DNA from: Pseudofabraea citricarpa
Taxonomy: Eukaryota > Ascomycota > Leotiomycetes > Helotiales > Dermateaceae
Direction of reading: 5' to 3'
Assembly (NCBI GenBank): GCA_029641185.1
Contig: JAPWGK010000021.1
Coordinates: 186,001-250,000, forward strand
DNA length: 64,000 bases
Positions 1 through 64,000 of the stretch are shown one piece after another; within the stretch, counting starts at the first letter, position 1; the number at the start of each line of letters is the position of its first letter. The notes beneath the pieces were generated by a model that saw only the letters and a program-made list of their open reading frames with translations, was not told the origin of the DNA and searched no databases. The position numbers and the translations under genes were made by a program.

Positions 1-1749
1 GGAAGAGTAAATTCCTTCCACATAAACTGTACGACTCTCAACTTCCTAGTGCATAATCCATCCCTCCATCCGACACCTCGAAAGTAAACATTTCCTTATA
101 TCATCAGCCTACCTACTCTCACATCATCTCCCATCCTTACTCCCTCTCACATATAAAAGTTTTGTCTCGGCTTCCTCTGTCGGAAGACCACCTTGGTAGG
201 GCAGGGAGGGGGGGAGAAAAGCCTTATCTGATGTGATCACATGAGATCAGTGCTGGATGGACTGAAGAGGGCGGGGTTGGGGTGGTAGGGATACGGATTC
301 AGAAAATTGGCAACCGGCATATTCATCAGGCACTGCAGATACTTGTTTCTCTTCTCTCTTCTGTGCCTGTGTATCCTGCCCACCTGCCTTGACCTGTAAT
401 TTAGCCTTACTTTTTCACCTGACCCTACTAAAAGAATCCAAAAATGAATAAAACAGAATCAAATTCATTGAGCACGTCTTTCTTTTCTTTTTTCTTCTTT
501 TCTCTTCTTTTCTTTTCTTTTCTCTCTCCTCGGCTCTTTCAATTCCTCACTCCCCCTCTCCTCGGCCTCGAGATATCATCCATCATTATCATCATCTGAC
601 TACCTAGGTACCTAACTGACATGCAGCTCACGTGCACGCTCGTCGTACACTCGTCGCACACACTCTCCAAAGCTTTCTGTCTCTGATATAAGTAAGGAGG
701 AGTATCAGAAACGGATAGATACCTAGGTAGGTAGGTAGGTAAGTAAGTATCAGCCATCTAAGTATTTATATCCCTAATCCTTTTTCTTTTTTTCTTTCTT
801 TTTTCCCACTCTCACCAACCTACCAACCAACCTACCTTGTATATAAAGTCTAAATCTCCTCCCTTGTGCGAGTATTCCTTTTTTCGGTTTTTTTTGTTTT
901 TTTGGAGGGGAGGTAGAGAGTGTGAAGAGAAAAGAGAGAGAGAGAAGGAAAAAAAAGAAAAAAAGAAACACGGTGCATACCCAGGTAGGTACTTGTACTT
1001 GTACTTGGGTACCTAGGTTCTTGGGTCGGGTAGGAAGAGGAGAAAGAGGATGACGAGGATGAGGCAGAGAACAGGACGGGTATGGCAAGCGAAGTGGAGG
1101 GAAGTGGAGGGAAGGTCAAGGGAAGGGAGATAGACGTATATCACTATATCCGTGTCTTGGTTATTGGTTTTGGTTTTGATCTTGGTCTTGGTTTTGGTCT
1201 TGGTTTCGGCTTTACCTAGAGATAGAAGGATGAATCAATAGCTTAGATTGATAGCGTAGATAGTTCGGGCCATCCTGGCAGTGAGTGTTTTATCTTATCC
1301 ATCTATCTTCACTTCACTTCACTTCACTTCACATCTCCACTTTACTTTACCAACCTTTTTCACTCCCTGTCGCCTTTCCTTTCTCTCTCTCTTTCGCTTC
1401 TTCTTCTTTTTATTCTTCTTTTTTTGGGGGGTCGGGAGGGGGGATGGGGGGTCTTCTGTTTCCTTTCTCATTGTCTTCTTCTCTCAATCTTCACTCGCTT
1501 CATTCTTTGCAGTTGAAAATTTAGGTTCGTTATATCATCACATCGTTGATTGGATTGTATCGTAGCTATGTATGATATATAGATTGGAGGATTCTTCTTC
1601 TCCTCTTCCATAGCTCATACCATACCATACTATACCATAAGTCTTACGTCTGTCTGTCTGTATGTCCGTCTGGATCGATACTGGGAACTTTTTCTTCTTT
1701 CCCATTCCTGTTCCTGTTCCTGTTTCTCTTCCTCAGTCACTCACTCCTC

Positions 1750-1794
<45 letters not shown>

Positions 1795-2065
1795 TCAATT
1801 TCGCCATGTCATTCATTGCCTGTGGGGTTTCCATTCCCCTTCCTCTTCCCGTTCCCGTCACCTTCGCCATATCTCTCCTCCATCTGATGCTGGATAGAAA
1901 CGAAACAAGAAAATAAATAAGATGTAGAAAAGAAAAAAAGTTGAACAAGAATCCCGCTAGCTAAATGCAACAAATAAGTCTTCCTTCTCACTCATCAGTC
2001 AGTCGTCGGTCAGTCATGAAAGGTCATAAAAACATTATCGGCATCCTCCTCTCCCTCGCCTCACT
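1..2065. other. Gene-free, pyrimidine/purine-tract-rich intergenic DNA
   Basis: I see no supportable coding region here; the open frames translate to low-complexity Ser/Leu/Phe or Lys/Arg runs. The stretch holds long CT tracts (about 478-540, 780-810 and 1370-1425), a GA/GT-rich patch (900-970), a CT dinucleotide run near 1753-1791, CTTCA repeats near 1310-1335, and several copies of the TACCTAGGTA-type motif (about 600-612, 718-748 and 980-1020). It lies at the 3' side of the first gene, which is on the minus strand. Confidence 0.6.
1753..1791. repeat. (CT)n microsatellite
   Basis: An almost pure CT dinucleotide run of about 38 bases within a longer pyrimidine-rich stretch in intergenic DNA. 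Confidence 0.85.
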
Positions 2066-2798
2066 TCAATATCCGCCGCCGGCTCCATAGCCATAGACGT
2101 GAGCGGGCGGAGGGGCAAAAGTAGCACCGGGTCGACGACCACCACCCAGACCCAAACCACCCGTATGCGGCGGGGGGACGCTCCTCCTGCCATCCGCAAT
2201 GCCAGGAGCAGGGCCTCTCTGGACGCTCTTCCTGCGGGCGCCGCCGAGGGCGCTCAGCGGCGGGTCCTTCACGCAGGCGTCCTCGTCGCTCGGCAGGTTC
2301 AGGTCGACCAGGCCGTAGAAGTACTCCAGCACCTCCGGGTACCGCTGCACGCTGGCGCGCCAGTCCTCATCGATCCCCCGCTTCAGGTCGGCGTCGGCTG
2401 CTGCGATCTCGGACGGGTGTGGCCGCGCCCCGTAGTAGTATGCTGCCCGGTCCGTGATGCGTCGGATGTTGTCTGCGTGCAGGTCTTTCCGCCGTGTTGT
2501 CAGGACCGAGAAGTACGAGAGGATGTAGTCTTGGGCGTGGCCGCGGACCCAGCTTCTGTTGGGCGGTGATTAGTGATCTGCTCTTTTGATAGAGTGGTGG
2601 ATTGATGGTTTGGGGTTTGGGGAGAAAAGAGAAGAGAGGAGGGGAGGAGACGAGAAAGAGTATAATATACCGGATATCGTTAAACACGGCCGTCATCATC
2701 CTCTGCTCTGCTTGGCGCAGTGCCGTGTCTAACCCTTTGGCCTCGCAGGAGCATTGAGCGATTGCGGGCTGCGAGCAGATGGCACAATCAGGATCCAT
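2066..2798 (-). CDS. Conserved fungal hypothetical protein, 205 aa, two exons
   Basis: Exons read on the minus strand are 2798-2671 and 2555-2066. The 115-nt intron (2670-2556) starts GTATAT and ends AACAG, and the join keeps frame and gives 205 aa. The start is chosen at the ATG opening with MDPDCAIC; an upstream in-frame ATG would add 31 residues with no clear character. The N-terminus carries CAIC and a CSCEAKG stretch, a possible small Cys cluster. A helical central part follows (motifs RSWVRGHAQDYI and EDWRASVQRYPEVLEYFYGLV), then a Gly/Pro-rich basic tail (from about residue 160). I recognise the helical block as typical of an uncharacterised protein conserved in filamentous ascomycetes. 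Its function is unknown. The rich Gly/Pro tail suggests a disordered C-terminus. Confidence 0.8.
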
Positions 2799-4049
2799 GA
2801 TCTTGAATGGTTTTCGAGTCCTGGGGTGCTTGATTAACATGGTGCCCAGGTGTGGAGGTTGTCGTCGAGGGATGGGACAGGAGGGAAGCAAGGGCGGTGG
2901 CCGAGAGGGAGAGGGTTCAGAATGAGGGGTTCAGAAGACCAAACAGAGTAAATAAACAAAGCAAAGGGGGATTGAGCGTCTTCTTGTACGCCCGGGAAGC
3001 TTTTCCCATGCTGATCATGCTGGTGTTTACAGAGAACCGGTGAGCAGCAGCAGCAAAAGAAGAGGGTGTGCTGGTGATGGTGGGGAGATGAGAAAGAGCA
3101 GAGGTATCAGAAGTCACCCACCTTGTTTCTCCTCTCCTCTCCAGACCAGACTCAAGCACGCTACAGGACGGGAAGTGATGCGATGGCGGATGAGCAGCAG
3201 CAGTAGTCGTGAAGGTGTGTGGGAGTCGTAGAAGTATAATAGCTCAGACACCAAAAGACGGTGGGCAAGGAAGAAGCATCATAATAATGATAATAATCAT
3301 GGCTCTTGTCTCCGGGACTCTCGCAGACGGAGGACAACAGAAGGTAAGCTCTGTGCAAGTCACACCAATAAACAGTCAAGAGTGGAGTTCCCCATGTCCC
3401 ATGTCGTGGCTCGAGTCGATGGCTGCTATCATTTGAGGCTGCGAGCTTTTCTGCTTTCTCCTCTTCTTCTGCGGGCTCGTGCCGGAATCATCGAGCCACT
3501 GGCTGCCAGCTGATCTGATCCAATCGGCACGAGGTCTGGACCTCTGGACCATGCTCCCCAACTCACCGCTTTTCGCCATCTGGAGTGCTACTGTAGGAAG
3601 AGATCGTGGGCTGCAGCTGCACTGTGCTACGGTACAGTAGCTATGATATCCATATCGGGTCACGACTTTCGTGGTATGCGTTGAGTAACCAAGAGCTTCT
3701 CTTCTTTCTTTTTTTTCTCTCTCTTTTTGATAACCATGTATCGTTACTAAGCTAGCTAGCTAGCTTTGGCCTTACACTTGAGATAACTACAAGCACTTGA
3801 GGGACTTCATCTTCAATCATCATCGTGTTGTACTACTAATCATTCATTGTTTACTTTTACAGTACAATAATCAGATGCTTCATAATGACTTGTGTCACTA
3901 TGCTCGCAATCATCTTTGAGGTCACATGTTAGTACACTACCGATATAAGCATGTGACACATAATCACATGACACAGGTCCACCTCGCATTCCTCGCTCTC
4001 GTGTTGCTCGCCTAGCATGAGCTCATCGCCTCGTCGCCTCTGAGTTGCC
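2799..4049. other. Intergenic region, no gene seen
   Basis: This stretch lies between two minus-strand genes: the 5' side of the 205-aa gene and the 3' side of the 497-aa gene. Open frames are short and mutually overlapping. A GCTAGC tandem palindrome lies near 3761-3775, and a TC-rich tract near 3700-3728. I see no RNA gene. Confidence 0.5.
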
Positions 4050-5543
4050 TCAAGATTCCTTCTCACGATCGACCAACTGATCCAAACATCGTCTTCTACT
4101 AAGGACTCCAACCGCTTCCTTGATTCTGTCCAGTCTGGAATTTAAGCCCCATCTCATGGTTTTCCGAACCCAATTTCTTGCTTCTAGCATGTGTTGGTGG
4201 TCGAATGTTGACCATCTATCTACCATGCTGGTGATATAGCAAGCGATTGGCTCCGCACGGACATTCACACTGGGTTCGATATAATGAGCCCATAGAGTTA
4301 TGGCGCACGGCTGGATTCCGAACGTGAAGACGACGAGGTCATCCGCCAGGCTGGTTGGAGGGGGGTCGCCATCTGGTCGTTCCGAGTCTGCTGCCTCTGG
4401 TCGTCGACCGAATGTTGCGAGGGCGCCCTCGAGGGCTCCGAGGTTTCTGAGAAGAGCGGTTGCAGTAGCACGGATACGGAGCTGTAGTTCTTGGTCAGGA
4501 TCGCGGGAGGAAATCCCGTCGGCGGCGATCCATGGGAACGCCAATGTCTCTTGGATTGCAAGATTGTACAAGAAGAGAGTACTCCTCTCGTTCTCGGTGA
4601 AGTTTTTGAAGTGATAGCCGCCGACGTAGTCAGGTTTGGGCGATGGAAACTCCTCTGCGACAATTTGATTCAACGGCATGCAACCCCTTCGAAATGTGCA
4701 GCGATATTGTTCCATTAGACCGGCATCCTTGAACTGTTCGGGCCCGGCAACCACATCTCCAGCTAAGAAACGCCATGTGGATTCGAAAAGGACAGTTTTG
4801 TCAAAGTCACTGTATCTCCAGATCATCGCCCTAAATGCGGTAGACCAATCTTCATCGGCTTCTCGTATGCAACCCTTGTCTTGGTGGTTATAATCGCTAG
4901 CCTTAACGACATTTATGCTCTGAATCTCTTCCACAGCTTTTTGTACGTGCGGAGGGAGTTTCTGTACCCACATGTCGTTAGCGATGTGGTTTTGTCTTTG
5001 AAGTTCCTTGTTGCTTTCCAAAATGGCGTATCGTTGACTTCTTGCTATACTTGATTCCCTGCGTGACTCGCTGTTTGAGGTTTGTTCCCCAGATTCACCA
5101 TCATACTGACTAGAATCAGAATCAGTGGATCTTGGCATTTGGCCAGTCAGGTTCCGTACTGTTAATGGGGCAGGATAGTACTGGTTCTGGCTGGGGCGGC
5201 TGTGGAGGGCGTGAAAACGTTGCAGCCTTTCCAAGTTGTCACCCTCACAGCACCAGAGCCAGAATCGAATCGGAGCAAATGAATCGAGTATTTCTGGAGG
5301 TATGTCTTGTTCCGCTGAAGCTGCGGTGCTCGATTTCTCTGACGAGCCATTCGAACCCGAAGCTTCGGTGGATGGAACAGTAGTCTGCCGTGCCGCTTGC
5401 GTTTCGTCGAGCTCTTGTTGCTTGGTTGTTGCTCTCGGAGGATTGAAGATACTCTCCATTTCGCGAAGCACGCGGTTCTGTCTTCGACGAGACAGTATCT
5501 TCTGAGTCTTCTCGCTCATGACAGGATGCATTTGTATGTGCAT
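4050..5543 (-). CDS. Uncharacterised fungal protein, 497 aa
   Basis: A single uninterrupted reading frame. A second in-frame ATG at 5519 (MSEKTQ...) may be the true start. Near the N-terminus a basic patch (KILSRRRQNRVLREME) resembles part of a bZIP basic region, but no leucine zipper follows, so I do not call it a bZIP factor. Residues about 35-90 and 115-175 are Ser/Thr/Gln/Glu-rich and probably disordered. From about residue 190 to the end the protein is mostly helical with many Trp/Phe/Leu (for example DWSTAFRAMIWRYSDFDKTVLF and FTENERSTLFLYNLAIQETLAFPW). I recognise no domain. Codon structure is even over the full length, which supports a real gene. It is divergent from MTG2, separated by about 785 bp. 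Confidence 0.7.
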   Translation of the reverse strand: MHIQMHPVMSEKTQKILSRRRQNRVLREMESIFNPPRATTKQQELDETQAARQTTVPSTEASGSNGSSEKSSTAASAEQDIPPEILDSFAPIRFWLWCCEGDNLERLQRFHALHSRPSQNQYYPAPLTVRNLTGQMPRSTDSDSSQYDGESGEQTSNSESRRESSIARSQRYAILESNKELQRQNHIANDMWVQKLPPHVQKAVEEIQSINVVKASDYNHQDKGCIREADEDWSTAFRAMIWRYSDFDKTVLFESTWRFLAGDVVAGPEQFKDAGLMEQYRCTFRRGCMPLNQIVAEEFPSPKPDYVGGYHFKNFTENERSTLFLYNLAIQETLAFPWIAADGISSRDPDQELQLRIRATATALLRNLGALEGALATFGRRPEAADSERPDGDPPPTSLADDLVVFTFGIQPCAITLWAHYIEPSVNVRAEPIACYITSMVDRWSTFDHQHMLEARNWVRKTMRWGLNSRLDRIKEAVGVLSRRRCLDQLVDREKES

Positions 5544-6328
5544 CGCAGGAGCCAGGACTTGGCGCCATTGTAGAAGGAGTTGTGGTTGCAGGTGTTTCTA
5601 TGGGCAAACAAAATAGGAAGTCTGGGTTGTGCGCGCGTTGTAATAGATTAAGATGTTGAATCTGCAACTTGCGGGATGCGCACCCTCAACTAGGTACCCA
5701 GGTACCCAAGTACCCATCCGCTCAATTGGCAACTCGCTTCTTACCTTAGTGCAATAAATCAGCTTACTCGCAAGTCTGAAAGCAAGCAGTTAAACATAAC
5801 TATAGAAAAAGTATAATTCTTCAAAGGTATCTCGTTATGAAAAGGCTTGTAGTTGCTATCAGCTCGGGAGTTGCCAAGATAATAGAACAGCTACCAACTT
5901 CTTCCAAGGCGCAATCTTCATAATCTTCTGGAAATCACATTATGTTTGGCAGGACAATACAATGCCATCAACAAGCATGTCCTCTCTGAATTGGCCTTCG
6001 TGAAGTACACCTCTGCTGAGTGCTTTTTGCTTTTACGATGACGGTAATCTTGCACTGGATTAATTATAAGAATGCTAAAAGTAATTAGCCAGTTTTGGAG
6101 TAGATACTGCTTCTTCCTATACCACTTTAGCTTGAAGTTCATGTTTTGACACTCTCACAGATTTATTCTAATCTCGTGCACGTTGATAACTGTGATATGT
6201 GAGATGTGCAGGGTTGTCAAGGTCAATCCGCTCGCTAGCCGTCATGCACTTTGCTACGGTGACCCATGAAGCCGCCTCACGTCAATATCAAAAAAATGTA
6301 GAACGTACTCTTCCACAGCTATTGCGAA
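5544..6328. other. Divergent intergenic region before MTG2
   Basis: Spacer between two divergently transcribed genes. It contains a GGTACCCA-type repeat cluster at about 5692-5716 (AGGTACCCAGGTACCCAAGT) and otherwise AT-moderate DNA. No coding frame is supported. Confidence 0.5.
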
Positions 6329-7942
6329 ATGCCGCCACGATGTCCATCCGTTCAGGGGACATTGACCCCGTTCCTCTATCCGTTCCTCGTGCGCAACATC
6401 TCTCGATCCTGTCTCGGCCGGAGATATGAAAGCACAACCGCCATTTCAGAACAAGGCTCGCACTTGAACCCGCCGCCGTCCGACTACTCGCGCTCCGTGT
6501 TTGCAGACAAAGCCTCCATCACCCTCATAGCTGGATCGGGAGGTCATGGCTGTATCTCCTTTGTTCGAGAGAAGTACATCGAAGCAGGACCAGCGAATGG
6601 TGGCGATGGCGGAAGTGGAGGAAACGTCTACATTCAAGCTGTCCGAGGTGAGACGAGTCTACACAAGCTCGCGCGGAGGAGTATCTTGAAAGCCGGCCGC
6701 GGAAAGAATGGACAGGGCAAGACTCGAGGGGGAGAGCGCGGAGATGATATCATTGTTCAAGTACCCGTCGGAACCATCGTAAGGGAGATAGACAGGCTGG
6801 ACCCGGCATTCGAGGAAGAACAACGATTGATGCTCGAGGCCGGCAAGGAAGAAGGTCTTGCTGTTGATCCAAACGGACCGTATAAGTGGGATCGTGATAA
6901 GTGGCTGTTGTATCCCGCCATCACTAAGGAGGATATTGCGTCTGCAGAGTTCCCTACTCTGCCTCGCGGCAGGAAATCCGCACTTTCCATGTCTCAGGTC
7001 AAAGCTCCAATCTCTCTGGACTTGTCAATGCCTATGGATCGACCGGTACTCCTGGCAGCTGGAGCTATAGGTGGATTGGGAAATCCGCATTTTGTCACCA
7101 AGACAGCACCACGACCAAAGTTCTGTACCAAAGGAGAGGTTGGGATGCGAGTCACGTTGGAACTGGAGCTCAAACTTCTGGCCGATGTAGGATTAGTCGG
7201 GCTCCCTAATGCAGGAAAGAGTACTCTATTGCGATCCATCAGTAAGAGCCGAGCAAGAGTTGGAGATTGGGCTTTCACGACCCTACAGCCAAACATCGGA
7301 ACTGTGGTTCTTGACGATTACAAAGGAAGACCAGTCGCACATTCAAGACACCAAGACGGCGAGATCAGAACCAATTTCACCATTGCCGATATCCCCGGTC
7401 TGGTAGAGGATGCCCATCTCGATCGAGGACTGGGTATAAGTTTCCTCCGCCACGTCGAGCGAGCTGGAGTTCTCGCCTTCGTCATTGACCTCTCAGCCAC
7501 CGATGCTGTGACGGCGCTCAAGTCCCTCTGGAAAGAAGTAGGCGAGTACGAGCGAATGAAGATCCAAGAAGAGAAAGACAAAGCAAACATGATCGTCGAA
7601 TGGTCACCCTTCGCCACAGTCGACGACGCTATCGCCAACCGATCTGAGACTATCGTCGTGCAGTCCGGTCCGTCGTATGATAACCCGCTCGCACCTCAGA
7701 CGTTCTCTATCGCTGGCAAACCCTGGTTTGTCGTAGCCACCAAGGCTGATATCGAGGGCACGCAGGATAATTTCACAAAGCTGAAATCGTATCTTGATGA
7801 TGTCAATGCGAAGAAACAGGAGCACCCGAGTGGGCAGAAGAATGCTTGGGATGGGAGAGTCGAGGCTATTCCCGTTAGTGCTATCAACGGGCATGGAGTT
7901 GAGAAGATTACGGAGTGGACTGTGGGATTGTTGGAGGGGTGA
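6329..7942 (+). CDS. MTG2: Mitochondrial Obg-family GTPase (Mtg2-like), 537 aa
   Basis: Intronless gene for an Obg/CgtA-family GTPase, known in this family to act in mitochondrial large-ribosomal-subunit assembly at the inner membrane. Residues 1-45 are basic, Ser/Arg-rich and lack acidic residues, as in a mitochondrial targeting peptide. An Obg glycine-rich fold follows (about 55-270, with SGGHGCISF, NGGDGGSGGNVY and GRGKNGQGKTRGGERG). The GTPase domain shows G1 GLPNAGKST (about 292), a G2 threonine in FTT, G3 DIPGLVEDA (about 353), G4 TKAD (about 471) and G5 PVSAINGHG (about 516). About 70 residues are inserted inside the Obg fold (about 155-225) compared with bacterial Obg. The start was chosen as the first ATG of the frame that gives a good presequence. 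An upstream frame at 6199 is a shadow. Confidence 0.95.
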   Translation: MPPRCPSVQGTLTPFLYPFLVRNISRSCLGRRYESTTAISEQGSHLNPPPSDYSRSVFADKASITLIAGSGGHGCISFVREKYIEAGPANGGDGGSGGNVYIQAVRGETSLHKLARRSILKAGRGKNGQGKTRGGERGDDIIVQVPVGTIVREIDRLDPAFEEEQRLMLEAGKEEGLAVDPNGPYKWDRDKWLLYPAITKEDIASAEFPTLPRGRKSALSMSQVKAPISLDLSMPMDRPVLLAAGAIGGLGNPHFVTKTAPRPKFCTKGEVGMRVTLELELKLLADVGLVGLPNAGKSTLLRSISKSRARVGDWAFTTLQPNIGTVVLDDYKGRPVAHSRHQDGEIRTNFTIADIPGLVEDAHLDRGLGISFLRHVERAGVLAFVIDLSATDAVTALKSLWKEVGEYERMKIQEEKDKANMIVEWSPFATVDDAIANRSETIVVQSGPSYDNPLAPQTFSIAGKPWFVVATKADIEGTQDNFTKLKSYLDDVNAKKQEHPSGQKNAWDGRVEAIPVSAINGHGVEKITEWTVGLLEG

Positions 7943-10816
7943 TCGTACGGAGAAGAGAAGTTGTGTATTTATATGTATTTGTATGAATATGTAATATGTG
8001 TCGGTGCTATGTACAATCACTTTTTTCTTCCTCTTTCTCTATCTCGTCACCTTGGTCTTTCTTCTGATGAGCAAGCTATAATAATCACCACATCTTTTAA
8101 GTATATAGTTTCGCTTTTCTATTTCCTTTCTCCTCTTTTCCTCTTTTACTGTTCATGTTTTCTTCGCTCGTAACAATAGGTACCTATCTACCTACCTACT
8201 CAAACCATCTACGGCACACGCTATGTATGTAGAAAATCTCCTATTTCCCTCATTTCTCGTCCCGAACCTCAAATTACGTCACCTGACCTACCCAATTCAA
8301 ACACCAAGATCACCTTCGGTCTACGGCTTATATACCTATGTAGCGATTCTTTCTCTCCTTCTTCCTTCCTTCCTCGTGCTCAAGGCCAAAGTTCTTTTTC
8401 CTCGTACCTGTCGGGGGAGCCATTCCGGTCAAGGCGACCATCTTTCCATTACTCCCGAGTCTTTTCTCTTCCGTCCATCGTTTTTCCGTTTCTTCTCTCC
8501 CTCTTCTGCTTTTCTTCTTCGCTGCTCCTGCTCTACTCGCGGGGCTGACAACGGGATGTGCTATGACAACGAGATTTTACTAGGCTGTGGGAGATATAGG
8601 ATGGGGGATGGGCGTGGGGAAGGGGGATGTGGGAAGAGAGCCGCAGCGAGGTTTACTGCGGAACTCTGTATCGATGCTGATTTTTCATGCTGCATATCTG
8701 GCTAGGCAGCAGCAGTGGCTGCGGACACCTCGAAACATTGGGATGAAGAGGAAGAGGAAAGGGGAGAGGAAGAGGGAGATATATATAGAGAGAGGGCAGA
8801 GTGGATGGTGGAGTGCATTGGAAATTGGGAGTTAGAAATTGGATGAGTGTCTAATCTAAAATCACCAGACATCCAGTCCAGTCCGCGATATTTCAGCGTC
8901 GAGCCAGACAAAAGATCGAAAGACGCCGTAAATACAAATACAAATGTCACGGTATCGATCGAAACGCGAAGGGACAGGTCAGGTCATTCCCAAAACGGCC
9001 TTTGAGGCGCTATAAATGCAGACACCAGCCAGCAGAAGCAACTGCACCACCATCGTCATCACCACCAGCACATGCGCTTCAACCACGGGCATCTTAGTTG
9101 CCAGCATCTTCCCACCTCTGCTATGTCGTTATACACGGCCTCAAACTACCAACGCAAGACAGTCACCCTGCTAACCTAACTCCCCGCCCTTGAATTAAAA
9201 AAACAGAAAGCATGACAACATGAAGACAAATGACAACGAAAGGAACAAAACGCTAAAGATGAAAGTTGAGAACATAACATGTCATTTCTTAGCTGTGGGG
9301 AGTTTATGTGTAGCTTCGTAAAGAGCCGAAGGAATCTGCTCTCAATCGATTCTGAAATTGTCTTCGTTGATTTGAGGTCGTTTTTTTACTCTGACCAGAA
9401 GAAGAAATCGCAGGATGGATTAGGGGGTGTGGGTTTTTGTAGGAACGAAAGCTGAGGAATCGAGGATATGTGAGTGCCTCGTATTCACCCTCGCTTGTGC
9501 TCGTCTACTAAGCGCAAACCCAACTCAAACCTGATTTCTTCTACCCAGATCTTTTGGGATAAACAGGAAATGAGGATGTTTTTGACTGAGATATTTCAAA
9601 GATTCCAGATCTTGAAGAGAAAGGAGAGAGAATAGGGAAGAAAAACCCTAACGCGATTCCTTCGTCTTGCCTCTTCCTCATTGTAACCTTGACTATACTT
9701 GATGTATTTTTTATTCAGATCCGGGGCCATCTAGATTCAGATACAGATTTGAATTTTCTTTTAAGATGTGAGAGACATAGTTGGGATTTGTCACGTGTAC
9801 GCTAGTAGCCTATATAGCTCTTGCCTAGTGCTGAGTCTCCGAATAACATCATCATCATCATGCAACAGGATTGATTGAAAGTCAGCATAGAGCATCAAGA
9901 ATGTGAATGCATACCCCGGTTATTCATCAATTTCCCCTCTCTCCGGTCCGGCGTTTTATTATGAAAAGAACTCGACCTGAAATGCTTCCCTCTCCCGAGC
10001 TTCCAGGGACCAGGCCCATCCATACATCTCCCTCGCCAGCTAGTAGAAGCAGGAGTTATTCGACTACTTAACGAAGCAAGACTTCCAAATCCGGTCCTCG
10101 ATCTGTTTTCAAAGTTGGAACGTCTCGCCTTTGTTTTTCTGTTGAATAAAACATACGAGGGGTGCTGACAACGGGAAGACTGTTGACAACGGGAGGCTTT
10201 TGAGGGTGCGTCAAGGGTTGAAAGGAGGCATGGGGTGACCTGATCTTTGTCCTCATACTGTTGCTCTTCAATTCTAACTTTTACTCTTGGTATTCAGCCG
10301 AATCTTTCGCAGCAGAGTCGGTTGCACTTCTACGAAATGGAGTCTTGTGGCCTTCGTTATGGGTCGTTATTCCCTTTTTGGATCAAGAGAAGAATGATGA
10401 AATCTTACAATGCCAGCCCCCCTAAAGCAGAGATAGAATACGAATCGGCCCAAAGGTTACTCTCAGCGTCACGCCTTGAAAATGTAGCTCCGCACCCTCC
10501 GCCCAGTTTGACCACCTCAAGGTCGGCGCTTGCCTAAGCGACTTCACAGGTTTTGTAGGCCACCAACACTCACTGTTCGTCACCTAGTAAATTCTGGCAA
10601 GAGAAAAAATAAGTGTACATCAAGTCTATAGGGCGTGACGCCGGTGTTGGCAAGAATTGAGTCACAAGTTTTCCAACCTAGCGTATGTGTTGGGCGGGAC
10701 TCAATCCATTCTACCTGTATAAAAGCTGGAAATCATGGTTTTATTCATTCTCTACCAATCTCCAAGCCTAACTACCTATCCAAAACTTATTTCATACTCT
10801 CAAATACACCGCGAAG
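7943..10816. other. 2.9-kb intergenic stretch without a clear gene
   Basis: Downstream of MTG2 the DNA is T/C-rich (about 8020-8170 and 8330-8530), with a TACCTATCTACCTACC motif near 8181-8200. From about 9000 to 10800 the composition is balanced, but all open frames are short and lack protein character. A small multi-exon gene or a non-coding RNA cannot be excluded by eye. Confidence 0.45.
10718..10724 (+). promoter_or_regulatory. TATA box before the CheD-like gene
   Basis: TATAAAA about 93 bases upstream of the ATG at 10817, at a plausible distance for a fungal core promoter. Motif match only. Confidence 0.5.
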
Positions 10817-11662
10817 ATGTCACAAAGCCTGCTTCAATTAGCTATAGACCAGGGCACATGCTATGAAGTGGCGATGAACGAAGTCAAGTTCATACGCTTT
10901 GGTGACAACAAAATTACATCTATAGGGACCGCAAATTTGAACGGGTGTTCTACAGTCATGGTCCTTTCGAGATACGCTGCGATTCTTGGTCATATTGCGC
11001 CTCGCCCAGACAATGCTGGCAATAACCTTACAGCGGGCGATCAACACGCTCAATCCAAAATGGATCTCCTTAGCCACCTATACATGTCAAACCGGCAGTA
11101 CTTTCCTACTGGAAGCAATGGCTGGGTTGTGTGTGCAATGTTTGGGGGGGATATTGGCCTACCTGACCAGCAAAGAATCTTCGGAAATGCTCTCGCCCGC
11201 CTAGGTTTAACATACTCACTCGGGACATACGAGGCTCTAGCACAGAACAAATGGGCTCCTACTTGGCCAGGAAAAGGAACGGTTCTTATTCAGGGTGGTG
11301 GAACCATTCCTACTGTATACATTGAAGATATGCCTGTGACAGGTAGAGACAGTGGACAGATTGCGTCTGCGTCCACAACTACAACTGAGACTTTGTCAAC
11401 GCCTCCATACGCCTCAGGCTCAACCACAGTGGGTGCAGGATCATCTACACACGCTTCTCAATCGACGACTGGTGCCTCATCCTCCAATACACAATACTAC
11501 TATGTCATCGACGGCGTATACTACTACTATTCAGGTGGAGAGAGTGTACGTGTTTCCGAGCAACCCATGAATGCTTGGGTCCTCAATCAAAATGGTTGGT
11601 TAGGCACGAACAGCACAAAGAAGTGGCGTTATTGGAATGGCACCACTCTATCATATAGATGA
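10817..11662 (+). CDS. CheD-like domain protein with Ser/Thr linker and Tyr-rich tail, 281 aa
   Basis: Intronless. Residues about 20-175 resemble a family of fungal proteins that I relate to the bacterial chemoreceptor deamidase CheD. The stretch TSIGTANLNGCSTVMVLS is followed by GHIAPRP, placing a Cys and a His about 15 residues apart, roughly as the CheD catalytic pair is arranged. The later GTVLIQGGGTIPTVYIED fits a terminal beta strand. Residues about 180-225 form a Ser/Thr/Gly-rich linker. The last ~55 residues are unusually rich in Tyr and Trp (YYYVIDGVYYYYSGG and KKWRYWNG). I see no signal peptide. The assignment to CheD is inference from pattern; deamidase activity is unproven. A TATA box lies upstream. 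The stop is only 75 bases from the convergent ankyrin gene. Confidence 0.8.
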   Translation: MSQSLLQLAIDQGTCYEVAMNEVKFIRFGDNKITSIGTANLNGCSTVMVLSRYAAILGHIAPRPDNAGNNLTAGDQHAQSKMDLLSHLYMSNRQYFPTGSNGWVVCAMFGGDIGLPDQQRIFGNALARLGLTYSLGTYEALAQNKWAPTWPGKGTVLIQGGGTIPTVYIEDMPVTGRDSGQIASASTTTTETLSTPPYASGSTTVGAGSSTHASQSTTGASSSNTQYYYVIDGVYYYYSGGESVRVSEQPMNAWVLNQNGWLGTNSTKKWRYWNGTTLSYR

Positions 11663-11737
11663 AAAGCGCGCATTGTTACGGGTTTGAGCACGGTTCAAGG
11701 GGATTTGGTAATAGAATAGGCATTTAATTAGAAATTC

Positions 11738-12806
11738 TTAAGAAGATAGCTTTGGTTTGCTTTGAAGTAAATCTATCACCTCAAGTCGACGATATAATTC
11801 GGCTTGTTCAAGCGCAGTTTTCCCCCTGGTGTCCTTGATTGTGGCATCGGCTCCTCTAGACAACAAAAAGCGTACGACCTGAACATTCCCCACTTCTGCT
11901 GCATAATGAAGAGGCGTGCCGAGACCGAATGCGCAGCGGTGGTTCCATGAATCCCAATGGTTTTTATACTCGATTTCGTTAATGGAGGCGCCTCTATCTA
12001 GAAGCAAATCGATAAGTTCGGGTGCATCAGGAGTAACTCGCTGGGCTGCATGATGGAGGAGCTGGCCTTTTTCGATGTCTCCACCACGATCAAAAAGAAA
12101 TTTTATTGTATCTAGCGGTGCTCGAAACATAGCTTCCGACATAGGAGTTAAATCCCAAAAGCAACCTGCGTTCGGATCCGCACCTTGATCGAGGAACCAT
12201 TCGGTCAACGCTCTGTCATCAGTGACATAGCTGTGTCAGATGTTAGTGAATGATGAAATGCTAGGTAAAAAGAGCAGTAGAGTACCCTAGAGGTGGTGGC
12301 CTAGTACGCTCTAGTGGCTCATTGATATTCCATCCATGGTCAAGAAACACCTGAAAGATAGCAGTCGATCGACTTTCAAGCCCAGCCCAAATGCATAACC
12401 CTGCTGGTTTACCAACACGCATAAAGAAAAGGTAAGAAACAACTGATGGATGTTGATGCAGCACAGCTTCTATGATCGATTCGTAGAACATCCGTAGCCG
12501 AAGCTCGCCAGTTGAACTATCAGGAATTTGAGTCAACATGTATTGGACAAGGATTTGGTGAACATCTTGCAAACGTCCATCGGCGCTAGCAAGCTTGAGT
12601 GAGTTGATCTCAGCTTTGTATTTTGCAGATTCGGGTATACAATAATTATCAAACGGGGGAAACGGTGGTGGTATCGGAGGTGGAAAGGGTGGTAGTGGAA
12701 GGAGTAATGGACTTGGAGGTCCTTGATCCGGAAGCCAATCAGTCACAATAATCCGCGCTTGGAAGTCTGAGGCTTGCTGCGGCGGTGTTGATGGATCGAT
12801 GGACAT
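11738..12806 (-). CDS. Small ankyrin-repeat protein, 337 aa, two exons
   Basis: Exons on the minus strand are 12806-12286 and 12230-11738, with a 55-nt intron (GTACTC...ACACAG). The splice joins ...RPPPLG to YVTDDRALTEWFL in frame. The N-terminus holds a Pro-rich stretch (about residues 30-53, LLLPLPPFPPPIPPPFPPF). Ankyrin-type helices run from about residue 60 to the end. The clearest repeats are LTEWFLDQGADPNAG, LIDLLLDRGASINE, TPLHYAAEVGNVQVVRFLLSRGADATIKD and RGKTALEQAELYRRLEVIDLL. Ankyrin arrays bind proteins; no partner or catalytic domain is visible. It overlaps nothing and is convergent with the CheD-like gene, so the two probably do not share a promoter. Confidence 0.85.
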
Positions 12807-14031
12807 TCTGGAGTTGCTTTATGTAGTTGGATGGTCGGTGCTTCAGGATCTTGGGCGTGGGATGTGAGGTTAAAGCTGGCGCTAATATTTGATCGTGGAA
12901 TACTTATCTTTGTTTTATCACGTGTCACGGTAGAACCCGTCTCTCCAAGACCAAGTCATATTCTTGTATAATTGATAGAACTACCCTTCCTCCGTAATCC
13001 TTGAAATATTATTAATCCTTTGGTGATAAAAGAGGATCTAATGATAGAATTATCAACGACATTAATTAATATAATCGCTACAGGTAATATCATATACTTA
13101 AACGACTTGAGGTTATATCGGTTGATTTTAATTAATAGGACGATAAACAATTAATACTCGTTTCGAAGTTCTTAATTTATCTGAGGAGGAAAGAGGACCT
13201 ACTACAGGAGGGAGGCCTTATATAGGCACTAGCGTACAACGTGACTCACATGACTCACGTGACTGTTCTTCTAACAGGTTAAGATAATACGATTAAAAGA
13301 GAAAATCAAAATTATTATAGCTACGAAATATAAGATATTATAATTATTCCCTTATTAATTAAACTTGCTTATAAACTTAGAATATAGCCTTATAGCTTAT
13401 AAGGTCTTACGACTAGAGTACTAGGCTTTAAATTATATTATTATCTTTCGGTCTTTTATATAACTTTGTATCTTTTATTTAGTAAAATATACTTCGAAAC
13501 TAAATCTTATACTTTTATTCAGATATTCTTTAAAACCCCTCGAATATATACCTAAAGTAGCAAACTACACAAGTTATATTTTAGCCTAAGCTTTTTAGTG
13601 TCTTTAGAGTTACCTCATTAGCTGGTTAAGTCTAATACTCAGCTAATAAGAGTAGTTAATATAGTAAAATTAAGGAAAGTACTTGTGGAGATTTTGCTGA
13701 AATATAAATACAACCATAATTGCCAACTTATGTTAATTATCTTTGCATAGGAACTCTTCGCCCCTGTTTATACTGGGGTTTGCACGTCGATCTCCGTCAA
13801 CGTTTTTCTTGACATAAAGGCAAGGCTGATTATCATGCGATTACAGCAAGCTTGCTGGGCCACAGCCCACACAGCCGACCTGAAAGCTGCATCAGCACAG
13901 CAGCACAGCCACAACCAAAAAAAATCCTAGATTTAGGCGACAACCACGACAGAAATATAAGAAGTTTCCATAGATCCAAATCAAAATATTTATGCAAAAG
14001 TAATTTAAAAAAAAAACGAAAATAATAAAAT
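12807..14031. other. Intergenic region with AT-rich relic
   Basis: The first ~130 bases are the promoter side of the ankyrin gene and include CACGTG at about 12920. Most of the rest is very AT-rich with stop codons in all frames (see the separate repeat entry). The last ~350 bases (13680-14031) are closer to normal composition and form the HET gene promoter. CACGTG also occurs near 13257. Confidence 0.5.
12940..13680. repeat. AT-rich, probably RIP-degraded repeat relic
   Basis: About 740 bases dominated by TTAATTAA, TATAAG and ATTATT words, poor in CpA/TpG-rich coding words and closed in all frames. This is the look of transposon DNA mutated by repeat-induced point mutation in ascomycetes. 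I cannot name the parent element. A moderately GC-rich window (13185-13270), with CTCACATGACTCACGTGACT, interrupts it. Confidence 0.45.
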
Positions 14032-16222
14032 ATGTGTTCTGAATGTTGTCCAGTATGTCAGACCGTCACGCACACCATTCCCATTCTCCACATCGTCCAA
14101 CGCAATGCGGCACCTGAACATCGGAACCACAAGATGGCTGTTTCATGGACCCCGAAGCTATCGGAGCTCGTGTCGGCGACCAAGAATAAATGCGCCTTCT
14201 GCACATTTGTCGTTGATCGGTTCTTCCACTGCAACAGGATGTGGACAAGCAGCAAAGATCCGGAGCGGCCATGGTTTCGAGACGACTCGAAGGAATCGCA
14301 CCGCGAAAAAGTTGTCGAGTGTGTCTCGAAGATCTCAGAGGGAATGGAAAATGATGAGTTCTTGTTCGACGTCTACCCATCCCACTCCAACGATAAACGC
14401 CTGCCGGATTTTAACAAGTTGAAGATTGTTGCAAAGGCCACAGAACATCATGACCCAGAAACCACGAAAAAATTGTTTCATATTAATCATCTTGACCTGG
14501 AGGTTTTCTCCTTAGAAAGTCTGTTGGTCGCTTAGGATAATAGAATATAGCTGACACGAGACAGGCGACTCTGTGAGCAGTGAGCTTACGACGAGACCTC
14601 CACGATCTGCTCCAGCATCAGCTGAAAGTTTCGAGGTCGTTCGTTCATGGCTTCATGAATGCTCTGAGACCCATTCACGCTGTGGAAAATTCCAAACAAA
14701 TCAACTGCCAACAAGAGTCATCGATGTTAGCGATGGCAACAATCTTCGACTTGAAACTTCTCAAGGAGAAGACAAATATGCAGCCTTAAGCTATTGTTGG
14801 GGTGGGCCACAAGAATCAAGAACCCTGACGTCGAATTTGGATCAGAGAACCACAGGGTTCGATGCATCAGACCTAGAGCAAACAATACAGGATGCTATCA
14901 AAGTAACTCGAGAGCTGGGTCTGAAATATCTATGGACGGATGCCCAGTGCATTCTCCAAGACTCCGAACAGGACAAAGAGCACGAAATATCTAGAATGGC
15001 TGACATCTACAAGAACGCACATATAACTATTTGTGCAGCCAGAGCTGGGACTGTACGCGGGGGGTTTCTCAAGGACTTGAGCGACGAAGAGACAGGATTA
15101 TCCAAGGACTTATTCCCCATGTTGTACCGAAGACCCTCCAAAACAGCAACCACAATGAGGGAAGGATTTGATTTTCCTCCGGATGGTTTCTCTACTCTGT
15201 GGGTAAGGGAGCAGAAGGGATTTGGTTTCTCATCTGAGCCGGTAATGAAGCGAGCTTGGACACTGCAGGAACATCTCCTCTCGCCACGGTTCCTGCACTA
15301 TGGGACGAAATTGATCTGGCAGTGCAACAGAATGCAGAGATGTGATGGGGGGTTAGAGTCACCCGGGCGGGATCTCATTGCGAATTCGACTACGTCATTC
15401 AACCGAGCCCTGTTATTTGAGAAGAAGAATGTCAGCCTCTTCAATCAGCAGCAGTTGTTCAATGGCTGGTACCAAATTGTTCACGATTACACAAAGCGCG
15501 ACATGAGCGAGCAGACAGATAAACTACCGGCCATTGCCGGTGTCGCGGCTGAGATTAGTCGACTTTCTGGAACAAGGTACATGGCGGGATTGTGGGAGAG
15601 CAACTTGCTTCATGATCTGATGTGGACTTCCAACAGCAAAGAACGCTTCACGAGGCCTGAAATCTGGCGAGCGCCAACTTGGTCGTGGGCGTCAGTGAAC
15701 TCTGTTGTCACATACGAGAAAATTACACCAGATGCCATCGAGGAAGCTGAAGTCCTTGGTTGTCAAGTCGAGACCTACTCGTCCGAGTCTCCATTTGCCG
15801 CAGTCAAGAGTGGGAAGCTAGAGATATGTGGTCCGCTAGCTTTGATTCCACATGAAGATATAATACAGCTCCTGCAAGATCAGTCTATGGGTCCTGCACC
15901 GCCGAAGAACAATGATGCCATTCAGTGGAATATTCAGCTCATGGCACATATGGAGTTTACCCCTATCTTGAAAGATCATGATAAGAAAAGAGAGGAGGAA
16001 TTGGACTTTGAGGAAGTTTATTGCTTGGTTACGCATAGCCGGCACTGGAAGGTGTTGAATTTTGGCGAGTCTCGCGTTGAGAAGACTTGCTACTTTGGGC
16101 TGATATTGGGAAAGAATGCAGATGGAAATTTTGAGCGACTGGGTAGCTTTGATAATGAGGTTCGGGAATGGATGACGAATTCCACAGACGTATGGGAAAG
16201 GCAGACAATCACTTTAGTCTGA
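14032..16222 (+). CDS. HET-domain protein, about 710 aa, two exons
   Basis: Exon 1 runs from 14032 to about 14502-14526 and exon 2 from about 14561 or 14565 to 16222. The donor is uncertain: GT at 14503, 14519 or 14527 can each restore frame with an acceptor at 14560 or 14564, next to a CTGAC branch point. The N-terminal part has paired Cys (CSECCPVC) and an ATKNKCAFCTF motif, common in front of HET domains. The HET core is clear in exon 2: YAALSYCWGG, LGLKYLWTDAQCILQD, KEHEISRMADIYKNAHITICAA, then RAWTLQEHLLSPRFLHYG and APTWSWASV. HET domains mediate heterokaryon-incompatibility cell death in several fungi; whether this one does is unknown. The C-terminal ~200 residues are a variable region. 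Confidence 0.9.
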
Positions 16223-19200
16223 ACTATGCGCAGATCTAAGTTATAGTAGATTCACCAATTGATACATATGGGGGAAAGTAATAAGCATTGACTTAGGATT
16301 ATAAGTATCTATGATATTCCTTTTAATCCTACCGCTGCTACGTGAAATTTCGTTGCTATGTAGATATTGTGACGTGATTTAATCTAAAATACTCAGTGTT
16401 AATGAATTTCTGCTACCAGCGTAGTTATTTTACGCGGCCTCATTAAGCTACAGAGAACCCAGCAAAGGATCTTCTCAAGCATGTTCCACAACCATGAACA
16501 AACATTTCGTTGATAAAACTGATACAGAGCAATCTCCCTGCTAAGTGATGGTGCCTTAAATAGCCACGATCTTTCTCACGTTTGCATCACATTTAGTTAA
16601 CTTTCTCTCGATTTTTGTAATTTGGAAACTCCTATATGCTAGTCTTGAACTCGCTCTATTGCATTCTATTGCGTTCTCTCTCTGAAATTCTAAATTATTT
16701 AAGTCTTAGTTCTTCATAACTTGCCCTAACTTCCTTTCCTTTGCCAGATTATCACGCCGAGTAGATACGAGTGCCACGTATCCCTCGTCCTCATGAACCT
16801 TTTTAGACACATATACCGGGACCTCCCCTTCACATCCTACAACCCTAAACCCCTGAAAAATTCTAAGGTTTTGATGTTCAGCATAATCTAAATATTATAC
16901 TGTTGTCATTTTGAATCTTGTTGTTATTCAAGATTGTTAGTACAATGGTGAACGTTGACAGTCATAAGACCTAACACTTTACTCGTGGTATGAAAACGAC
17001 CTTCTTTGAACTACAATTGACTTTGAAGGCAAGCTTGGTTACAGATTGACTTCGGAATAGAATTGGCATTGGCAGGTAAAAAGACCCGTGAGTATAAGTG
17101 TAGAAGAAATTATGATTGTGGTTTTTGTCTGATGGTATTTACAATAAGAGGTACAAGGCAACAGGCACAATGTGGGAATAACCTACCTGCAGAACTATAG
17201 CCTGGTGTAATTACATGCACACTTGTAGTACTCTTCTGTCTGTGCCGGTAATTTTGTGCTTGTTGGTAAAGAGAAAAGATCTTGTTCGCTTTGCTGTTTT
17301 GATGGTCAATTTAAACTTGATGCTATTATAAAGGTTGAACTCTACTAGTATGTTTTTGATTTTGGTTCAAATATATATCTGCGTACTTGTTTCAAGCAAT
17401 CTACTCGAGTCAAATTAATTTCTTTGCCCTTATTTCCTGCACACTTAAAACGAATCTCGAGTTAATACGTTTTGAGGCGGCCTACTAAAAGATGAAACCT
17501 AAAGCACTAACAGCAGCTGCTGCCTTGCTTTACCTAGTTCTTCTAATATTCCCTAAAACATGTAGCCATCTTTTTCTCTCATAGTTCTATCAAAGTCAGT
17601 CAATTACAGGACGCAAGATTTTCGCCTAATCAAGGAAGAAAGACTTTTACATGGTAAGACATTACCATTTTAATCACCAACTGTGCTTTTGATTTGACAC
17701 ATTTTATCTTGATAATTTCTTTCCTATAAATAGCCTGCAAATTCTTTATACATCTTACCCTTAAACCTTCTACTCTCTTCGGTTAATATTCCTCAGCTGT
17801 TGATATATCAAGAACGAGTACTTTTAAGATTTTGAAAGCCGCTACAACAGTAAGTGAGCCAATCAAATTTTATTACAACTTCAAAATCGCTTGCAAGTCA
17901 GGAATCTACCAAGTATGATTATTTTCCAGCTCAACTGGAACTCACAGGCATCATGTTTATTTCCTATCTGTGTATGTAATCTAGAAGTACTTATGATCAC
18001 GCTTTCTCGAGGGCCGAAATCAACAGATTACCTTAATTCCAACACGTACTTTATTATCTCGTTGTTACTCCACCTCCTGTTGTCATAGCGCACTGGGAAC
18101 AATGGCATTTTCTCATAATCCAAGGTTATTTTCGGCATAACTGTCTTGTTGTCTTTGTCATCCAAGCGAGTGTATTTTGCTCGAACTAAAATAAGTTAAG
18201 CGAGGGAGGTATTTCAGGTCGAAATCAAATTCATCCTAGTATTTTAGCATGAGCCTGCCTACCTGTTCACGTTATAAAATTCGCAGAAAATCAAAACTCA
18301 TCGTGAAGAAACGTTCTGACAAAGTTCTCTGACCGAAAAAGAATAACACAAAAGATTTGATACTTCTGTGTTCAGATCCTCTTTCATTGCCAGATAGACG
18401 CACAAGCCTGTGAAAACAAGGCGGGAAGAAGTATATCCTTTATCCGAGAGGGTTCTGCTAGGACGCTAGGATGATACTAAGACTGAAGTCGATAGGAAGA
18501 TACTAAGACTGAAGTCGATAGGAAGATAATCTTGTAGAAACAGTCTGAGAAACGGGTCTCATGTGTGCTTCTTCAATGGTTTATACGAAGAGAGATATAT
18601 TCTTTGGTTGAGATAAGTATTTGCTCCCTGCCTCTTCATCAAGATAATAGATTAAAAGTGATTTGGGTGAGGTCATAACTTTTAGAGTTACAGGGCTATC
18701 GCAGGTATGAAAACTACATGGTATAGTAATTTGATTATAGGATTATACTTCCAAGTGACTGTTGTGACAGCTTTTTGTCGACCTGAGCTTTTAAACTGAC
18801 ATTTGTTTGAGTTTATAGAGTGGTTATCTTGTCTATCTAATTTGTGTTATGAAATACTCAAGTCTTTTTTGAATGGTGAGGAATAGAATACACTTACTTG
18901 AGATTAGTCGTCACCTAGTAGTATTTTCATTTTTATTCGCATAGTTAAAATGCGAGATTGCTTGGGCTTTGGAAATGATACTGCTCTCTATTACTCTAAT
19001 TATCAAAATAACCCTTGACGGCCGTTCGAGTCTTCTCTTTCTTCTCTACGAACCCGAGTAGAGACATTTCAGCCAGCAGCATTATTCAGTAAATAGAATC
19101 ATCTTATCGATTTCCATCTTCCTAGCAATTACTCTTTTTTTTCTGTTCAAACTTCAAAGTACCGAATCACCTCAAGCGAATTTCAGCCGCTCTTCCTTTT

Positions 19201-19898
19201 CGTTTATCAACAAGTCGAGATATGACGATCCAATCTCGTATGAAAACCAAGCTCTCTTGAATTTAAAATCTTCCCCCGAGATTGCTTTCTATCCCAACGA
19301 GCGTATAGCGCTATGGTCAGCCTGCAGGACCTCCTCGTTTATACCTAAATAAAGAATTCCATCTCGCTCATCGCTTATATGATTTGCACACACGCTGGCT
19401 TTAAGAAGTATCTCGTGCCATGCCATACCATTTCATGATAGGCTATCTAAATAGAGAGTAAAGCAGTGAGTACATGTTGAAGATAGAAAGCCGACAAAAA
19501 TGCCAAGCGAGCAAGTACTACCAAAGCCAAAAAGCCATTCACAATCTTAAAGAAGCAAACCCATCGCTGATTCGTCACAGCCATCTATTTATCTGAACAA
19601 GTACTTTTTTTTCGACCCGCTACCAATATATAATCCTACATCAGGATCTCGCCTTGTTATAGAGACCAAGGTTTATTTCCGTCCTCGTCCCACTTTTGAC
19701 CGCCATGTACGATCCTCGTTAGCCGGGCCCGGGGCCGAGCCTCGCGAGACACGACACGACTTTTTCGTCTGGAGCACGTCATCACATATAGCCTTACAAA
19801 TCGAATCCGATTGCATGTATGTCGATATCGGGCGGGTAATTCATCACGACGGTATCAAACACTCTCCCAAGGAGCCAGCATCTAGATAGACAGACGCC
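16223..19898. other. 3.7-kb gene-free region
   Basis: No frame reaches more than about 65 codons on either strand, and none has protein character. Composition is moderately AT-rich without strong RIP-like words. One perfect 26-bp tandem duplication lies at 18473. GC rises just before the mitochondrial-carrier-like gene (19680-19760), probably its promoter or 5' leader. A long non-coding transcript is possible but not shown. Confidence 0.5.
18473..18527. repeat. Perfect 26-bp tandem duplication
   Basis: The unit GATACTAAGACTGAAGTCGA followed by TAGGAA occurs twice head to tail (18473-18498 and 18499-18524) and then starts a third time for four bases (GATA). No function is apparent. Confidence 0.9.
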
Positions 19899-21634
19899 AT
19901 GGCCACCACAGCGCCGCAAGATGATGCCGAGAGCCAGAGACAGCATATTACCGACAGCGAGAACGAGCAGACGCCGCTTCTCGGCGACCACCAGTCCGAT
20001 CACGACCACGATCACGACCACGACCACGCTGAACCGGACCAGAAGGATGACCACCAGAGACCTGTCAGCTGGTGGGCTTGGAGAGTCTTCTGGGTTGTCC
20101 TTGCGGCGCTCGTTCTCGCTGTCTTTATCAAGGGCTGGGTAGATGCCGGAGGAGATGTCGAAGTGCGTTTGGCAACCATTTCTGGAATGCGTTGACGGTA
20201 CCTATAGCTAACGACGCTTGCGTTTTTGTAGTTCGATCTGAAGGGTGCGCTCAAGCGAGCTCTTGGGGGCGGTCTGAGTGGTGCGGCGGCTATGGTTCTC
20301 CAGGTTCTGCTTCTCATGGTACGTACGAGATGTGAATATTTCATTAACCCTCTCATTTATCTCTTTTCTTTTTCTGTTCTCTTCTTCTCTTTTCCTCTTT
20401 GATGGAGTTGTTATGTTTTGTTGTTTTGTTGCTTTATTGTTCTCCCCAGCTGGCGCTGAGATGTTCTCTAGCCTCTTCGGACCATCATGAATTACCAATA
20501 TCGATTCGGAACCTCGTTCACCACGGCCACCAAGACGCTGTATCAAGATGGAGGACTCGGCCGCTACTATCAAGGCATGGGAGCTGCACTCGTGCAAGGT
20601 AAGTGACCGATGCCCAATTCCCATGAACAATCATCTCATACTCAGCAGGCCCCGTTTCGAGATTCGGAGATACAGCAGCCAACGCCGGGATCCTGGCCTT
20701 GCTGCAATCCAATTCTTACTTGAAAGACCTCCCATCGCCTATCAAGACGATATTTGCGTCGCTGTGGTAAGTAAAGAAGCCGCCCAGATGTCCTTTTTTC
20801 TTTTCTTTTTTTCTTTCTTCTTTTCCTCTCCTCTCCTCTGCTCTCCTCTGCTCTTCCCCATGAAATTCAAATCCCCAAAGCTAACCTCGACACTTCCACT
20901 CCAAAGCGCCGCCGGGTTCCGAATGATCCTCACGCCCGTCGACACGCTGAAGACGACGCTGCAAGTGCAAGGCGCGCGAGGAACGACACTGCTACGACAG
21001 CGCATCAAGACGAACGGCATCGGAAGTCTATGGTGGGGAGCATTTGCCACAGCAGCTGCGACGTTCGTGGGGCATTATCCATGGTTTGCAACCGTAAGAC
21101 CACCCAGCTGTACCTTCTTCTTCTTTTCTTTTCGCCCTTCTTTTTCATAGGTGCTGACCCCCTGATGCGATAGTACAACTTCCTCTCCGGCGCCATCCCC
21201 GAACCGCCAAAGCACTCGCTCTTCGTCTGGCTGCTGCGGCTGGCCTTCATCGGCGTCGCGGCGTCCATCGTGTCTGACTCGGTGTCGAACTCGCTCCGGG
21301 TCGTCAAAACGTACCGCCAGGTGAACGACACGAAAGTCTCGTACAGTAAGTGGCTGCTCCCCCCTGTTCTCGTCGCGAGAAGACCCCTCCCCGCTAAATT
21401 TCCGTGTCTGTCTCTAGCTGAGGCGGCGAGGTTGATCGTCGTCGAGGACGGCGTCGCGGGCTTGTTCGGCCGTGGCCTCAAGACGCGTATCTTGTGCAAT
21501 GGCCTGCAGGGCTTGCTGTTCTCCATCTTGTGGAAGCTGTTCTTGGACCTGTGAGTGTGAACCGATTGATCAGGATAGCTCGAGGTGGTGACTAATCTTG
21601 GTGTTCTAGCTGGGAGAAGAAGACGAGTGCCTGA
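19899..21634 (+). CDS. Mitochondrial-carrier-like membrane protein, 370 aa, eight exons
   Basis: Exons: 19899-20162, 20232-20318, 20472-20598, 20649-20766, 20907-21093, 21174-21345, 21418-21550 and 21610-21634. All seven introns have GT...AG ends and the sum is 371 codons including stop. The N-terminus is acidic with five DH dipeptides (residues about 34-43), then a hydrophobic segment (SWWAWRVFWVVLAALVLAVF). Carrier-like repeats follow: a first PLRTIMNYQYRFG, a second with the MCF signature TPVDTLKTTLQVQG (PxDxxK), and a third ending in LGRGLKTRI-type sequence (GLFGRGLKTRILCNG). Six helices are plausible. This fits a divergent member of the mitochondrial carrier superfamily (SLC25-like). The substrate cannot be told. 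The His-Asp N-terminus could bind metal (inference). Confidence 0.88.
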
Positions 21635-22202
21635 GTGAAGTGAGGTGAAGCACGATCGATATTATAGCACTGCTGGCGAAGAATTTTTTTTTTTTTGGCT
21701 TTACTTTTTTAGTATAGAAGGGTTCCTTCCTGCTTCAGGTAGATGGATCGTTATAGCTTGAGAGTGTTTTTCCCGTACTTAGGTACGCTAACAGAAGGAT
21801 CTCTTATCCTGCTAGCGAAATACTTTACTGTATATAAACCCCAAGAGCAAGTTATAACTCGGTATGTCAAGCAAGCAGGATAAAGTACATAGATAGACAG
21901 AGAGACGAGAATCGACACGATAGATATGGATATACAAGTTTCGATATTGCTTCTTCCGAAACACGTAACACGTTTCTCGTTTACTAACGCCTTGCTTTTT
22001 TATTATTGCTCATATAGCTTACCTACCCAGGTAAGTAGGTATACTGATCAAAAGAAGCAAGGGAGGTCATTTTCCAAAGCCAAAAATCTAAATCTCTCTT
22101 TTTTTCTTTTTTTCGTTCTTTCTTCTCTCTCTCTCCCAGAGTCACCTCAAGTTCCCACTTAACCCCCCACCTCCCTCCCCTCTCACTCTACTTTCCCTTC
22201 CT

Positions 22203-22203
<1 letters not shown>

Positions 22204-22255
<52 letters not shown>
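22204..22255. repeat. (CA)n microsatellite
   Basis: About 26 uninterrupted CA units. Confidence 0.95.
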
Positions 22256-22256
<1 letters not shown>

Positions 22257-22886
22257 CACAAACCAATCAACCAAGCCGTCGAACAAGACCCCCCCAGCAT
22301 TGCAGCCAAAAAGGATATCAACTCCTCTATCACGTCACACACACACCCCCCTACCCCCAAAAAGAAAAAAAAAGAAAAGAAAAAAGAAATCCCTCTTCTC
22401 GTTTCATTCATTCCTTCCTTTCGTTGCCACGACATATCCCGTTGTCAAAAACAAAAAATCAATAATTCATACATCAGACGAAGAGACAGACAGACGTGTA
22501 TGGTTCATACGCAAGAAGAAAGACGAGTCGTGCTCGCTAAACCTACAGCAGGGCAGGGCAGGAGGGCGTGGAAAGGATCCTCAGTGGGGAGGGTGCGGTG
22601 CTCGAATCGGTTTTCCGACGTCGCTGTTGATATTTATGTTGGTGTAGGGTAGGGTAGAGGAGAATCCAGGAGGAGAAGAAATTGATTTTCCCTCTCTTCT
22701 TCTTTATTTTATCTTTCCCTCTCCTCTCTTGTCCTCTCTGCCAACCCAGCACTTCACTCCACCCCACTTCTTCAACCACTCAATCCTCAAACCCCCAAAA
22801 CTCAACACAGACAAAAGAACGAGGAGGCAGATATCAAAAAATATGTTATTCCGTATGTGATATCCTATCCTACCCTATCTTACTCT

Positions 22887-23010
22887 CGTGATATCCAACC
22901 CAATTCCAACCCAATTCCAACCCAACCTATCCCATGTCATCCCATCCCAAATCCCAACCCAAATCCCAACCCGCTTCCAAATCCAAATCCAATTCGAAAT
23001 CCAATTCGAA
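22887..23010. repeat. Degenerate short tandem repeats (CCAACCCAATT / AATCC)
   Basis: Runs of CCCAATTCCAAC, CCCAAATCCCAAC and AAATCCAATTCG words in series close to the 3' end of the F-box gene. Simple-sequence expansion is the likeliest origin. Confidence 0.7.
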
Positions 23011-23049
23011 ATATATAAACTCCACACATCCATCATATTCCCATCATAT

Positions 23050-25945
23050 TCACAGCCTCCCAAGCAAGACGTCGTTCCGGAAGATGCCCACCTCGCTAAC
23101 ATCGTGAAAGTACAGACCCTCCATAGCTTCGATCCTCATCATGCCCGGCCCCACCACCCCGTCGCCGCCATCGTCATCGTCCGACGTCTCGTCATCCAAC
23201 AGCTCCGGCTGGTTCGTCGCCGTGTTCTCGGCGAGCGTTCCTGACAGGAGGACCAGATCTGAGAGCGACGGGTTCGAAGTCGCTGTCGAAGATGACGAAG
23301 TCGATTTCTCTTTCCCGCGTGCCTTCTTGGATTTCTTCGCGTGCGCTTTGGGACGACGGCGGACGAGTCTTTCGACACTCGTATCGAGCGCAAGGTACTC
23401 AACTTTCGTGGCTGGCATCTGGCTCAGACAGTCGATGGCGAATTTACGTACTTCGCGCATCACCCACATGCATGTGTCGTCGGTTCTGAATTGGAGGATG
23501 TGGAGAGCCCGGAGGTTGACGAGGCCAGGAAGGTTTTGAAGAAGAGTGTGCTGGCAAGATATCAGTAAAGAAATATAGAGAGATAAAGAAATATAGAGAG
23601 ATTAAACCAACTCACCATGACATGGATCCCGAAACTGACGGCGAGTTCTTCGAGATTCTTCGCTCGGCTACAGAGTAACCGAGCTGTCTTCTCATCAGCA
23701 TCCCAGGAATAATCGGCCTCGTTGCGAATCCTCAAACACCTGAGCGTGCTGATGTGAGTCTTTAACGCGAGCCTGCGGATCTGCTTGATCTTGATGGTCG
23801 TCTTGGGCGGCACACTTTCCGTCCGTGATCGATAACATCTCTCAAGAAGATATAACTCCTGCAGGCCTTCAAGCTGGCTAACAAGCGTCAGAAATACCCC
23901 AGTCACGTTGTCCGTGTGGATCTTTTTGATCTGGAGTTTTTTGAGGTTGTTCTCCTTGGCGAGCATATTCCAGAAGGGAGCTTGAGCACCGACACTAAGA
24001 AGGGTGATGTTGCGAAGGGCATGCAGATCAATGGCGTTGGAAAGTGTCGATGCCCTTACAGGAATGAGATGTATGCTCAACGTCTCTAGTGACAGCCCAC
24101 GAGTTTTCCGCAGGTAGTCACTCTGCTCTCGGTTCCTGTGGGCTTCGTATCGATCCTTGGATAATTCCAAATACTGATTATCCAATCTGCCATCCTCCAT
24201 AATCTCGACGATATCCGCCAGGCTTTGATCGACGTCATCTACAGTGATCCGGTATCCGTTGCCGTCAATATACGCGATACCCTTAGCGACATCGGATCGG
24301 ATTTGCTTCAAGGATTGTTGGGTGTCTTCCATTTTGGTTCGACAACCTCGACAATTTGAATTCCCTGTCGTGGAAGTAGAATTCTTATGCTCGTCACAAA
24401 GTAGTGCTGATGGCTTCTGCGCAGGTTCAGCATCAGGTTGCTTTTCTATCTCAGGCGCTTGGACGGCAGACGAAGATGATGCTTCACCTTCTGCCACTTC
24501 TGTGGTTGGTTTCGACTTCTCGGAGGCTGTATCCTTATTCAGAAGTGGATCTTTCGTATCATTCATAAAACCAATAGCAGCAACCGACTCCATGGTTTTC
24601 GCCAACGACTTTGCATCCTCAAAGTTCGTAGGACTGACAGTAGCCAGGACCTTTGCTGTAGCTGTCCGAAGATCGTCACGAAAAGACCTCAGAGCATCAG
24701 CCAGCAGCTTCTTCGTCTGATCTTCGACGCTATCCCCAGACGACTTGCGATAATCGGTCTTGACCTGGGATGGCTTGACTTTGGAATCGGTCACGCCAAA
24801 GATTTTGCCGAGAACGGCTTCTTGTAATTTCTTTTTCTCTAGTGCCTTGTACACTTTTGCAGGTCCGGTGGCATCGTCTGAAGGCGGCAGGGTGGGATTG
24901 CCAAAGTCATCCTCGTCCTGATCAGAATCTTCGTCGTGAGGAGATTCAATAGCCGGTTTCCTCGCTTGGCTGGCCAATGATTCCGAGAAGGAGAGCTGAA
25001 GCGAATTGAGAGTATTCGAAGAATTCCGTACACAGGTCTTGATCTCGGTAATATACTCTAGCGTATCCATATCCAAGATGGTGAGTGATTTCAGGTTCTT
25101 GAAGCCGCATATTGTTGGCGGACTTCGAATATTGCTATCCTTCTGCCGTGACGAGTGGAGCACAGCTTTACTCTCGTGATAATCCAAAAATCCGGGTATC
25201 GTCTTGACATGGGCAAACGCGAGTTCCGAGTGTGCTGGAACCCAACCGTCATTCGGATCTGCGGCTTTCTTCGACGGCGGAAGAGGAGGTGGGGATTCGT
25301 ACAACGAAGGGCCAAGCTGCATCCGCAGATGGAGATGTTTTAGGCACGCTATCTGATGTAGAGCCTTGAAGACAGGACGGCTAAGTTCGACGCGGATATC
25401 CCATCTGCGACAGTAAGTCAAAAGACAAAAAGTAACCAGTGGGAAGTAGCCTACCTGAACGTCTCGAGGGCTTTCGCCTTGCGTAGCGTCATCAACAGCA
25501 GGGTGCTCATGAATTTTCCGCAGCTGGTCGAGTACAGATAAGGGCGGTAGGATCGCTCAGCCTTGTCGCCGCCCTCGAAAGTATACAAGGCGATCTCTCT
25601 CAGGTAGCGCGCATAGTCGTACTCGCTCGTCACGAAGGTATCCAAGCCCGCGGCGAGCCCATCGATGAGGCCCTCGCCCGGGACGTCATCGTCGTCGGGG
25701 AAGACGATGTGAAAGTTGCGATACAGCTGCTCAGCCGCGAGATCCCTAAAGTGTTTCGAGACGAGCGACAGGGCGACGAGGTCGGGGGAAGAACACTGCA
25801 TTGCATATACGTTAGCACGGCATGATCTGTATTGCAAGAGCCAACAGCTGCTGTGGCACGGTGCGTTGGAGCTGTCATGTCATACACATTCAAAGATCCT
25901 GCTCTGTGTCTCCGAGGGCAGATCAGCAAAGTGAAGCGTGGCCAT
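23050..25945 (-). CDS. Large F-box/LRR-like protein, 896 aa, four exons
   Basis: Exons on the minus strand are 25945-25886, 25795-25455, 25404-23616 and 23550-23050. Introns of 90, 50 and 65 nt have GT...AG ends, and the first has a GCTAAC branch point; the total is 897 codons including stop. The N-terminus reads FADLPSETQSRIFECCSSPDLVALSLVSKHFRDLA across the first junction, an F-box, so a role as SCF substrate receptor is likely. Leucine-rich helical/strand units follow: ETFRWDIRVELSRPVF, KNLKSLTILDMDTLEY, LETLSIHLIPVRASTL, LQELYLLERC, CLRIRNEADY, LPGLVNLRALHILQF. A long charged, probably disordered middle (about residues 310-560) contains CxxC pairs near NCRGCRTKME. The C-terminus is basic then acidic. 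The target is unknown. Confidence 0.85.
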
Positions 25946-26376
25946 GGTGGTGGTGGTGGTGGCAGCAGGTGAGGGTTCCGTGGATGCAGCGGCTGAAGGC
26001 GTCATTGTCGTCGCCGGTTCGTAGCCAATTTGTCGGAGGGTTATTTGCCAAACATATTCTGGTGATGGTGATGGTGTTGTGTGTTTATTCTTCTTCTGTT
26101 AGGCGCCATCAACCCATCAATGAGGCGGGACTCGGGATGCCAAGCCAACAAGCCAGCAAGGGTCGTCGTCACGTAACGTGGGGTTGGTCGAGCCGAGGCG
26201 AGCGGACTGGGAGATCCTCGACCCTAGTGTGGGGCCCTCGGTACCCAGGGAATACGAGATGTAGAAGTTATAAAAGCCAGTGCTGCTCTCAGCTACTCTT
26301 TTGAATCTTTTTTTACTTTACTTATTATCATACCGAGGACCATGTATTCCCTTTTTTTCTTCTTTTTTTTTCTTTT

Positions 26377-26419
26377 ATGGGGGCCAGCCCCCAAACCCCC
26401 ATGCGCTGCGCGGCCGTGG
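26377..26419 (+). repeat. Left terminal inverted repeat
   Basis: GC-rich 43-mer starting ATGGGGGCCAGCCCCC and ending GGCCGTGG. It differs from the right copy at two positions. Confidence 0.85.
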
Positions 26420-27183
26420 TTGTGATTATAATAGACAATCCTAAATTAGCTTATTTACTGATTAGGTACAATAAATATACATCCAAGTATAAGATAAAAC
26501 AATCAATTAAAAATCTCCAAGAGAAGTCAAAGGTGAGTCTTTCTGGTGGGAGGTTGATATACTCGTTTGGGGTTTAGGGATTAGGGGTTGGCTAAGGGTT
26601 ATAAGAATAAATCCTCCGAGTTAGTAGTTTATAATAGTTTTCTCTTTTTCTTATTCCTTGTTAGCTTACTTGCTTGCAGGGAGTAATAGCACGCGTGACA
26701 GGAGAAGCTTGTATATAGCCTAGCTAGCAAGCGAGCAAGCAGGTAAGTAAGTAGCCGCTCCTTTTTAGATAAGTCATCCCTTAATCTTTCTGCTTTTAAA
26801 ACCCCCTGTCGTGATAGGGAGATGATAGGTTAACGATAGCGGGTACTCCGCTAAGTTTGTACGTACGGTTGAAAGACGGCTCTCAAGAAGGGAGGATAGT
26901 AGCAGAGGAGCTTCTCAAACCCCTATAATAACAAGAAGAAAGAGAGAGAAAAAAAATAAAAAAGAACTTTGCGAAAGAAACACGTTTTCTTACTAGGCTA
27001 TTCATTCTCTGCTAGGGAAGAAAAAAGAAAGAAATAAAAAAAAGTAAGTCTCTAAAAGAGAAAAACCTAACACTAACGCTAACGCTAACGCCCTCTGCTA
27101 GATGCTAGATACTAGATTAATAACAGCCTAAGCATCTGACACGACTCTACCTATCTAGTACACGAGCAGATACCAGAACTCAA

Positions 27184-27200
27184 CCCCCCCCCCCCCCCCC
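27184..27200. repeat. Poly-C run (17 C) followed by poly-T
   Basis: Homopolymer of about 17 C followed by nine T, inside the TIR element. Its length should be treated as approximate in any assembly. Confidence 0.8.
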
Positions 27201-27908
27201 TTTTTTTTTCTTTCTTTTATCTCCTCTCCTCTCTCTTATACCTAACTACCTACGTATAATATAATAGCATTCGTTAAACAAAAACAAAACATAAGACGTA
27301 TTTTCTCACCTCTTACCCAACTAATAATCTTTGTAGTAGATTTTAGTATAAATACCTATAACCTATAACCTACCCGCCTTATAAGGCCTAATAAGTATAT
27401 TTTTTTTATTTTAAAAAAAAAACTTACAGCTTATTTTTTTTCAAAAAAAAAAAAAAAAAGAAACTTACTTATAAAACCTATAAGTAATCTATAAAACCTA
27501 GTTAATAGAATAATCTATCTAAGAACTCTTAGTACTTGATTTAAGTTTTCTTCTTTTCTAAGCTTTAAAAATACGAGAGATAAGATATAAAAAGATTCTA
27601 ATAATTTTTAATTAAAAAGATCACTCATCTATTTAACGCTTTCAAAAAAGAGAATCTTATTAGTATAAAGTTTAGAATCTAAAATTCAGAATCCGAAATC
27701 TAAAGAATCGGAAGAATCGGAAGATATACTAATTAGTATAATATTATAGGTACCTATAGGTATATACCCGCAGGTTATTTTAAAATAAAGAAAACCCGAC
27801 CTATAGATATATAGATACCTATACTAAAATCTACTTCGTAGAACCACACAAGAAAAAAACCGCCGAGTTCTATATTCTCTATAAATAAGAAAGAGATAAT
27901 AATCAAAT

Positions 27909-27936
27909 CCTCCTCCTCCTCCTCCTCCTCCTCCTC
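27909..27936. repeat. (CCT)n trinucleotide repeat
   Basis: Nine uninterrupted CCT units inside the TIR element. Confidence 0.9.
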
Positions 27937-28183
27937 CTTCTATCTCGTAAACTATTTATTTCCGAGTTCGAAGACAAGTATTATATTATACTATACTATA
28001 GCTCTATAAGGAATCTCATACAAATCAATAATCGAGCCACTTTCTTCTTTCTTCTTTCTTTTCTTTTCTTTCCTTCTTTTTTTCTTTCTCTCTTTTTTTC
28101 TTGTCTCTCTCTCTCTCTTATTCCCACCTAAACCTAGCCGTAAACAAGAAATAAGAAGTAGCAAGTAAGAGCAAATAATCAGC

Positions 28184-28226
28184 CTACGGCCGCGCAGCGC
28201 ACGGGGGTTTGGGGGCTGGCCCCCAT
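28184..28226 (-). repeat. Right terminal inverted repeat
   Basis: Reverse-complement partner of 26377-26419, with two transition differences (A/G at position 25 and G/A at position 42). Confidence 0.85.
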
Positions 28227-28271
28227 GAGAGAGAAAGTATTTGTTCGTTAATCGATTAAAGCATTGATTTA

Positions 28272-28289
28272 TCCATCTATCTATCTGTA

Positions 28290-28320
<31 letters not shown>
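28272..28320. repeat. (TATC)n tetranucleotide repeat
   Basis: About twelve TATC/ATCT units with one interruption (TGTA), just outside the right TIR. Confidence 0.9.
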
Positions 28321-28523
28321 ACTTCGCCTCGACTGTTAAGAATCTCAACCGTTAAGAATCTCAACTATTAAGCACTCAGAACCAAGAAGCACGAACCAAG
28401 AACCAAAGAGCACGAGAACAAGAACGAGAAAGATTCAGGACTCAGGACCGTGAGATTTAGGATTTAGGATTTAGGATTCAGGGCTTAGGTGCCCGGGGGG
28501 GTATACCCATATGAAATACCAGC

Positions 28524-28562
28524 TACCAGTTACCAGTTACCAGTTACCAGTTACCAGTTACC
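28524..28562. repeat. (CCAGTTA)n heptamer array
   Basis: Five to six head-to-tail CCAGTTA units in the 3' flank of the thioredoxin/transglutaminase gene. Confidence 0.9.
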
Positions 28563-28631
28563 AAAAAAAAGAAAGAAAAAAAAAAGAAAAAAGAAAAGAC
28601 GGAAATTTATTCATCTCAGACAGACAAGACG

Positions 28632-28668
28632 CCAATTCCCGATTCCCGATTCCCGATTCCCGATTCCC
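28632..28668. repeat. (GATTCCC)n heptamer array
   Basis: About five GATTCCC units, the second seven-base array within 100 bases. Confidence 0.9.
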
Positions 28669-28802
28669 AATCCCAAGTCCCTTCCACATCCCCATTATCC
28701 CCATCCCCATCCCCCATCCCCCATCCCCCATCACATCACACACATCACATTACATTACATCCCATAACCCACACCACATAACCCACATCACACACCACAC
28801 AG

Positions 28803-31250
28803 CTAAACCAATTCCCAAGCCGCAATCCCCGCAAACCCCATACCGGACCTGCCCTTCTTAGCAAGGTACTCCTTCCTGGTCAAGCCCCTCGCGTCGCGTC
28901 CATCGACGGTAGTGACCGCATAGACGGAGACGGTCTGACCAGGACAACCCAGATCAGCCGCCTGGACATCAGCCCAGTACCAGTCGTGATTGGAGTCGAA
29001 GGCGACGAAATCGTCCTTGCGGCCATCCAAGCCGTGGATGGCGAGGATCATGCAGTAGGGCTTGCCGTGGCCGTTCTTCTCGTGGTCCCAATGCTCGCAC
29101 ATCTTGGAGAACTGGAAGCGGATCGTCTCGCCTGAGCGGACGTCGATGTGCTTCAAGGCCGGTGCGAACGACGTCTGTAAGAGGCCGTGGTCCTCGACGA
29201 CGCCGAAGAGCTGCAGAGGTTCGCCACCTACAGGACCGATTATGTATTCTTCCCAGCTGGGAATACGGCCATCGCTGCGGAAGAAGTATGCATCGTCCTT
29301 GGGGAAATGCTTCAGTCCAAAGTCGTCATTGGAACTCGTGAAGCATGAGGAAGTGAAGTGTTTGTTGTAAACTCGATCTCCGACGTTGCCAGCTCCCCAG
29401 CACGCATCGAGGAGTTTCCACTCGCCGTTGTCGATTCTCACGGCATTCCATGCATGACCAGATGGATCACATCGAGGTACTGGATCGCCAGCTTTCATGG
29501 CAGAATACCCATAGCCCTTACCATGTCCTGTAACCATGACACATTCTAAACCTGCCTTGAGGGCGATAGCACTGTACACGCCAGCATAACCACCACAAAC
29601 TGCAACACCAGCGGCAATCGTGTCCTTGGGCTCCATGTGCTTGACCCTATTACCAAAGAAGGCATCCACATCATATGCAATGTTATGATGTAACCAAGTG
29701 AAAATCGCTCGAGCTTTGTCGGTAGCCGAGGAAAATGGTCCACACAATACCTGGGCAAGATAGCCACTGACATCAGCCACACGTGGAAGTGACTGGCGTG
29801 GATATTGAGTAGCAACGGTATCTGGACCAGAGAAATCTCGGCACAAGAGACAGCCCGCAACGACGGGTGATGGTGCTGGAACCGGCCGAGCTTTGACAGC
29901 CTGCACCTGTGCGAACGACGGCTTGGAGCTCTTGTTGATAGGTGGAGGAACTCCATTTGAGGTAGGTTGTGGACTCAATCCTGTTTCTTCTGTGATGAAT
30001 CTCGTTAAGTTCTCCAGATCTCTCTGGGACTTGTACTTTTTCGGTGTCTCATTAGATCCATCAAACAACATGATGGTCGGATAACCTGTGATATCGAATC
30101 TATTCATGAAAGACTTGTGTTCGTTGACGTCAACTTTGACGATCAACAGATTTGGCGATGCCAGATTCCGCGCGAGCTCTTCATAGATGGGATCTAGTTC
30201 CTTGCAGTATCTACAGTACGGGGCGTAAAAGTCGACAAGAGCTGGCGTCCCAGACATCACGTGGCTATCAAATGTGGAAGCTGTGAGTTCTAAGACTTGT
30301 CCAGGTGGATGATAACCATTATTCCCGTTCTGGACTGGCTTGGTATCTTCAACGGGCTTTGGCTTATTATTGAATCCCATGATTAACGCCGAACGGGCAA
30401 TTGTTGGAGGGGGCAATCGCCTGACGGCTGAAATGGGTCCATCCTCCTTGAGATTGGTCCTGCTGGGTCTTGTAGGCAAAGCTGGACGGGGAGCATCTTC
30501 TCGAAGGTTATTTCTGCTTGGCCGTGAGGGGATCCTGGGTGGAAGGCCTGGCCTGATCTCTGGGACTGAAGGGCGACCTCTCAGGACATTCGGAGCAGAC
30601 TTCATCGTCACCAATGGAACCTTGGTCGCCTTCGCCCTCTCTTCCAGCTCTCGCCTTGAAGGAGGAAGAGGTGGGAGCTTGGTATCTCCCAGGGCAGGAG
30701 GTAACCTCCGCTGCGTCTCTACTGAAGATGCGCTTGTATGTGAAGACCCTCCTTGACTTAATGACATGCCAGATACGGTGGAGCTGTGTGATACGGTCGA
30801 GGCATTGGAGCCCCGTCGTGCAGTGGGCGCAGAGAGGTTTCGAGGAGGCAGAGAAGGGGATGGCTCTGAAGGTTTGCGACTAGGCAATGGGGGAGGACCA
30901 CTCGAGGCATTGCGCGCAGGCAGCTTGGGCGGTATTCTTGCGATCTGGTTGTTGGGACTGGGCTCAGGATTGTCTCTGTCGACGGGAGGAGGAGGCAGCA
31001 GGGCCAGGCCATTGATGCCAATGGGTTCGTTGTTCGCTCTCTTGGTGACTGAAGAGCCGTAGGTAGCGATTGGGGGGTTGTTGGTCGTCTTGCTCCGCGA
31101 TTCGATGGATGGTCTGTTCGTTGGAGGAGGGGGTGGAGGAGGTCGCTTTCCCGTTGGCAGGGACGGGGTTCTGTTGAAGCCTTGTTGCTGTTTCAAGGCA
31201 GCGATGCGCGCTGAGACAGAAGTGAACTGTGGCTCCTCGACTTCTGCCAT
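28803..31250 (-). CDS. Proline-rich protein with thioredoxin and transglutaminase-like domains, 815 aa
   Basis: One open frame without introns. Residues 1-310 are Pro/Ser-rich with poly-Pro tracts and many PPLPSR/LPPR-type SH3-ligand-like motifs. Residues about 316-424 form a thioredoxin fold: LVDFYAPYCRYCKELDPIY with the CxxC pair Cys346/Cys349, then a cis-Pro motif ITGYPTIMLFDG (Pro391). Residues about 480-690 are a transglutaminase-like domain with AVCGGYAG (Cys552), GHAWNAVRI (His599) and WKLLDACWG (Asp615), so the Cys-His-Asp triad is present. A beta-rich C-terminal region follows. The N- and C-terminal parts resemble fungal transglutaminase-like proteins related to the cytokinesis factor Cyk3 (inference). 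I do not recall a thioredoxin domain between them in those proteins. Activity is not shown. The start is at the ATG of MAEVEEPQF. Confidence 0.88.
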   Translation of the reverse strand: MAEVEEPQFTSVSARIAALKQQQGFNRTPSLPTGKRPPPPPPPTNRPSIESRSKTTNNPPIATYGSSVTKRANNEPIGINGLALLPPPPVDRDNPEPSPNNQIARIPPKLPARNASSGPPPLPSRKPSEPSPSLPPRNLSAPTARRGSNASTVSHSSTVSGMSLSQGGSSHTSASSVETQRRLPPALGDTKLPPLPPSRRELEERAKATKVPLVTMKSAPNVLRGRPSVPEIRPGLPPRIPSRPSRNNLREDAPRPALPTRPSRTNLKEDGPISAVRRLPPPTIARSALIMGFNNKPKPVEDTKPVQNGNNGYHPPGQVLELTASTFDSHVMSGTPALVDFYAPYCRYCKELDPIYEELARNLASPNLLIVKVDVNEHKSFMNRFDITGYPTIMLFDGSNETPKKYKSQRDLENLTRFITEETGLSPQPTSNGVPPPINKSSKPSFAQVQAVKARPVPAPSPVVAGCLLCRDFSGPDTVATQYPRQSLPRVADVSGYLAQVLCGPFSSATDKARAIFTWLHHNIAYDVDAFFGNRVKHMEPKDTIAAGVAVCGGYAGVYSAIALKAGLECVMVTGHGKGYGYSAMKAGDPVPRCDPSGHAWNAVRIDNGEWKLLDACWGAGNVGDRVYNKHFTSSCFTSSNDDFGLKHFPKDDAYFFRSDGRIPSWEEYIIGPVGGEPLQLFGVVEDHGLLQTSFAPALKHIDVRSGETIRFQFSKMCEHWDHEKNGHGKPYCMILAIHGLDGRKDDFVAFDSNHDWYWADVQAADLGCPGQTVSVYAVTTVDGRDARGLTRKEYLAKKGRSGMGFAGIAAWELV

Positions 31251-32598
31251 GACGAGAATTGGCTGGTGGAGGTGGTGTTGGTGGTGGTGGTACTCGAATT
31301 AGGCAGCGATTTGCTTGTGATCAGGGAGAAGCAGCCTCAAAACGAATGTGTGGTGGTGGGATGGACCATTAAAGAAGAGATAGAGAGAGAGAGACGAAGA
31401 GAAAGAAGAAGAACAAGAGATGGGAATTAAGAAGATGACATGGGACTCTGAGAAAGATCATACCGTCGCGGGCGTGGGAGTGGCAGTGGGAGTGGAGTGC
31501 TTAGATTTATTAGCCTTGACCATTGCACAAGGCTGTGCGCAGATGCAGATGCAGACGAGATGCAACTGTGCCTCTCTACCCGGCCTAGAATCATGACTGC
31601 TGCTGCTGCTGCTATTTGCATCCTTGAAGGAAGTCAAGCCTTATCACCAGCCTCCTGAACTCCACACACGCATGAAGAAAGGGGATCTAAAAGAAATAAC
31701 CCCCCAAAAAATATACAGTAGTGGATTGAGCAACACAACTCCAAGTGTTTCTTTCCACCAAAGCAGAACCCGCCGGCTTTATATAGAATTAAACTTAAGC
31801 TTTTCTCTCTCCTCTGTCTTAATAAGCTCCGCTCCCTCCCCTTCCCTGGTGTTATATGCGTTACAAGGATCCTCCCACCAATACCGGTACGGTCCGGGAG
31901 GGACCTACATTCCAGGTTGACATCTCATAGCCATTCATCATTCATCTACAGAACAAACACAAAAAGATCCAAGAGATGAGAAACAATTAAATTATCTCAA
32001 AAGCATCTGTCGAATCTCGAGAATTCGAAAAATCTCATCTATCAAGACACGAGGAAAATTCTCACCTCCCCCTTCTCCCTCGCCCAAAAGTAAAACTGGT
32101 GGTTGACAGAAAAACCACACGTGGTATATCGCAAAAAGACCCCCCTTGAAAATCCATAGGGGGGGAAAATCCAGAAGAATCTCATCGAAAGATCAATCCA
32201 TCTACCCTCTTCTCCTTCCTCCTCCTCCCTCCTCCTCTTTGTCTGCCAGAGTGAGGCCCAACCCCGTCCATTAACAGATGGATAATATCGACCGTGAAAG
32301 GCAAGGCATATATCATCAATCACATCAGTACCGTAGTAAAAAAATAAAAAAAGCCCCCTATCTCCATCCATAGCCGTAGCCATACCCAAGTTTCCTGCGC
32401 CTGAAAATCCCCTCAATAAAACAAAAATCTCAGAACGCCATATCCCCGTCCTTCCCATCCATTTTCATGCCGTCGTTGAAAAAGAGTAATGCGATGTCGT
32501 GTCGCTAAAGCGCTGCCACAAGAACAGAAAAGAGAAAGAGTCCAAAAAAAGAACAAGAAAAAAATATACATAATACAGATCTGATAGATTCCGAGAAA
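31251..32598. other. Intergenic region, promoter side of the fusion gene
   Basis: About 1.35 kb containing the 5' side of the thioredoxin/transglutaminase gene (GT- and GA-rich at 31260-31430) and the 3' flank of the receptor-like gene. No supported gene. A 138-codon minus-strand frame at 32042-32458 is rejected. Confidence 0.5.
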
Positions 32599-34205
32599 TC
32601 ATTTCAGTAAACCTCCCACGTCCTGGAGAGACTGGGACGGGCTGTGCCGCCCCATCTGCGGAGACGGCAGCTGTTGATAAGTATCATCTGCGGTCACGCG
32701 GTTCTGGTGGATGGTCTGGAGTTCGTAGTCTCCCCCGCGAGAGAAGTTGCGGGTGCGAGGACCAAGTAGGCCGCCGACATCCTGCAAGAACGCGGCAGAT
32801 CCCCGACGTGGTGGTGCGGGTGAGAGTCCATTGCCTGCGTAGTCGTTCGACCAGGTACTGTGAAGACCGGCCTGGCTCTCCACGTCGGTATCCGTTGTCC
32901 GGGTAGAGCTCAGTCTTCGCGACGGCTCATCGTCGAGCAATCCGCCCACGTCGAAGAAGGACACTTTGCGGGGTGAAGCCATCGAGGATACATCTCCGGG
33001 ACTATGTGCTCCATCGGGCACTTTGTACATCATCATGCTATCCGATTCTCCACTGGTATCACTCCGGGGGAAATTCCAGTCCTCGCCCATGTGTAGTCTT
33101 CGCACCTTGGATGGCATCGAGTCTCGGCCTGAAGATGCCATGGGGGCTGGTCGAGCTACAGGTGAGAGTTCTTCTCGCAATTCCGCGTTCACACCGAGTC
33201 CGAGACCGCGAACCAGATCTTCATCGCTTCCCCAGTGCCTCACTGCGGTTCCTCTTCGACTCGAGGTCCGCTCAATACTGTCGCTGAGAGAGCCAAACTT
33301 CCATCTCTGTTTCTTCACGCCTCGATCACGAACAAATGATCCCAAGACCAACGCATTACATACTGCCGTTGCAAACAGAATCTCAATAGATGCTAGTAAA
33401 GACCGATACTGCTGTGTGCCGTTTCTATCGATGATATTGGGAATCCTGTACAGGGTCGTTCCCGCGGGGATGAGCGAACCAGCAAACAGCAAAACGAGCT
33501 GAACCTTTCGCTTGACCGGCATCTGGGATCGAATAATAATGGGAATCGGGAAGAGAACCAGTAACAAATCCGTCAAGACATTAAACACACCCATCGTGAT
33601 TAGTTGAGCATAGCCTTGCCGACATTTGGGTCCTGGATCTGGTGTCACCTGCCAGTAATGAGTGACAGGTTGACACTCCGCAAGATCGGCGATAAAGATG
33701 GCGAGGAAGCTGATGGCGAGCAGGTACCTAATAAAGTTAAGCATTCGCTCGTTCGATCGTGTCCAGATTTGAATCGTGAGCCGCTTGAAGAATTCACTGA
33801 TGGTGAGTTTTAACATCCACAGGCTGCAATCTGTTAGTGACCCAGATTCATGCACCTGAAGACCAGATGAACTCACGTTGCCGCGTAAAACATCCTCGAT
33901 ACCAGGACCAACTTGCTCCCGATCTCCCGACGATGGATATCCAAATCTGTCAGTCCGGTGGTCACCGTATTATTGGTCCCGAAGAGCAGGACAATGTGAA
34001 CAAAGGCTATCCGGCCAAATAAGGGAATGAGACATGCGAAAGCCATCCAATCCTCTCTAAACAACTTCTCGCTCCGGATGTACCTCCCACATACCCTGAA
34101 CAGAATGATGACTCCCGCAAAACAGGTGCACCACCAGCAGACCAGGAGGGTTGATTTGTCGTCTCGAAAAGACCTGAGGGCGGGCGGTGGAGAATAAAGC
34201 GACAT
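32599..34205 (-). CDS. PTH11/rhodopsin-like seven-helix membrane protein, 517 aa, two exons
   Basis: Exons on the minus strand are 34205-33877 and 33823-32599, with a 53-nt intron (GTGAGT...TTGCAG). The join reads FYAAT-LWMLKLTISEFFKRL. A start at 34265 would add 20 residues. The first ~285 residues contain about seven hydrophobic helices (for example LLVCWWCTCFAGVIILF, YLLAISFLAIFIADL, LLLVLFPIPIII, VQLVLLFAGSLIPAGTTLY). They also hold the conserved AECQPVTHYW...CRQGYAQL region of fungal rhodopsin-like/PTH11-related proteins, where a disulfide is likely. The ~230-residue cytoplasmic tail is Ser/Arg-rich and carries the motif DVGGLL three times (FFDVGGLLDD, LQDVGGLLGP and LQDVGGLLK at the very end). 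Ligand and G-protein coupling are unknown. Confidence 0.88.
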
Positions 34206-37200
34206 GACTGCCACGCTCGTCGACCTCCGCAGAGGGGACGAGCGAGGAGGGTGAGAGAGTCGCAACGGCCGATATCTTATGCCTGGGCGCGGTCACACTC
34301 CAACATGCCAATTGGGATTTCTAGACGACGGATCGAAGGGTCTTCGAGAATTACGTGGTATCGACCGTGGCATGACAGTTTTCGAGAAGCTTTCGGGTGG
34401 TCGCACGAGCTTTCGCAATGACGTCCCGGAGTACCTCTGGACGGGAGCTTTTTTTCCTTTCGCGAGGGATGGCTTGCGACAGGTTTTCGGGAACGCGAGT
34501 ACGTGCGTGCAGAGGGTGATTGAGTGCGACAAATGGGATGAACCTTTTCAAGAGCAGTTATCGCAACGAGTGAGCGATGGTGTTTGAAGGAAGAAGAGGT
34601 TGACGGGGTGGGTGGGAGGTTGGGGGGGGAGAGTGTCTTGGGGAGCTGATAAGGTAGTACTGCGGTACAGCGGTACAGCGGTACAGTGTAGTAGGTCGGG
34701 TCCGGGAGGGTCGTTCTACGGTCAGTACAGTAGGGTGTGAGAGTTGAGAGGATCGTGGTGTACAAGAGAGAGAGACAGAAAGAAGAGTACAGGGACAAGG
34801 CTGTGTGTGCTATTAGTGCAGCGATGGGGCTGGACCTGGCAGCAGCTCAAGCTGGAGATTGCCCAGGATGACAGGTTCGGATTGACAGTGCGTGCGTGAG
34901 TGCAGAAGAGTCGTCGTCGGTGGGCCAGTGGGATGGGATGGATGATGATACTGTAGTCTGTATGATGCACCAGGGAGCAGCACGGGATAGCCTCCTGTAT
35001 TTGATTACAGCAGTCTTATTCCCGCACCCACAATAATAATGATGCTGCTGCTGCATGATGGGCGACTCGGCGACGATAACTGCTTGGGTTGGTTGTGAGG
35101 ATGAACTGGGCGTGGGCGTGGGACTGGGACATGATCCGAAGCCCAAAGATACAGTACTGACTGAGATGGGGGAGGCGGGTTGGTTGGTTTGGGGGGCGCA
35201 CGCACAGGCTCCCTTCTCACTACTTACAAGTTACAGCACACGACAGCCTCTGAAAGATAAGGGCATCGGGATCATCAGAGGCCCCCATCAGCCACCGTCC
35301 CGTGCGATAGGTTGGTCAGTGTTATCAATTGTGGGCGAAGTATCAACCAAGACCGCCCCCCCGTCAATCAAGTTGGAGTCTTGGAGAGAGAGAGCCCGGG
35401 CGCGGCGTCGGAGAAACGGGCGTGGCTTCAGCGTTGATAGAAGCGGCACAGCCAGAAGAATATTGACAGCTGACGATGCAGAGCCGGCCGTGGAAGCGAC
35501 GTATCTTGTTTCCGCCATCTCATTGAGACATTCTTGACTGGCTGATGATTCTCTGGAGTCTGGACGAGCAAAGGTAAGCAAGCGGTTGACGACGCTGGCC
35601 AAGCACAAGCGACGAGTTCACTTGGTCGTCTCCGATCGACTGGACAATAACCATCACCCACCACCACCACCACAGTGTTACCGGCTGGCTGTTCTGGCTT
35701 GTGCCGCATCAATGGCAATGCAATACCAACCACCGAATCAGCTGTCCGACAGAGATAAGAAGCAGCTGTTTAATGAGAATCAGTCCAGCCCGTCGGAACA
35801 GCTCATCGTCGATGACTGAGCAGTTGACCACACAACACCCCATGTGGCGCTTGACTTTGCACTTGACGACAACGTTGAACAAGCAGACAATTTGGCTTCT
35901 GCCGTTTTCTTCCATCTAGTTGCCCTCTTGGGCCGACATCCTGGAGGACGGAGGAGTGAGTTGGCGGATTCTCGGCTGAGTGAGAGTTGATGCGTGAACA
36001 CCACCACCGCCGTCGCTTCTGGAGTCTACAGGGTCGCAATCGCTAGCCTCTCTTGCCTGCAGCTGCGCTTCAGCAGGAGGTGCAGGCAGTGTGGGGGGCC
36101 CTGGAGGGGGGTCGATACTCGGCCTGTGTCTGGACGAGACCACTGCAATAATATGCGCGTTTAAATCGCCTCTGGACCACATTTGACGAGAGCCTTACCG
36201 GATGCATAGGGACAGACATGGCTGTGAAAGTGTAGATAGAGTGACCGAGCATCAACCAATGAGCAGAGGTAGAATCCCACGATCAACCAAGGTTTCGTTG
36301 AGTTTGAACTTTGAGCATGTCGCGAGTAACGACATCATCAACCCTCAAGTGCAAACGTAAAAAGGAAAAGTTTGTCTGCTTGGTGTACTTGGTGTACTTG
36401 GCGATGTCCAATACCGTACGCATCCACGATGCCGCTATGCGCCATCCCGCGAAAAAGAAAAGAAGAAAAAAAGATAATCTCGAGAAGGACGGTAGCGTTC
36501 CCCGCTTTCTCCGAGGTCACTCAACCTGGCAGTCGGTCAGACAGTCAGCTGGGAGAGGGCCGCCTGCATCTCATTTGCAGGAGGGCTGAGATGACTGACA
36601 TACAGCACCACTATTAAAAACCAACCTTCCACTTCATTATTCTGACATGCTTCGTGCTTTCGTGCTCCGTGGTACAAGTGCATGCACGTACGTGTACCAC
36701 GATAATGATGATGACCTTCTTCTTGGTCTCACTTTGGTTGATCGAGAGGCTCTGTGTGGTTACATCGTTCATGGCTAGCCTTGATCGAGCACGGTACGGT
36801 AACTTGTCACGATGGACGATGGTCGATAGACGATAGACGATGGAACGTGGAGCACAAAATCATCTTGGAATTGAAAGTGGAAGGGTCGTACAGCACATGT
36901 TGATTCCGGTCATTGCCAATTCTTTCTTCCCTGGATTTCTTGACGACATGGAACACGAAAGATATGGGGTGACAGGTAAGAGAAGATTCGGACACCGAGA
37001 GTGGTTCGTCCGTTTCCGCTATATCGTTCCCTCATTATTGGCCGGTTGGGTACCTACATCTCACGAGAGCACCAAACTGGTACAAGTCGTACAAACTTTA
37101 CCGTGACACTGGTCTGCTCACGGATTTCGAGATGGCCAAAGTCAATCGGGCTGGGTGGCCGTGCGAGTGAGTTGCATATCGGTACAGTGAAGCATCCGGG

Positions 37201-39064
37201 AAGCATCGAGTCAGGTCAGAGAGTTCTTCCCGTCTCTTAATCCGAATCGCAAAAGACGGTGTAGCTTTTTTTTACTTCTCCCTCTCTTTTCCCTTTTTCT
37301 GAAGGAAAGAGTCCACCGCCGGGAAGTTGCATGATTCTCCCCATGCAAGAATCCCCTCATCATCCCCCACCCCATCTTTCCATCTATCCGCCCGGCAAAA
37401 CCTTTCTCCCGAACAAACTTTTTTTTTTGTCCTGTTCTTTCGTTTCCGATCATGCTCAGATGAAAAGCAAAAATCCAACGTCCAAACTTCGTCGCGACAG
37501 CAGCAAGGATTTACGCTGTTTGCATTATCCCAATTACAACACCAGAGATTCGCGAATCCTTTCTTCATCAATCGGTGACGTAGGATTCTCGAACCGAAGG
37601 GAGTGATAACGTCCTCGTATTCGCATCGAGACTCCAACCTTCGTCCAGTCGGTTGTTGATTTATACCCGACTCCCAACTGTTGGATTTGCTATATATTCC
37701 AGCTTGGTACAACAACTGATCACTCGTAATTTCAGGTTTGGGGGCCGGTGATCTTCTTTCGTTCCGTCTCGATTCATAAGTGTGAGATAAGCATTTTCGC
37801 GGCGATCAGGATGCGCGAGATCAGGGTTGATGGCAGGGCAGGGTGTGGTTCTATTTTCTTTTGGGTTGTGAAGATTGAGAGTGTACTTGGATCTCGTATT
37901 GAGTATGATGCGATCTCTGCGCCGATGAGGTGAGGTGGTGAGGAGGTAGTACCTGCCTGTATTAGTCGTTGATCGCGACGAAGATGGTCTGATACTTACC
38001 TGGGTACCTAGTGGTTCGCGGCTCTCATTGTGTGGTAAGCTTGTCTGATCCTTTTCTGTTTGTCTGGTTTGATGTTGAAGGTGTTCAGAAGGTAGCTTCG
38101 TGGATTGATTCCTTGATGGGTTGAGAATTTGAACCTCTTTTGAGTTCCATGATTGGCTTTTGTCGTTGTTCCTTTCTCGTTCACCTCCCCCCCTCACGCC
38201 CCTGAATCTTTCAAAAAGAAAAAGAAGAAAACAAAAGGCACGAGTACCTACCTAGGTAGGTAATGAAGGACTTAGTCTATGTTCTCATGGGAAATCCAAG
38301 CGTTCGTGGGACTCTTCTGGTAGGTTGCACCTAAATTCCACCTGCTGGTATAAGATCTGGATTTAAACTGCCTTGATAGACTCACAGACATAGCATAGCA
38401 CCTTAAATGCACCTACGAGATCGGGAATTGCAACTGGCTTGGCCGGCTCGTAATTTCAAATTGCCGATGAATTTGTCTTGCGGCTTTTTTTCTTCTTCTT
38501 CTCTTCATCACTTCTGTGAGAGACTTGAGAATTAGATGGAAGTAAGTTTTCCTTTTTAGGTGAGACAAGTTAGGAAACGTGTGGTTCGTTTCGATTGTTT
38601 TGGCGGGCTACGCCAGGCACCAACATCAGCCAGGCACTAACTGTTCTTGCTTGACAACCCTGAATTCATAAACTCAACTCATGTACACAACACCATGCTG
38701 CCAAATACACAATCGCCAGATAATGACATTCATGCTGCGATGTTCTGCCACACGCCCGAGCAAGTGTTTTCTGCCTTGCAGCATGCCTTGCAGAAAAGCC
38801 GTCTTAGAAAGTGAGGATGGATTTGGACGTCTGGGCTATTTTGTCACACACTCAATTATGACACTGCTGCGGAATATGCAGGTGACTGGAGGTATTGAGA
38901 TCCATTGGTTGTATCTCTGGATGAGGCTGCCAGTGAGGCAAAGTAAGCAGTGCCCGAAGGTTGTGGCCAGCCGCCCAACTACTTAACCCCCATAATCCAC
39001 AGCCTGATCTCAGTTCAAAGATGATCCTCAAAACTTCGACTAGCATTCACTCACACTCAGCAGG
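34206..39064. other. 4.9-kb divergent intergenic region
   Basis: Lies between the receptor-like gene and the NLR gene, both transcribed outward. It contains GGTACAGC triplicate repeats near 34671-34688, GATAGACGATGG repeats near 36805-36842 and TACCTACCTAGGTAGGTA near 38247-38263. The longest frames (35055-35537 + and 37661-38197 -) have unstructured compositions and overlap other frames. No gene is supported, but upstream small exons of the NLR gene cannot be excluded. Confidence 0.5.
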
Positions 39065-42000
39065 ATGGCCGAAACGGAAGCGCAACCAACAACGCCATGG
39101 CAAATCGCCCGTAATCGCTACTTGGAGCAACTCGAGCCACATGAGCGTGTGCTATTCAATGAGGCAACTGTCCAAAATCTTTTCTACAGTAGCTCTAATT
39201 TAGAACGAGCCGACAGGCTAAGCTCTAAAGCGCGAAAGGGCATTGACGCTCTTCGTCCTTTGATTGAAAAGATCGAGAGTTACGGCAAGGCTATGGATAC
39301 ATACGCGAACATCGCGCCTACCTTCATAGCTCCTATATGGGGAAGTCTCAGGGTCATTTTGGTCTTTGCACAACGTTTTGAAAGGTTTTATGAAAGAATG
39401 ACAGATTCTTTGGGCAGGATAGGTGATATATTACCTCGGCTTCTTGTTTGTTCTGACGTCCACTCTTTGATGATGTGAATTAACGTATACCAGGATTACC
39501 AACGCATTTTCTCCCAAGCGAAGCACCCTCGCCTCAAAGAAGCTCTAGCAAATACCTATCTCGACATAATTGGGCTATGTATGGAATTTCGGGCAATGCT
39601 TAGAGCCCAACAGAAAAGCTTCATGAAAAGAGTAGTCCAGCCCCTGGGCGCTAGCGTTGAAAAACAGTTCAAAGATGCAGAAGGAAAGTTCCGAGCACAC
39701 AAAAAGACTGTCGAAAAAGAAGCCGAGACATGCCATATGATCGAGGCAGCGGAGGCAAGAGCGATAGTTTGTCGGGACAGACAATTGCAAGAAATGAAGG
39801 ATAAAGGTATGTTCACCTTAGAAGCGCATGAAGCCCACAAAAATAGTTAATCATACTGTTCATAGCGACAACGAAGAAAAGAATTCTTAACTTACTATCA
39901 GCTACTAGTAGCCATGAAAAGCACAAGAAGCTCAAGTCTCTTCGACATGGAAAATCTGGAAACTGGATATTCTCTACATCCGAGTTCCAAAGGTGGACTC
40001 AATTCAAAGCAACATCTGTTTTATGCTGCTATGGTATTCGTGAGTGTCCACTCCTCGGTGAAGTTGTCTCGCTGACATATATGTAGCTGGTTGTGGCAAG
40101 ACAATACTAGCCTCTGGTGTCATTGACTTCATGCTAAGTCTGTCTGCATCTGAAACTAGGTCTCCTAAGCTTGCATTTCACTACTGTGATCACGCCGACA
40201 AGCGGACTCTTGAGCCAGTTAAAATTGTTGGATCATGCCTACGCAGCATGTTTGAGACTGCTGATATTCCACCTCAAATAATTGAGCTAATTACGAAAGC
40301 ATATAAAGATGGCGAAAGATCTCCAGAGTTCAAGGAAATGCTTGATATTCTACTGCAAAGCATTGGCGTCTTCGATGAAGTGATTCTTGCGATAGATGGC
40401 ATTGACGAAACAAAAGAAAAAGACCGCCAAATTCTATTTGAAATTCTAAATTCCTTGATGAAGCATCATTCATATTTTAAACTCTTCATCTCGTGCAGAG
40501 AAGATGTGGCTCTTTCATTTTCTCCAGCTAAATCCTCCTATTTCTGCTTGCAGGTCTCTGCGACTGTGATATCGACCGATATTAGTGGCTACATCCGAGA
40601 TTCAGTTGAATCGTTGCTTGAAAAAAGGAAAATTGTTCTTCGTAAGGCAGAATTAAAGGAGGAAATCATAACTGCGTTAACTGACGGCGCCAAAGGAATG
40701 TAAGTGTTCAGATAACATACAATATCAAAGCCTTGGCTTACTTGTTCAGGTTTCTCTGGGTAAAGTTCCAGCTGGACGACTTGTGCAATGCAGAGTCCGA
40801 TGCCGAGATCAAGTCAACTCTTCAGAATTTACCTCAAGATCTGTCTGAGACCTATGACAGACTACTCGACAGAATCATTGGCGCTAACAGGCAGTCTCTG
40901 ATAAAGCGGATGTTTCAGTGGATAATATGTGCTAGACGCCCATTAACAATCGGTGAACTCTGCGAAGGGATTGCGTTCACTATCGATGACAACTTTTGGA
41001 ACGAGGCGAAGATCCCGACTGATCTTTCCCGATTGATTAGGGCGAGCGGAAATCTGGTCGTGGTTGATAACGAAAGTCGGACAATTCAACTTGCGCATTA
41101 TACAGTCCAACAACATATCATTGACGATAGAAAGTCTACTAGGAAGTTCTTTCGATTCAATATTCAAGAAGCAAACGAGGTTCTGGGCGAAGTCTGCGTC
41201 GCATACCTCAACTTTGCAGACTTCGAAACTCAGGTCACTCCTTATGTTGACAACAGAGTCACCGCAAACATGGCCACTTTGGAAAAGCTTTTGCCAGAAT
41301 TTTCAAGGGTAGATTACATTTCTCAAACCAAGGGGCCTCTCGTTGGAATAGCTCGCATGGGTCGCATGTTTCAAAGCAAAGCCAGCCCGGCAAATATTGA
41401 TTACAACCGATACATACCAGTAAAGAGTAACCCTTTGGAGACTTTTCTAGAAAAATACGTTCTTCTAGAATATATTCGTGAGAACTGGTTGTGGCATACT
41501 ACGACTTTCGTGCCATCAGAGGTACAGGGGGACAAGCGAGATATCCTTTTTCATCAATTGGTCTTACGAAAGCAACTTCCGTTCTCCTTCAGGCCTTGGA
41601 AAATTGAGGCAGATATTAAAATCAATTATCGCTATCTGGAACCTGTTGGATGGGCTCTTGCCACAAACCACTCTGCATTGCTGCACACACTATTAAAAAC
41701 GAACAATGATTTCAGACCCTGGAGATACATTAAAGATGCTGCAAGGTGGTTCTTCGACAAAAGCCCAAGTTCTCACATTTCATCTGCTATGATTCAACGT
41801 CTCGAACGCTGTTCAGAAGATACCTGGGATGTAAACTCCGTTCCTCGGCAAGGCTGGTTGTACGGGAAGTTTATTGATGCCTGTAGAAGAGGAAATCTCG
41901 ATGTCTTGAAAGTCTGTTTTAATGAAGAATCGGACTTGCCACTTGGAGAAGGCTACCCATGGAATCAATTGATTTCCCATTTAATCATTGAGGCGGCTGC

Positions 42001-44101
42001 TAATGGCCAGCTTTCTGTGGTGGACTTTATCCTCAAACATCCTACAATAGGTGATATGTACGATGTCAGTTTTACAATGGCACATAACAAGGACTCTCTC
42101 AATGCTCTGGAGATTGCTGCCCTGGCTGGCTCGATTCACGTGGTCACAAGGCTCCGAGTATGTGGTTGGCAACCTTCTAATATGTCAAGTTCCAGTGTTG
42201 CAACTGGTTTCGAATACCTCAATCAGGCAGTTGATGGAGGGAATATGAACGTCTTTGAAGCTCTTTTGTTTACACTTAAACCATCCGATTTTGGTGTTTT
42301 TTTCGAAATGCCAGAAGAGGTAAAATCTAAAGGGCTCATGTTAGCTGCGTCGGCCGGATATTTATCCCTGGTAAAGAGTTACTGCAAATACGGGGTGGAC
42401 CCTCTGAAGCCAGACATTGAAAATCACTGCGCTTACATGCGTGCCATAAAGAATGGAAGACTTGAAGTGGTTGAGTATCTTATTTCAACAGGTTGTGGAG
42501 TTGGAGCAAACATAGAAGGTCTACCATTGAGCATGGCAGCATTGACGGGTAATGTTAAAATGGCTGAGCTCCTGATATTTCATGGTGCTGAGGTATTCAA
42601 CAACTCAGGCAAGATGCAAAGCTTAATATACGTAACACCTGGCCATCACTCGGAGTCATGGGTTGTTGAAGTAAGCCCAATACCTTTGTATATTGCAGCG
42701 GTCAACGGCCACTCAGAAATAGTAAAACTCTTGCTAAAGAATGGTGCTGGGTCAGATGCCCAGAGCGCAACAGGCCTGTGTAGCGCTATACTGAACGCCA
42801 CCAATCCGGAATTTAACCGAATTGACGCAAGAAGACTACTCTTTCTTCAAGACGAGGAGACCGATGAAGTAAAGAACATTGTGAGCAAACTCAATGTTCC
42901 ATACGTTCAAACACCACTGGCTGGCGCTGCGCTCACTGGACATGAAAACATCGTTGAACTACTTCTCAAGACAACAGTCACAGTGGATATAGAAGACTCT
43001 AATAATGATACAGCCTTGTTCCTGGCAGCAGTTATGGGCTACACTACTATTGTAGACCTGCTACTTGGAGCCGAAGCTAAGCCAAACTGGAATCGGTTGT
43101 GTTCTGATACGGCGGCTCTTCGGCTTTTGCTAAATCGTGGCCTTTCACCAAAGATCGTGGATGCCAACCGGGAAACATCACTTTTTGCTGCAGCAAAACA
43201 CGGTTCGGTTCAAGCTCTGGAACTACTTCTCGAACATCGATTCATCATGGATGTTTTGATTAATTATCCAGGCCCCAACAATCAAACACCCCTCCTCAAA
43301 GCTGCTGATCAAGGTCATGCAGCAGCGGCTTCAATCTTGATTGCTGCTGGTGCAAATCTCGATGCTATAGATGCCAACGGATACTCACCACTCATGCTTG
43401 CAGCACGGAGGGGATGTGTCGAAACAACAGATCTTTTGCTCTCGAAAGGGGCCTTGGTCGATTTTCCTGGTACTGTGGGACTTTCACCGCTCGCCGTTGC
43501 ATGTACAAAAAGCCACAGCAATATCGTTCGTCAACTACTCTCTCACGGAGCAAATGCGAACTGTTGGTTACCGAGACCCTATTTCTCAGTACCAGGTGAC
43601 CCTAATCTAACTTCGGCTGGGGACAATATTACTGAAGTCCAATTCACTGCACTGATGGCTGCTTCAATGAATGGTTCACAGCAAGTCGTTGAGTTATTAA
43701 TAGCTGCAAATGCTGATGTTAATGCTAAGGATGAAATAGGCTGTACCGCATTAATGCTCGCGGTAATCAATGATTCACAAACTATTGTCGCGTTATTAAT
43801 AGCTGCAGGTGCTGATTTGGATGCTAAGGATAACTCCGGCTATACAGCATTAACTTTCGCGATAATCAATGATTCGTGGGAGCTTGTTGCGCTGTTAATA
43901 GCTGCCGGTGCTGATCCAAATGCCAAGGATAACTCCGGCTACACAGCATTAACTTTTGCAATAATCAATGATTCACAGGACCTTGCTGAGTTATTGATAG
44001 ATGCAGCAGATTCAAACGCCAAGGACAACCACAGCAGTACATTGATGGTTTCTGCAAACAATAGCTCAGACAGCATGGTCGAGGAATCATTCAGCGTATA
44101 G
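39065..44101 (+). CDS. NACHT-type NLR with C-terminal ankyrin repeats, 1610 aa, five exons
   Basis: Exons: 39065-39445, 39494-39806, 39866-40039, 40087-40699 and 40750-44101. The introns are 47-59 nt with GT...AG ends, and the total is 1611 codons including stop. The N-terminal ~200 residues are helical (FIAPIWGSLRVILVFAQRFERFYERM), a type common in fungal NLRs. The P-loop GIPGCGKT (about residues 288-295) is completed by the third splice, and Walker B VILAIDGIDE is near residue 393. A winged-helix-like region follows (LPQDLSETYDRLLDRI, LTIGELCEGIAF, IQLAHYTVQQHI). From about residue 800 to the end are ankyrin repeats; the last three or four are nearly identical with a ~99-nt period. Such proteins act as nucleotide-switched sensors in fungal incompatibility or immunity; the effector and trigger here are unknown. 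Confidence 0.92.
43680..44035 (+). repeat. Near-identical ankyrin-encoding tandem repeats, 99-nt period
   Basis: Three to four consecutive 33-codon units. The last two full units share a ~50-nt block reading AAGGATAACTCCGGCTAYAC then AGCATTAACTTTYGCRATAATC, with only silent changes. Earlier repeats in the same gene are much more diverged. This points to recent duplication or gene conversion within the array. Confidence 0.85.
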
Positions 44102-45561
44102 AAATTATACAATCATTGACTATAATTATATACTTAGGTAATCATAATTATAATCACACAAACTCAAATGAAGCTGTTTATTTTCCCCTGCTTTAGAATT
44201 ATTTAGTTGCTGGGAACACAGTGGGACATACGACCTTAAACCACACATGTTAGAGATGCTACGTCGAGATCATAGATATACTGGTTAAAGGAGACATATC
44301 TGCTCGGGCACTAAGTCACACTGGGGCTTCAGTATTTGAGAATGCAGGAAAAAGAAGGGTCCTTAAAATTTTGGAGTACCTGCTCAATATGTACAAGACG
44401 GCTTCTTTTAACGGCCCGCCAAAGCTTGTATCTGGCAGCAGGCATTGAGGCTCTGCTCTGTAGGGGGTACTCCGGTCAACAACCAACAAATTCTTATGAA
44501 AAGCTTAAAGATCTGAAAATAGATAGCTAACGAAGAACATGCGTTAGTGACCCCGTAGATTCTGCGTAGAAAGTATTTAAAGTGCTTCACTCTTAAGTTT
44601 GATATACAGACATCTAATATGTTCTGCATGGTATTAGATTGATATGTCACGGGTACTATTTACACAGACGCTGGATTAGATTCGAGCTAATAGATTTATG
44701 CCGTCCAAATGCAAACAGGTGTGTGGCTTAAATTTTGAAAAGTAGATATAATAGACTATCCTAGAGAATGAGAGAGATCGGAATGGGGAAATATCGATTC
44801 TGGCAGATCCCGTCAATGGTACTTTGAAATTGGAGCTGAGATTCGCGTTATATTTGCTGCCTTTTTAAATTTTCTTCCAAAGTCCTCGCTTAATATATAT
44901 CACCATTTGATCTTTCTTGTGCGACTATTCCCAAAAAGAACTACAATCGTTATATAATATCTTGACAAACGGGATATTCTGATGTTAATGCAGATTACAA
45001 ATTACATCCCCTACTGCCGCAAGCCTTCGTTGCCAAAGGTTTCTTCACCTCTACTCGCTTAAATACCAAGTAGGAGGAAGGTAGCTTTAAGCACGTTTCC
45101 TCGACCAGGACTATTAAGCAGTACATTTACGTTCAAGAATCAAAGACATAGTCCTTGAGTAACTTAGACAAGTGCACATGCTTGCATGAGAGTTTTCCCT
45201 CGAGAGATGTTTGGGGCGAATATCAGAATCTGAGAAAGAAGTGAGGTGGGTTTATTCGATTTAAAGAAATACACCCTCGATATGTACTATGCACCAAGTA
45301 CGTTAGAAACGCTATGTCATAGACCCTGCATAACCTCAAAGAAGTTAGATAACAGCAGAGAGAAAAGAAGCAGGGAGCGAAGCGATTAAGCATCGTCATC
45401 ATTTAGTCCTCCTGCACGTGATGCATCATGTCAACCCCCCCACCTTCAACACATTACTTATCATTATCATTATCCATCACCATTTCCTTCCACCTCAGCT
45501 GAACTCGAACCCACGAATTAGCAACATATACACCCAAAGCTTCCAAGGAACCAAGGCAAAA
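44102..45561. other. Intergenic region, NLR 3' flank and amidase promoter
   Basis: About 1.46 kb, AT-moderate, with no supported coding frame. CACGTG occurs at about 45415 shortly before the amidase gene. An in-frame ATG at 45418 would extend the amidase by 48 low-complexity residues. Confidence 0.5.
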
Positions 45562-46548
45562 ATGACCCACTCCCACAGTTTCCACCACATCTCACATACT
45601 CAAAAGTCAAACATCCACCTCAAATGGGACAACTCGCTGGCACCAGTACTAACAATCGACTCCGGGAGCACCATAACGCTAGACCTGCTAGACGGGGGGC
45701 ACAACCAATTCACAGCCAGCTCAACGACAGGGGACATCTCCAAGTTCGATTTTAATCTGGGCGACCCAGCCGTAGGGCCCGTCTACATCAACGGCGCCGA
45801 AGCAGGCGACGTGCTGAAGGTAGAATTCCTATCACTGACGCCCGCCGATTTCGGATGGACGTGTATCTTCCCTGGGTTCGGGCTGCTGAGCGACGAATTC
45901 CCCGCGGGCGAGCTGAAGATCTGGGACTTGAAGACGCACCGCGCGGACGGGTATGCCGTCTTTAAAGAGGGCATCCACATCCCCGTGCGGCCGTTCCTAG
46001 GCGTCGTAGGACTCGCGCACGACGAGGACGGGCAGTTCTCGACTATCCCGCCCTATGACACGGGCGGCAATGTCGATTGTAGGTACCTGACGCAGGGTGC
46101 GGCTCTGTACCTCCCTGTCAAAGTCGCCGGCGCCCTGTTCAGTTGCGGTGATGGACATGCGGCGCAGGGAGATGGCGAGGTCTGTGGTACGGCTATTGAG
46201 ACTAGCATGCAAGCAACTGTGAGGTTGACGGTCGAGAAGGATATGCCGTGGGTTAAGAGCCCGCATTACTTGACGTCGCCTGTCACGGCGCCGGGTGAGC
46301 TGCAGGGAATGGGCAGGGGTGAGTATGCCGCCCTGGGTATTGATGCTGATTTGAGAGAGGCGTCGAGGAAGGCTGTTAGAGGGCTGATTGAGTGGCTGGT
46401 CGGAGAGAAGAAACTCACGCGAGTGGAGGCTTATATGCTCGCGAGCGTGGCAGGGAATTTGAAGATTGCAGAGGCGGTTGACATGCCGAATTATGCAGTG
46501 GCTTGTGCTCTACCTCTGAGTATATTTGTCGGCGCTGAGTATCAATGA
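45562..46548 (+). CDS. Acetamidase/formamidase family protein, 328 aa
   Basis: Intronless. The start is set at the ATG giving MTHSHSFHHIS; a longer in-frame start at 45418 adds a His/Leu/Ile-rich stretch without similarity to the family. Family features of the FmdA/AmdA fold are present: HLKWDNSLAPVLTIDSG near the N-terminus, VGPVYINGAEAGDVLKVEF, DFGWTCIFPGFGLL, and GDGHAAQGDGEVCGTAIET near residue 200, which holds the Asp/His/Glu residues typical of the active site. These enzymes hydrolyse formamide, acetamide or related amides to ammonia and an acid, usually in the cytosol. The substrate of this copy is not evident. Its stop lies 63 bases from the convergent dehydrogenase gene. GC content is higher than in the neighbouring intergenic DNA. 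Confidence 0.92.
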   Translation: MTHSHSFHHISHTQKSNIHLKWDNSLAPVLTIDSGSTITLDLLDGGHNQFTASSTTGDISKFDFNLGDPAVGPVYINGAEAGDVLKVEFLSLTPADFGWTCIFPGFGLLSDEFPAGELKIWDLKTHRADGYAVFKEGIHIPVRPFLGVVGLAHDEDGQFSTIPPYDTGGNVDCRYLTQGAALYLPVKVAGALFSCGDGHAAQGDGEVCGTAIETSMQATVRLTVEKDMPWVKSPHYLTSPVTAPGELQGMGRGEYAALGIDADLREASRKAVRGLIEWLVGEKKLTRVEAYMLASVAGNLKIAEAVDMPNYAVACALPLSIFVGAEYQ

Positions 46549-46611
46549 ATTGTTTGTATTATTTGACTCGCGTAAATCAAAAAAAGCTATAGCAAGGGTA
46601 TTATCGTATCT

Positions 46612-47758
46612 TTAAAGAAAGGGCTTGACTTGTTCTTCGGTCCACTCCCAGAACTTCAATGCCGTACCTGTTCCCCCATCAGTCTCAGTCTTGCATCCAT
46701 CCTCCAAATCTTTTCGCAGTGGTCCGAACCGTCCCCATGGAATGACTTGATCGGTCAGCTTTGCACATGCAAACAGTAAATCTTAGCGAGCAACTTACTC
46801 CAAGCCCCGTTCTTTTCGGGTGTGATGTCAGGCGAGAGCCCACAATACAACTCAGTATACGCGCCTTGGATCACTGGGTGCACAATAAACTTAAGGATGA
46901 ACTTTAGCACGGGCGACACATGACGTGCGAGATCTGAATTAAGGTTCCCGGGATTACAAGCCTGTTTAAATCGAACACTCCATTAGCATCTTTATTCGCT
47001 GGCTTCCCCAAAAAGATATATTTTTGCTTACCACACTGATAACCTCGGGATATCTCTTCGCAAACTCGCGCCCATGTAGCAGGTTACCGGCTTTGCTAAC
47101 TCCGTACTTGTGGATGGCGCCTTTGTCGTTCTTGTAATCCAGATTCGACAAGTCTACGCCTCCCTTGGGCGACGAGTTCTCTGCAGCCGACGACGACACC
47201 CAGACGACTCTGACACTCCCAGGTGGTGCAGCCTTGGCCGTCTCGACAAGAATTGGCGTGAGCAATTTGGTGAAGAGGAAAGGTCCGACATTGTTCGTCC
47301 CCAGCTGTAATTCGTAGCCTTGTTCGGTCTTCGAGCCTTGTGGTGGCATCATGACTCCCGCATTGTTCCAAAGCACATCCAACTTGGTCTCCTTGCTGAG
47401 GAAATCATCGGCAGATTTCTTGATCGTCGTCAAGTCGCCTAAATCGAGATGTAGAAATACCAATGTGCCCTTGGAGTCGGGAAACTTCGACTTGATGGAC
47501 TCGATTGCGGCTTTGGATCTCTCTTCAGATCGTGCTGCGACGTAGACTTTCGCATTGTGCGAGTATAGGATCTCAGCGAGTGCCTTGCCAACTCCGGTCG
47601 AGGATCCCGTCACTATGAAGACCTGCGACGTCCATTAGTCTGCTAGTAGATACGAATCGATCAAATGAGCCGAAGCTTACCTTGCCGGCTTGGTCTGGCA
47701 GGTTCTTCTCAGTGAAGGTGGCCTGGGGAGGGTACATCTGGCTGTATGCGTTGCCCAT
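46612..47758 (-). CDS. Short-chain dehydrogenase/reductase, 321 aa, four exons
   Basis: Exons on the minus strand are 47758-47681, 47622-47032, 46961-46799 and 46745-46612. Introns of 58, 70 and 53 nt have GT...AG ends, and the total is 322 codons including stop. The last acceptor is taken as ATCAAG downstream of a CTGAC branch point because only that keeps frame. The Rossmann cofactor motif TGSSTGVGKA follows the first splice, then LDLGD, NNAGV, WVSSSAAE (catalytic Ser region) and the catalytic YGVSK. After the Lys come NPGNLNSDL and IPWGRFG. This fits the retinol-dehydrogenase/WW-domain-oxidoreductase-like branch of classical SDRs, NAD(P)-dependent. The substrate is unknown. It shares a convergent 3' border with the amidase gene. 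Confidence 0.92.
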
Positions 47759-48793
47759 GATTGCGAGTTTTGAAAGTGAAGCTTGAGGTTACATATTGAT
47801 GGCGTGGTGTTGGGGCCGCTGGGTATTTTGTACTTGCGACACGAAGCACCGAGGACGTCAGGGAGCAGGGTACAGGGGTAGCTGCTGCGGTTCATCTGTG
47901 CGCCGTGTGCGGCCGTCGTCCGCCGCTGTCGATCCTGATTCTGTGCTCGCTTACGCCGGTGATAGGATTGTTCGCGAGTTAACTGCGGAGGTGCGGTGGC
48001 ATTAGTTACCCCGCTTTCGTGGTTACGCCGGCTACATACTTCAAAGTAAATACCACGAGATTTTGTAACACGTCGGAGGCCTAGGACTCCAAGATCAGGA
48101 GACCAAAGATTTGGATGAACGAGTAACGGTGGTTGCCTACCCGGGTAAGGTAGGCAGTGTCACAATAAGCTGACGAGTATTAAATCAGACATATCAAATT
48201 GAGAAGTACTGTACTTTAGTACCCTGCTGTCAAGATGCTTCAAGAGGGTTGAAAATATCAAGAGAAAGATGTAAAAGAATTTCCGTTCCATCCGAGCTAT
48301 TAGCAAGTCACGTTTTGATATATGCATTAGCCATATTCACAGCAATCACAACCCCTCCCTGGTTTGTATCGGAACTTCGCAGTTCTACTATTTTGCGTTG
48401 GCATGCTTATTTCCATGTGACGCTCTAATTATAGTATCATTATCACATGGCTAGCTGATACAGTGAAAACGTTACCCTTTATGAGAAAGTCCCTATGTAA
48501 TTACGCTGTTCTCCTGCTTTAAATGTCAAGACAGCATGAATTTCTCAGTTCAGTCAGCCATGTTATATGAAAAAACCCACAAGACTGGGCATTTGAATTC
48601 CCTTAGTAGGACAGACCAGTCATCAGGAAAATTATGCTATATTTTCTCTAACCTTGAAACATTTGATCAACCAAATGAAAATTAAAGCATCATAAGATAT
48701 TTCACCAACCCAAAATTCTACTAAAATAGCTGTCAGTTCCTCATAAACGAACCGTATTTTGGACCAATTCATTCCTAGTTCGCCGTTTCCGTA
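47759..48793. other. Intergenic region without a visible gene
   Basis: About 1 kb: the promoter side of the dehydrogenase, then AT-richer DNA at the 3' side of the 2EXR-like gene. A CCTACCCGGGTAAGGTAGG palindrome lies at about 48138-48156. No supported frame. Confidence 0.5.
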
Positions 48794-50013
48794 TCATCCA
48801 CTAATCATCCTCAATTCATGATCTCTGCTTGCCTTCGGAGATTCCATCCCTTCCTTCAACCACTCGGCAAACCCACGATGCTCCAGTGGCTGATTACTCA
48901 GATCCCAGATCTCTACCATCTCAATTCCTTGGATTGAGCGAAGCATGCACATACTAGCATCATTCTTGTAAGCCATATCTGGACACATGCCCAGAATAAG
49001 GTCGCTCTCAAAACAAAGACGCAGAAATTTGAGTCTCCTACACTGTTTGACCAACTGGATACACCTTTCGACATGGAGGGTCGGCAGAGTCAAACAGTGC
49101 TCGCTTGGATCTGTAGCATCGGCCCACTGACACTCGGAATCGCTTCTGCTTTTCCAGCCAAGCTTCAGCGACTCGATATTAGCCCGACCAATCTCGCCGA
49201 CAGATATAAGAAGCTTGGTGAGGTCGTCCATGTCGTCGAAATGGAAGTGAGTGTTGCGATAAGCGATGGGTAACATTTCTTGGCGCAGTTCTCTACTCAG
49301 TCTAAGCACGGCGAGGCTGCTGATGGGATAATAGAAACCGCTCGGATCGCCTATCCCCTCACAGAAATAAATCCCGCGAGATGCCTCAACTCGACCTGCA
49401 CCCCATATAATTTCTGGGAGTGCCAAGGCATATATCTTGTCGCGAATTTCTCTCGGGAGCTTGAGAAACATCGGGCCTATATTACCGATTGCATCAGGTG
49501 GCAACTGTTTACTCCCTTAGTTAATTTCCCAGAGGGGTTTGCGAAGGCTCTCTGCGATTGCTTGCCTTTGCAGTGGCCATGGCCCCCAATACCTCATTTC
49601 TTGTAAATACTAGATGTAAGTCGAGTCCGAAATCCTGATGGATATCCACGGTAAAACAGTACCGGGTAACGTGATTCCAACAAGTAATCGTCACCGTGTC
49701 CTTGCCATATTGCAATATCTTCGACAGCGTCAGCTCTACGAGCAACCTAGGGGAGGCGATAGGGCTTGCATACTTGAGGATGACCACACGTGGGAAGCAA
49801 ATTGTCTAGGCTGGCGCCGAGTTCTGGCTGGCTCTTTTGCCTCTCATACTCGTCGAACTCTCTCCTTGTTCTCTCATAGACGCTGGGAGAGACGGGTCTC
49901 AAATCCGAGTAGAAGCGTCTGATGCCATCGTCTGGGTAGTCCAAAGAAGCGACTTCGTACCCCAGCTCCCTTTCCATTTCCTCGACCGTTAAGGTAGGTT
50001 CCCGTTTAGCCAT
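48794..50013 (-). CDS. 2EXR/F-box-like fungal protein, about 362 aa, three exons
   Basis: Proposed exons on the minus strand are 50013-49790, 49746-49593 and 49504-48794. The last intron (88 nt, GTATTG...AAACAG, with an AACTAA branch point) is convincing. The first (43 nt, GTGTGG...CCCTAG) is short and less certain. The total is 363 codons including stop. The N-terminus is acidic/basic (TVEEMERELGYEVASLDYPDDG). The third exon begins LPPDAIGN and has FLKLPREIRDKIYALALPEI, the common ascomycete 2EXR motif. VLRLSRELRQEMLPIAYRNTHF and leucine-rich segments follow. Proteins of this kind are abundant in fungi and mostly uncharacterised; F-box-like binding is possible. The first exon might instead belong to a separate small gene. 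Confidence 0.65.
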
Positions 50014-50105
50014 TTATGCCTTTCTATCCATGTCCGACTTTAACTTTCCCCTAGGGTACGTAGTACCCGATAATGACCCGGTAAAGACGCCAGGGATGCG
50101 GGACG

Positions 50106-50115
50106 GTCACGTGAC
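50106..50115. promoter_or_regulatory. Palindromic CACGTG element in a divergent promoter
   Basis: GTCACGTGAC, a perfect ten-base palindrome, lies in the 267-bp spacer between the 2EXR-like gene (-) and the SET gene (+). It is the type of site bound by bHLH factors such as Cbf1. Binding here is inference. Confidence 0.45.
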
Positions 50116-50280
50116 GGCACTAAAAAGCAATTAATAGAGAAAGTCGAAATTATCTTGGGATTAAATACATGTTGGATAAACTTACATCGCGCCACTGGAC
50201 AAAGGATTTTCCAGTCCGTGAACTTATTTGATTATCGAGAGAGAGATATCCAGTCTACCTTTACCAGAATAAAAAAAGAA

Positions 50281-51547
50281 ATGGATTTTCATAACACATT
50301 CACTGAATGGGCTGCTGCTCAAGGTGTGGAACCTAACGGGATTGCGATGCATCGATTTGCTGGCAGAGGCAACGGCATCATTGCCGAGCGTCCCTTCGAA
50401 GTATGTATACCAGCTGGGATCTCATTTATTTATCCTACATTTTTTCATACGAGTACAATCCGACATACATTTGAATTGTTGTTGGCATTTCCTTCTCAAC
50501 TCCAACATTCCTCCAACCTCACTCTGACTGACCTTGAACCAGGCTGGCGATATCATATTAACCATCCCGATTTCTGCCGTCCACACTGCAGACACTGTGC
50601 CACAAAGCATTCGTACTGCCGTCGGTTCTCTCAGTGTGCAGGGTCTTCTGGCTGCTGAGGTCTGCATGGATAATTCCGTCGTTCGACCTCCTTGGCGTGC
50701 GGTTCTGCCTACCAAGCAGGATATCGCAGAATCAATACCCTTGATGTGGCACCCTATACTCCAGTCTCTCCTCCCACCATCATCGTCGTCAATCCTGCTG
50801 CGCCAACAGAAAAAGCTAAAGCGTGACTGGGCAAGCGTCCACGCTGCCTTCCCCGCCCTGGAGTATGAGCTATACCTTTACACCTGGTTCATCGTCGGCA
50901 CCCGCACATTCTACTTCACGCCAGAGTCGACTCCCGAGAAAGCTCTCGACCACGATGACTGCTTGGCCCTGGTCCCCTTTGCCGATGCCTTCAACCACGC
51001 CGATGTGGGATGCGAGGTTTCTTTCTCAGACGATGGCTACCGAATCTCCGCAACCCGAAGACTCGAGAAGGGCGACGAGATATACATAAGCTACGGGGAC
51101 CACGATAATGATTTCCTGCTTGCCGAGTACGGATTCATTCTCGCAGAGAACATGTGGGACAAGATTGACCTCGACGAGCTGCTCTTACCGCTGTTCTCGG
51201 GCAAGCAGAAAAAGCTGTTGGGCGAGGCGGGGTACCTAGGGAAGTACGTGTTGGATAAGGATGCAGGTTGTTACCGCACCCAGGTTGCACTGAGGCTGCT
51301 GTGTATGCCCGTCTCGAGTTGGCAATTCGTCGTGGTGGGTGGCCTGGAGGATGGCGATGGATACCAAGCTGCGGTCGACCGCATCATGCAGGTGGCTCTT
51401 GAACAGGAGCTGGCCCGGGCCAACGAGAAGCTGAAGCAGGTCGAAGAGCTGGACTGTGGCCTTGAGAGCCAAAGAGACGTCTTGAGCAGACGCTGGGCAC
51501 AGATATGCCAGCTCCTGACCTGCTCGCTAGAGAAGCTACGATGTTGA
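50281..51547 (+). CDS. SET-domain protein lysine methyltransferase, 374 aa, two exons
   Basis: Exons are 50281-50400 and 50543-51547; the 142-nt intron begins GTATGT and ends AACCAG. The start is the ATG before DFHNTFTEWAAAQGVE, a typical opening of SETD6/RuBisCO-LSMT-like enzymes; an upstream in-frame ATG at 50155 is less likely. SET features: GIAMHRFAGRGNGIIAERPFEAGDIILTIP near the N-terminus, LVPFADAFNHADVGC (the NH motif that helps bind S-adenosylmethionine), and KGDEIYISYGDHDNDFLLAEYGF with the conserved Tyr. An insertion between the two halves of SET (about residues 70-165) is normal in this class. A helical C-terminal segment follows. Non-histone lysine methylation, for example of ribosomal proteins, is the usual role of relatives; the target is unknown. 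Confidence 0.92.
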
Positions 51548-52087
51548 TTTCCATTCCAGGGCATCCGCAACAACGACAGCGCTACTGCAGCGCATTGGGC
51601 ACTGTTTAGACTTCCCGATATCCGCATGGCGATCATACTCTGATGATTGGATGGGATGGGACACAGACAGCAAGTGCTGTACTGATTACTAAGAACCAAA
51701 GGTTGGATAGAAGAGGCTCTGAATAATGCTTTACCATGTACAGTAGGATACTGGCAATTTTTATTGTAAGCGAGCCTGCTAGCTATCAGACTCGCAATTC
51801 ACAAGACAATTGGAACTCATAAGACAGTTTAATCATGGCATGTAAAGTATCGAGGTTCGTAGACAGCCCGGCAAAATACGGGCATGTCATTGGCTGCTGT
51901 GGAGCTCTGGGCGGTGAGCGCTTTCCATGGCCAACCATAGATGAGCAGGCTGAGAACATCCACCAGCCTCGCTCCTTCTGGCCAGAAAACCCCGCCGCAT
52001 GTTTACTTACCTCGTGCATGGAACCACCAAGCTTCCTTCACATCCAAACATCCTCTTCCCATCAGCCGTGATCCTGCAGCAGACAGG
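51548..52087. other. Intergenic region before the cofactor D gene
   Basis: About 540 bases: 3' flank of the SET gene and promoter/5' leader of the TBCD-like gene. An in-frame ATG at 51941 could extend the latter by 49 residues. Nothing else is seen. Confidence 0.5.
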
Positions 52088-55000
52088 ATGGGTCCCAAGG
52101 CGGTCGAGAAGCAGGAACCCGAGCTGGACCAGGAGAAGGATGTCCAGCTTCAGAAGTTTTCCTTGGACCTGATATCAGATGTCAAATGCGCCCTCCCGAC
52201 CTTCATCTGGGACGGGCCAAAGATACGCAGGCGTGTTCGTTTTCGAGATACAGAAAAGATTGTCGGCCTCGTGCGTACTGTCCCACCCCTTGCAGAGCAG
52301 AGCTGATAATCCTCCAGCTTGAACCATTCCAAGAAAACCCTCAATTGCTCGATCCGCATCTCGAGAGCTTCATACCCAAGCTCGCCAATGCCTTCCTCAT
52401 CACCCTCTCATACAAGTTTCCGGATGTCGAAGAAAAGCATGCCCAACATTTTATGTCTCTATCGAGGGGGATTTGCAAATTGCTATACACGTTTTGCAAG
52501 ATTAGAGGACGAAAGGTCATTGTTCGATTCTTAAACACCGAGACGAAGAATCTGGAGCTTTTGTTATCATCAATCGAGGCCGGAAACCCGAAGCAGACCG
52601 AGCCATCACAGAATGAGACTTCGAGAAACTGGGCATGGGAAGAACGTTACATTGGCCTCCTATGGCTGTCACATCTGTTTCTGGCTCCTTTTGACCTTGC
52701 ATCCATATCATCCGAGGGAACGTCAGCACTTGGTGCGGATTTACAAGGACTGAAACTACCTGAAAACACCCCTGCGATCACACTACGTGCTGTTGCGCAG
52801 GCTGTTGACTATCTTTCGGTATCTGGCAAAGAGATGGAGGCTGCGTGCCTTCTTCTTGTTCGTATTGCCGTGCGCAAGGATATGCAAGAAATTGGTGTAT
52901 TGGATAGTTTGGTCAAGTGGGCCATCTCTATTCTGTGGGATGATAATCCTCACTCGACTTACTATTACATCGGAATCTTGTCATTCCTGGCTGGTGTCCT
53001 AAATTCATCACTATCGACGAAAGACATGGATCAGCATGCTTTCACCATATTTCAAACAGCTGTCGAGATTTCAACGGCTGATCGAACTGCTTTCAAAGAG
53101 ATTCGCTCCTCAGCCGTTGCACGTAAGCTCACTATCAAAATTCTTAGAACAACTGCATTGCTTTCACTACAGAACCCCACAGCGGTGACGACGGAAATTG
53201 TTGAGACTGTCATCGGACTGATGTTCGAGGCTGCAGGTGATCCTGCTACACCAGTTCGAATTGGTGCAAGTAAAAGTTTAAGCTCTATCACTCTCAAGTT
53301 AGCTCCTGATATGGCAGGCCAAGTTATCGATGAAATCTTGGCCGCATTACAGCAAAATGTTTCTTGGGTTTCTGACTCTAAAGTTTGCTCACCTAGGCTG
53401 GACGTCTCCCGTGTCAACCCTTCAGAGTGGCATGGTTTGACTCTAACTCTTGCGCACCTGCTTCATCGCCACGTGGCACCACGAGATAACTTGGTTCATA
53501 TTATTTCCAGTCTCTTGCAAGCGCTGAAATTCGAACAGCGTTCGTCATCCGGAAGCTCGATTGGCACAAATGTGCGTGATGCTGCATGTTTTGGTGTGTG
53601 GTCGTTAGCCAAACGATACATGACTGATGAATTGATTAAAATTGGAGACCAGCACTCTCTTGTGCACAATTTTCAGGAGGCATCAGTAATCAAGGCTTTG
53701 GCAAAGAGACTTATTGTCTCTGCTTCACTCGATCCATCTGGCAACATCCGAAGAGCTTCGTCGGCAGCTCTGCAAGAACTCGTCGGCCGTCATCCAAATA
53801 TCATCGACCATGGAATTGAACTAGTCCAAATCGTTGACTATCATGCAGTTGCGGTACGCTCACGAGCTGTCAGAGAAGTAGCTGTCACTGCTGCAGGTCT
53901 ATCTGAATCTTATGCATTCCCACTGATCGAGGGACTCCTTGATTGGCGTGGCATGGGAGATTTTGATGACTCTGCTCGTCGAACTTCGGCTGATGTTTTA
54001 GGATATCTGATATCAATCCCGGATGAGGGCATTGAATACGTTCACTGGAAATGGTTTGATGAAGTCATACTTCGTGTAGATACTTATTTTGGACGTCCTG
54101 GTGTCACAGTTCGCCAGGTTGAAGAACGGCATGGTCTTCTTTTGTCTTTGGCTATTATTATTGAAAACCTAGGAACTGCTATCAGCAAGGAGCCTACCAA
54201 GTCTTTAAAACTATCGACGGCACCTACGGTAAGAGATGCTCCTACACGAATCATCAAGGTTGTGGAAGAATTTGACAATCTTCCTAACCGGCATTCGATG
54301 GGACAGTTCTATACTCTTTTCGGCAAGATTTTGAATGACAAATCGTTTACTCGTCGGCCAGAACTCACTTCAGAAGCTATATGTCGACTTATCACGGCTA
54401 CTCTTCGTCTTCCATCAATAGCTGTATTCTTAACCAAGGGCACTCCGACCGACGAAAAAGTCATCATTGACGAAAATTCCGTTGTTTTTGATATAACGAT
54501 TGTTCAGACCTTGATTGAAACAGCTCTGTCCAGAATCGAGCCTGAAGTGATTTCTGCTTCATCCGAGGCCGCAGCTGCTCTACTTAGCATGCTTGACAAT
54601 GCTGGTCGTGAAGGTTGGGTTCAAAATTGGATTGACAGCGTTAAGAACAGCTATTCAGGCCAATCGGGGAAAGTCATGGGGTATATTCATGCTCTGTTTC
54701 TTGCATATCCCAGCCTGGCAAATTTTCAAGACATTGTCAACAACTGCATCCACCAGCGATGGGATGGGTCTCACAGTATTGAAGTTCGAGTTACTATTTT
54801 GAAATGCTTGTCTAAGGATGACATCCTTGATAAGCATGGCCTAGTATTTGCAAGACTCATCGCAGAAGGACTCGATGATTATACTACCGACACGCGGGGA
54901 GACGTCGGTTCTTTAGTGCGGATCGAGGCAAGCAAGGCAGCGGCTAGATTGTGGAGAAACATTGACACAAAAGACAAAACTGAAACTCTAAAATTGCTTT

Positions 55001-55755
55001 TTGGTAAAGTTCTAAGACTTGCAGCTGAGAAGATGGATAAAGTCCGTATTGAAGCATACAAAGCCGTACTATGTGTATGCAAGGGAAGGTAGGTGGTCCA
55101 TCCATAACTGTATATGCAAATGCTGATCGCGAACAGAGACAAGTTGGAAGCACTTTCGCCTTCATCAGAGGACTACTTCCACTTTCTTCTGAAGCTGTCT
55201 AACGACGATTCGCTCATTAACGTTGATTTTGAACCTCATCGAGAGAACTCTTTGTTCGAAGGGTATGTTAGCTCAGCCGATACAGGATCTGAAGACCTCG
55301 TCCGAGCCAGCAGAGCCGCTCTAGCGAAATTCTGCCAACATCATGGAGACCATGTTTGTGCAACACTTTTGGATGTTCTTTCTAAGAATGTTGGCAATGA
55401 TCGGATTTCTATCTCCACGCTCGAGGTCATGAGTCATCTTTTCGATACTGGTGTCATGCAAAAGAGTTCTCTGGATTGGAAACGGCTGCATAATTTGGTG
55501 CAGCGCGTACACTACAAAACTTCAAATATGCGAAAGCTCGAAGCTTCCCTGAAAGTTTACGGTGGCATGTCGACTGTTTATTTACCAGCAATGGTCAAAT
55601 TGACAGATTTGCTGTTGCACCCTTACCCGAAGGTCCGTAATGATGCCGCAGATACCATCTTTGGCGAGACGGGCGCTGGGAAGGGCGTTAATTGGTTGAA
55701 GGCTAAGAAAGCAGACGTGGAAAGGTTGCGGAAGGAGTTGGGATTGAAAAGTTGA
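52088..55755 (+). CDS. TBCD: Tubulin-folding cofactor D (TBCD/Alp1/Cin1-like), 1190 aa, three exons
   Basis: Exons are 52088-52270, 52318-55088 and 55137-55755, with introns of 47 and 48 nt and 1191 codons including stop. The protein is a long HEAT/armadillo-type helical solenoid of the length usual for cofactor D. Recognisable stretches are ENPQLLDPHLESFIPKLANAF, GLLWLSHLFLAPFDL, CLLLVRIAVRKDM, RDAACFGVWSLAKRY, RRASSAALQELVGRHP and ARLIAEGLDDYTTDTRGDVGSLVRIEA. The last motif is characteristic of the C-terminal half. Cofactor D takes beta-tubulin from cofactor A and, with cofactors C and E, assembles the alpha/beta-tubulin dimer in the cytoplasm. It should be a housekeeping gene. The first ATG near MGPKAVEKQE was chosen because the sequence before it is low in character. 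Confidence 0.93.
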
Positions 55756-56120
55756 GACTTTTCATTGGAAGTAGTTGCTTGGTATAGATAAGGCATGAAC
55801 ATAGCTCATGAGGGATGAGGAATGAAAGAAGGAATTATGATACCCCCTTTACTTTAGAGATATGGTTATAGATTGAATATTTATTTGTTTAATTGTCTTC
55901 TGGTGGCGAGTTTGAATCGGTGAGTTCTGTGGTATTTTAAGTTTTTGAAATTATCAGGTTGCAGTTAGATGTTAGGTGCATTTAGTTATATCGCTTAACT
56001 TCACAAGAATCTGATTTTTACTTGTCAACTTCAACTTCAAACCAACTAAGTACAAAATGCCTTACTAATAGCTGTCCTGGCCAATCTCACTAACTCGAAA
56101 GTGCTTCTAACTACTCGGAC
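55756..56120. other. Short intergenic region
   Basis: About 365 bases between the convergent cofactor D and UstYa-like genes. AT-rich; probably both 3' untranslated regions. Confidence 0.5.
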
Positions 56121-56897
56121 TCAATTTTCCAGCTTTCCACACAGCGGATACTGCACGAAAAACTCACTATTCCACTCGCCCAACGGGACCTTCTCCCTGG
56201 CGCTCAACAAGCCAGCACAATGTCGAGTATGATTAGCGCTAGTGACATAGAAATCCATAACACTGCCTCTCTCAAGATGGCGGATCAGCTTCTTCCACGT
56301 ATACAAGCAGTGCGTGAGGTGATACTCCCACGTCACCCAGCCCTTATCGATATCGCCACGAACGACCATCTCTCGACTGATGCGCTCCGTCCCATTCGCA
56401 TCTACACTCCAGGCCCAGTCGTGCTCCGACAGGAACGCCGCCGTCAGCTCGCCGTCGAAGCAGCCTGGCATCAGCCACGTGAAGGATATCGCGTCGAACT
56501 TGCACCCGCGCGCTCGCGCTTCTGTCGCTGAGGACCCGCAGGACTGTGGCGACGATGGCGCGATCAGGGGGTTGTAGTTCGCTACGTACTTGTATTCTAC
56601 TGCGGTGTGCTTCTCTCTCATCGAATGCGAGAGAATGCCGTTGGATGTGTACTGGGTTACGAAGACTAGCATGACGCTGCTTAGGAACGTGAAGGCTATT
56701 GAGAGGCTGATGTAGAGCAGGCATTGCCGCAGCAGGCCTCGGTGGGCTTTTTCAATTGGTTCTTCATTTTTGATGGGGATTGCTTCGCTTTCTGGGAGCG
56801 AGTTGTAGGAATCTTTTCGCAGGCGGTGGGGAAGGAGTTTTGTGAGGAATGGTGAAGATTCCTCCATCTTGTTTTGGTTTGATTTTGCGCTTTGCAT
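56121..56897 (-). CDS. UstYa-like membrane protein with two HxxHC motifs, 258 aa
   Basis: Intronless; a second in-frame ATG (residue 11, MEESSPF) may be the true start. A short cytoplasmic N-terminus precedes one transmembrane segment (about residues 59-82, CLLYISLSIAFTFLSSVMLVF). The lumenal part has SCGSSATEARARGCKFD, ISFTWLMPGCFDGELTAAFL, then EYHLTHCLYTW (His193, His196, Cys197) and ANHTRHCAGLL (His223, His226, Cys227). I recognise the overall pattern as a common, mostly uncharacterised ascomycete family. Two HxxHC motifs behind a single N-terminal membrane anchor are also the hallmark of UstYa-type oxidases, which bind copper and cross-link peptides. Relationship to UstYa is inference from the motif layout. 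It is the nearest neighbour of a canonical UstYa gene on the same strand, 1.2 kb away. Confidence 0.85.
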   Translation of the reverse strand: MQSAKSNQNKMEESSPFLTKLLPHRLRKDSYNSLPESEAIPIKNEEPIEKAHRGLLRQCLLYISLSIAFTFLSSVMLVFVTQYTSNGILSHSMREKHTAVEYKYVANYNPLIAPSSPQSCGSSATEARARGCKFDAISFTWLMPGCFDGELTAAFLSEHDWAWSVDANGTERISREMVVRGDIDKGWVTWEYHLTHCLYTWKKLIRHLERGSVMDFYVTSANHTRHCAGLLSAREKVPLGEWNSEFFVQYPLCGKLEN

Positions 56898-58122
56898 TGT
56901 CGTTATTGAAATATTGGCGTCTTCGAGGCAGATATCTGTCTTTTAGGAGAGAGAAGCGATGTAGTTCCGGGTGATTCAAAATTGGAAGCTGAGAATCGTA
57001 TGATGAGAAGCTAAGTTGAAAGAAGAAGTGTTTGTAACTTTGTACTCCATCCGGTAGCTGCATGATCTACAGGATATGACATATCGAAGTAGATCTGAGT
57101 TAAGCATGCATAATCTGGTCACCACGAGCTAGCCAACGAAGAGCACTCCTTCAATACACAAGCACACACACGAATGGAATATATACTTTGCATTGTGACC
57201 GAGATAGATCCGAGATGGTCGCTTGACTTTCATGGAATCTGCCAATGAAGAGTAACACCTCGCTCCAGGTAACAAGCAAAAAGGTTCCACTTACACAAGT
57301 CCGTTACCAGCGAATTGACACCGATGCAGCTGTTGTGCACCGAGATGGCTGGGTCAGTAGTGTCAATCCTCTGGCTTTCCGACCAGAGCGTTGTGTACTT
57401 TTCCTCTGAGCAACATCCATCACCCGACCATAATTCTAGACCTCTTCCACAAACGCCGCTGATCATGAGTGCAACGCCTCTTTCCCTCTCTTTACCCTTT
57501 TCGATTATTATCTACCCTTGCACTGAAACCACCATCCTCCTAGCCGAAAGATCCAAAAGATACTTTTTCCTCGTCCTACCATCTATGTAGTTCCGTTACG
57601 CGAGCTCGCTTGAAAGCGAAAAAAACCGTTATCTCTGTACTCTCGTACCCAGCTGCCATGCAGGGTTCCGTTACACAGCGTGATCTCTCAGTTGACTTCT
57701 CACTGGAAATCTCTTCCTACCCCGCTGTATGAGGGGTTCTGGCTTCTGGGTCTCCCTGCTTTTGGCATTGGTGATGTGTCATCTCTCGGCTGGATACCAT
57801 GATGGCTTCTTGCAGGTTCAGCTTCAGATCCCATGGGTGTACTTGATCTTGTGTACTTTCAGAACCCGGCTAACACGGACCAGACGTGCTGTTGGGTTGG
57901 GACGTAGACTGGCTGGGACGAGTGGATCGAAGAGGAATGGTCGAGGTTCAACGGCTTTGCACGATCATCAATTTGCTGAGTTGGGACAGTTAAAACTCCA
58001 CTTTGAATATGCACTAGTTTCTTTCAATTCAGCGAATCACAATATCTATCTCAATCTAATTGAAGCCGCGATAGGATAAAAGATAAACTCTAGCAAAAAG
58101 GAATAATCCCAGATCCACAACG
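56898..58122. other. Intergenic region between the two UstYa-like genes
   Basis: About 1.2 kb. Short plus-strand frames (57315-57590 and 57729-58079) lack domain character. No gene supported. Confidence 0.5.
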
Positions 58123-59122
58123 TCAAGCACCCTCCTTATCATCCAATTTAACCCTCAGCTCAGCGACAGGATCCAAGCCGGGCCAGCTCTCGATGACAAA
58201 CCCACTGGTGTTAAACCTGCTGGCCCAGTCGTGAATCTTCTGAAAGTTGCGGCACGTATGCGGCACGGCGAAGTTGGGCACCCAGTCCGGCAGCAGCGGG
58301 TTGAAGGGTCGGCGCCGCGCCTTGTGCGTGATGGGCGTCACGTCGGCGTGGCACATGATGACCTGCCGCAGGTAGTCGATGCAGTGATCGAGATGGATCT
58401 GGTCCTGCCGGTCGTCGGCGTTGTAGAAGGCGTTCGTCCCGTACACGATGTTCCGGATCGCGTTCAGGCAGTGCAGCTGGTGGAAGACGTCCAGCTGCAC
58501 CAGCGGCGTGTCGTCCGTGCTTGATATGGGCTGTGTTGGCCGTTGGAGCGTTTGGTTCATTTCGGGAGTTAAGGAAACCATGCCCACTGTTTTTTGTTAT
58601 CTTCTCGTTAGCTTTTTGTCTCTGGTTTTGTTTTTGTTTTTGTTTTTGCTTTTATTGGAGACTTCTGAAGGATCCCTTACCGTCCATTAATTCGTACCAG
58701 AGCATGTCTGACTTGGGAGTTGGCGGCCCTTCGTATGGCGTCACGGGATTATCTCGTGTTCCTCCTCCACTGATTTTGAAAACGACAGTTTCGTATTCTA
58801 TCGCTTCTGCTGCTGGTGCTATTCCCTAATCAGTTTTTCTTTCTATTTAGAATCCCAATAGACTGGACGTACAGAACTCCAAAGGTCGCATAATCTCGGG
58901 TTTGATAACCGTTCGCAAGGGTGCGAAAGTCCAGAATGAAGAGATCCAAAATGTCGCAATGGCCGTGTGCAGAAGAACAAAAATGGTATGGATTCGAAAT
59001 GTCTTGACTTCTTGCTGAATCTTGGCTGTATTGCTTAATAGACCCGTGTTAAGGTCTTCCTCGTGGTAAGTCTCTTGAGAGGACTCACGAGAATAAGAGT
59101 CTTTGGAGTTTGAGTAAGGCAT
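58123..59122 (-). CDS. UstYa-family (DUF3328) oxidase-like protein, 283 aa, three exons
   Basis: Exons on the minus strand are 59122-58873, 58818-58681 and 58586-58123. Introns of 54 and 94 nt have GT...AG ends (GTACGT...GAATAG and GTAAGG...AAACAG), and the total is 284 codons including stop. The first splice joins RPLEF to SPAAEAIEYETVVF, a typical UstYa opening. One transmembrane segment lies at about residues 44-64. Next come PYEGPPTPKSDMLWYELMD and the two copper-ligand motifs FHQLHCLN (165-169) and HLDHCIDYLRQ (194-198), then CHADVTPI. Known family members oxidise and macrocyclise ribosomal peptides (ustiloxin, cyclochlorotine-like and related pathways) in the secretory route. It is divergent from the repeat precursor at 59925, which makes that gene a candidate substrate (inference). 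Confidence 0.93.
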
Positions 59123-59498
59123 GCTGAGAAAGACTTGGCGGGGATGAGATAGACTGGATAGAGGAAGGAAGTTGATTTGAAAGAAGCAGACGAGGAAACA
59201 AACGGAAGCCCTTGAGATACTGGTGAAAAGCCAAGAGAAATTCCAAGATCCTCGAGCTGAAAAGCCTCCGGTCCCATGCCGATTCTTAGTTTGTCTTCTC
59301 AAGCTGTCAAACGATACACAATCTTTGAAGTTACATGCTATTTAGTTTGTATTTCAACACTCCACTTTTAAAAATTCAAAGCAAGTCTCTTCGTGTTACC
59401 ATCATTCGTTCGTGTATCACTTCTATCAAGCACGCTTGGAACATTGATGTGAGTGATTCTGCTCTGGCAGAATAGGTTTTCGGGTATTGGATAGCAGC

Positions 59499-59542
59499 TG
59501 ATCTGTATACAAGACATCGGTGATCTGTATACAAGACATCGG
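59499..59542. repeat. Perfect 22-bp tandem duplication in the divergent promoter
   Basis: The unit TGATCTGTATACAAGACATC plus GG occurs twice without mismatch. Each copy contains the palindrome GTATAC. It may be a duplicated regulator site or a chance slippage product. Confidence 0.92.
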
Positions 59543-59808
59543 TACTTCCGTACATGTCATACGATTGAACTTTTTATCAGTGTTCAGTGTTGATAATTGG
59601 TCTTCCAGAGGTTACATATCAGCCACTACCAGCTTTCAAGTCGATTAGTGTATCATAAACACCTCGTATTGAGCAAGAAGAGAAGAAAGTTTATTCCTTG
59701 TATCTCACAGCAAAGAAAAATAGCTTCTTGAAAGATTGTGGCTGACTCCAGTTACATAGAGTCGACGTGGTCTCAAGAAAAGTCCTAGATCTAAGCTCAA
59801 ACCTGACT

Positions 59809-59818
59809 TATATAAAAA
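59809..59818 (+). promoter_or_regulatory. TATA box before the precursor gene
   Basis: TATATAAAAA about 107 bases before the ATG at 59925. Confidence 0.55.
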
Positions 59819-59924
59819 CAAGACCACATCCTCTCTGGCAAACGAAAAGGACAAGCACAAAGAATCTCTACAGTTCAAGCAACAAACCTATCTCCACACC
59901 AATCCCTCAAGTTCTAAAATCAAA

Positions 59925-60683
59925 ATGCGTCTCTCCCTCATTTCTTTTCTTGTAGCTCTCGCAGCTTCACAAATCGCTGCATTCCCAGCAATTTCAGACC
60001 GCTCTGCCAAAGCAGCAGTTCCACCACCCGTTGACGTACGTCTCCATCTCTCACCACAAGGAAAAACAAAAAGAAACGAAAGGAAAAGTGACAGCAATGG
60101 CTGACAGATAATAAAAAAACCAGCATGCATGTTACTACAAGCGCGATGCTGAAGGAAAGGTCGGCAGCTATCGCCGCGACCCTAGCGGTGCCGTGGTAGC
60201 ATGTGAGAAGAAGCGCGAAGCTTCTCCTGCCGGGGGCGTAGTTGCTGTTGATGTAAGTTACTCCCACATTCGACTTCTACATATCCCGTAAAGATCACCG
60301 GTTGATGAATTCGGCATCTAGCATGCATGCTACAACAAACGTGATGCTCACGGCAACGAAGTCGGATATAAACGGGATCCCAGTGGTGCTGAAATACCAT
60401 GCCAGACTTTGAAGACTCGCGAGCCTGAAAGTGAAGTGGTCAATATCAAAGATCCTGATGTAAGTTCTGTTTTCTCTCTCTCTCTCTATCTCTCTGTGCT
60501 TGTGCAGGGGGAGAGAGAGAGAGAGGAATCACTACCCACAAAGGAGTAGAAGAAAAGAAGAAGAAAAAGACTAATTATTTCTGGTATCAGAAAGCTTGTT
60601 ATTACAAGCGTGACGCTGAAGGCAATCTGGCTGGCTATAAGCGAGATGCTACGGGTGCTGAGATCACTTGTGGTGGTTCCTAA
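59925..60683 (+). CDS. Secreted Kex2-processed repeat precursor (candidate RiPP/KEP), 156 aa, four exons
   Basis: Exons are 59925-60035, 60124-60252, 60322-60459 and 60591-60683, all phase 0, with introns of 88, 69 and 131 nt. Exon 1 encodes a signal peptide (MRLSLISFLVALAASQIAAF, probable cut after Ala) and a short spacer. Exons 2, 3 and 4 each begin with one copy of a repeat, [HK]ACY[YN]KRDA, then a Gly-containing segment ending in Tyr, then [KR]RD[PA], [ST]GA and a second Cys. Between the two dibasic sites every repeat leaves exactly nine residues: DAEGKVGSY (45-53), DAHGNEVGY (88-96) and DAEGNLAGY (134-142). DA, DP and EA after KR/RR suit trimming by a Ste13-type dipeptidyl aminopeptidase. 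Family knowledge: fungal Kex2-processed repeat proteins and dikaritin precursors share this plan. The peptide's identity and role are unknown. The alternative is a small Cys-paired secreted protein. Confidence 0.9.
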
Positions 60684-61098
60684 AGAGTGGATTCTCAATC
60701 TTGGTGTTTACTCTGCCTGATGTCACTCGAAGCTTGAAGAGTATCACAAAAAATTGGAGAGAAGACCCCGGGAAATTCAGAATTGTTTCAAGTAGGACTA
60801 GACACTCGTTAATAGTTGTTTAAGCTGAATATGAATTTGGGTTTACAAGTTTATTAAGCTCTGTTGCCCATGGGAAAGGAGAGTCATTGTTGACAACTCC
60901 CACTGTATGACAATAAGTGAGGAAATTAATTATGATACATCTGCGAATGACTTGACCACCAAACTCAGCACAAAAAAACTGGAGGTGTATTTTCATAACA
61001 AAAATTGAATTGGATATCATAAAAGCCGTCTATCATCTATGTCTAAAACCCATAATAATGAGAAAGATTTCGTATCTGTAACAGAGGTATACACAAGA
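60684..61098. other. Short intergenic region
   Basis: About 415 bases between the convergent precursor and permease genes. AT-rich, with no gene seen. Confidence 0.5.
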
Positions 61099-62707
61099 TC
61101 ACTTGGATCCTTCCAACTGCTCAACATTCTCCTTCTTCTCATCAGCAAAGTTGAAGTCATCACCGGTCTCGATATCCTTGGTAGGTTCGATTCCGACCTT
61201 GACCTTGTCGGTCCATCCGTCGAGCATCTTGCGCTGGAAGATGTTCAAGTAGATAGGGAAACAAGCAGCGATGAGGAAGCCGATGAGAGGAATGAACATA
61301 GCCTTTTGTGTGTTTCCACCAACTGGGCAGTATTAGCATTTGATCTCCGTAAACGAGACGGAAGGTAAACTTACAAGAATCGGCAACGACACCAAGAACA
61401 GGTGGGAACAATGCACCACCACTGACAGCAGCGACGATGAAAGATGCACCACGCTTGCTGTGACGACCAAGACCTCTGAGGGAGAGGGTGAAGATAAGTG
61501 GGAAGACACAAGATTCAAAGAAGAGAACCATGCAGATAGAAGCGACACCCGCATTGCCCTTGACTCCCATACAGATACAGGCGAAGATCACAACACCAGT
61601 AATGAATCCCATAAGTACAAGACGAGGCTTGATATACTTCATCATACCGGTAGCTACGAAACGACCGACAGCGAAACAGGCTTGTGCGACAGCGAGTAAG
61701 TTGGAACCAGTGGCGTGAGAAGTGCCCGGCTTAACCCAGCTGACATAGTTGATGAAATATCCAGCATATGCGACTTGGGCACCGACATAACAGAATTGAG
61801 CAATAACACCGAAGAAGAGGGTGTACTGTTTGCTAAGTGGCTTGTCCGCATAATCGGTATCATCAGCGGCTTGCTCAGCCTGGGCCTCCATGTCGGCATC
61901 AGTGACTTCTGGAATTGGAGCGAAGAAGAAAACAACAGCCAAGAAGAAAACAAAGATGGCAATGCCGAGGTACACCCATTGGACGGATTTGAGCGAGGTA
62001 TCGTCAACATTCTTGAAGATGACTTGAGAAGCGAGAACAGGTGCAACGACGGTTCCGATGGCCTGGAAACCCTGTGCGAGGGTAAGACGCATCTCGGAGT
62101 ATCTTGGAGGACCACATGTGGCGATGAAGGGGTTTGCAGCTGCCTCAAGAGTTGAGAGACCGCTGCCAACGATGAACATGCTACCACAGAAACCACCAAA
62201 ACTGTAAATTGTTAGTCGCGGCTCTATTCCATATGAATGATTTAACTCACGATCGCTTAAGGCCGGATGGCCAAAACATCAAAGCTCCCACGCCATAGAT
62301 GCAAAGACCAATGATAAATGCCCATCGGTAACCGAGTCTTCTCACAATCCACCCGGAGTATGTAAGAGGACCGATGAAGTAAGCACCAAAGTAAGCGGCC
62401 TGCAGACCACCAGACTGGCCCTGAGTAATATTTAAAGCGACCTGGAAATGAGCGTTTAGCACGTCGAGAAGACCGTACGCAAACTGTGGATGGTTAGCAT
62501 GTGCTCATTTATGCGGATCGGCGATTAACTTACTCCCCACATGAAGAAGAGAATGGTGACCAAGCAGACAGGCACAATAGACTGTCGCAAGGTGATTTCA
62601 CCTGCTCCGGTGACGACATGGTCATCAATTGCTTTCTTGGGCTGGAGCTTTGCAATGACTGGAGCAGAGCCCTTCCTTTCAGGTTGAACTTCCTGAACGT
62701 TCGACAT
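61099..62707 (-). CDS. FHS/FucP-family major facilitator permease, 485 aa, four exons
   Basis: Exons on the minus strand are 62707-62534, 62483-62251, 62201-61375 and 61322-61099. Introns are 49-52 nt with GTAAGT or GTGAGT donors, and the total is 486 codons including stop. The sequence shows twelve probable helices, with the FHS signature FFMWG-FAYGLLDVLNAHFQ formed across the first splice. It also has GGLQAAYFGAYFIGPLTYSGWIVRRLGYRWAF, MFIVGSGLSTLEAAANPFI, SLRGLGRHSKRGASFIVAAVSGGALFPPVLG and a hydrophilic tail. Members of this MFS branch import fucose, glucose or galactose by proton symport; the sugar here is not evident. The central loop (about residues 225-260) is acidic. Its position beside the peptide precursor may be chance. 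Confidence 0.93.
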
Positions 62708-64000
62708 GATGAATTGTTCGCTTGTCGGCTTTATGTAGTGTGCTGGAAATGTCGAAAATTGACCTAAGAAGCTGCAACAAAGCAGATCTCGTATTTGACA
62801 AGTACTTTTCTCGAATTAACTGTTGAGAAAGAGTAGTGAGAGCAGGATACTGGAGAGAAAAAAACCGACTGGAAATCTGCCTCTGTTTATACTCCAGACC
62901 CCAAAGCCCCAGCTCCCCAAGTCCCCAAGTCCCCAAGTCCCCAAGCCCCGGGTCTCCACTTACTCCACGCGATCGGCAGGTCTTGCTCAGCATCTCGGGG
63001 GTATTATGGGGCGAGGGGTTTCCGAGGTCGAACCTTCAAAACAGCAATCTTGGCTCGCGCCTTGACCAAATGTTAGGTTGTTGGATTCTACAAATCAGCT
63101 GTCCCTGTCAGTTGGTGTGTCCAATAAGCTGTGGGCTTCCAAGAAAGGCAATATTGCGCTATCGCCATGAGATTCTCAAAGTTGGTTGTTTGCAGTCGCT
63201 GGGGTTTTGAATGATCGCTTCCCCGCTTTTGTCCATTGTTCTCACAGTCTGCTGTGCGCCTCGCAGGATTGAGGCTCAATGGACGACATGACAGTTGGTA
63301 GTTCTGGACACTATGAAGTTGGTGTATGACGGACTGCGCGGACATGCGACGGACGTGACCTCAGATACGGGTGGCGCACAGTTGGTGCGAGCCGCATTCT
63401 GATGGTAACTCGCGGCGACTGAGTCTTGTCTAGAGTGTCTTGGTATCAGGCCTAGCGTCGTTTATGTCCGTTTAAACCAGTCAGCTGCCGTGCCGACACA
63501 CCATGCTGCTCTCCTGGCCTGTCCATAATGCCATCTCGTTTGTTGAGATGTCTTCTACCGACGCGTTGCAGCGAGCCAAGCTGCCAAGTTGCCGAGGGCT
63601 TCCCTGCCACATTTGCACTAAAAGCTTCGGTGACATAAATGCCATGGCTTAAAGCGCTCAAAGTCACTGACCAGGCACGAAGGTTCGAATCTGGTAAGCT
63701 TTGGAAGGTCGAGAGAACACCCCAAGAACACCTGAGAGTTTGCTGAGAGTTTGGCTTGATGGTAGAAACGCTTGGGCTTCTCGCGACTCGTGCTTGGACA
63801 GACGTTAAAAGCTGGTATGCTTTCTCCAACCCTGCTGGCCATTTCTGGGCTACGCACTTGATACGTCAGCAATAGCGAACATTTTGACGTTGCGGGGAAC
63901 ATCTGTGCTGACTTTATCGGCCTCGACGAGACTCTCTGCATGAAGCACCCGACTTGGTATGGCCGACATTTCACCTCAAAAACCCAAAACCGGACCAGGT
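62708..64000. other. Intergenic region to the window end
   Basis: Promoter side of the permease gene, with CCCCAAGT-type repeats at about 62917-62947. The remainder is balanced in composition without a supported gene. Frames at 62836 and 63452-63974 are fragmentary and lack domain character. A gene could begin beyond the window edge. Confidence 0.45.
62917..62947. repeat. (CCCCAAGT)n short array
   Basis: Four head-to-tail CCCCAAGT-like units upstream of the permease gene. Confidence 0.85.

What the first reader, a model, noticed from the sequence alone, without database searches (positions are those of the whole stretch)
56121..60683. Candidate UstYa-associated ribosomal peptide locus: two HxxHC membrane proteins next to a Kex2-type repeat precursor
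Seen: a canonical UstYa/DUF3328 gene, a second single-pass protein with two HxxHC motifs, and a secreted precursor with three dibasic-flanked repeats lie within 4.6 kb. Known: UstYa-type oxidases work on peptides cut from repeat precursors by Kex2-like proteases. Inferred: the precursor is the substrate and the locus makes a short, possibly cyclised Tyr-containing peptide. No methyltransferase or P450 is present, so this would be a minimal cluster.
Basis: partly seen in the sequence, partly recalled or inferred. Interest (0 to 1): 0.9.

Follow-up and report, generated by a model that had tools for sequence, protein, structure and literature searches.

The report
Fungal cyclic-peptide locus with paired oxidases
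A fungus carries three neighbouring genes, a secreted repeat protein that looks built to be cut into short peptides and two membrane proteins resembling enzymes that chemically cross-link such peptides, and related fungi seem to keep these genes together, one of the two proteins belonging to a family that the standard domain library misses.

Summary
Gene A (56121-56867, minus, 248 aa), gene B (58123-59122, minus, 283 aa, three exons) and gene C (59925-60683, plus, 156 aa, four exons) are all there. B is a plain UstYa/DUF3328 protein (PF11807, E=1.6e-46). A matches no Pfam family, but profile comparison (hhalign probability 63-84%) and an AlphaFold model make it a likely remote DUF3328 relative with the same two HxxHC helices. 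C has a signal-like start and three 26-aa units, one per exon: A-C-Y-[YN]-K-R-D-A-x-G-x-x-x-x-Y-[KR]-R-D-x-x-G-A-x-x-x-C. Both dibasic sites are kept in all five units known (three here, two in Bisporella).
Best reading: a Kex2-processed RiPP locus of the dikaritin sort with a second, Pfam-invisible DUF3328-like partner. The genome has 14 family-A places, 10 within 6 kb of a UstYa match. It is one of at least seven repeat-precursor loci of this kind in the genome. Product, cross-link, copper and expression are untested.

The parts
56121..56867 (-). Gene A: single-pass membrane protein, 248 aa, no intron; double HxxHC (HLTHC, HTRHC) after a Cys-rich segment; likely remote DUF3328/UstYa relative without a Pfam match
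58123..59122 (-). Gene B: canonical UstYa (PF11807) protein, 283 aa; exons 59122-58873, 58818-58681, 58586-58123; HQLHC and HLDHC
59925..60683 (+). Gene C: secreted repeat precursor with dibasic (Kex2-type) sites, 156 aa, four exons (59925-60035, 60124-60252, 60322-60459, 60591-60683)
59925..60035 (+). Exon 1 of C: signal-like peptide MRLSLISFLVALAASQIAA and short leader
   Evidence: hydrophobic 19-mer at residues 5-23; no signal-peptide predictor was run
60124..60252 (+). Exon 2 of C: repeat 1, HACYYKRDAEGKVGSYRRDPSGAVVAC...
60322..60459 (+). Exon 3 of C: repeat 2, HACYNKRDAHGNEVGYKRDPSGAEIPC...
60591..60683 (+). Exon 4 of C: repeat 3, KACYYKRDAEGNLAGYKRDATGAEITCGGS
59123..59924 (.). 802-bp intergenic region between divergent genes B and C; possible common promoter (inference)
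   Evidence: coordinates

Best explanation
A small RiPP gene cluster of the UstYa/dikaritin sort. Precursor C enters the secretory pathway. The Golgi protease Kex2 cuts after each KR/RR and a carboxypeptidase trims the basic residues, freeing 9-mers of the form [DS]-A-x-G-x-x-x-x-Y (DAEGKVGSY, DAHGNEVGY, DAEGNLAGY), plus Cys-bearing pieces (D-[AP]-x-G-A-x-x-x-C...; ...ACYY). The luminal domains of gene B (canonical UstYa) and gene A (a diverged DUF3328 relative) each bind copper through the double HxxHC motif and together oxidise these peptides, most simply by joining the C-terminal Tyr phenol to a side-chain carbon upstream (Leu/Val/Ile at positions 6-7). Shown here: genes, repeats, conserved dibasic sites, family membership of B, likely remote kinship of A, linkage in relatives. 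Inferred: Kex2 cutting, copper, oxidation, the identity of the core and of the cross-link, and that A and B act together (perhaps as a heterodimer).
For: B is PF11807 at 1.6e-46. A aligns to UstYa over both HxxHC motifs: hhalign score 39.3, probability 63%, E 7e-5, against at most 23.6 in 12 column shuffles and 14.8 reversed; with P0004 taken out of both alignments, score 45.9, probability 84%, E 7e-6, at most 17.7 in 20 shuffles. A family-A profile made without P0004 matches 40 of 119 UstYa hits at E<=0.001 in that small set. In the AlphaFold model of A both motifs sit on neighbouring helices (180-200, 211-222; pLDDT block means 82-93, pTM 0.59), as in the model of the Bisporella B homologue (165-183, 189-211) and as described for CctR (PMC12435403, first of three parts read). 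Ten of ten dibasic sites are kept over five repeats in two species. Linkage: Bisporella, one contig length for all three; Geoglossum, consecutive tags for A and B; Penicilliopsis, A and B domains in one predicted protein. In PMC7329392 22% of 7878 fungal KEPs have a DUF3328 gene nearby, most often next door. In the same genome six other places pair a repeat precursor with UstYa or family-A genes.
Against: No expression, peptide or biochemical data. The precursor has one known homologue, none found in Geoglossum although A and B are there. Two conserved Cys per repeat are not explained by a Tyr-based product. Positions in Bisporella are unknown; one contig is inferred from equal contig length. 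UstYa genes are common in this genome (46 exon-level matches), so adjacency here alone would be weak. The first A-to-UstYa comparison, with 10 sequences, was inconclusive (probability 6.8%), and the closest UstYa relatives match the family-A profile only weakly (P0002 E 0.046, P0003 E 0.43). Of 24 family-A sequences 20 hold both HxxHC motifs; three paralogues of this genome (at C39:957 kb and two at C23) do not.
Confidence: 0.78

Rival explanations
1. C is a linear secreted peptide precursor (signal or pheromone-like KEP) whose peptides are not cross-linked; A and B serve some other product.
For: Most KEPs have no DUF3328 gene nearby (6120 of 7878 in PMC7329392), and linear KEP products exist.
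Against: Homologues of all three genes carry one contig length in Bisporella; B and C are divergent neighbours 802 bp apart; [quoted passage not shown]
Confidence: 0.1
2. C is an intact, Cys-paired small secreted beta-hairpin protein (YD/RHS-like repeats, DxxG turns), not a peptide precursor; the KR pairs are structural.
For: Weak Pfam RHS_repeat match, E=0.0064 and below the curated cut-off; two Cys at fixed places in five of five repeats; D-x-x-G twice per unit, 11 residues apart, in four of five units.
Against: The Bisporella homologue gives no RHS match at E<=1. Ten of ten dibasic sites are kept, and a protein passing the Golgi with exposed KR should be cut (inference). Linkage to two DUF3328-type genes.
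Confidence: 0.08
3. Cys chemistry is the point: the enzymes or plain disulfide formation join C-Y-Y...C within a repeat, with the DAxGxxxxY piece removed like a connecting peptide.
For: Cys at repeat positions 2 and 26 is kept in five of five repeats. A repeat precursor with Cys-ended units (ADYGDYGDC) also lies about 2 kb from a UstYa match at C23 ~572 kb.
Against: No Cys cross-link by DUF3328 enzymes appeared in the passages read here; only the 9-mer is bounded by dibasic sites on both sides at constant length.
Confidence: 0.15

Closest known systems
Asperipin-2a cluster (aprA, aprY, aprT, aprR; Aspergillus flavus)
   Same: Very small cluster: precursor plus a DUF3328 enzyme; Tyr-containing core (FYYTGY); a transporter gene in the cluster (an MFS gene lies next to C here). 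From PMC6514808, passages read.
   Different: Different core sequence, one DUF3328 protein only; no reductase gene was seen between the flanking genes here, and there is a second Pfam-less double-HxxHC protein; repeats carry two Cys and one exon each.
Ustiloxin/phomopsin clusters (UstYa/UstYb; dikaritins)
   Same: Precursor cut by Kex2-type proteases; ustiloxin needs two DUF3328 proteins, UstYa and UstYb, together with UstQ (PMC6514808 passages).
   Different: No tyrosinase, methyltransferase, P450, FMO or peptidase domain among the frames tested from 40 to 62.8 kb (part of the frames). UstYa and UstYb are described as mutual DUF3328 homologues, whereas gene A lies outside PF11807.
CctR (cyclochlorotine hydroxylase, DUF3328)
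   Same: Single transmembrane helix, luminal helical domain, HxxHC(x)nHxxHC on paired helices; described as a binuclear copper enzyme and homodimer (PMC12435403, first of three parts read).
   Different: Acts on a non-ribosomal peptide; gene A adds an upstream Cys-rich segment and is unrecognised by Pfam.
Kex2-processed repeat proteins (KEPs)
   Same: Signal-like start, three units of 8 or more residues between dibasic sites (criterion in PMC7329392, section read).
   Different: Units are only 62-73% alike inside the window (16-19 of 26), two dibasic sites and two Cys per unit, one unit per exon; the Bisporella copy has two units, below the threshold of three.

Membership tests
Kex2-processed repeat protein (gene C) | Signal peptide | tested here: inconclusive
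   Hydrophobic 19-mer at residues 5-23; no predictor available
Kex2-processed repeat protein (gene C) | At least three repeats of 8 or more aa between dibasic sites | tested here: met
   Three 9-mers each bounded by KR/RR on both sides; the published scoring itself was not run
Kex2-processed repeat protein (gene C) | Actually cut by Kex2 | not testable with these tools
   No peptide data
DUF3328/UstYa (gene B) | PF11807 above curated cut-off | tested here: met
   159.4 bits against 25
DUF3328/UstYa (gene B) | Two HxxHC motifs and one N-terminal membrane helix | tested here: met
   HQLHC 165, HLDHC 194, hydrophobic segment 46-64; helix in the model of the Bisporella homologue
DUF3328/UstYa (gene A) | PF11807 above curated cut-off | tested here: not met
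   No UstYa match in 10 of 10 family-A proteins at E<=1
DUF3328 superfamily in the wide sense (gene A) | Two HxxHC motifs on paired helices behind one membrane helix | tested here: met
   AlphaFold models and profiles (hhalign probability 63-84%), no solved structure
Dikaritin RiPP cluster | Repeat precursor linked to DUF3328 gene(s), linkage conserved | tested here: met
   Window; Bisporella by equal contig length; precursor not found in Geoglossum
Dikaritin RiPP cluster | Tyr-based oxidative macrocycle in the product | not testable with these tools
   Tyr ends each of five 9-mers; product unknown
RHS/YD-repeat protein (gene C) | RHS_repeat above curated cut-off | tested here: not met
   17.3 bits against 22, E=0.0064; none in the Bisporella homologue at E<=1

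The most novel reading that the evidence does not exclude
Family A is a second branch of the DUF3328 dicopper enzymes, outside PF11807, that pairs with canonical UstYa as a heterodimer and perhaps works alone on some precursors (at C39 a family-A gene, with a changed second motif, sits beside a repeat precursor and no UstYa was found). In this locus the pair makes a cross-link not yet known for the group, for example between the conserved Tyr and Cys of the CYY...C units.
Probability: 0.2. Interest if true: 0.8.

Novelty: new variant of a known kind. Interest (0 to 1): 0.58.

Why it matters
A 2025 paper defines DUF3328 as copper-dependent enzymes (PMC12435403), and fungal RiPP mining leans on DUF3328 domains and on near-identical repeats. 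This locus shows a conserved partner family that PF11807 does not see, and a precursor whose repeats are too diverged for a miner that asks for 90% identity (criterion in PMC11109268, passage). Motif-based searching for two HXXHC motifs, recommended in two papers seen in passages (PMC12048977; PMC12871659), should pick up family A. Whether DUF3328-type proteins act as heterodimers becomes directly testable with two small proteins and one short precursor.

Tried and rejected
Precursor paralogues in the same genome: the four matches are the gene itself. Solved structures: no useful sequence match for A (one, E 0.93), B (none at E<=1) or C (one, E 0.51), and none of 67 Foldseek matches for the model of A reaches E<=0.001 (best 0.80), so the A-UstYa kinship rests on profiles and on similar element order in two AlphaFold models (pTM 0.59 and 0.60), not on a solved fold. 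NCBIfam: chance-level matches only for family A. Viral and prokaryotic contig scans with family A: 16 and 46 pattern matches, no relative, as expected for a fungal family. First hhalign comparison with 10 family-A sequences was weak (probability 6.8%, E 0.0053); it rose after adding 13 paralogues from this genome and the Penicilliopsis domain. Because P0004 was then in both alignments, and its match was by construction, I repeated both without it: P0004 still matches family A (E 3e-57) and the hhalign probability is 84%. The low E-values of UstYa proteins come from a small set scanned without filters and partly from the membrane segment. Precursor scan by script: the reversed-sequence control gave 15 groups (4 with three or more units) over 264 kb against 19 (8) in the real sequence; reversal keeps tandem repeats, so it is a harsh control, but the scan alone is not proof, and I kept only places whose frames looked like a repeat precursor on reading (for C34 ~180 kb and C28 the signal-like stretch lies in another frame or exon and was not joined). 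The 6-kb limit was set after seeing the distances. The label 'paired with A' is not one clade in the UstYa tree (3 changes; 41 of the 120 listed hits used), since fragments from metagenomes could not be labelled. Gap figures printed used rough gene ends; those replace them. Literature: PMC papers only; searches listed no paper that by title, start of abstract or passage read describes this locus or a Pfam-less double-HxxHC partner family; key subscription papers are not held, and the UstY-like criterion of another tool (PMC11109268) may already include family A.
Full report
WHAT IS THERE. The window is part of a 798-kb contig of a 44-Mb genome in 43 contigs, fungal by its genes. Between a tubulin cofactor D gene (Pfam ARM_TBCD and TFCD_C, 52.1-55.75 kb) and an MFS transporter (about 61.1-62.7 kb) lie three genes: A (56121-56867, minus), B (58123-59122, minus, three exons) and C (59925-60683, plus, four exons); gaps are 1255 bp (A-B) and 802 bp (B-C). 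B is UstYa by Pfam, 159.4 bits against a cut-off of 25. A has no Pfam match at E<=1. C has one, RHS_repeat, below its cut-off. Four other longer frames between the flanking genes have no Pfam match. Upstream of cofactor D the frames tested are SET, DUF7730, SDR, acetamidase and NACHT-like, not a recognisable RiPP tailoring set; an SDR gene about 9 kb away cannot be excluded as part of the pathway.

THE PRECURSOR. C encodes MRLSLISFLVALAASQIAA... and then three units of 26 residues, each in its own exon, with three GT..AG introns that each fall between whole codons. With the two units of the one homologue, Bisporella sp. PMI_857 P0001 (1 hit at E<=0.01 among 2179 candidates, E=2.6e-14), the five units read A/S-C-Y-Y/N-K-R-D/S-A-x-G-x-x-x-G/S-Y-K/R-R-D-x-x-G-A/G-x-x-x-C. 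Ten of ten dibasic sites, five of five first Cys, five of five last Cys and five of five Tyr at position 15 are kept. The window units differ pairwise at 10, 10 and 7 codons in amino acid and at 10, 8 and 12 codons silently, of 26; NG86 dN is 0.26, 0.23, 0.18 with dS 2.4, 2.3 and not computable. So the dibasic pairs are maintained while their codons drift. Only the 9-mer between the two dibasic sites of a unit has constant length; it always ends in Tyr.

IS GENE A A UstYa PROTEIN? By Pfam it is not. By motif it has HLTHC and HTRHC behind one hydrophobic segment. Nine homologues were found at E<=0.001 (of 170 candidates): Geoglossum, Trichoglossum, Bisporella and unnamed metagenome proteins; that search samples, so nine is a lower bound. 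In this genome 14 places match a family-A protein. Of 24 family-A sequences 20 hold both HxxHC motifs; the exceptions are P0129 and three paralogues here (C39:957 kb, whose second motif reads HTIDC, and two at C23). Also kept in at least 20 of 24 are C-G, A, G-C, D, W, C and D of the segment CG.....A...GC..D.....W....C.D. Against a UstYa alignment the family scores 39.3 (probability 63%, E 7e-5), aligned over both motifs and the stretch before them, where 12 column shuffles reach at most 23.6 and the reversed alignment 14.8. With the Penicilliopsis protein P0004 removed from both sides the score is 45.9 (probability 84%, E 7e-6) against at most 17.7 in 20 shuffles. The first comparison with 10 sequences was inconclusive. 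AlphaFold places both motifs of A on adjacent helices, and the model of the Bisporella B homologue shows a similar order of elements by my reading. Foldseek finds no solved structure with E<=0.001 for A. I conclude that A is probably a remote member of the DUF3328 group in the wide sense (works like), not a PF11807 member (is a).

CONSERVED NEIGHBOURHOOD. Database rows give no coordinates, but they give the contig length. In Bisporella the precursor homologue, the best B homologue (69% identity) and an A homologue (57% over 59% of A) all carry contig length 379,806 bp; that they share one contig is inferred from this equality. In Geoglossum simile the A homologue is M1840_008526 and the B homologue M1840_008527, both with contig length 124,496. 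In Penicilliopsis zonata P0004, residues 13-150 match a family-A profile built without it (E 3e-57, small set) and 151-348 match UstYa; whether this is a true fusion or two neighbouring genes merged by annotation cannot be told. These genera are in Leotiomycetes, Geoglossomycetes and Eurotiomycetes. In the UstYa tree (42 rows) B falls with Bisporella, Geoglossum and four metagenome rows (95/93), with Penicilliopsis in the next starred set of 11 rows.

THE SAME GENOME AS CONTROL. Of 14 family-A places 10 start within 6 kb of a UstYa match, while 0.66% of the genome lies that close (the limit was chosen after the distances were seen; by locus it is 4 of 7). At C39:957,029-957,814 a family-A gene lies 1.3 kb from a repeat precursor (C39:955,400-955,732, units like REVGYTYPTAEKKR) and none of the 46 UstYa matches is on that contig; this search scores only the best candidates, and this family-A copy has a changed second motif. 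At C22:56.8-69.3 kb four family-A and several UstYa ORFs surround a precursor (units KRQGIQGLHNY...). Four further places join a UstYa match with a repeat precursor (C34 ~180 kb, C34 ~1870 kb, C23 ~572 kb, C28 ~354 kb). The locus given is therefore one of at least seven such loci in this fungus.

HOW IT PROBABLY WORKS. From established knowledge: KEPs are cut by Kex2 in the Golgi; CctR, a DUF3328 protein, is reported as a membrane-bound binuclear copper enzyme and homodimer (PMC12435403, first of three parts read, and a term search); asperipin-2a cross-linking by DUF3328 enzymes is described as dicopper and oxygen-dependent (PMC12186524, passages). In PMC7329392 (abstract and two sections read) 22% of KEP genes have DUF3328 genes nearby, and 65.6% of the repeated sequences of those KEPs contain Tyr. 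Applied here, the 9-mer [DS]AxGxxxxY is the likely core, its Tyr the likely cross-link site, and A and B the likely catalysts. That A and B form a heterodimer is my inference from conserved pairing and from the CctR homodimer.

WHAT SPEAKS AGAINST. One precursor homologue only; none found in Geoglossum; no transcripts, peptides or enzyme data; the invariant Cys pair is unexplained by the simple model. A secreted hairpin protein, a linear peptide or a Cys-linked product stay open.

NOVELTY. KEP plus DUF3328 loci are known in numbers. New here, within the searches made, are the precursor type and the Pfam-less partner family with conserved pairing. I file it as a new variant of a known kind.

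Noticed in passing
L035 3400-3732 (-) and 5029-5814 (-); G000:C39:955400-955732 and 957029-957814: Repeat precursor MRLVKSLVVLAVAIAVGAAP...KREVGYTYPTAEKKR 1.3 kb from the best-scoring family-A paralogue (second motif HTIDC), with no UstYa match reported on this contig: family A may act without a canonical UstYa.
   Followed up: partly
L027/L028; G000:C22:56.8-69.3 kb: Dense locus: precursor with KRQGIQGLHNYVTLKVKGSDADE units (58370-58774, minus), several UstYa ORFs and four family-A ORFs.
   Followed up: partly
L036 ~8015-8300 (+); G000:C34 ~1870 kb: Precursor with KRTEASAAYQYTDTPFKRSVEDLG units about 1.5 kb from a UstYa match.
   Followed up: no
L044 ~7200-8300 (+); G000:C23 ~572 kb: Precursor whose frame is broken after each ...EKRADYGDYGDC unit, as if one repeat per exon like the window, about 2 kb from a UstYa match.
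   Followed up: no
L046 ~8830-9150 (+); G000:C28 ~354 kb: Precursor with KRDEEVSDWIYPPPDRKS units beside UstYa matches.
   Followed up: no
L039 ~3100-3300 (-); G000:C34 ~180 kb: Precursor with STALYSYIVADSEVEEKR units about 1.3 kb from the genome's best UstYa match.
   Followed up: no
L032/L033; G000:C23:1769.8-1776.1 kb: Four family-A ORFs (two without an HxxHC motif) and a UstYa match in 6 kb; no repeat precursor found by my scans.
   Followed up: partly
57696-58079 (+): Open frame with a hydrophobic stretch (MRGSGFWVSLLLALVMCHLS...) between A and B, no Pfam match; may be spurious.
   Followed up: partly
61099-62707 (-): MFS transporter next to the precursor; may be an ordinary permease or the exporter of the product.
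   Followed up: partly
P0004 (Penicilliopsis zonata): Predicted protein joining a family-A domain and a UstYa domain; true fusion or merged gene model not decided.
   Followed up: partly
40062-44101 (+): NACHT-like frame (NPHP3_N) followed by a long frame with ankyrin-like repeats by eye (not scanned): looks like a fungal NLR-type gene.
   Followed up: no
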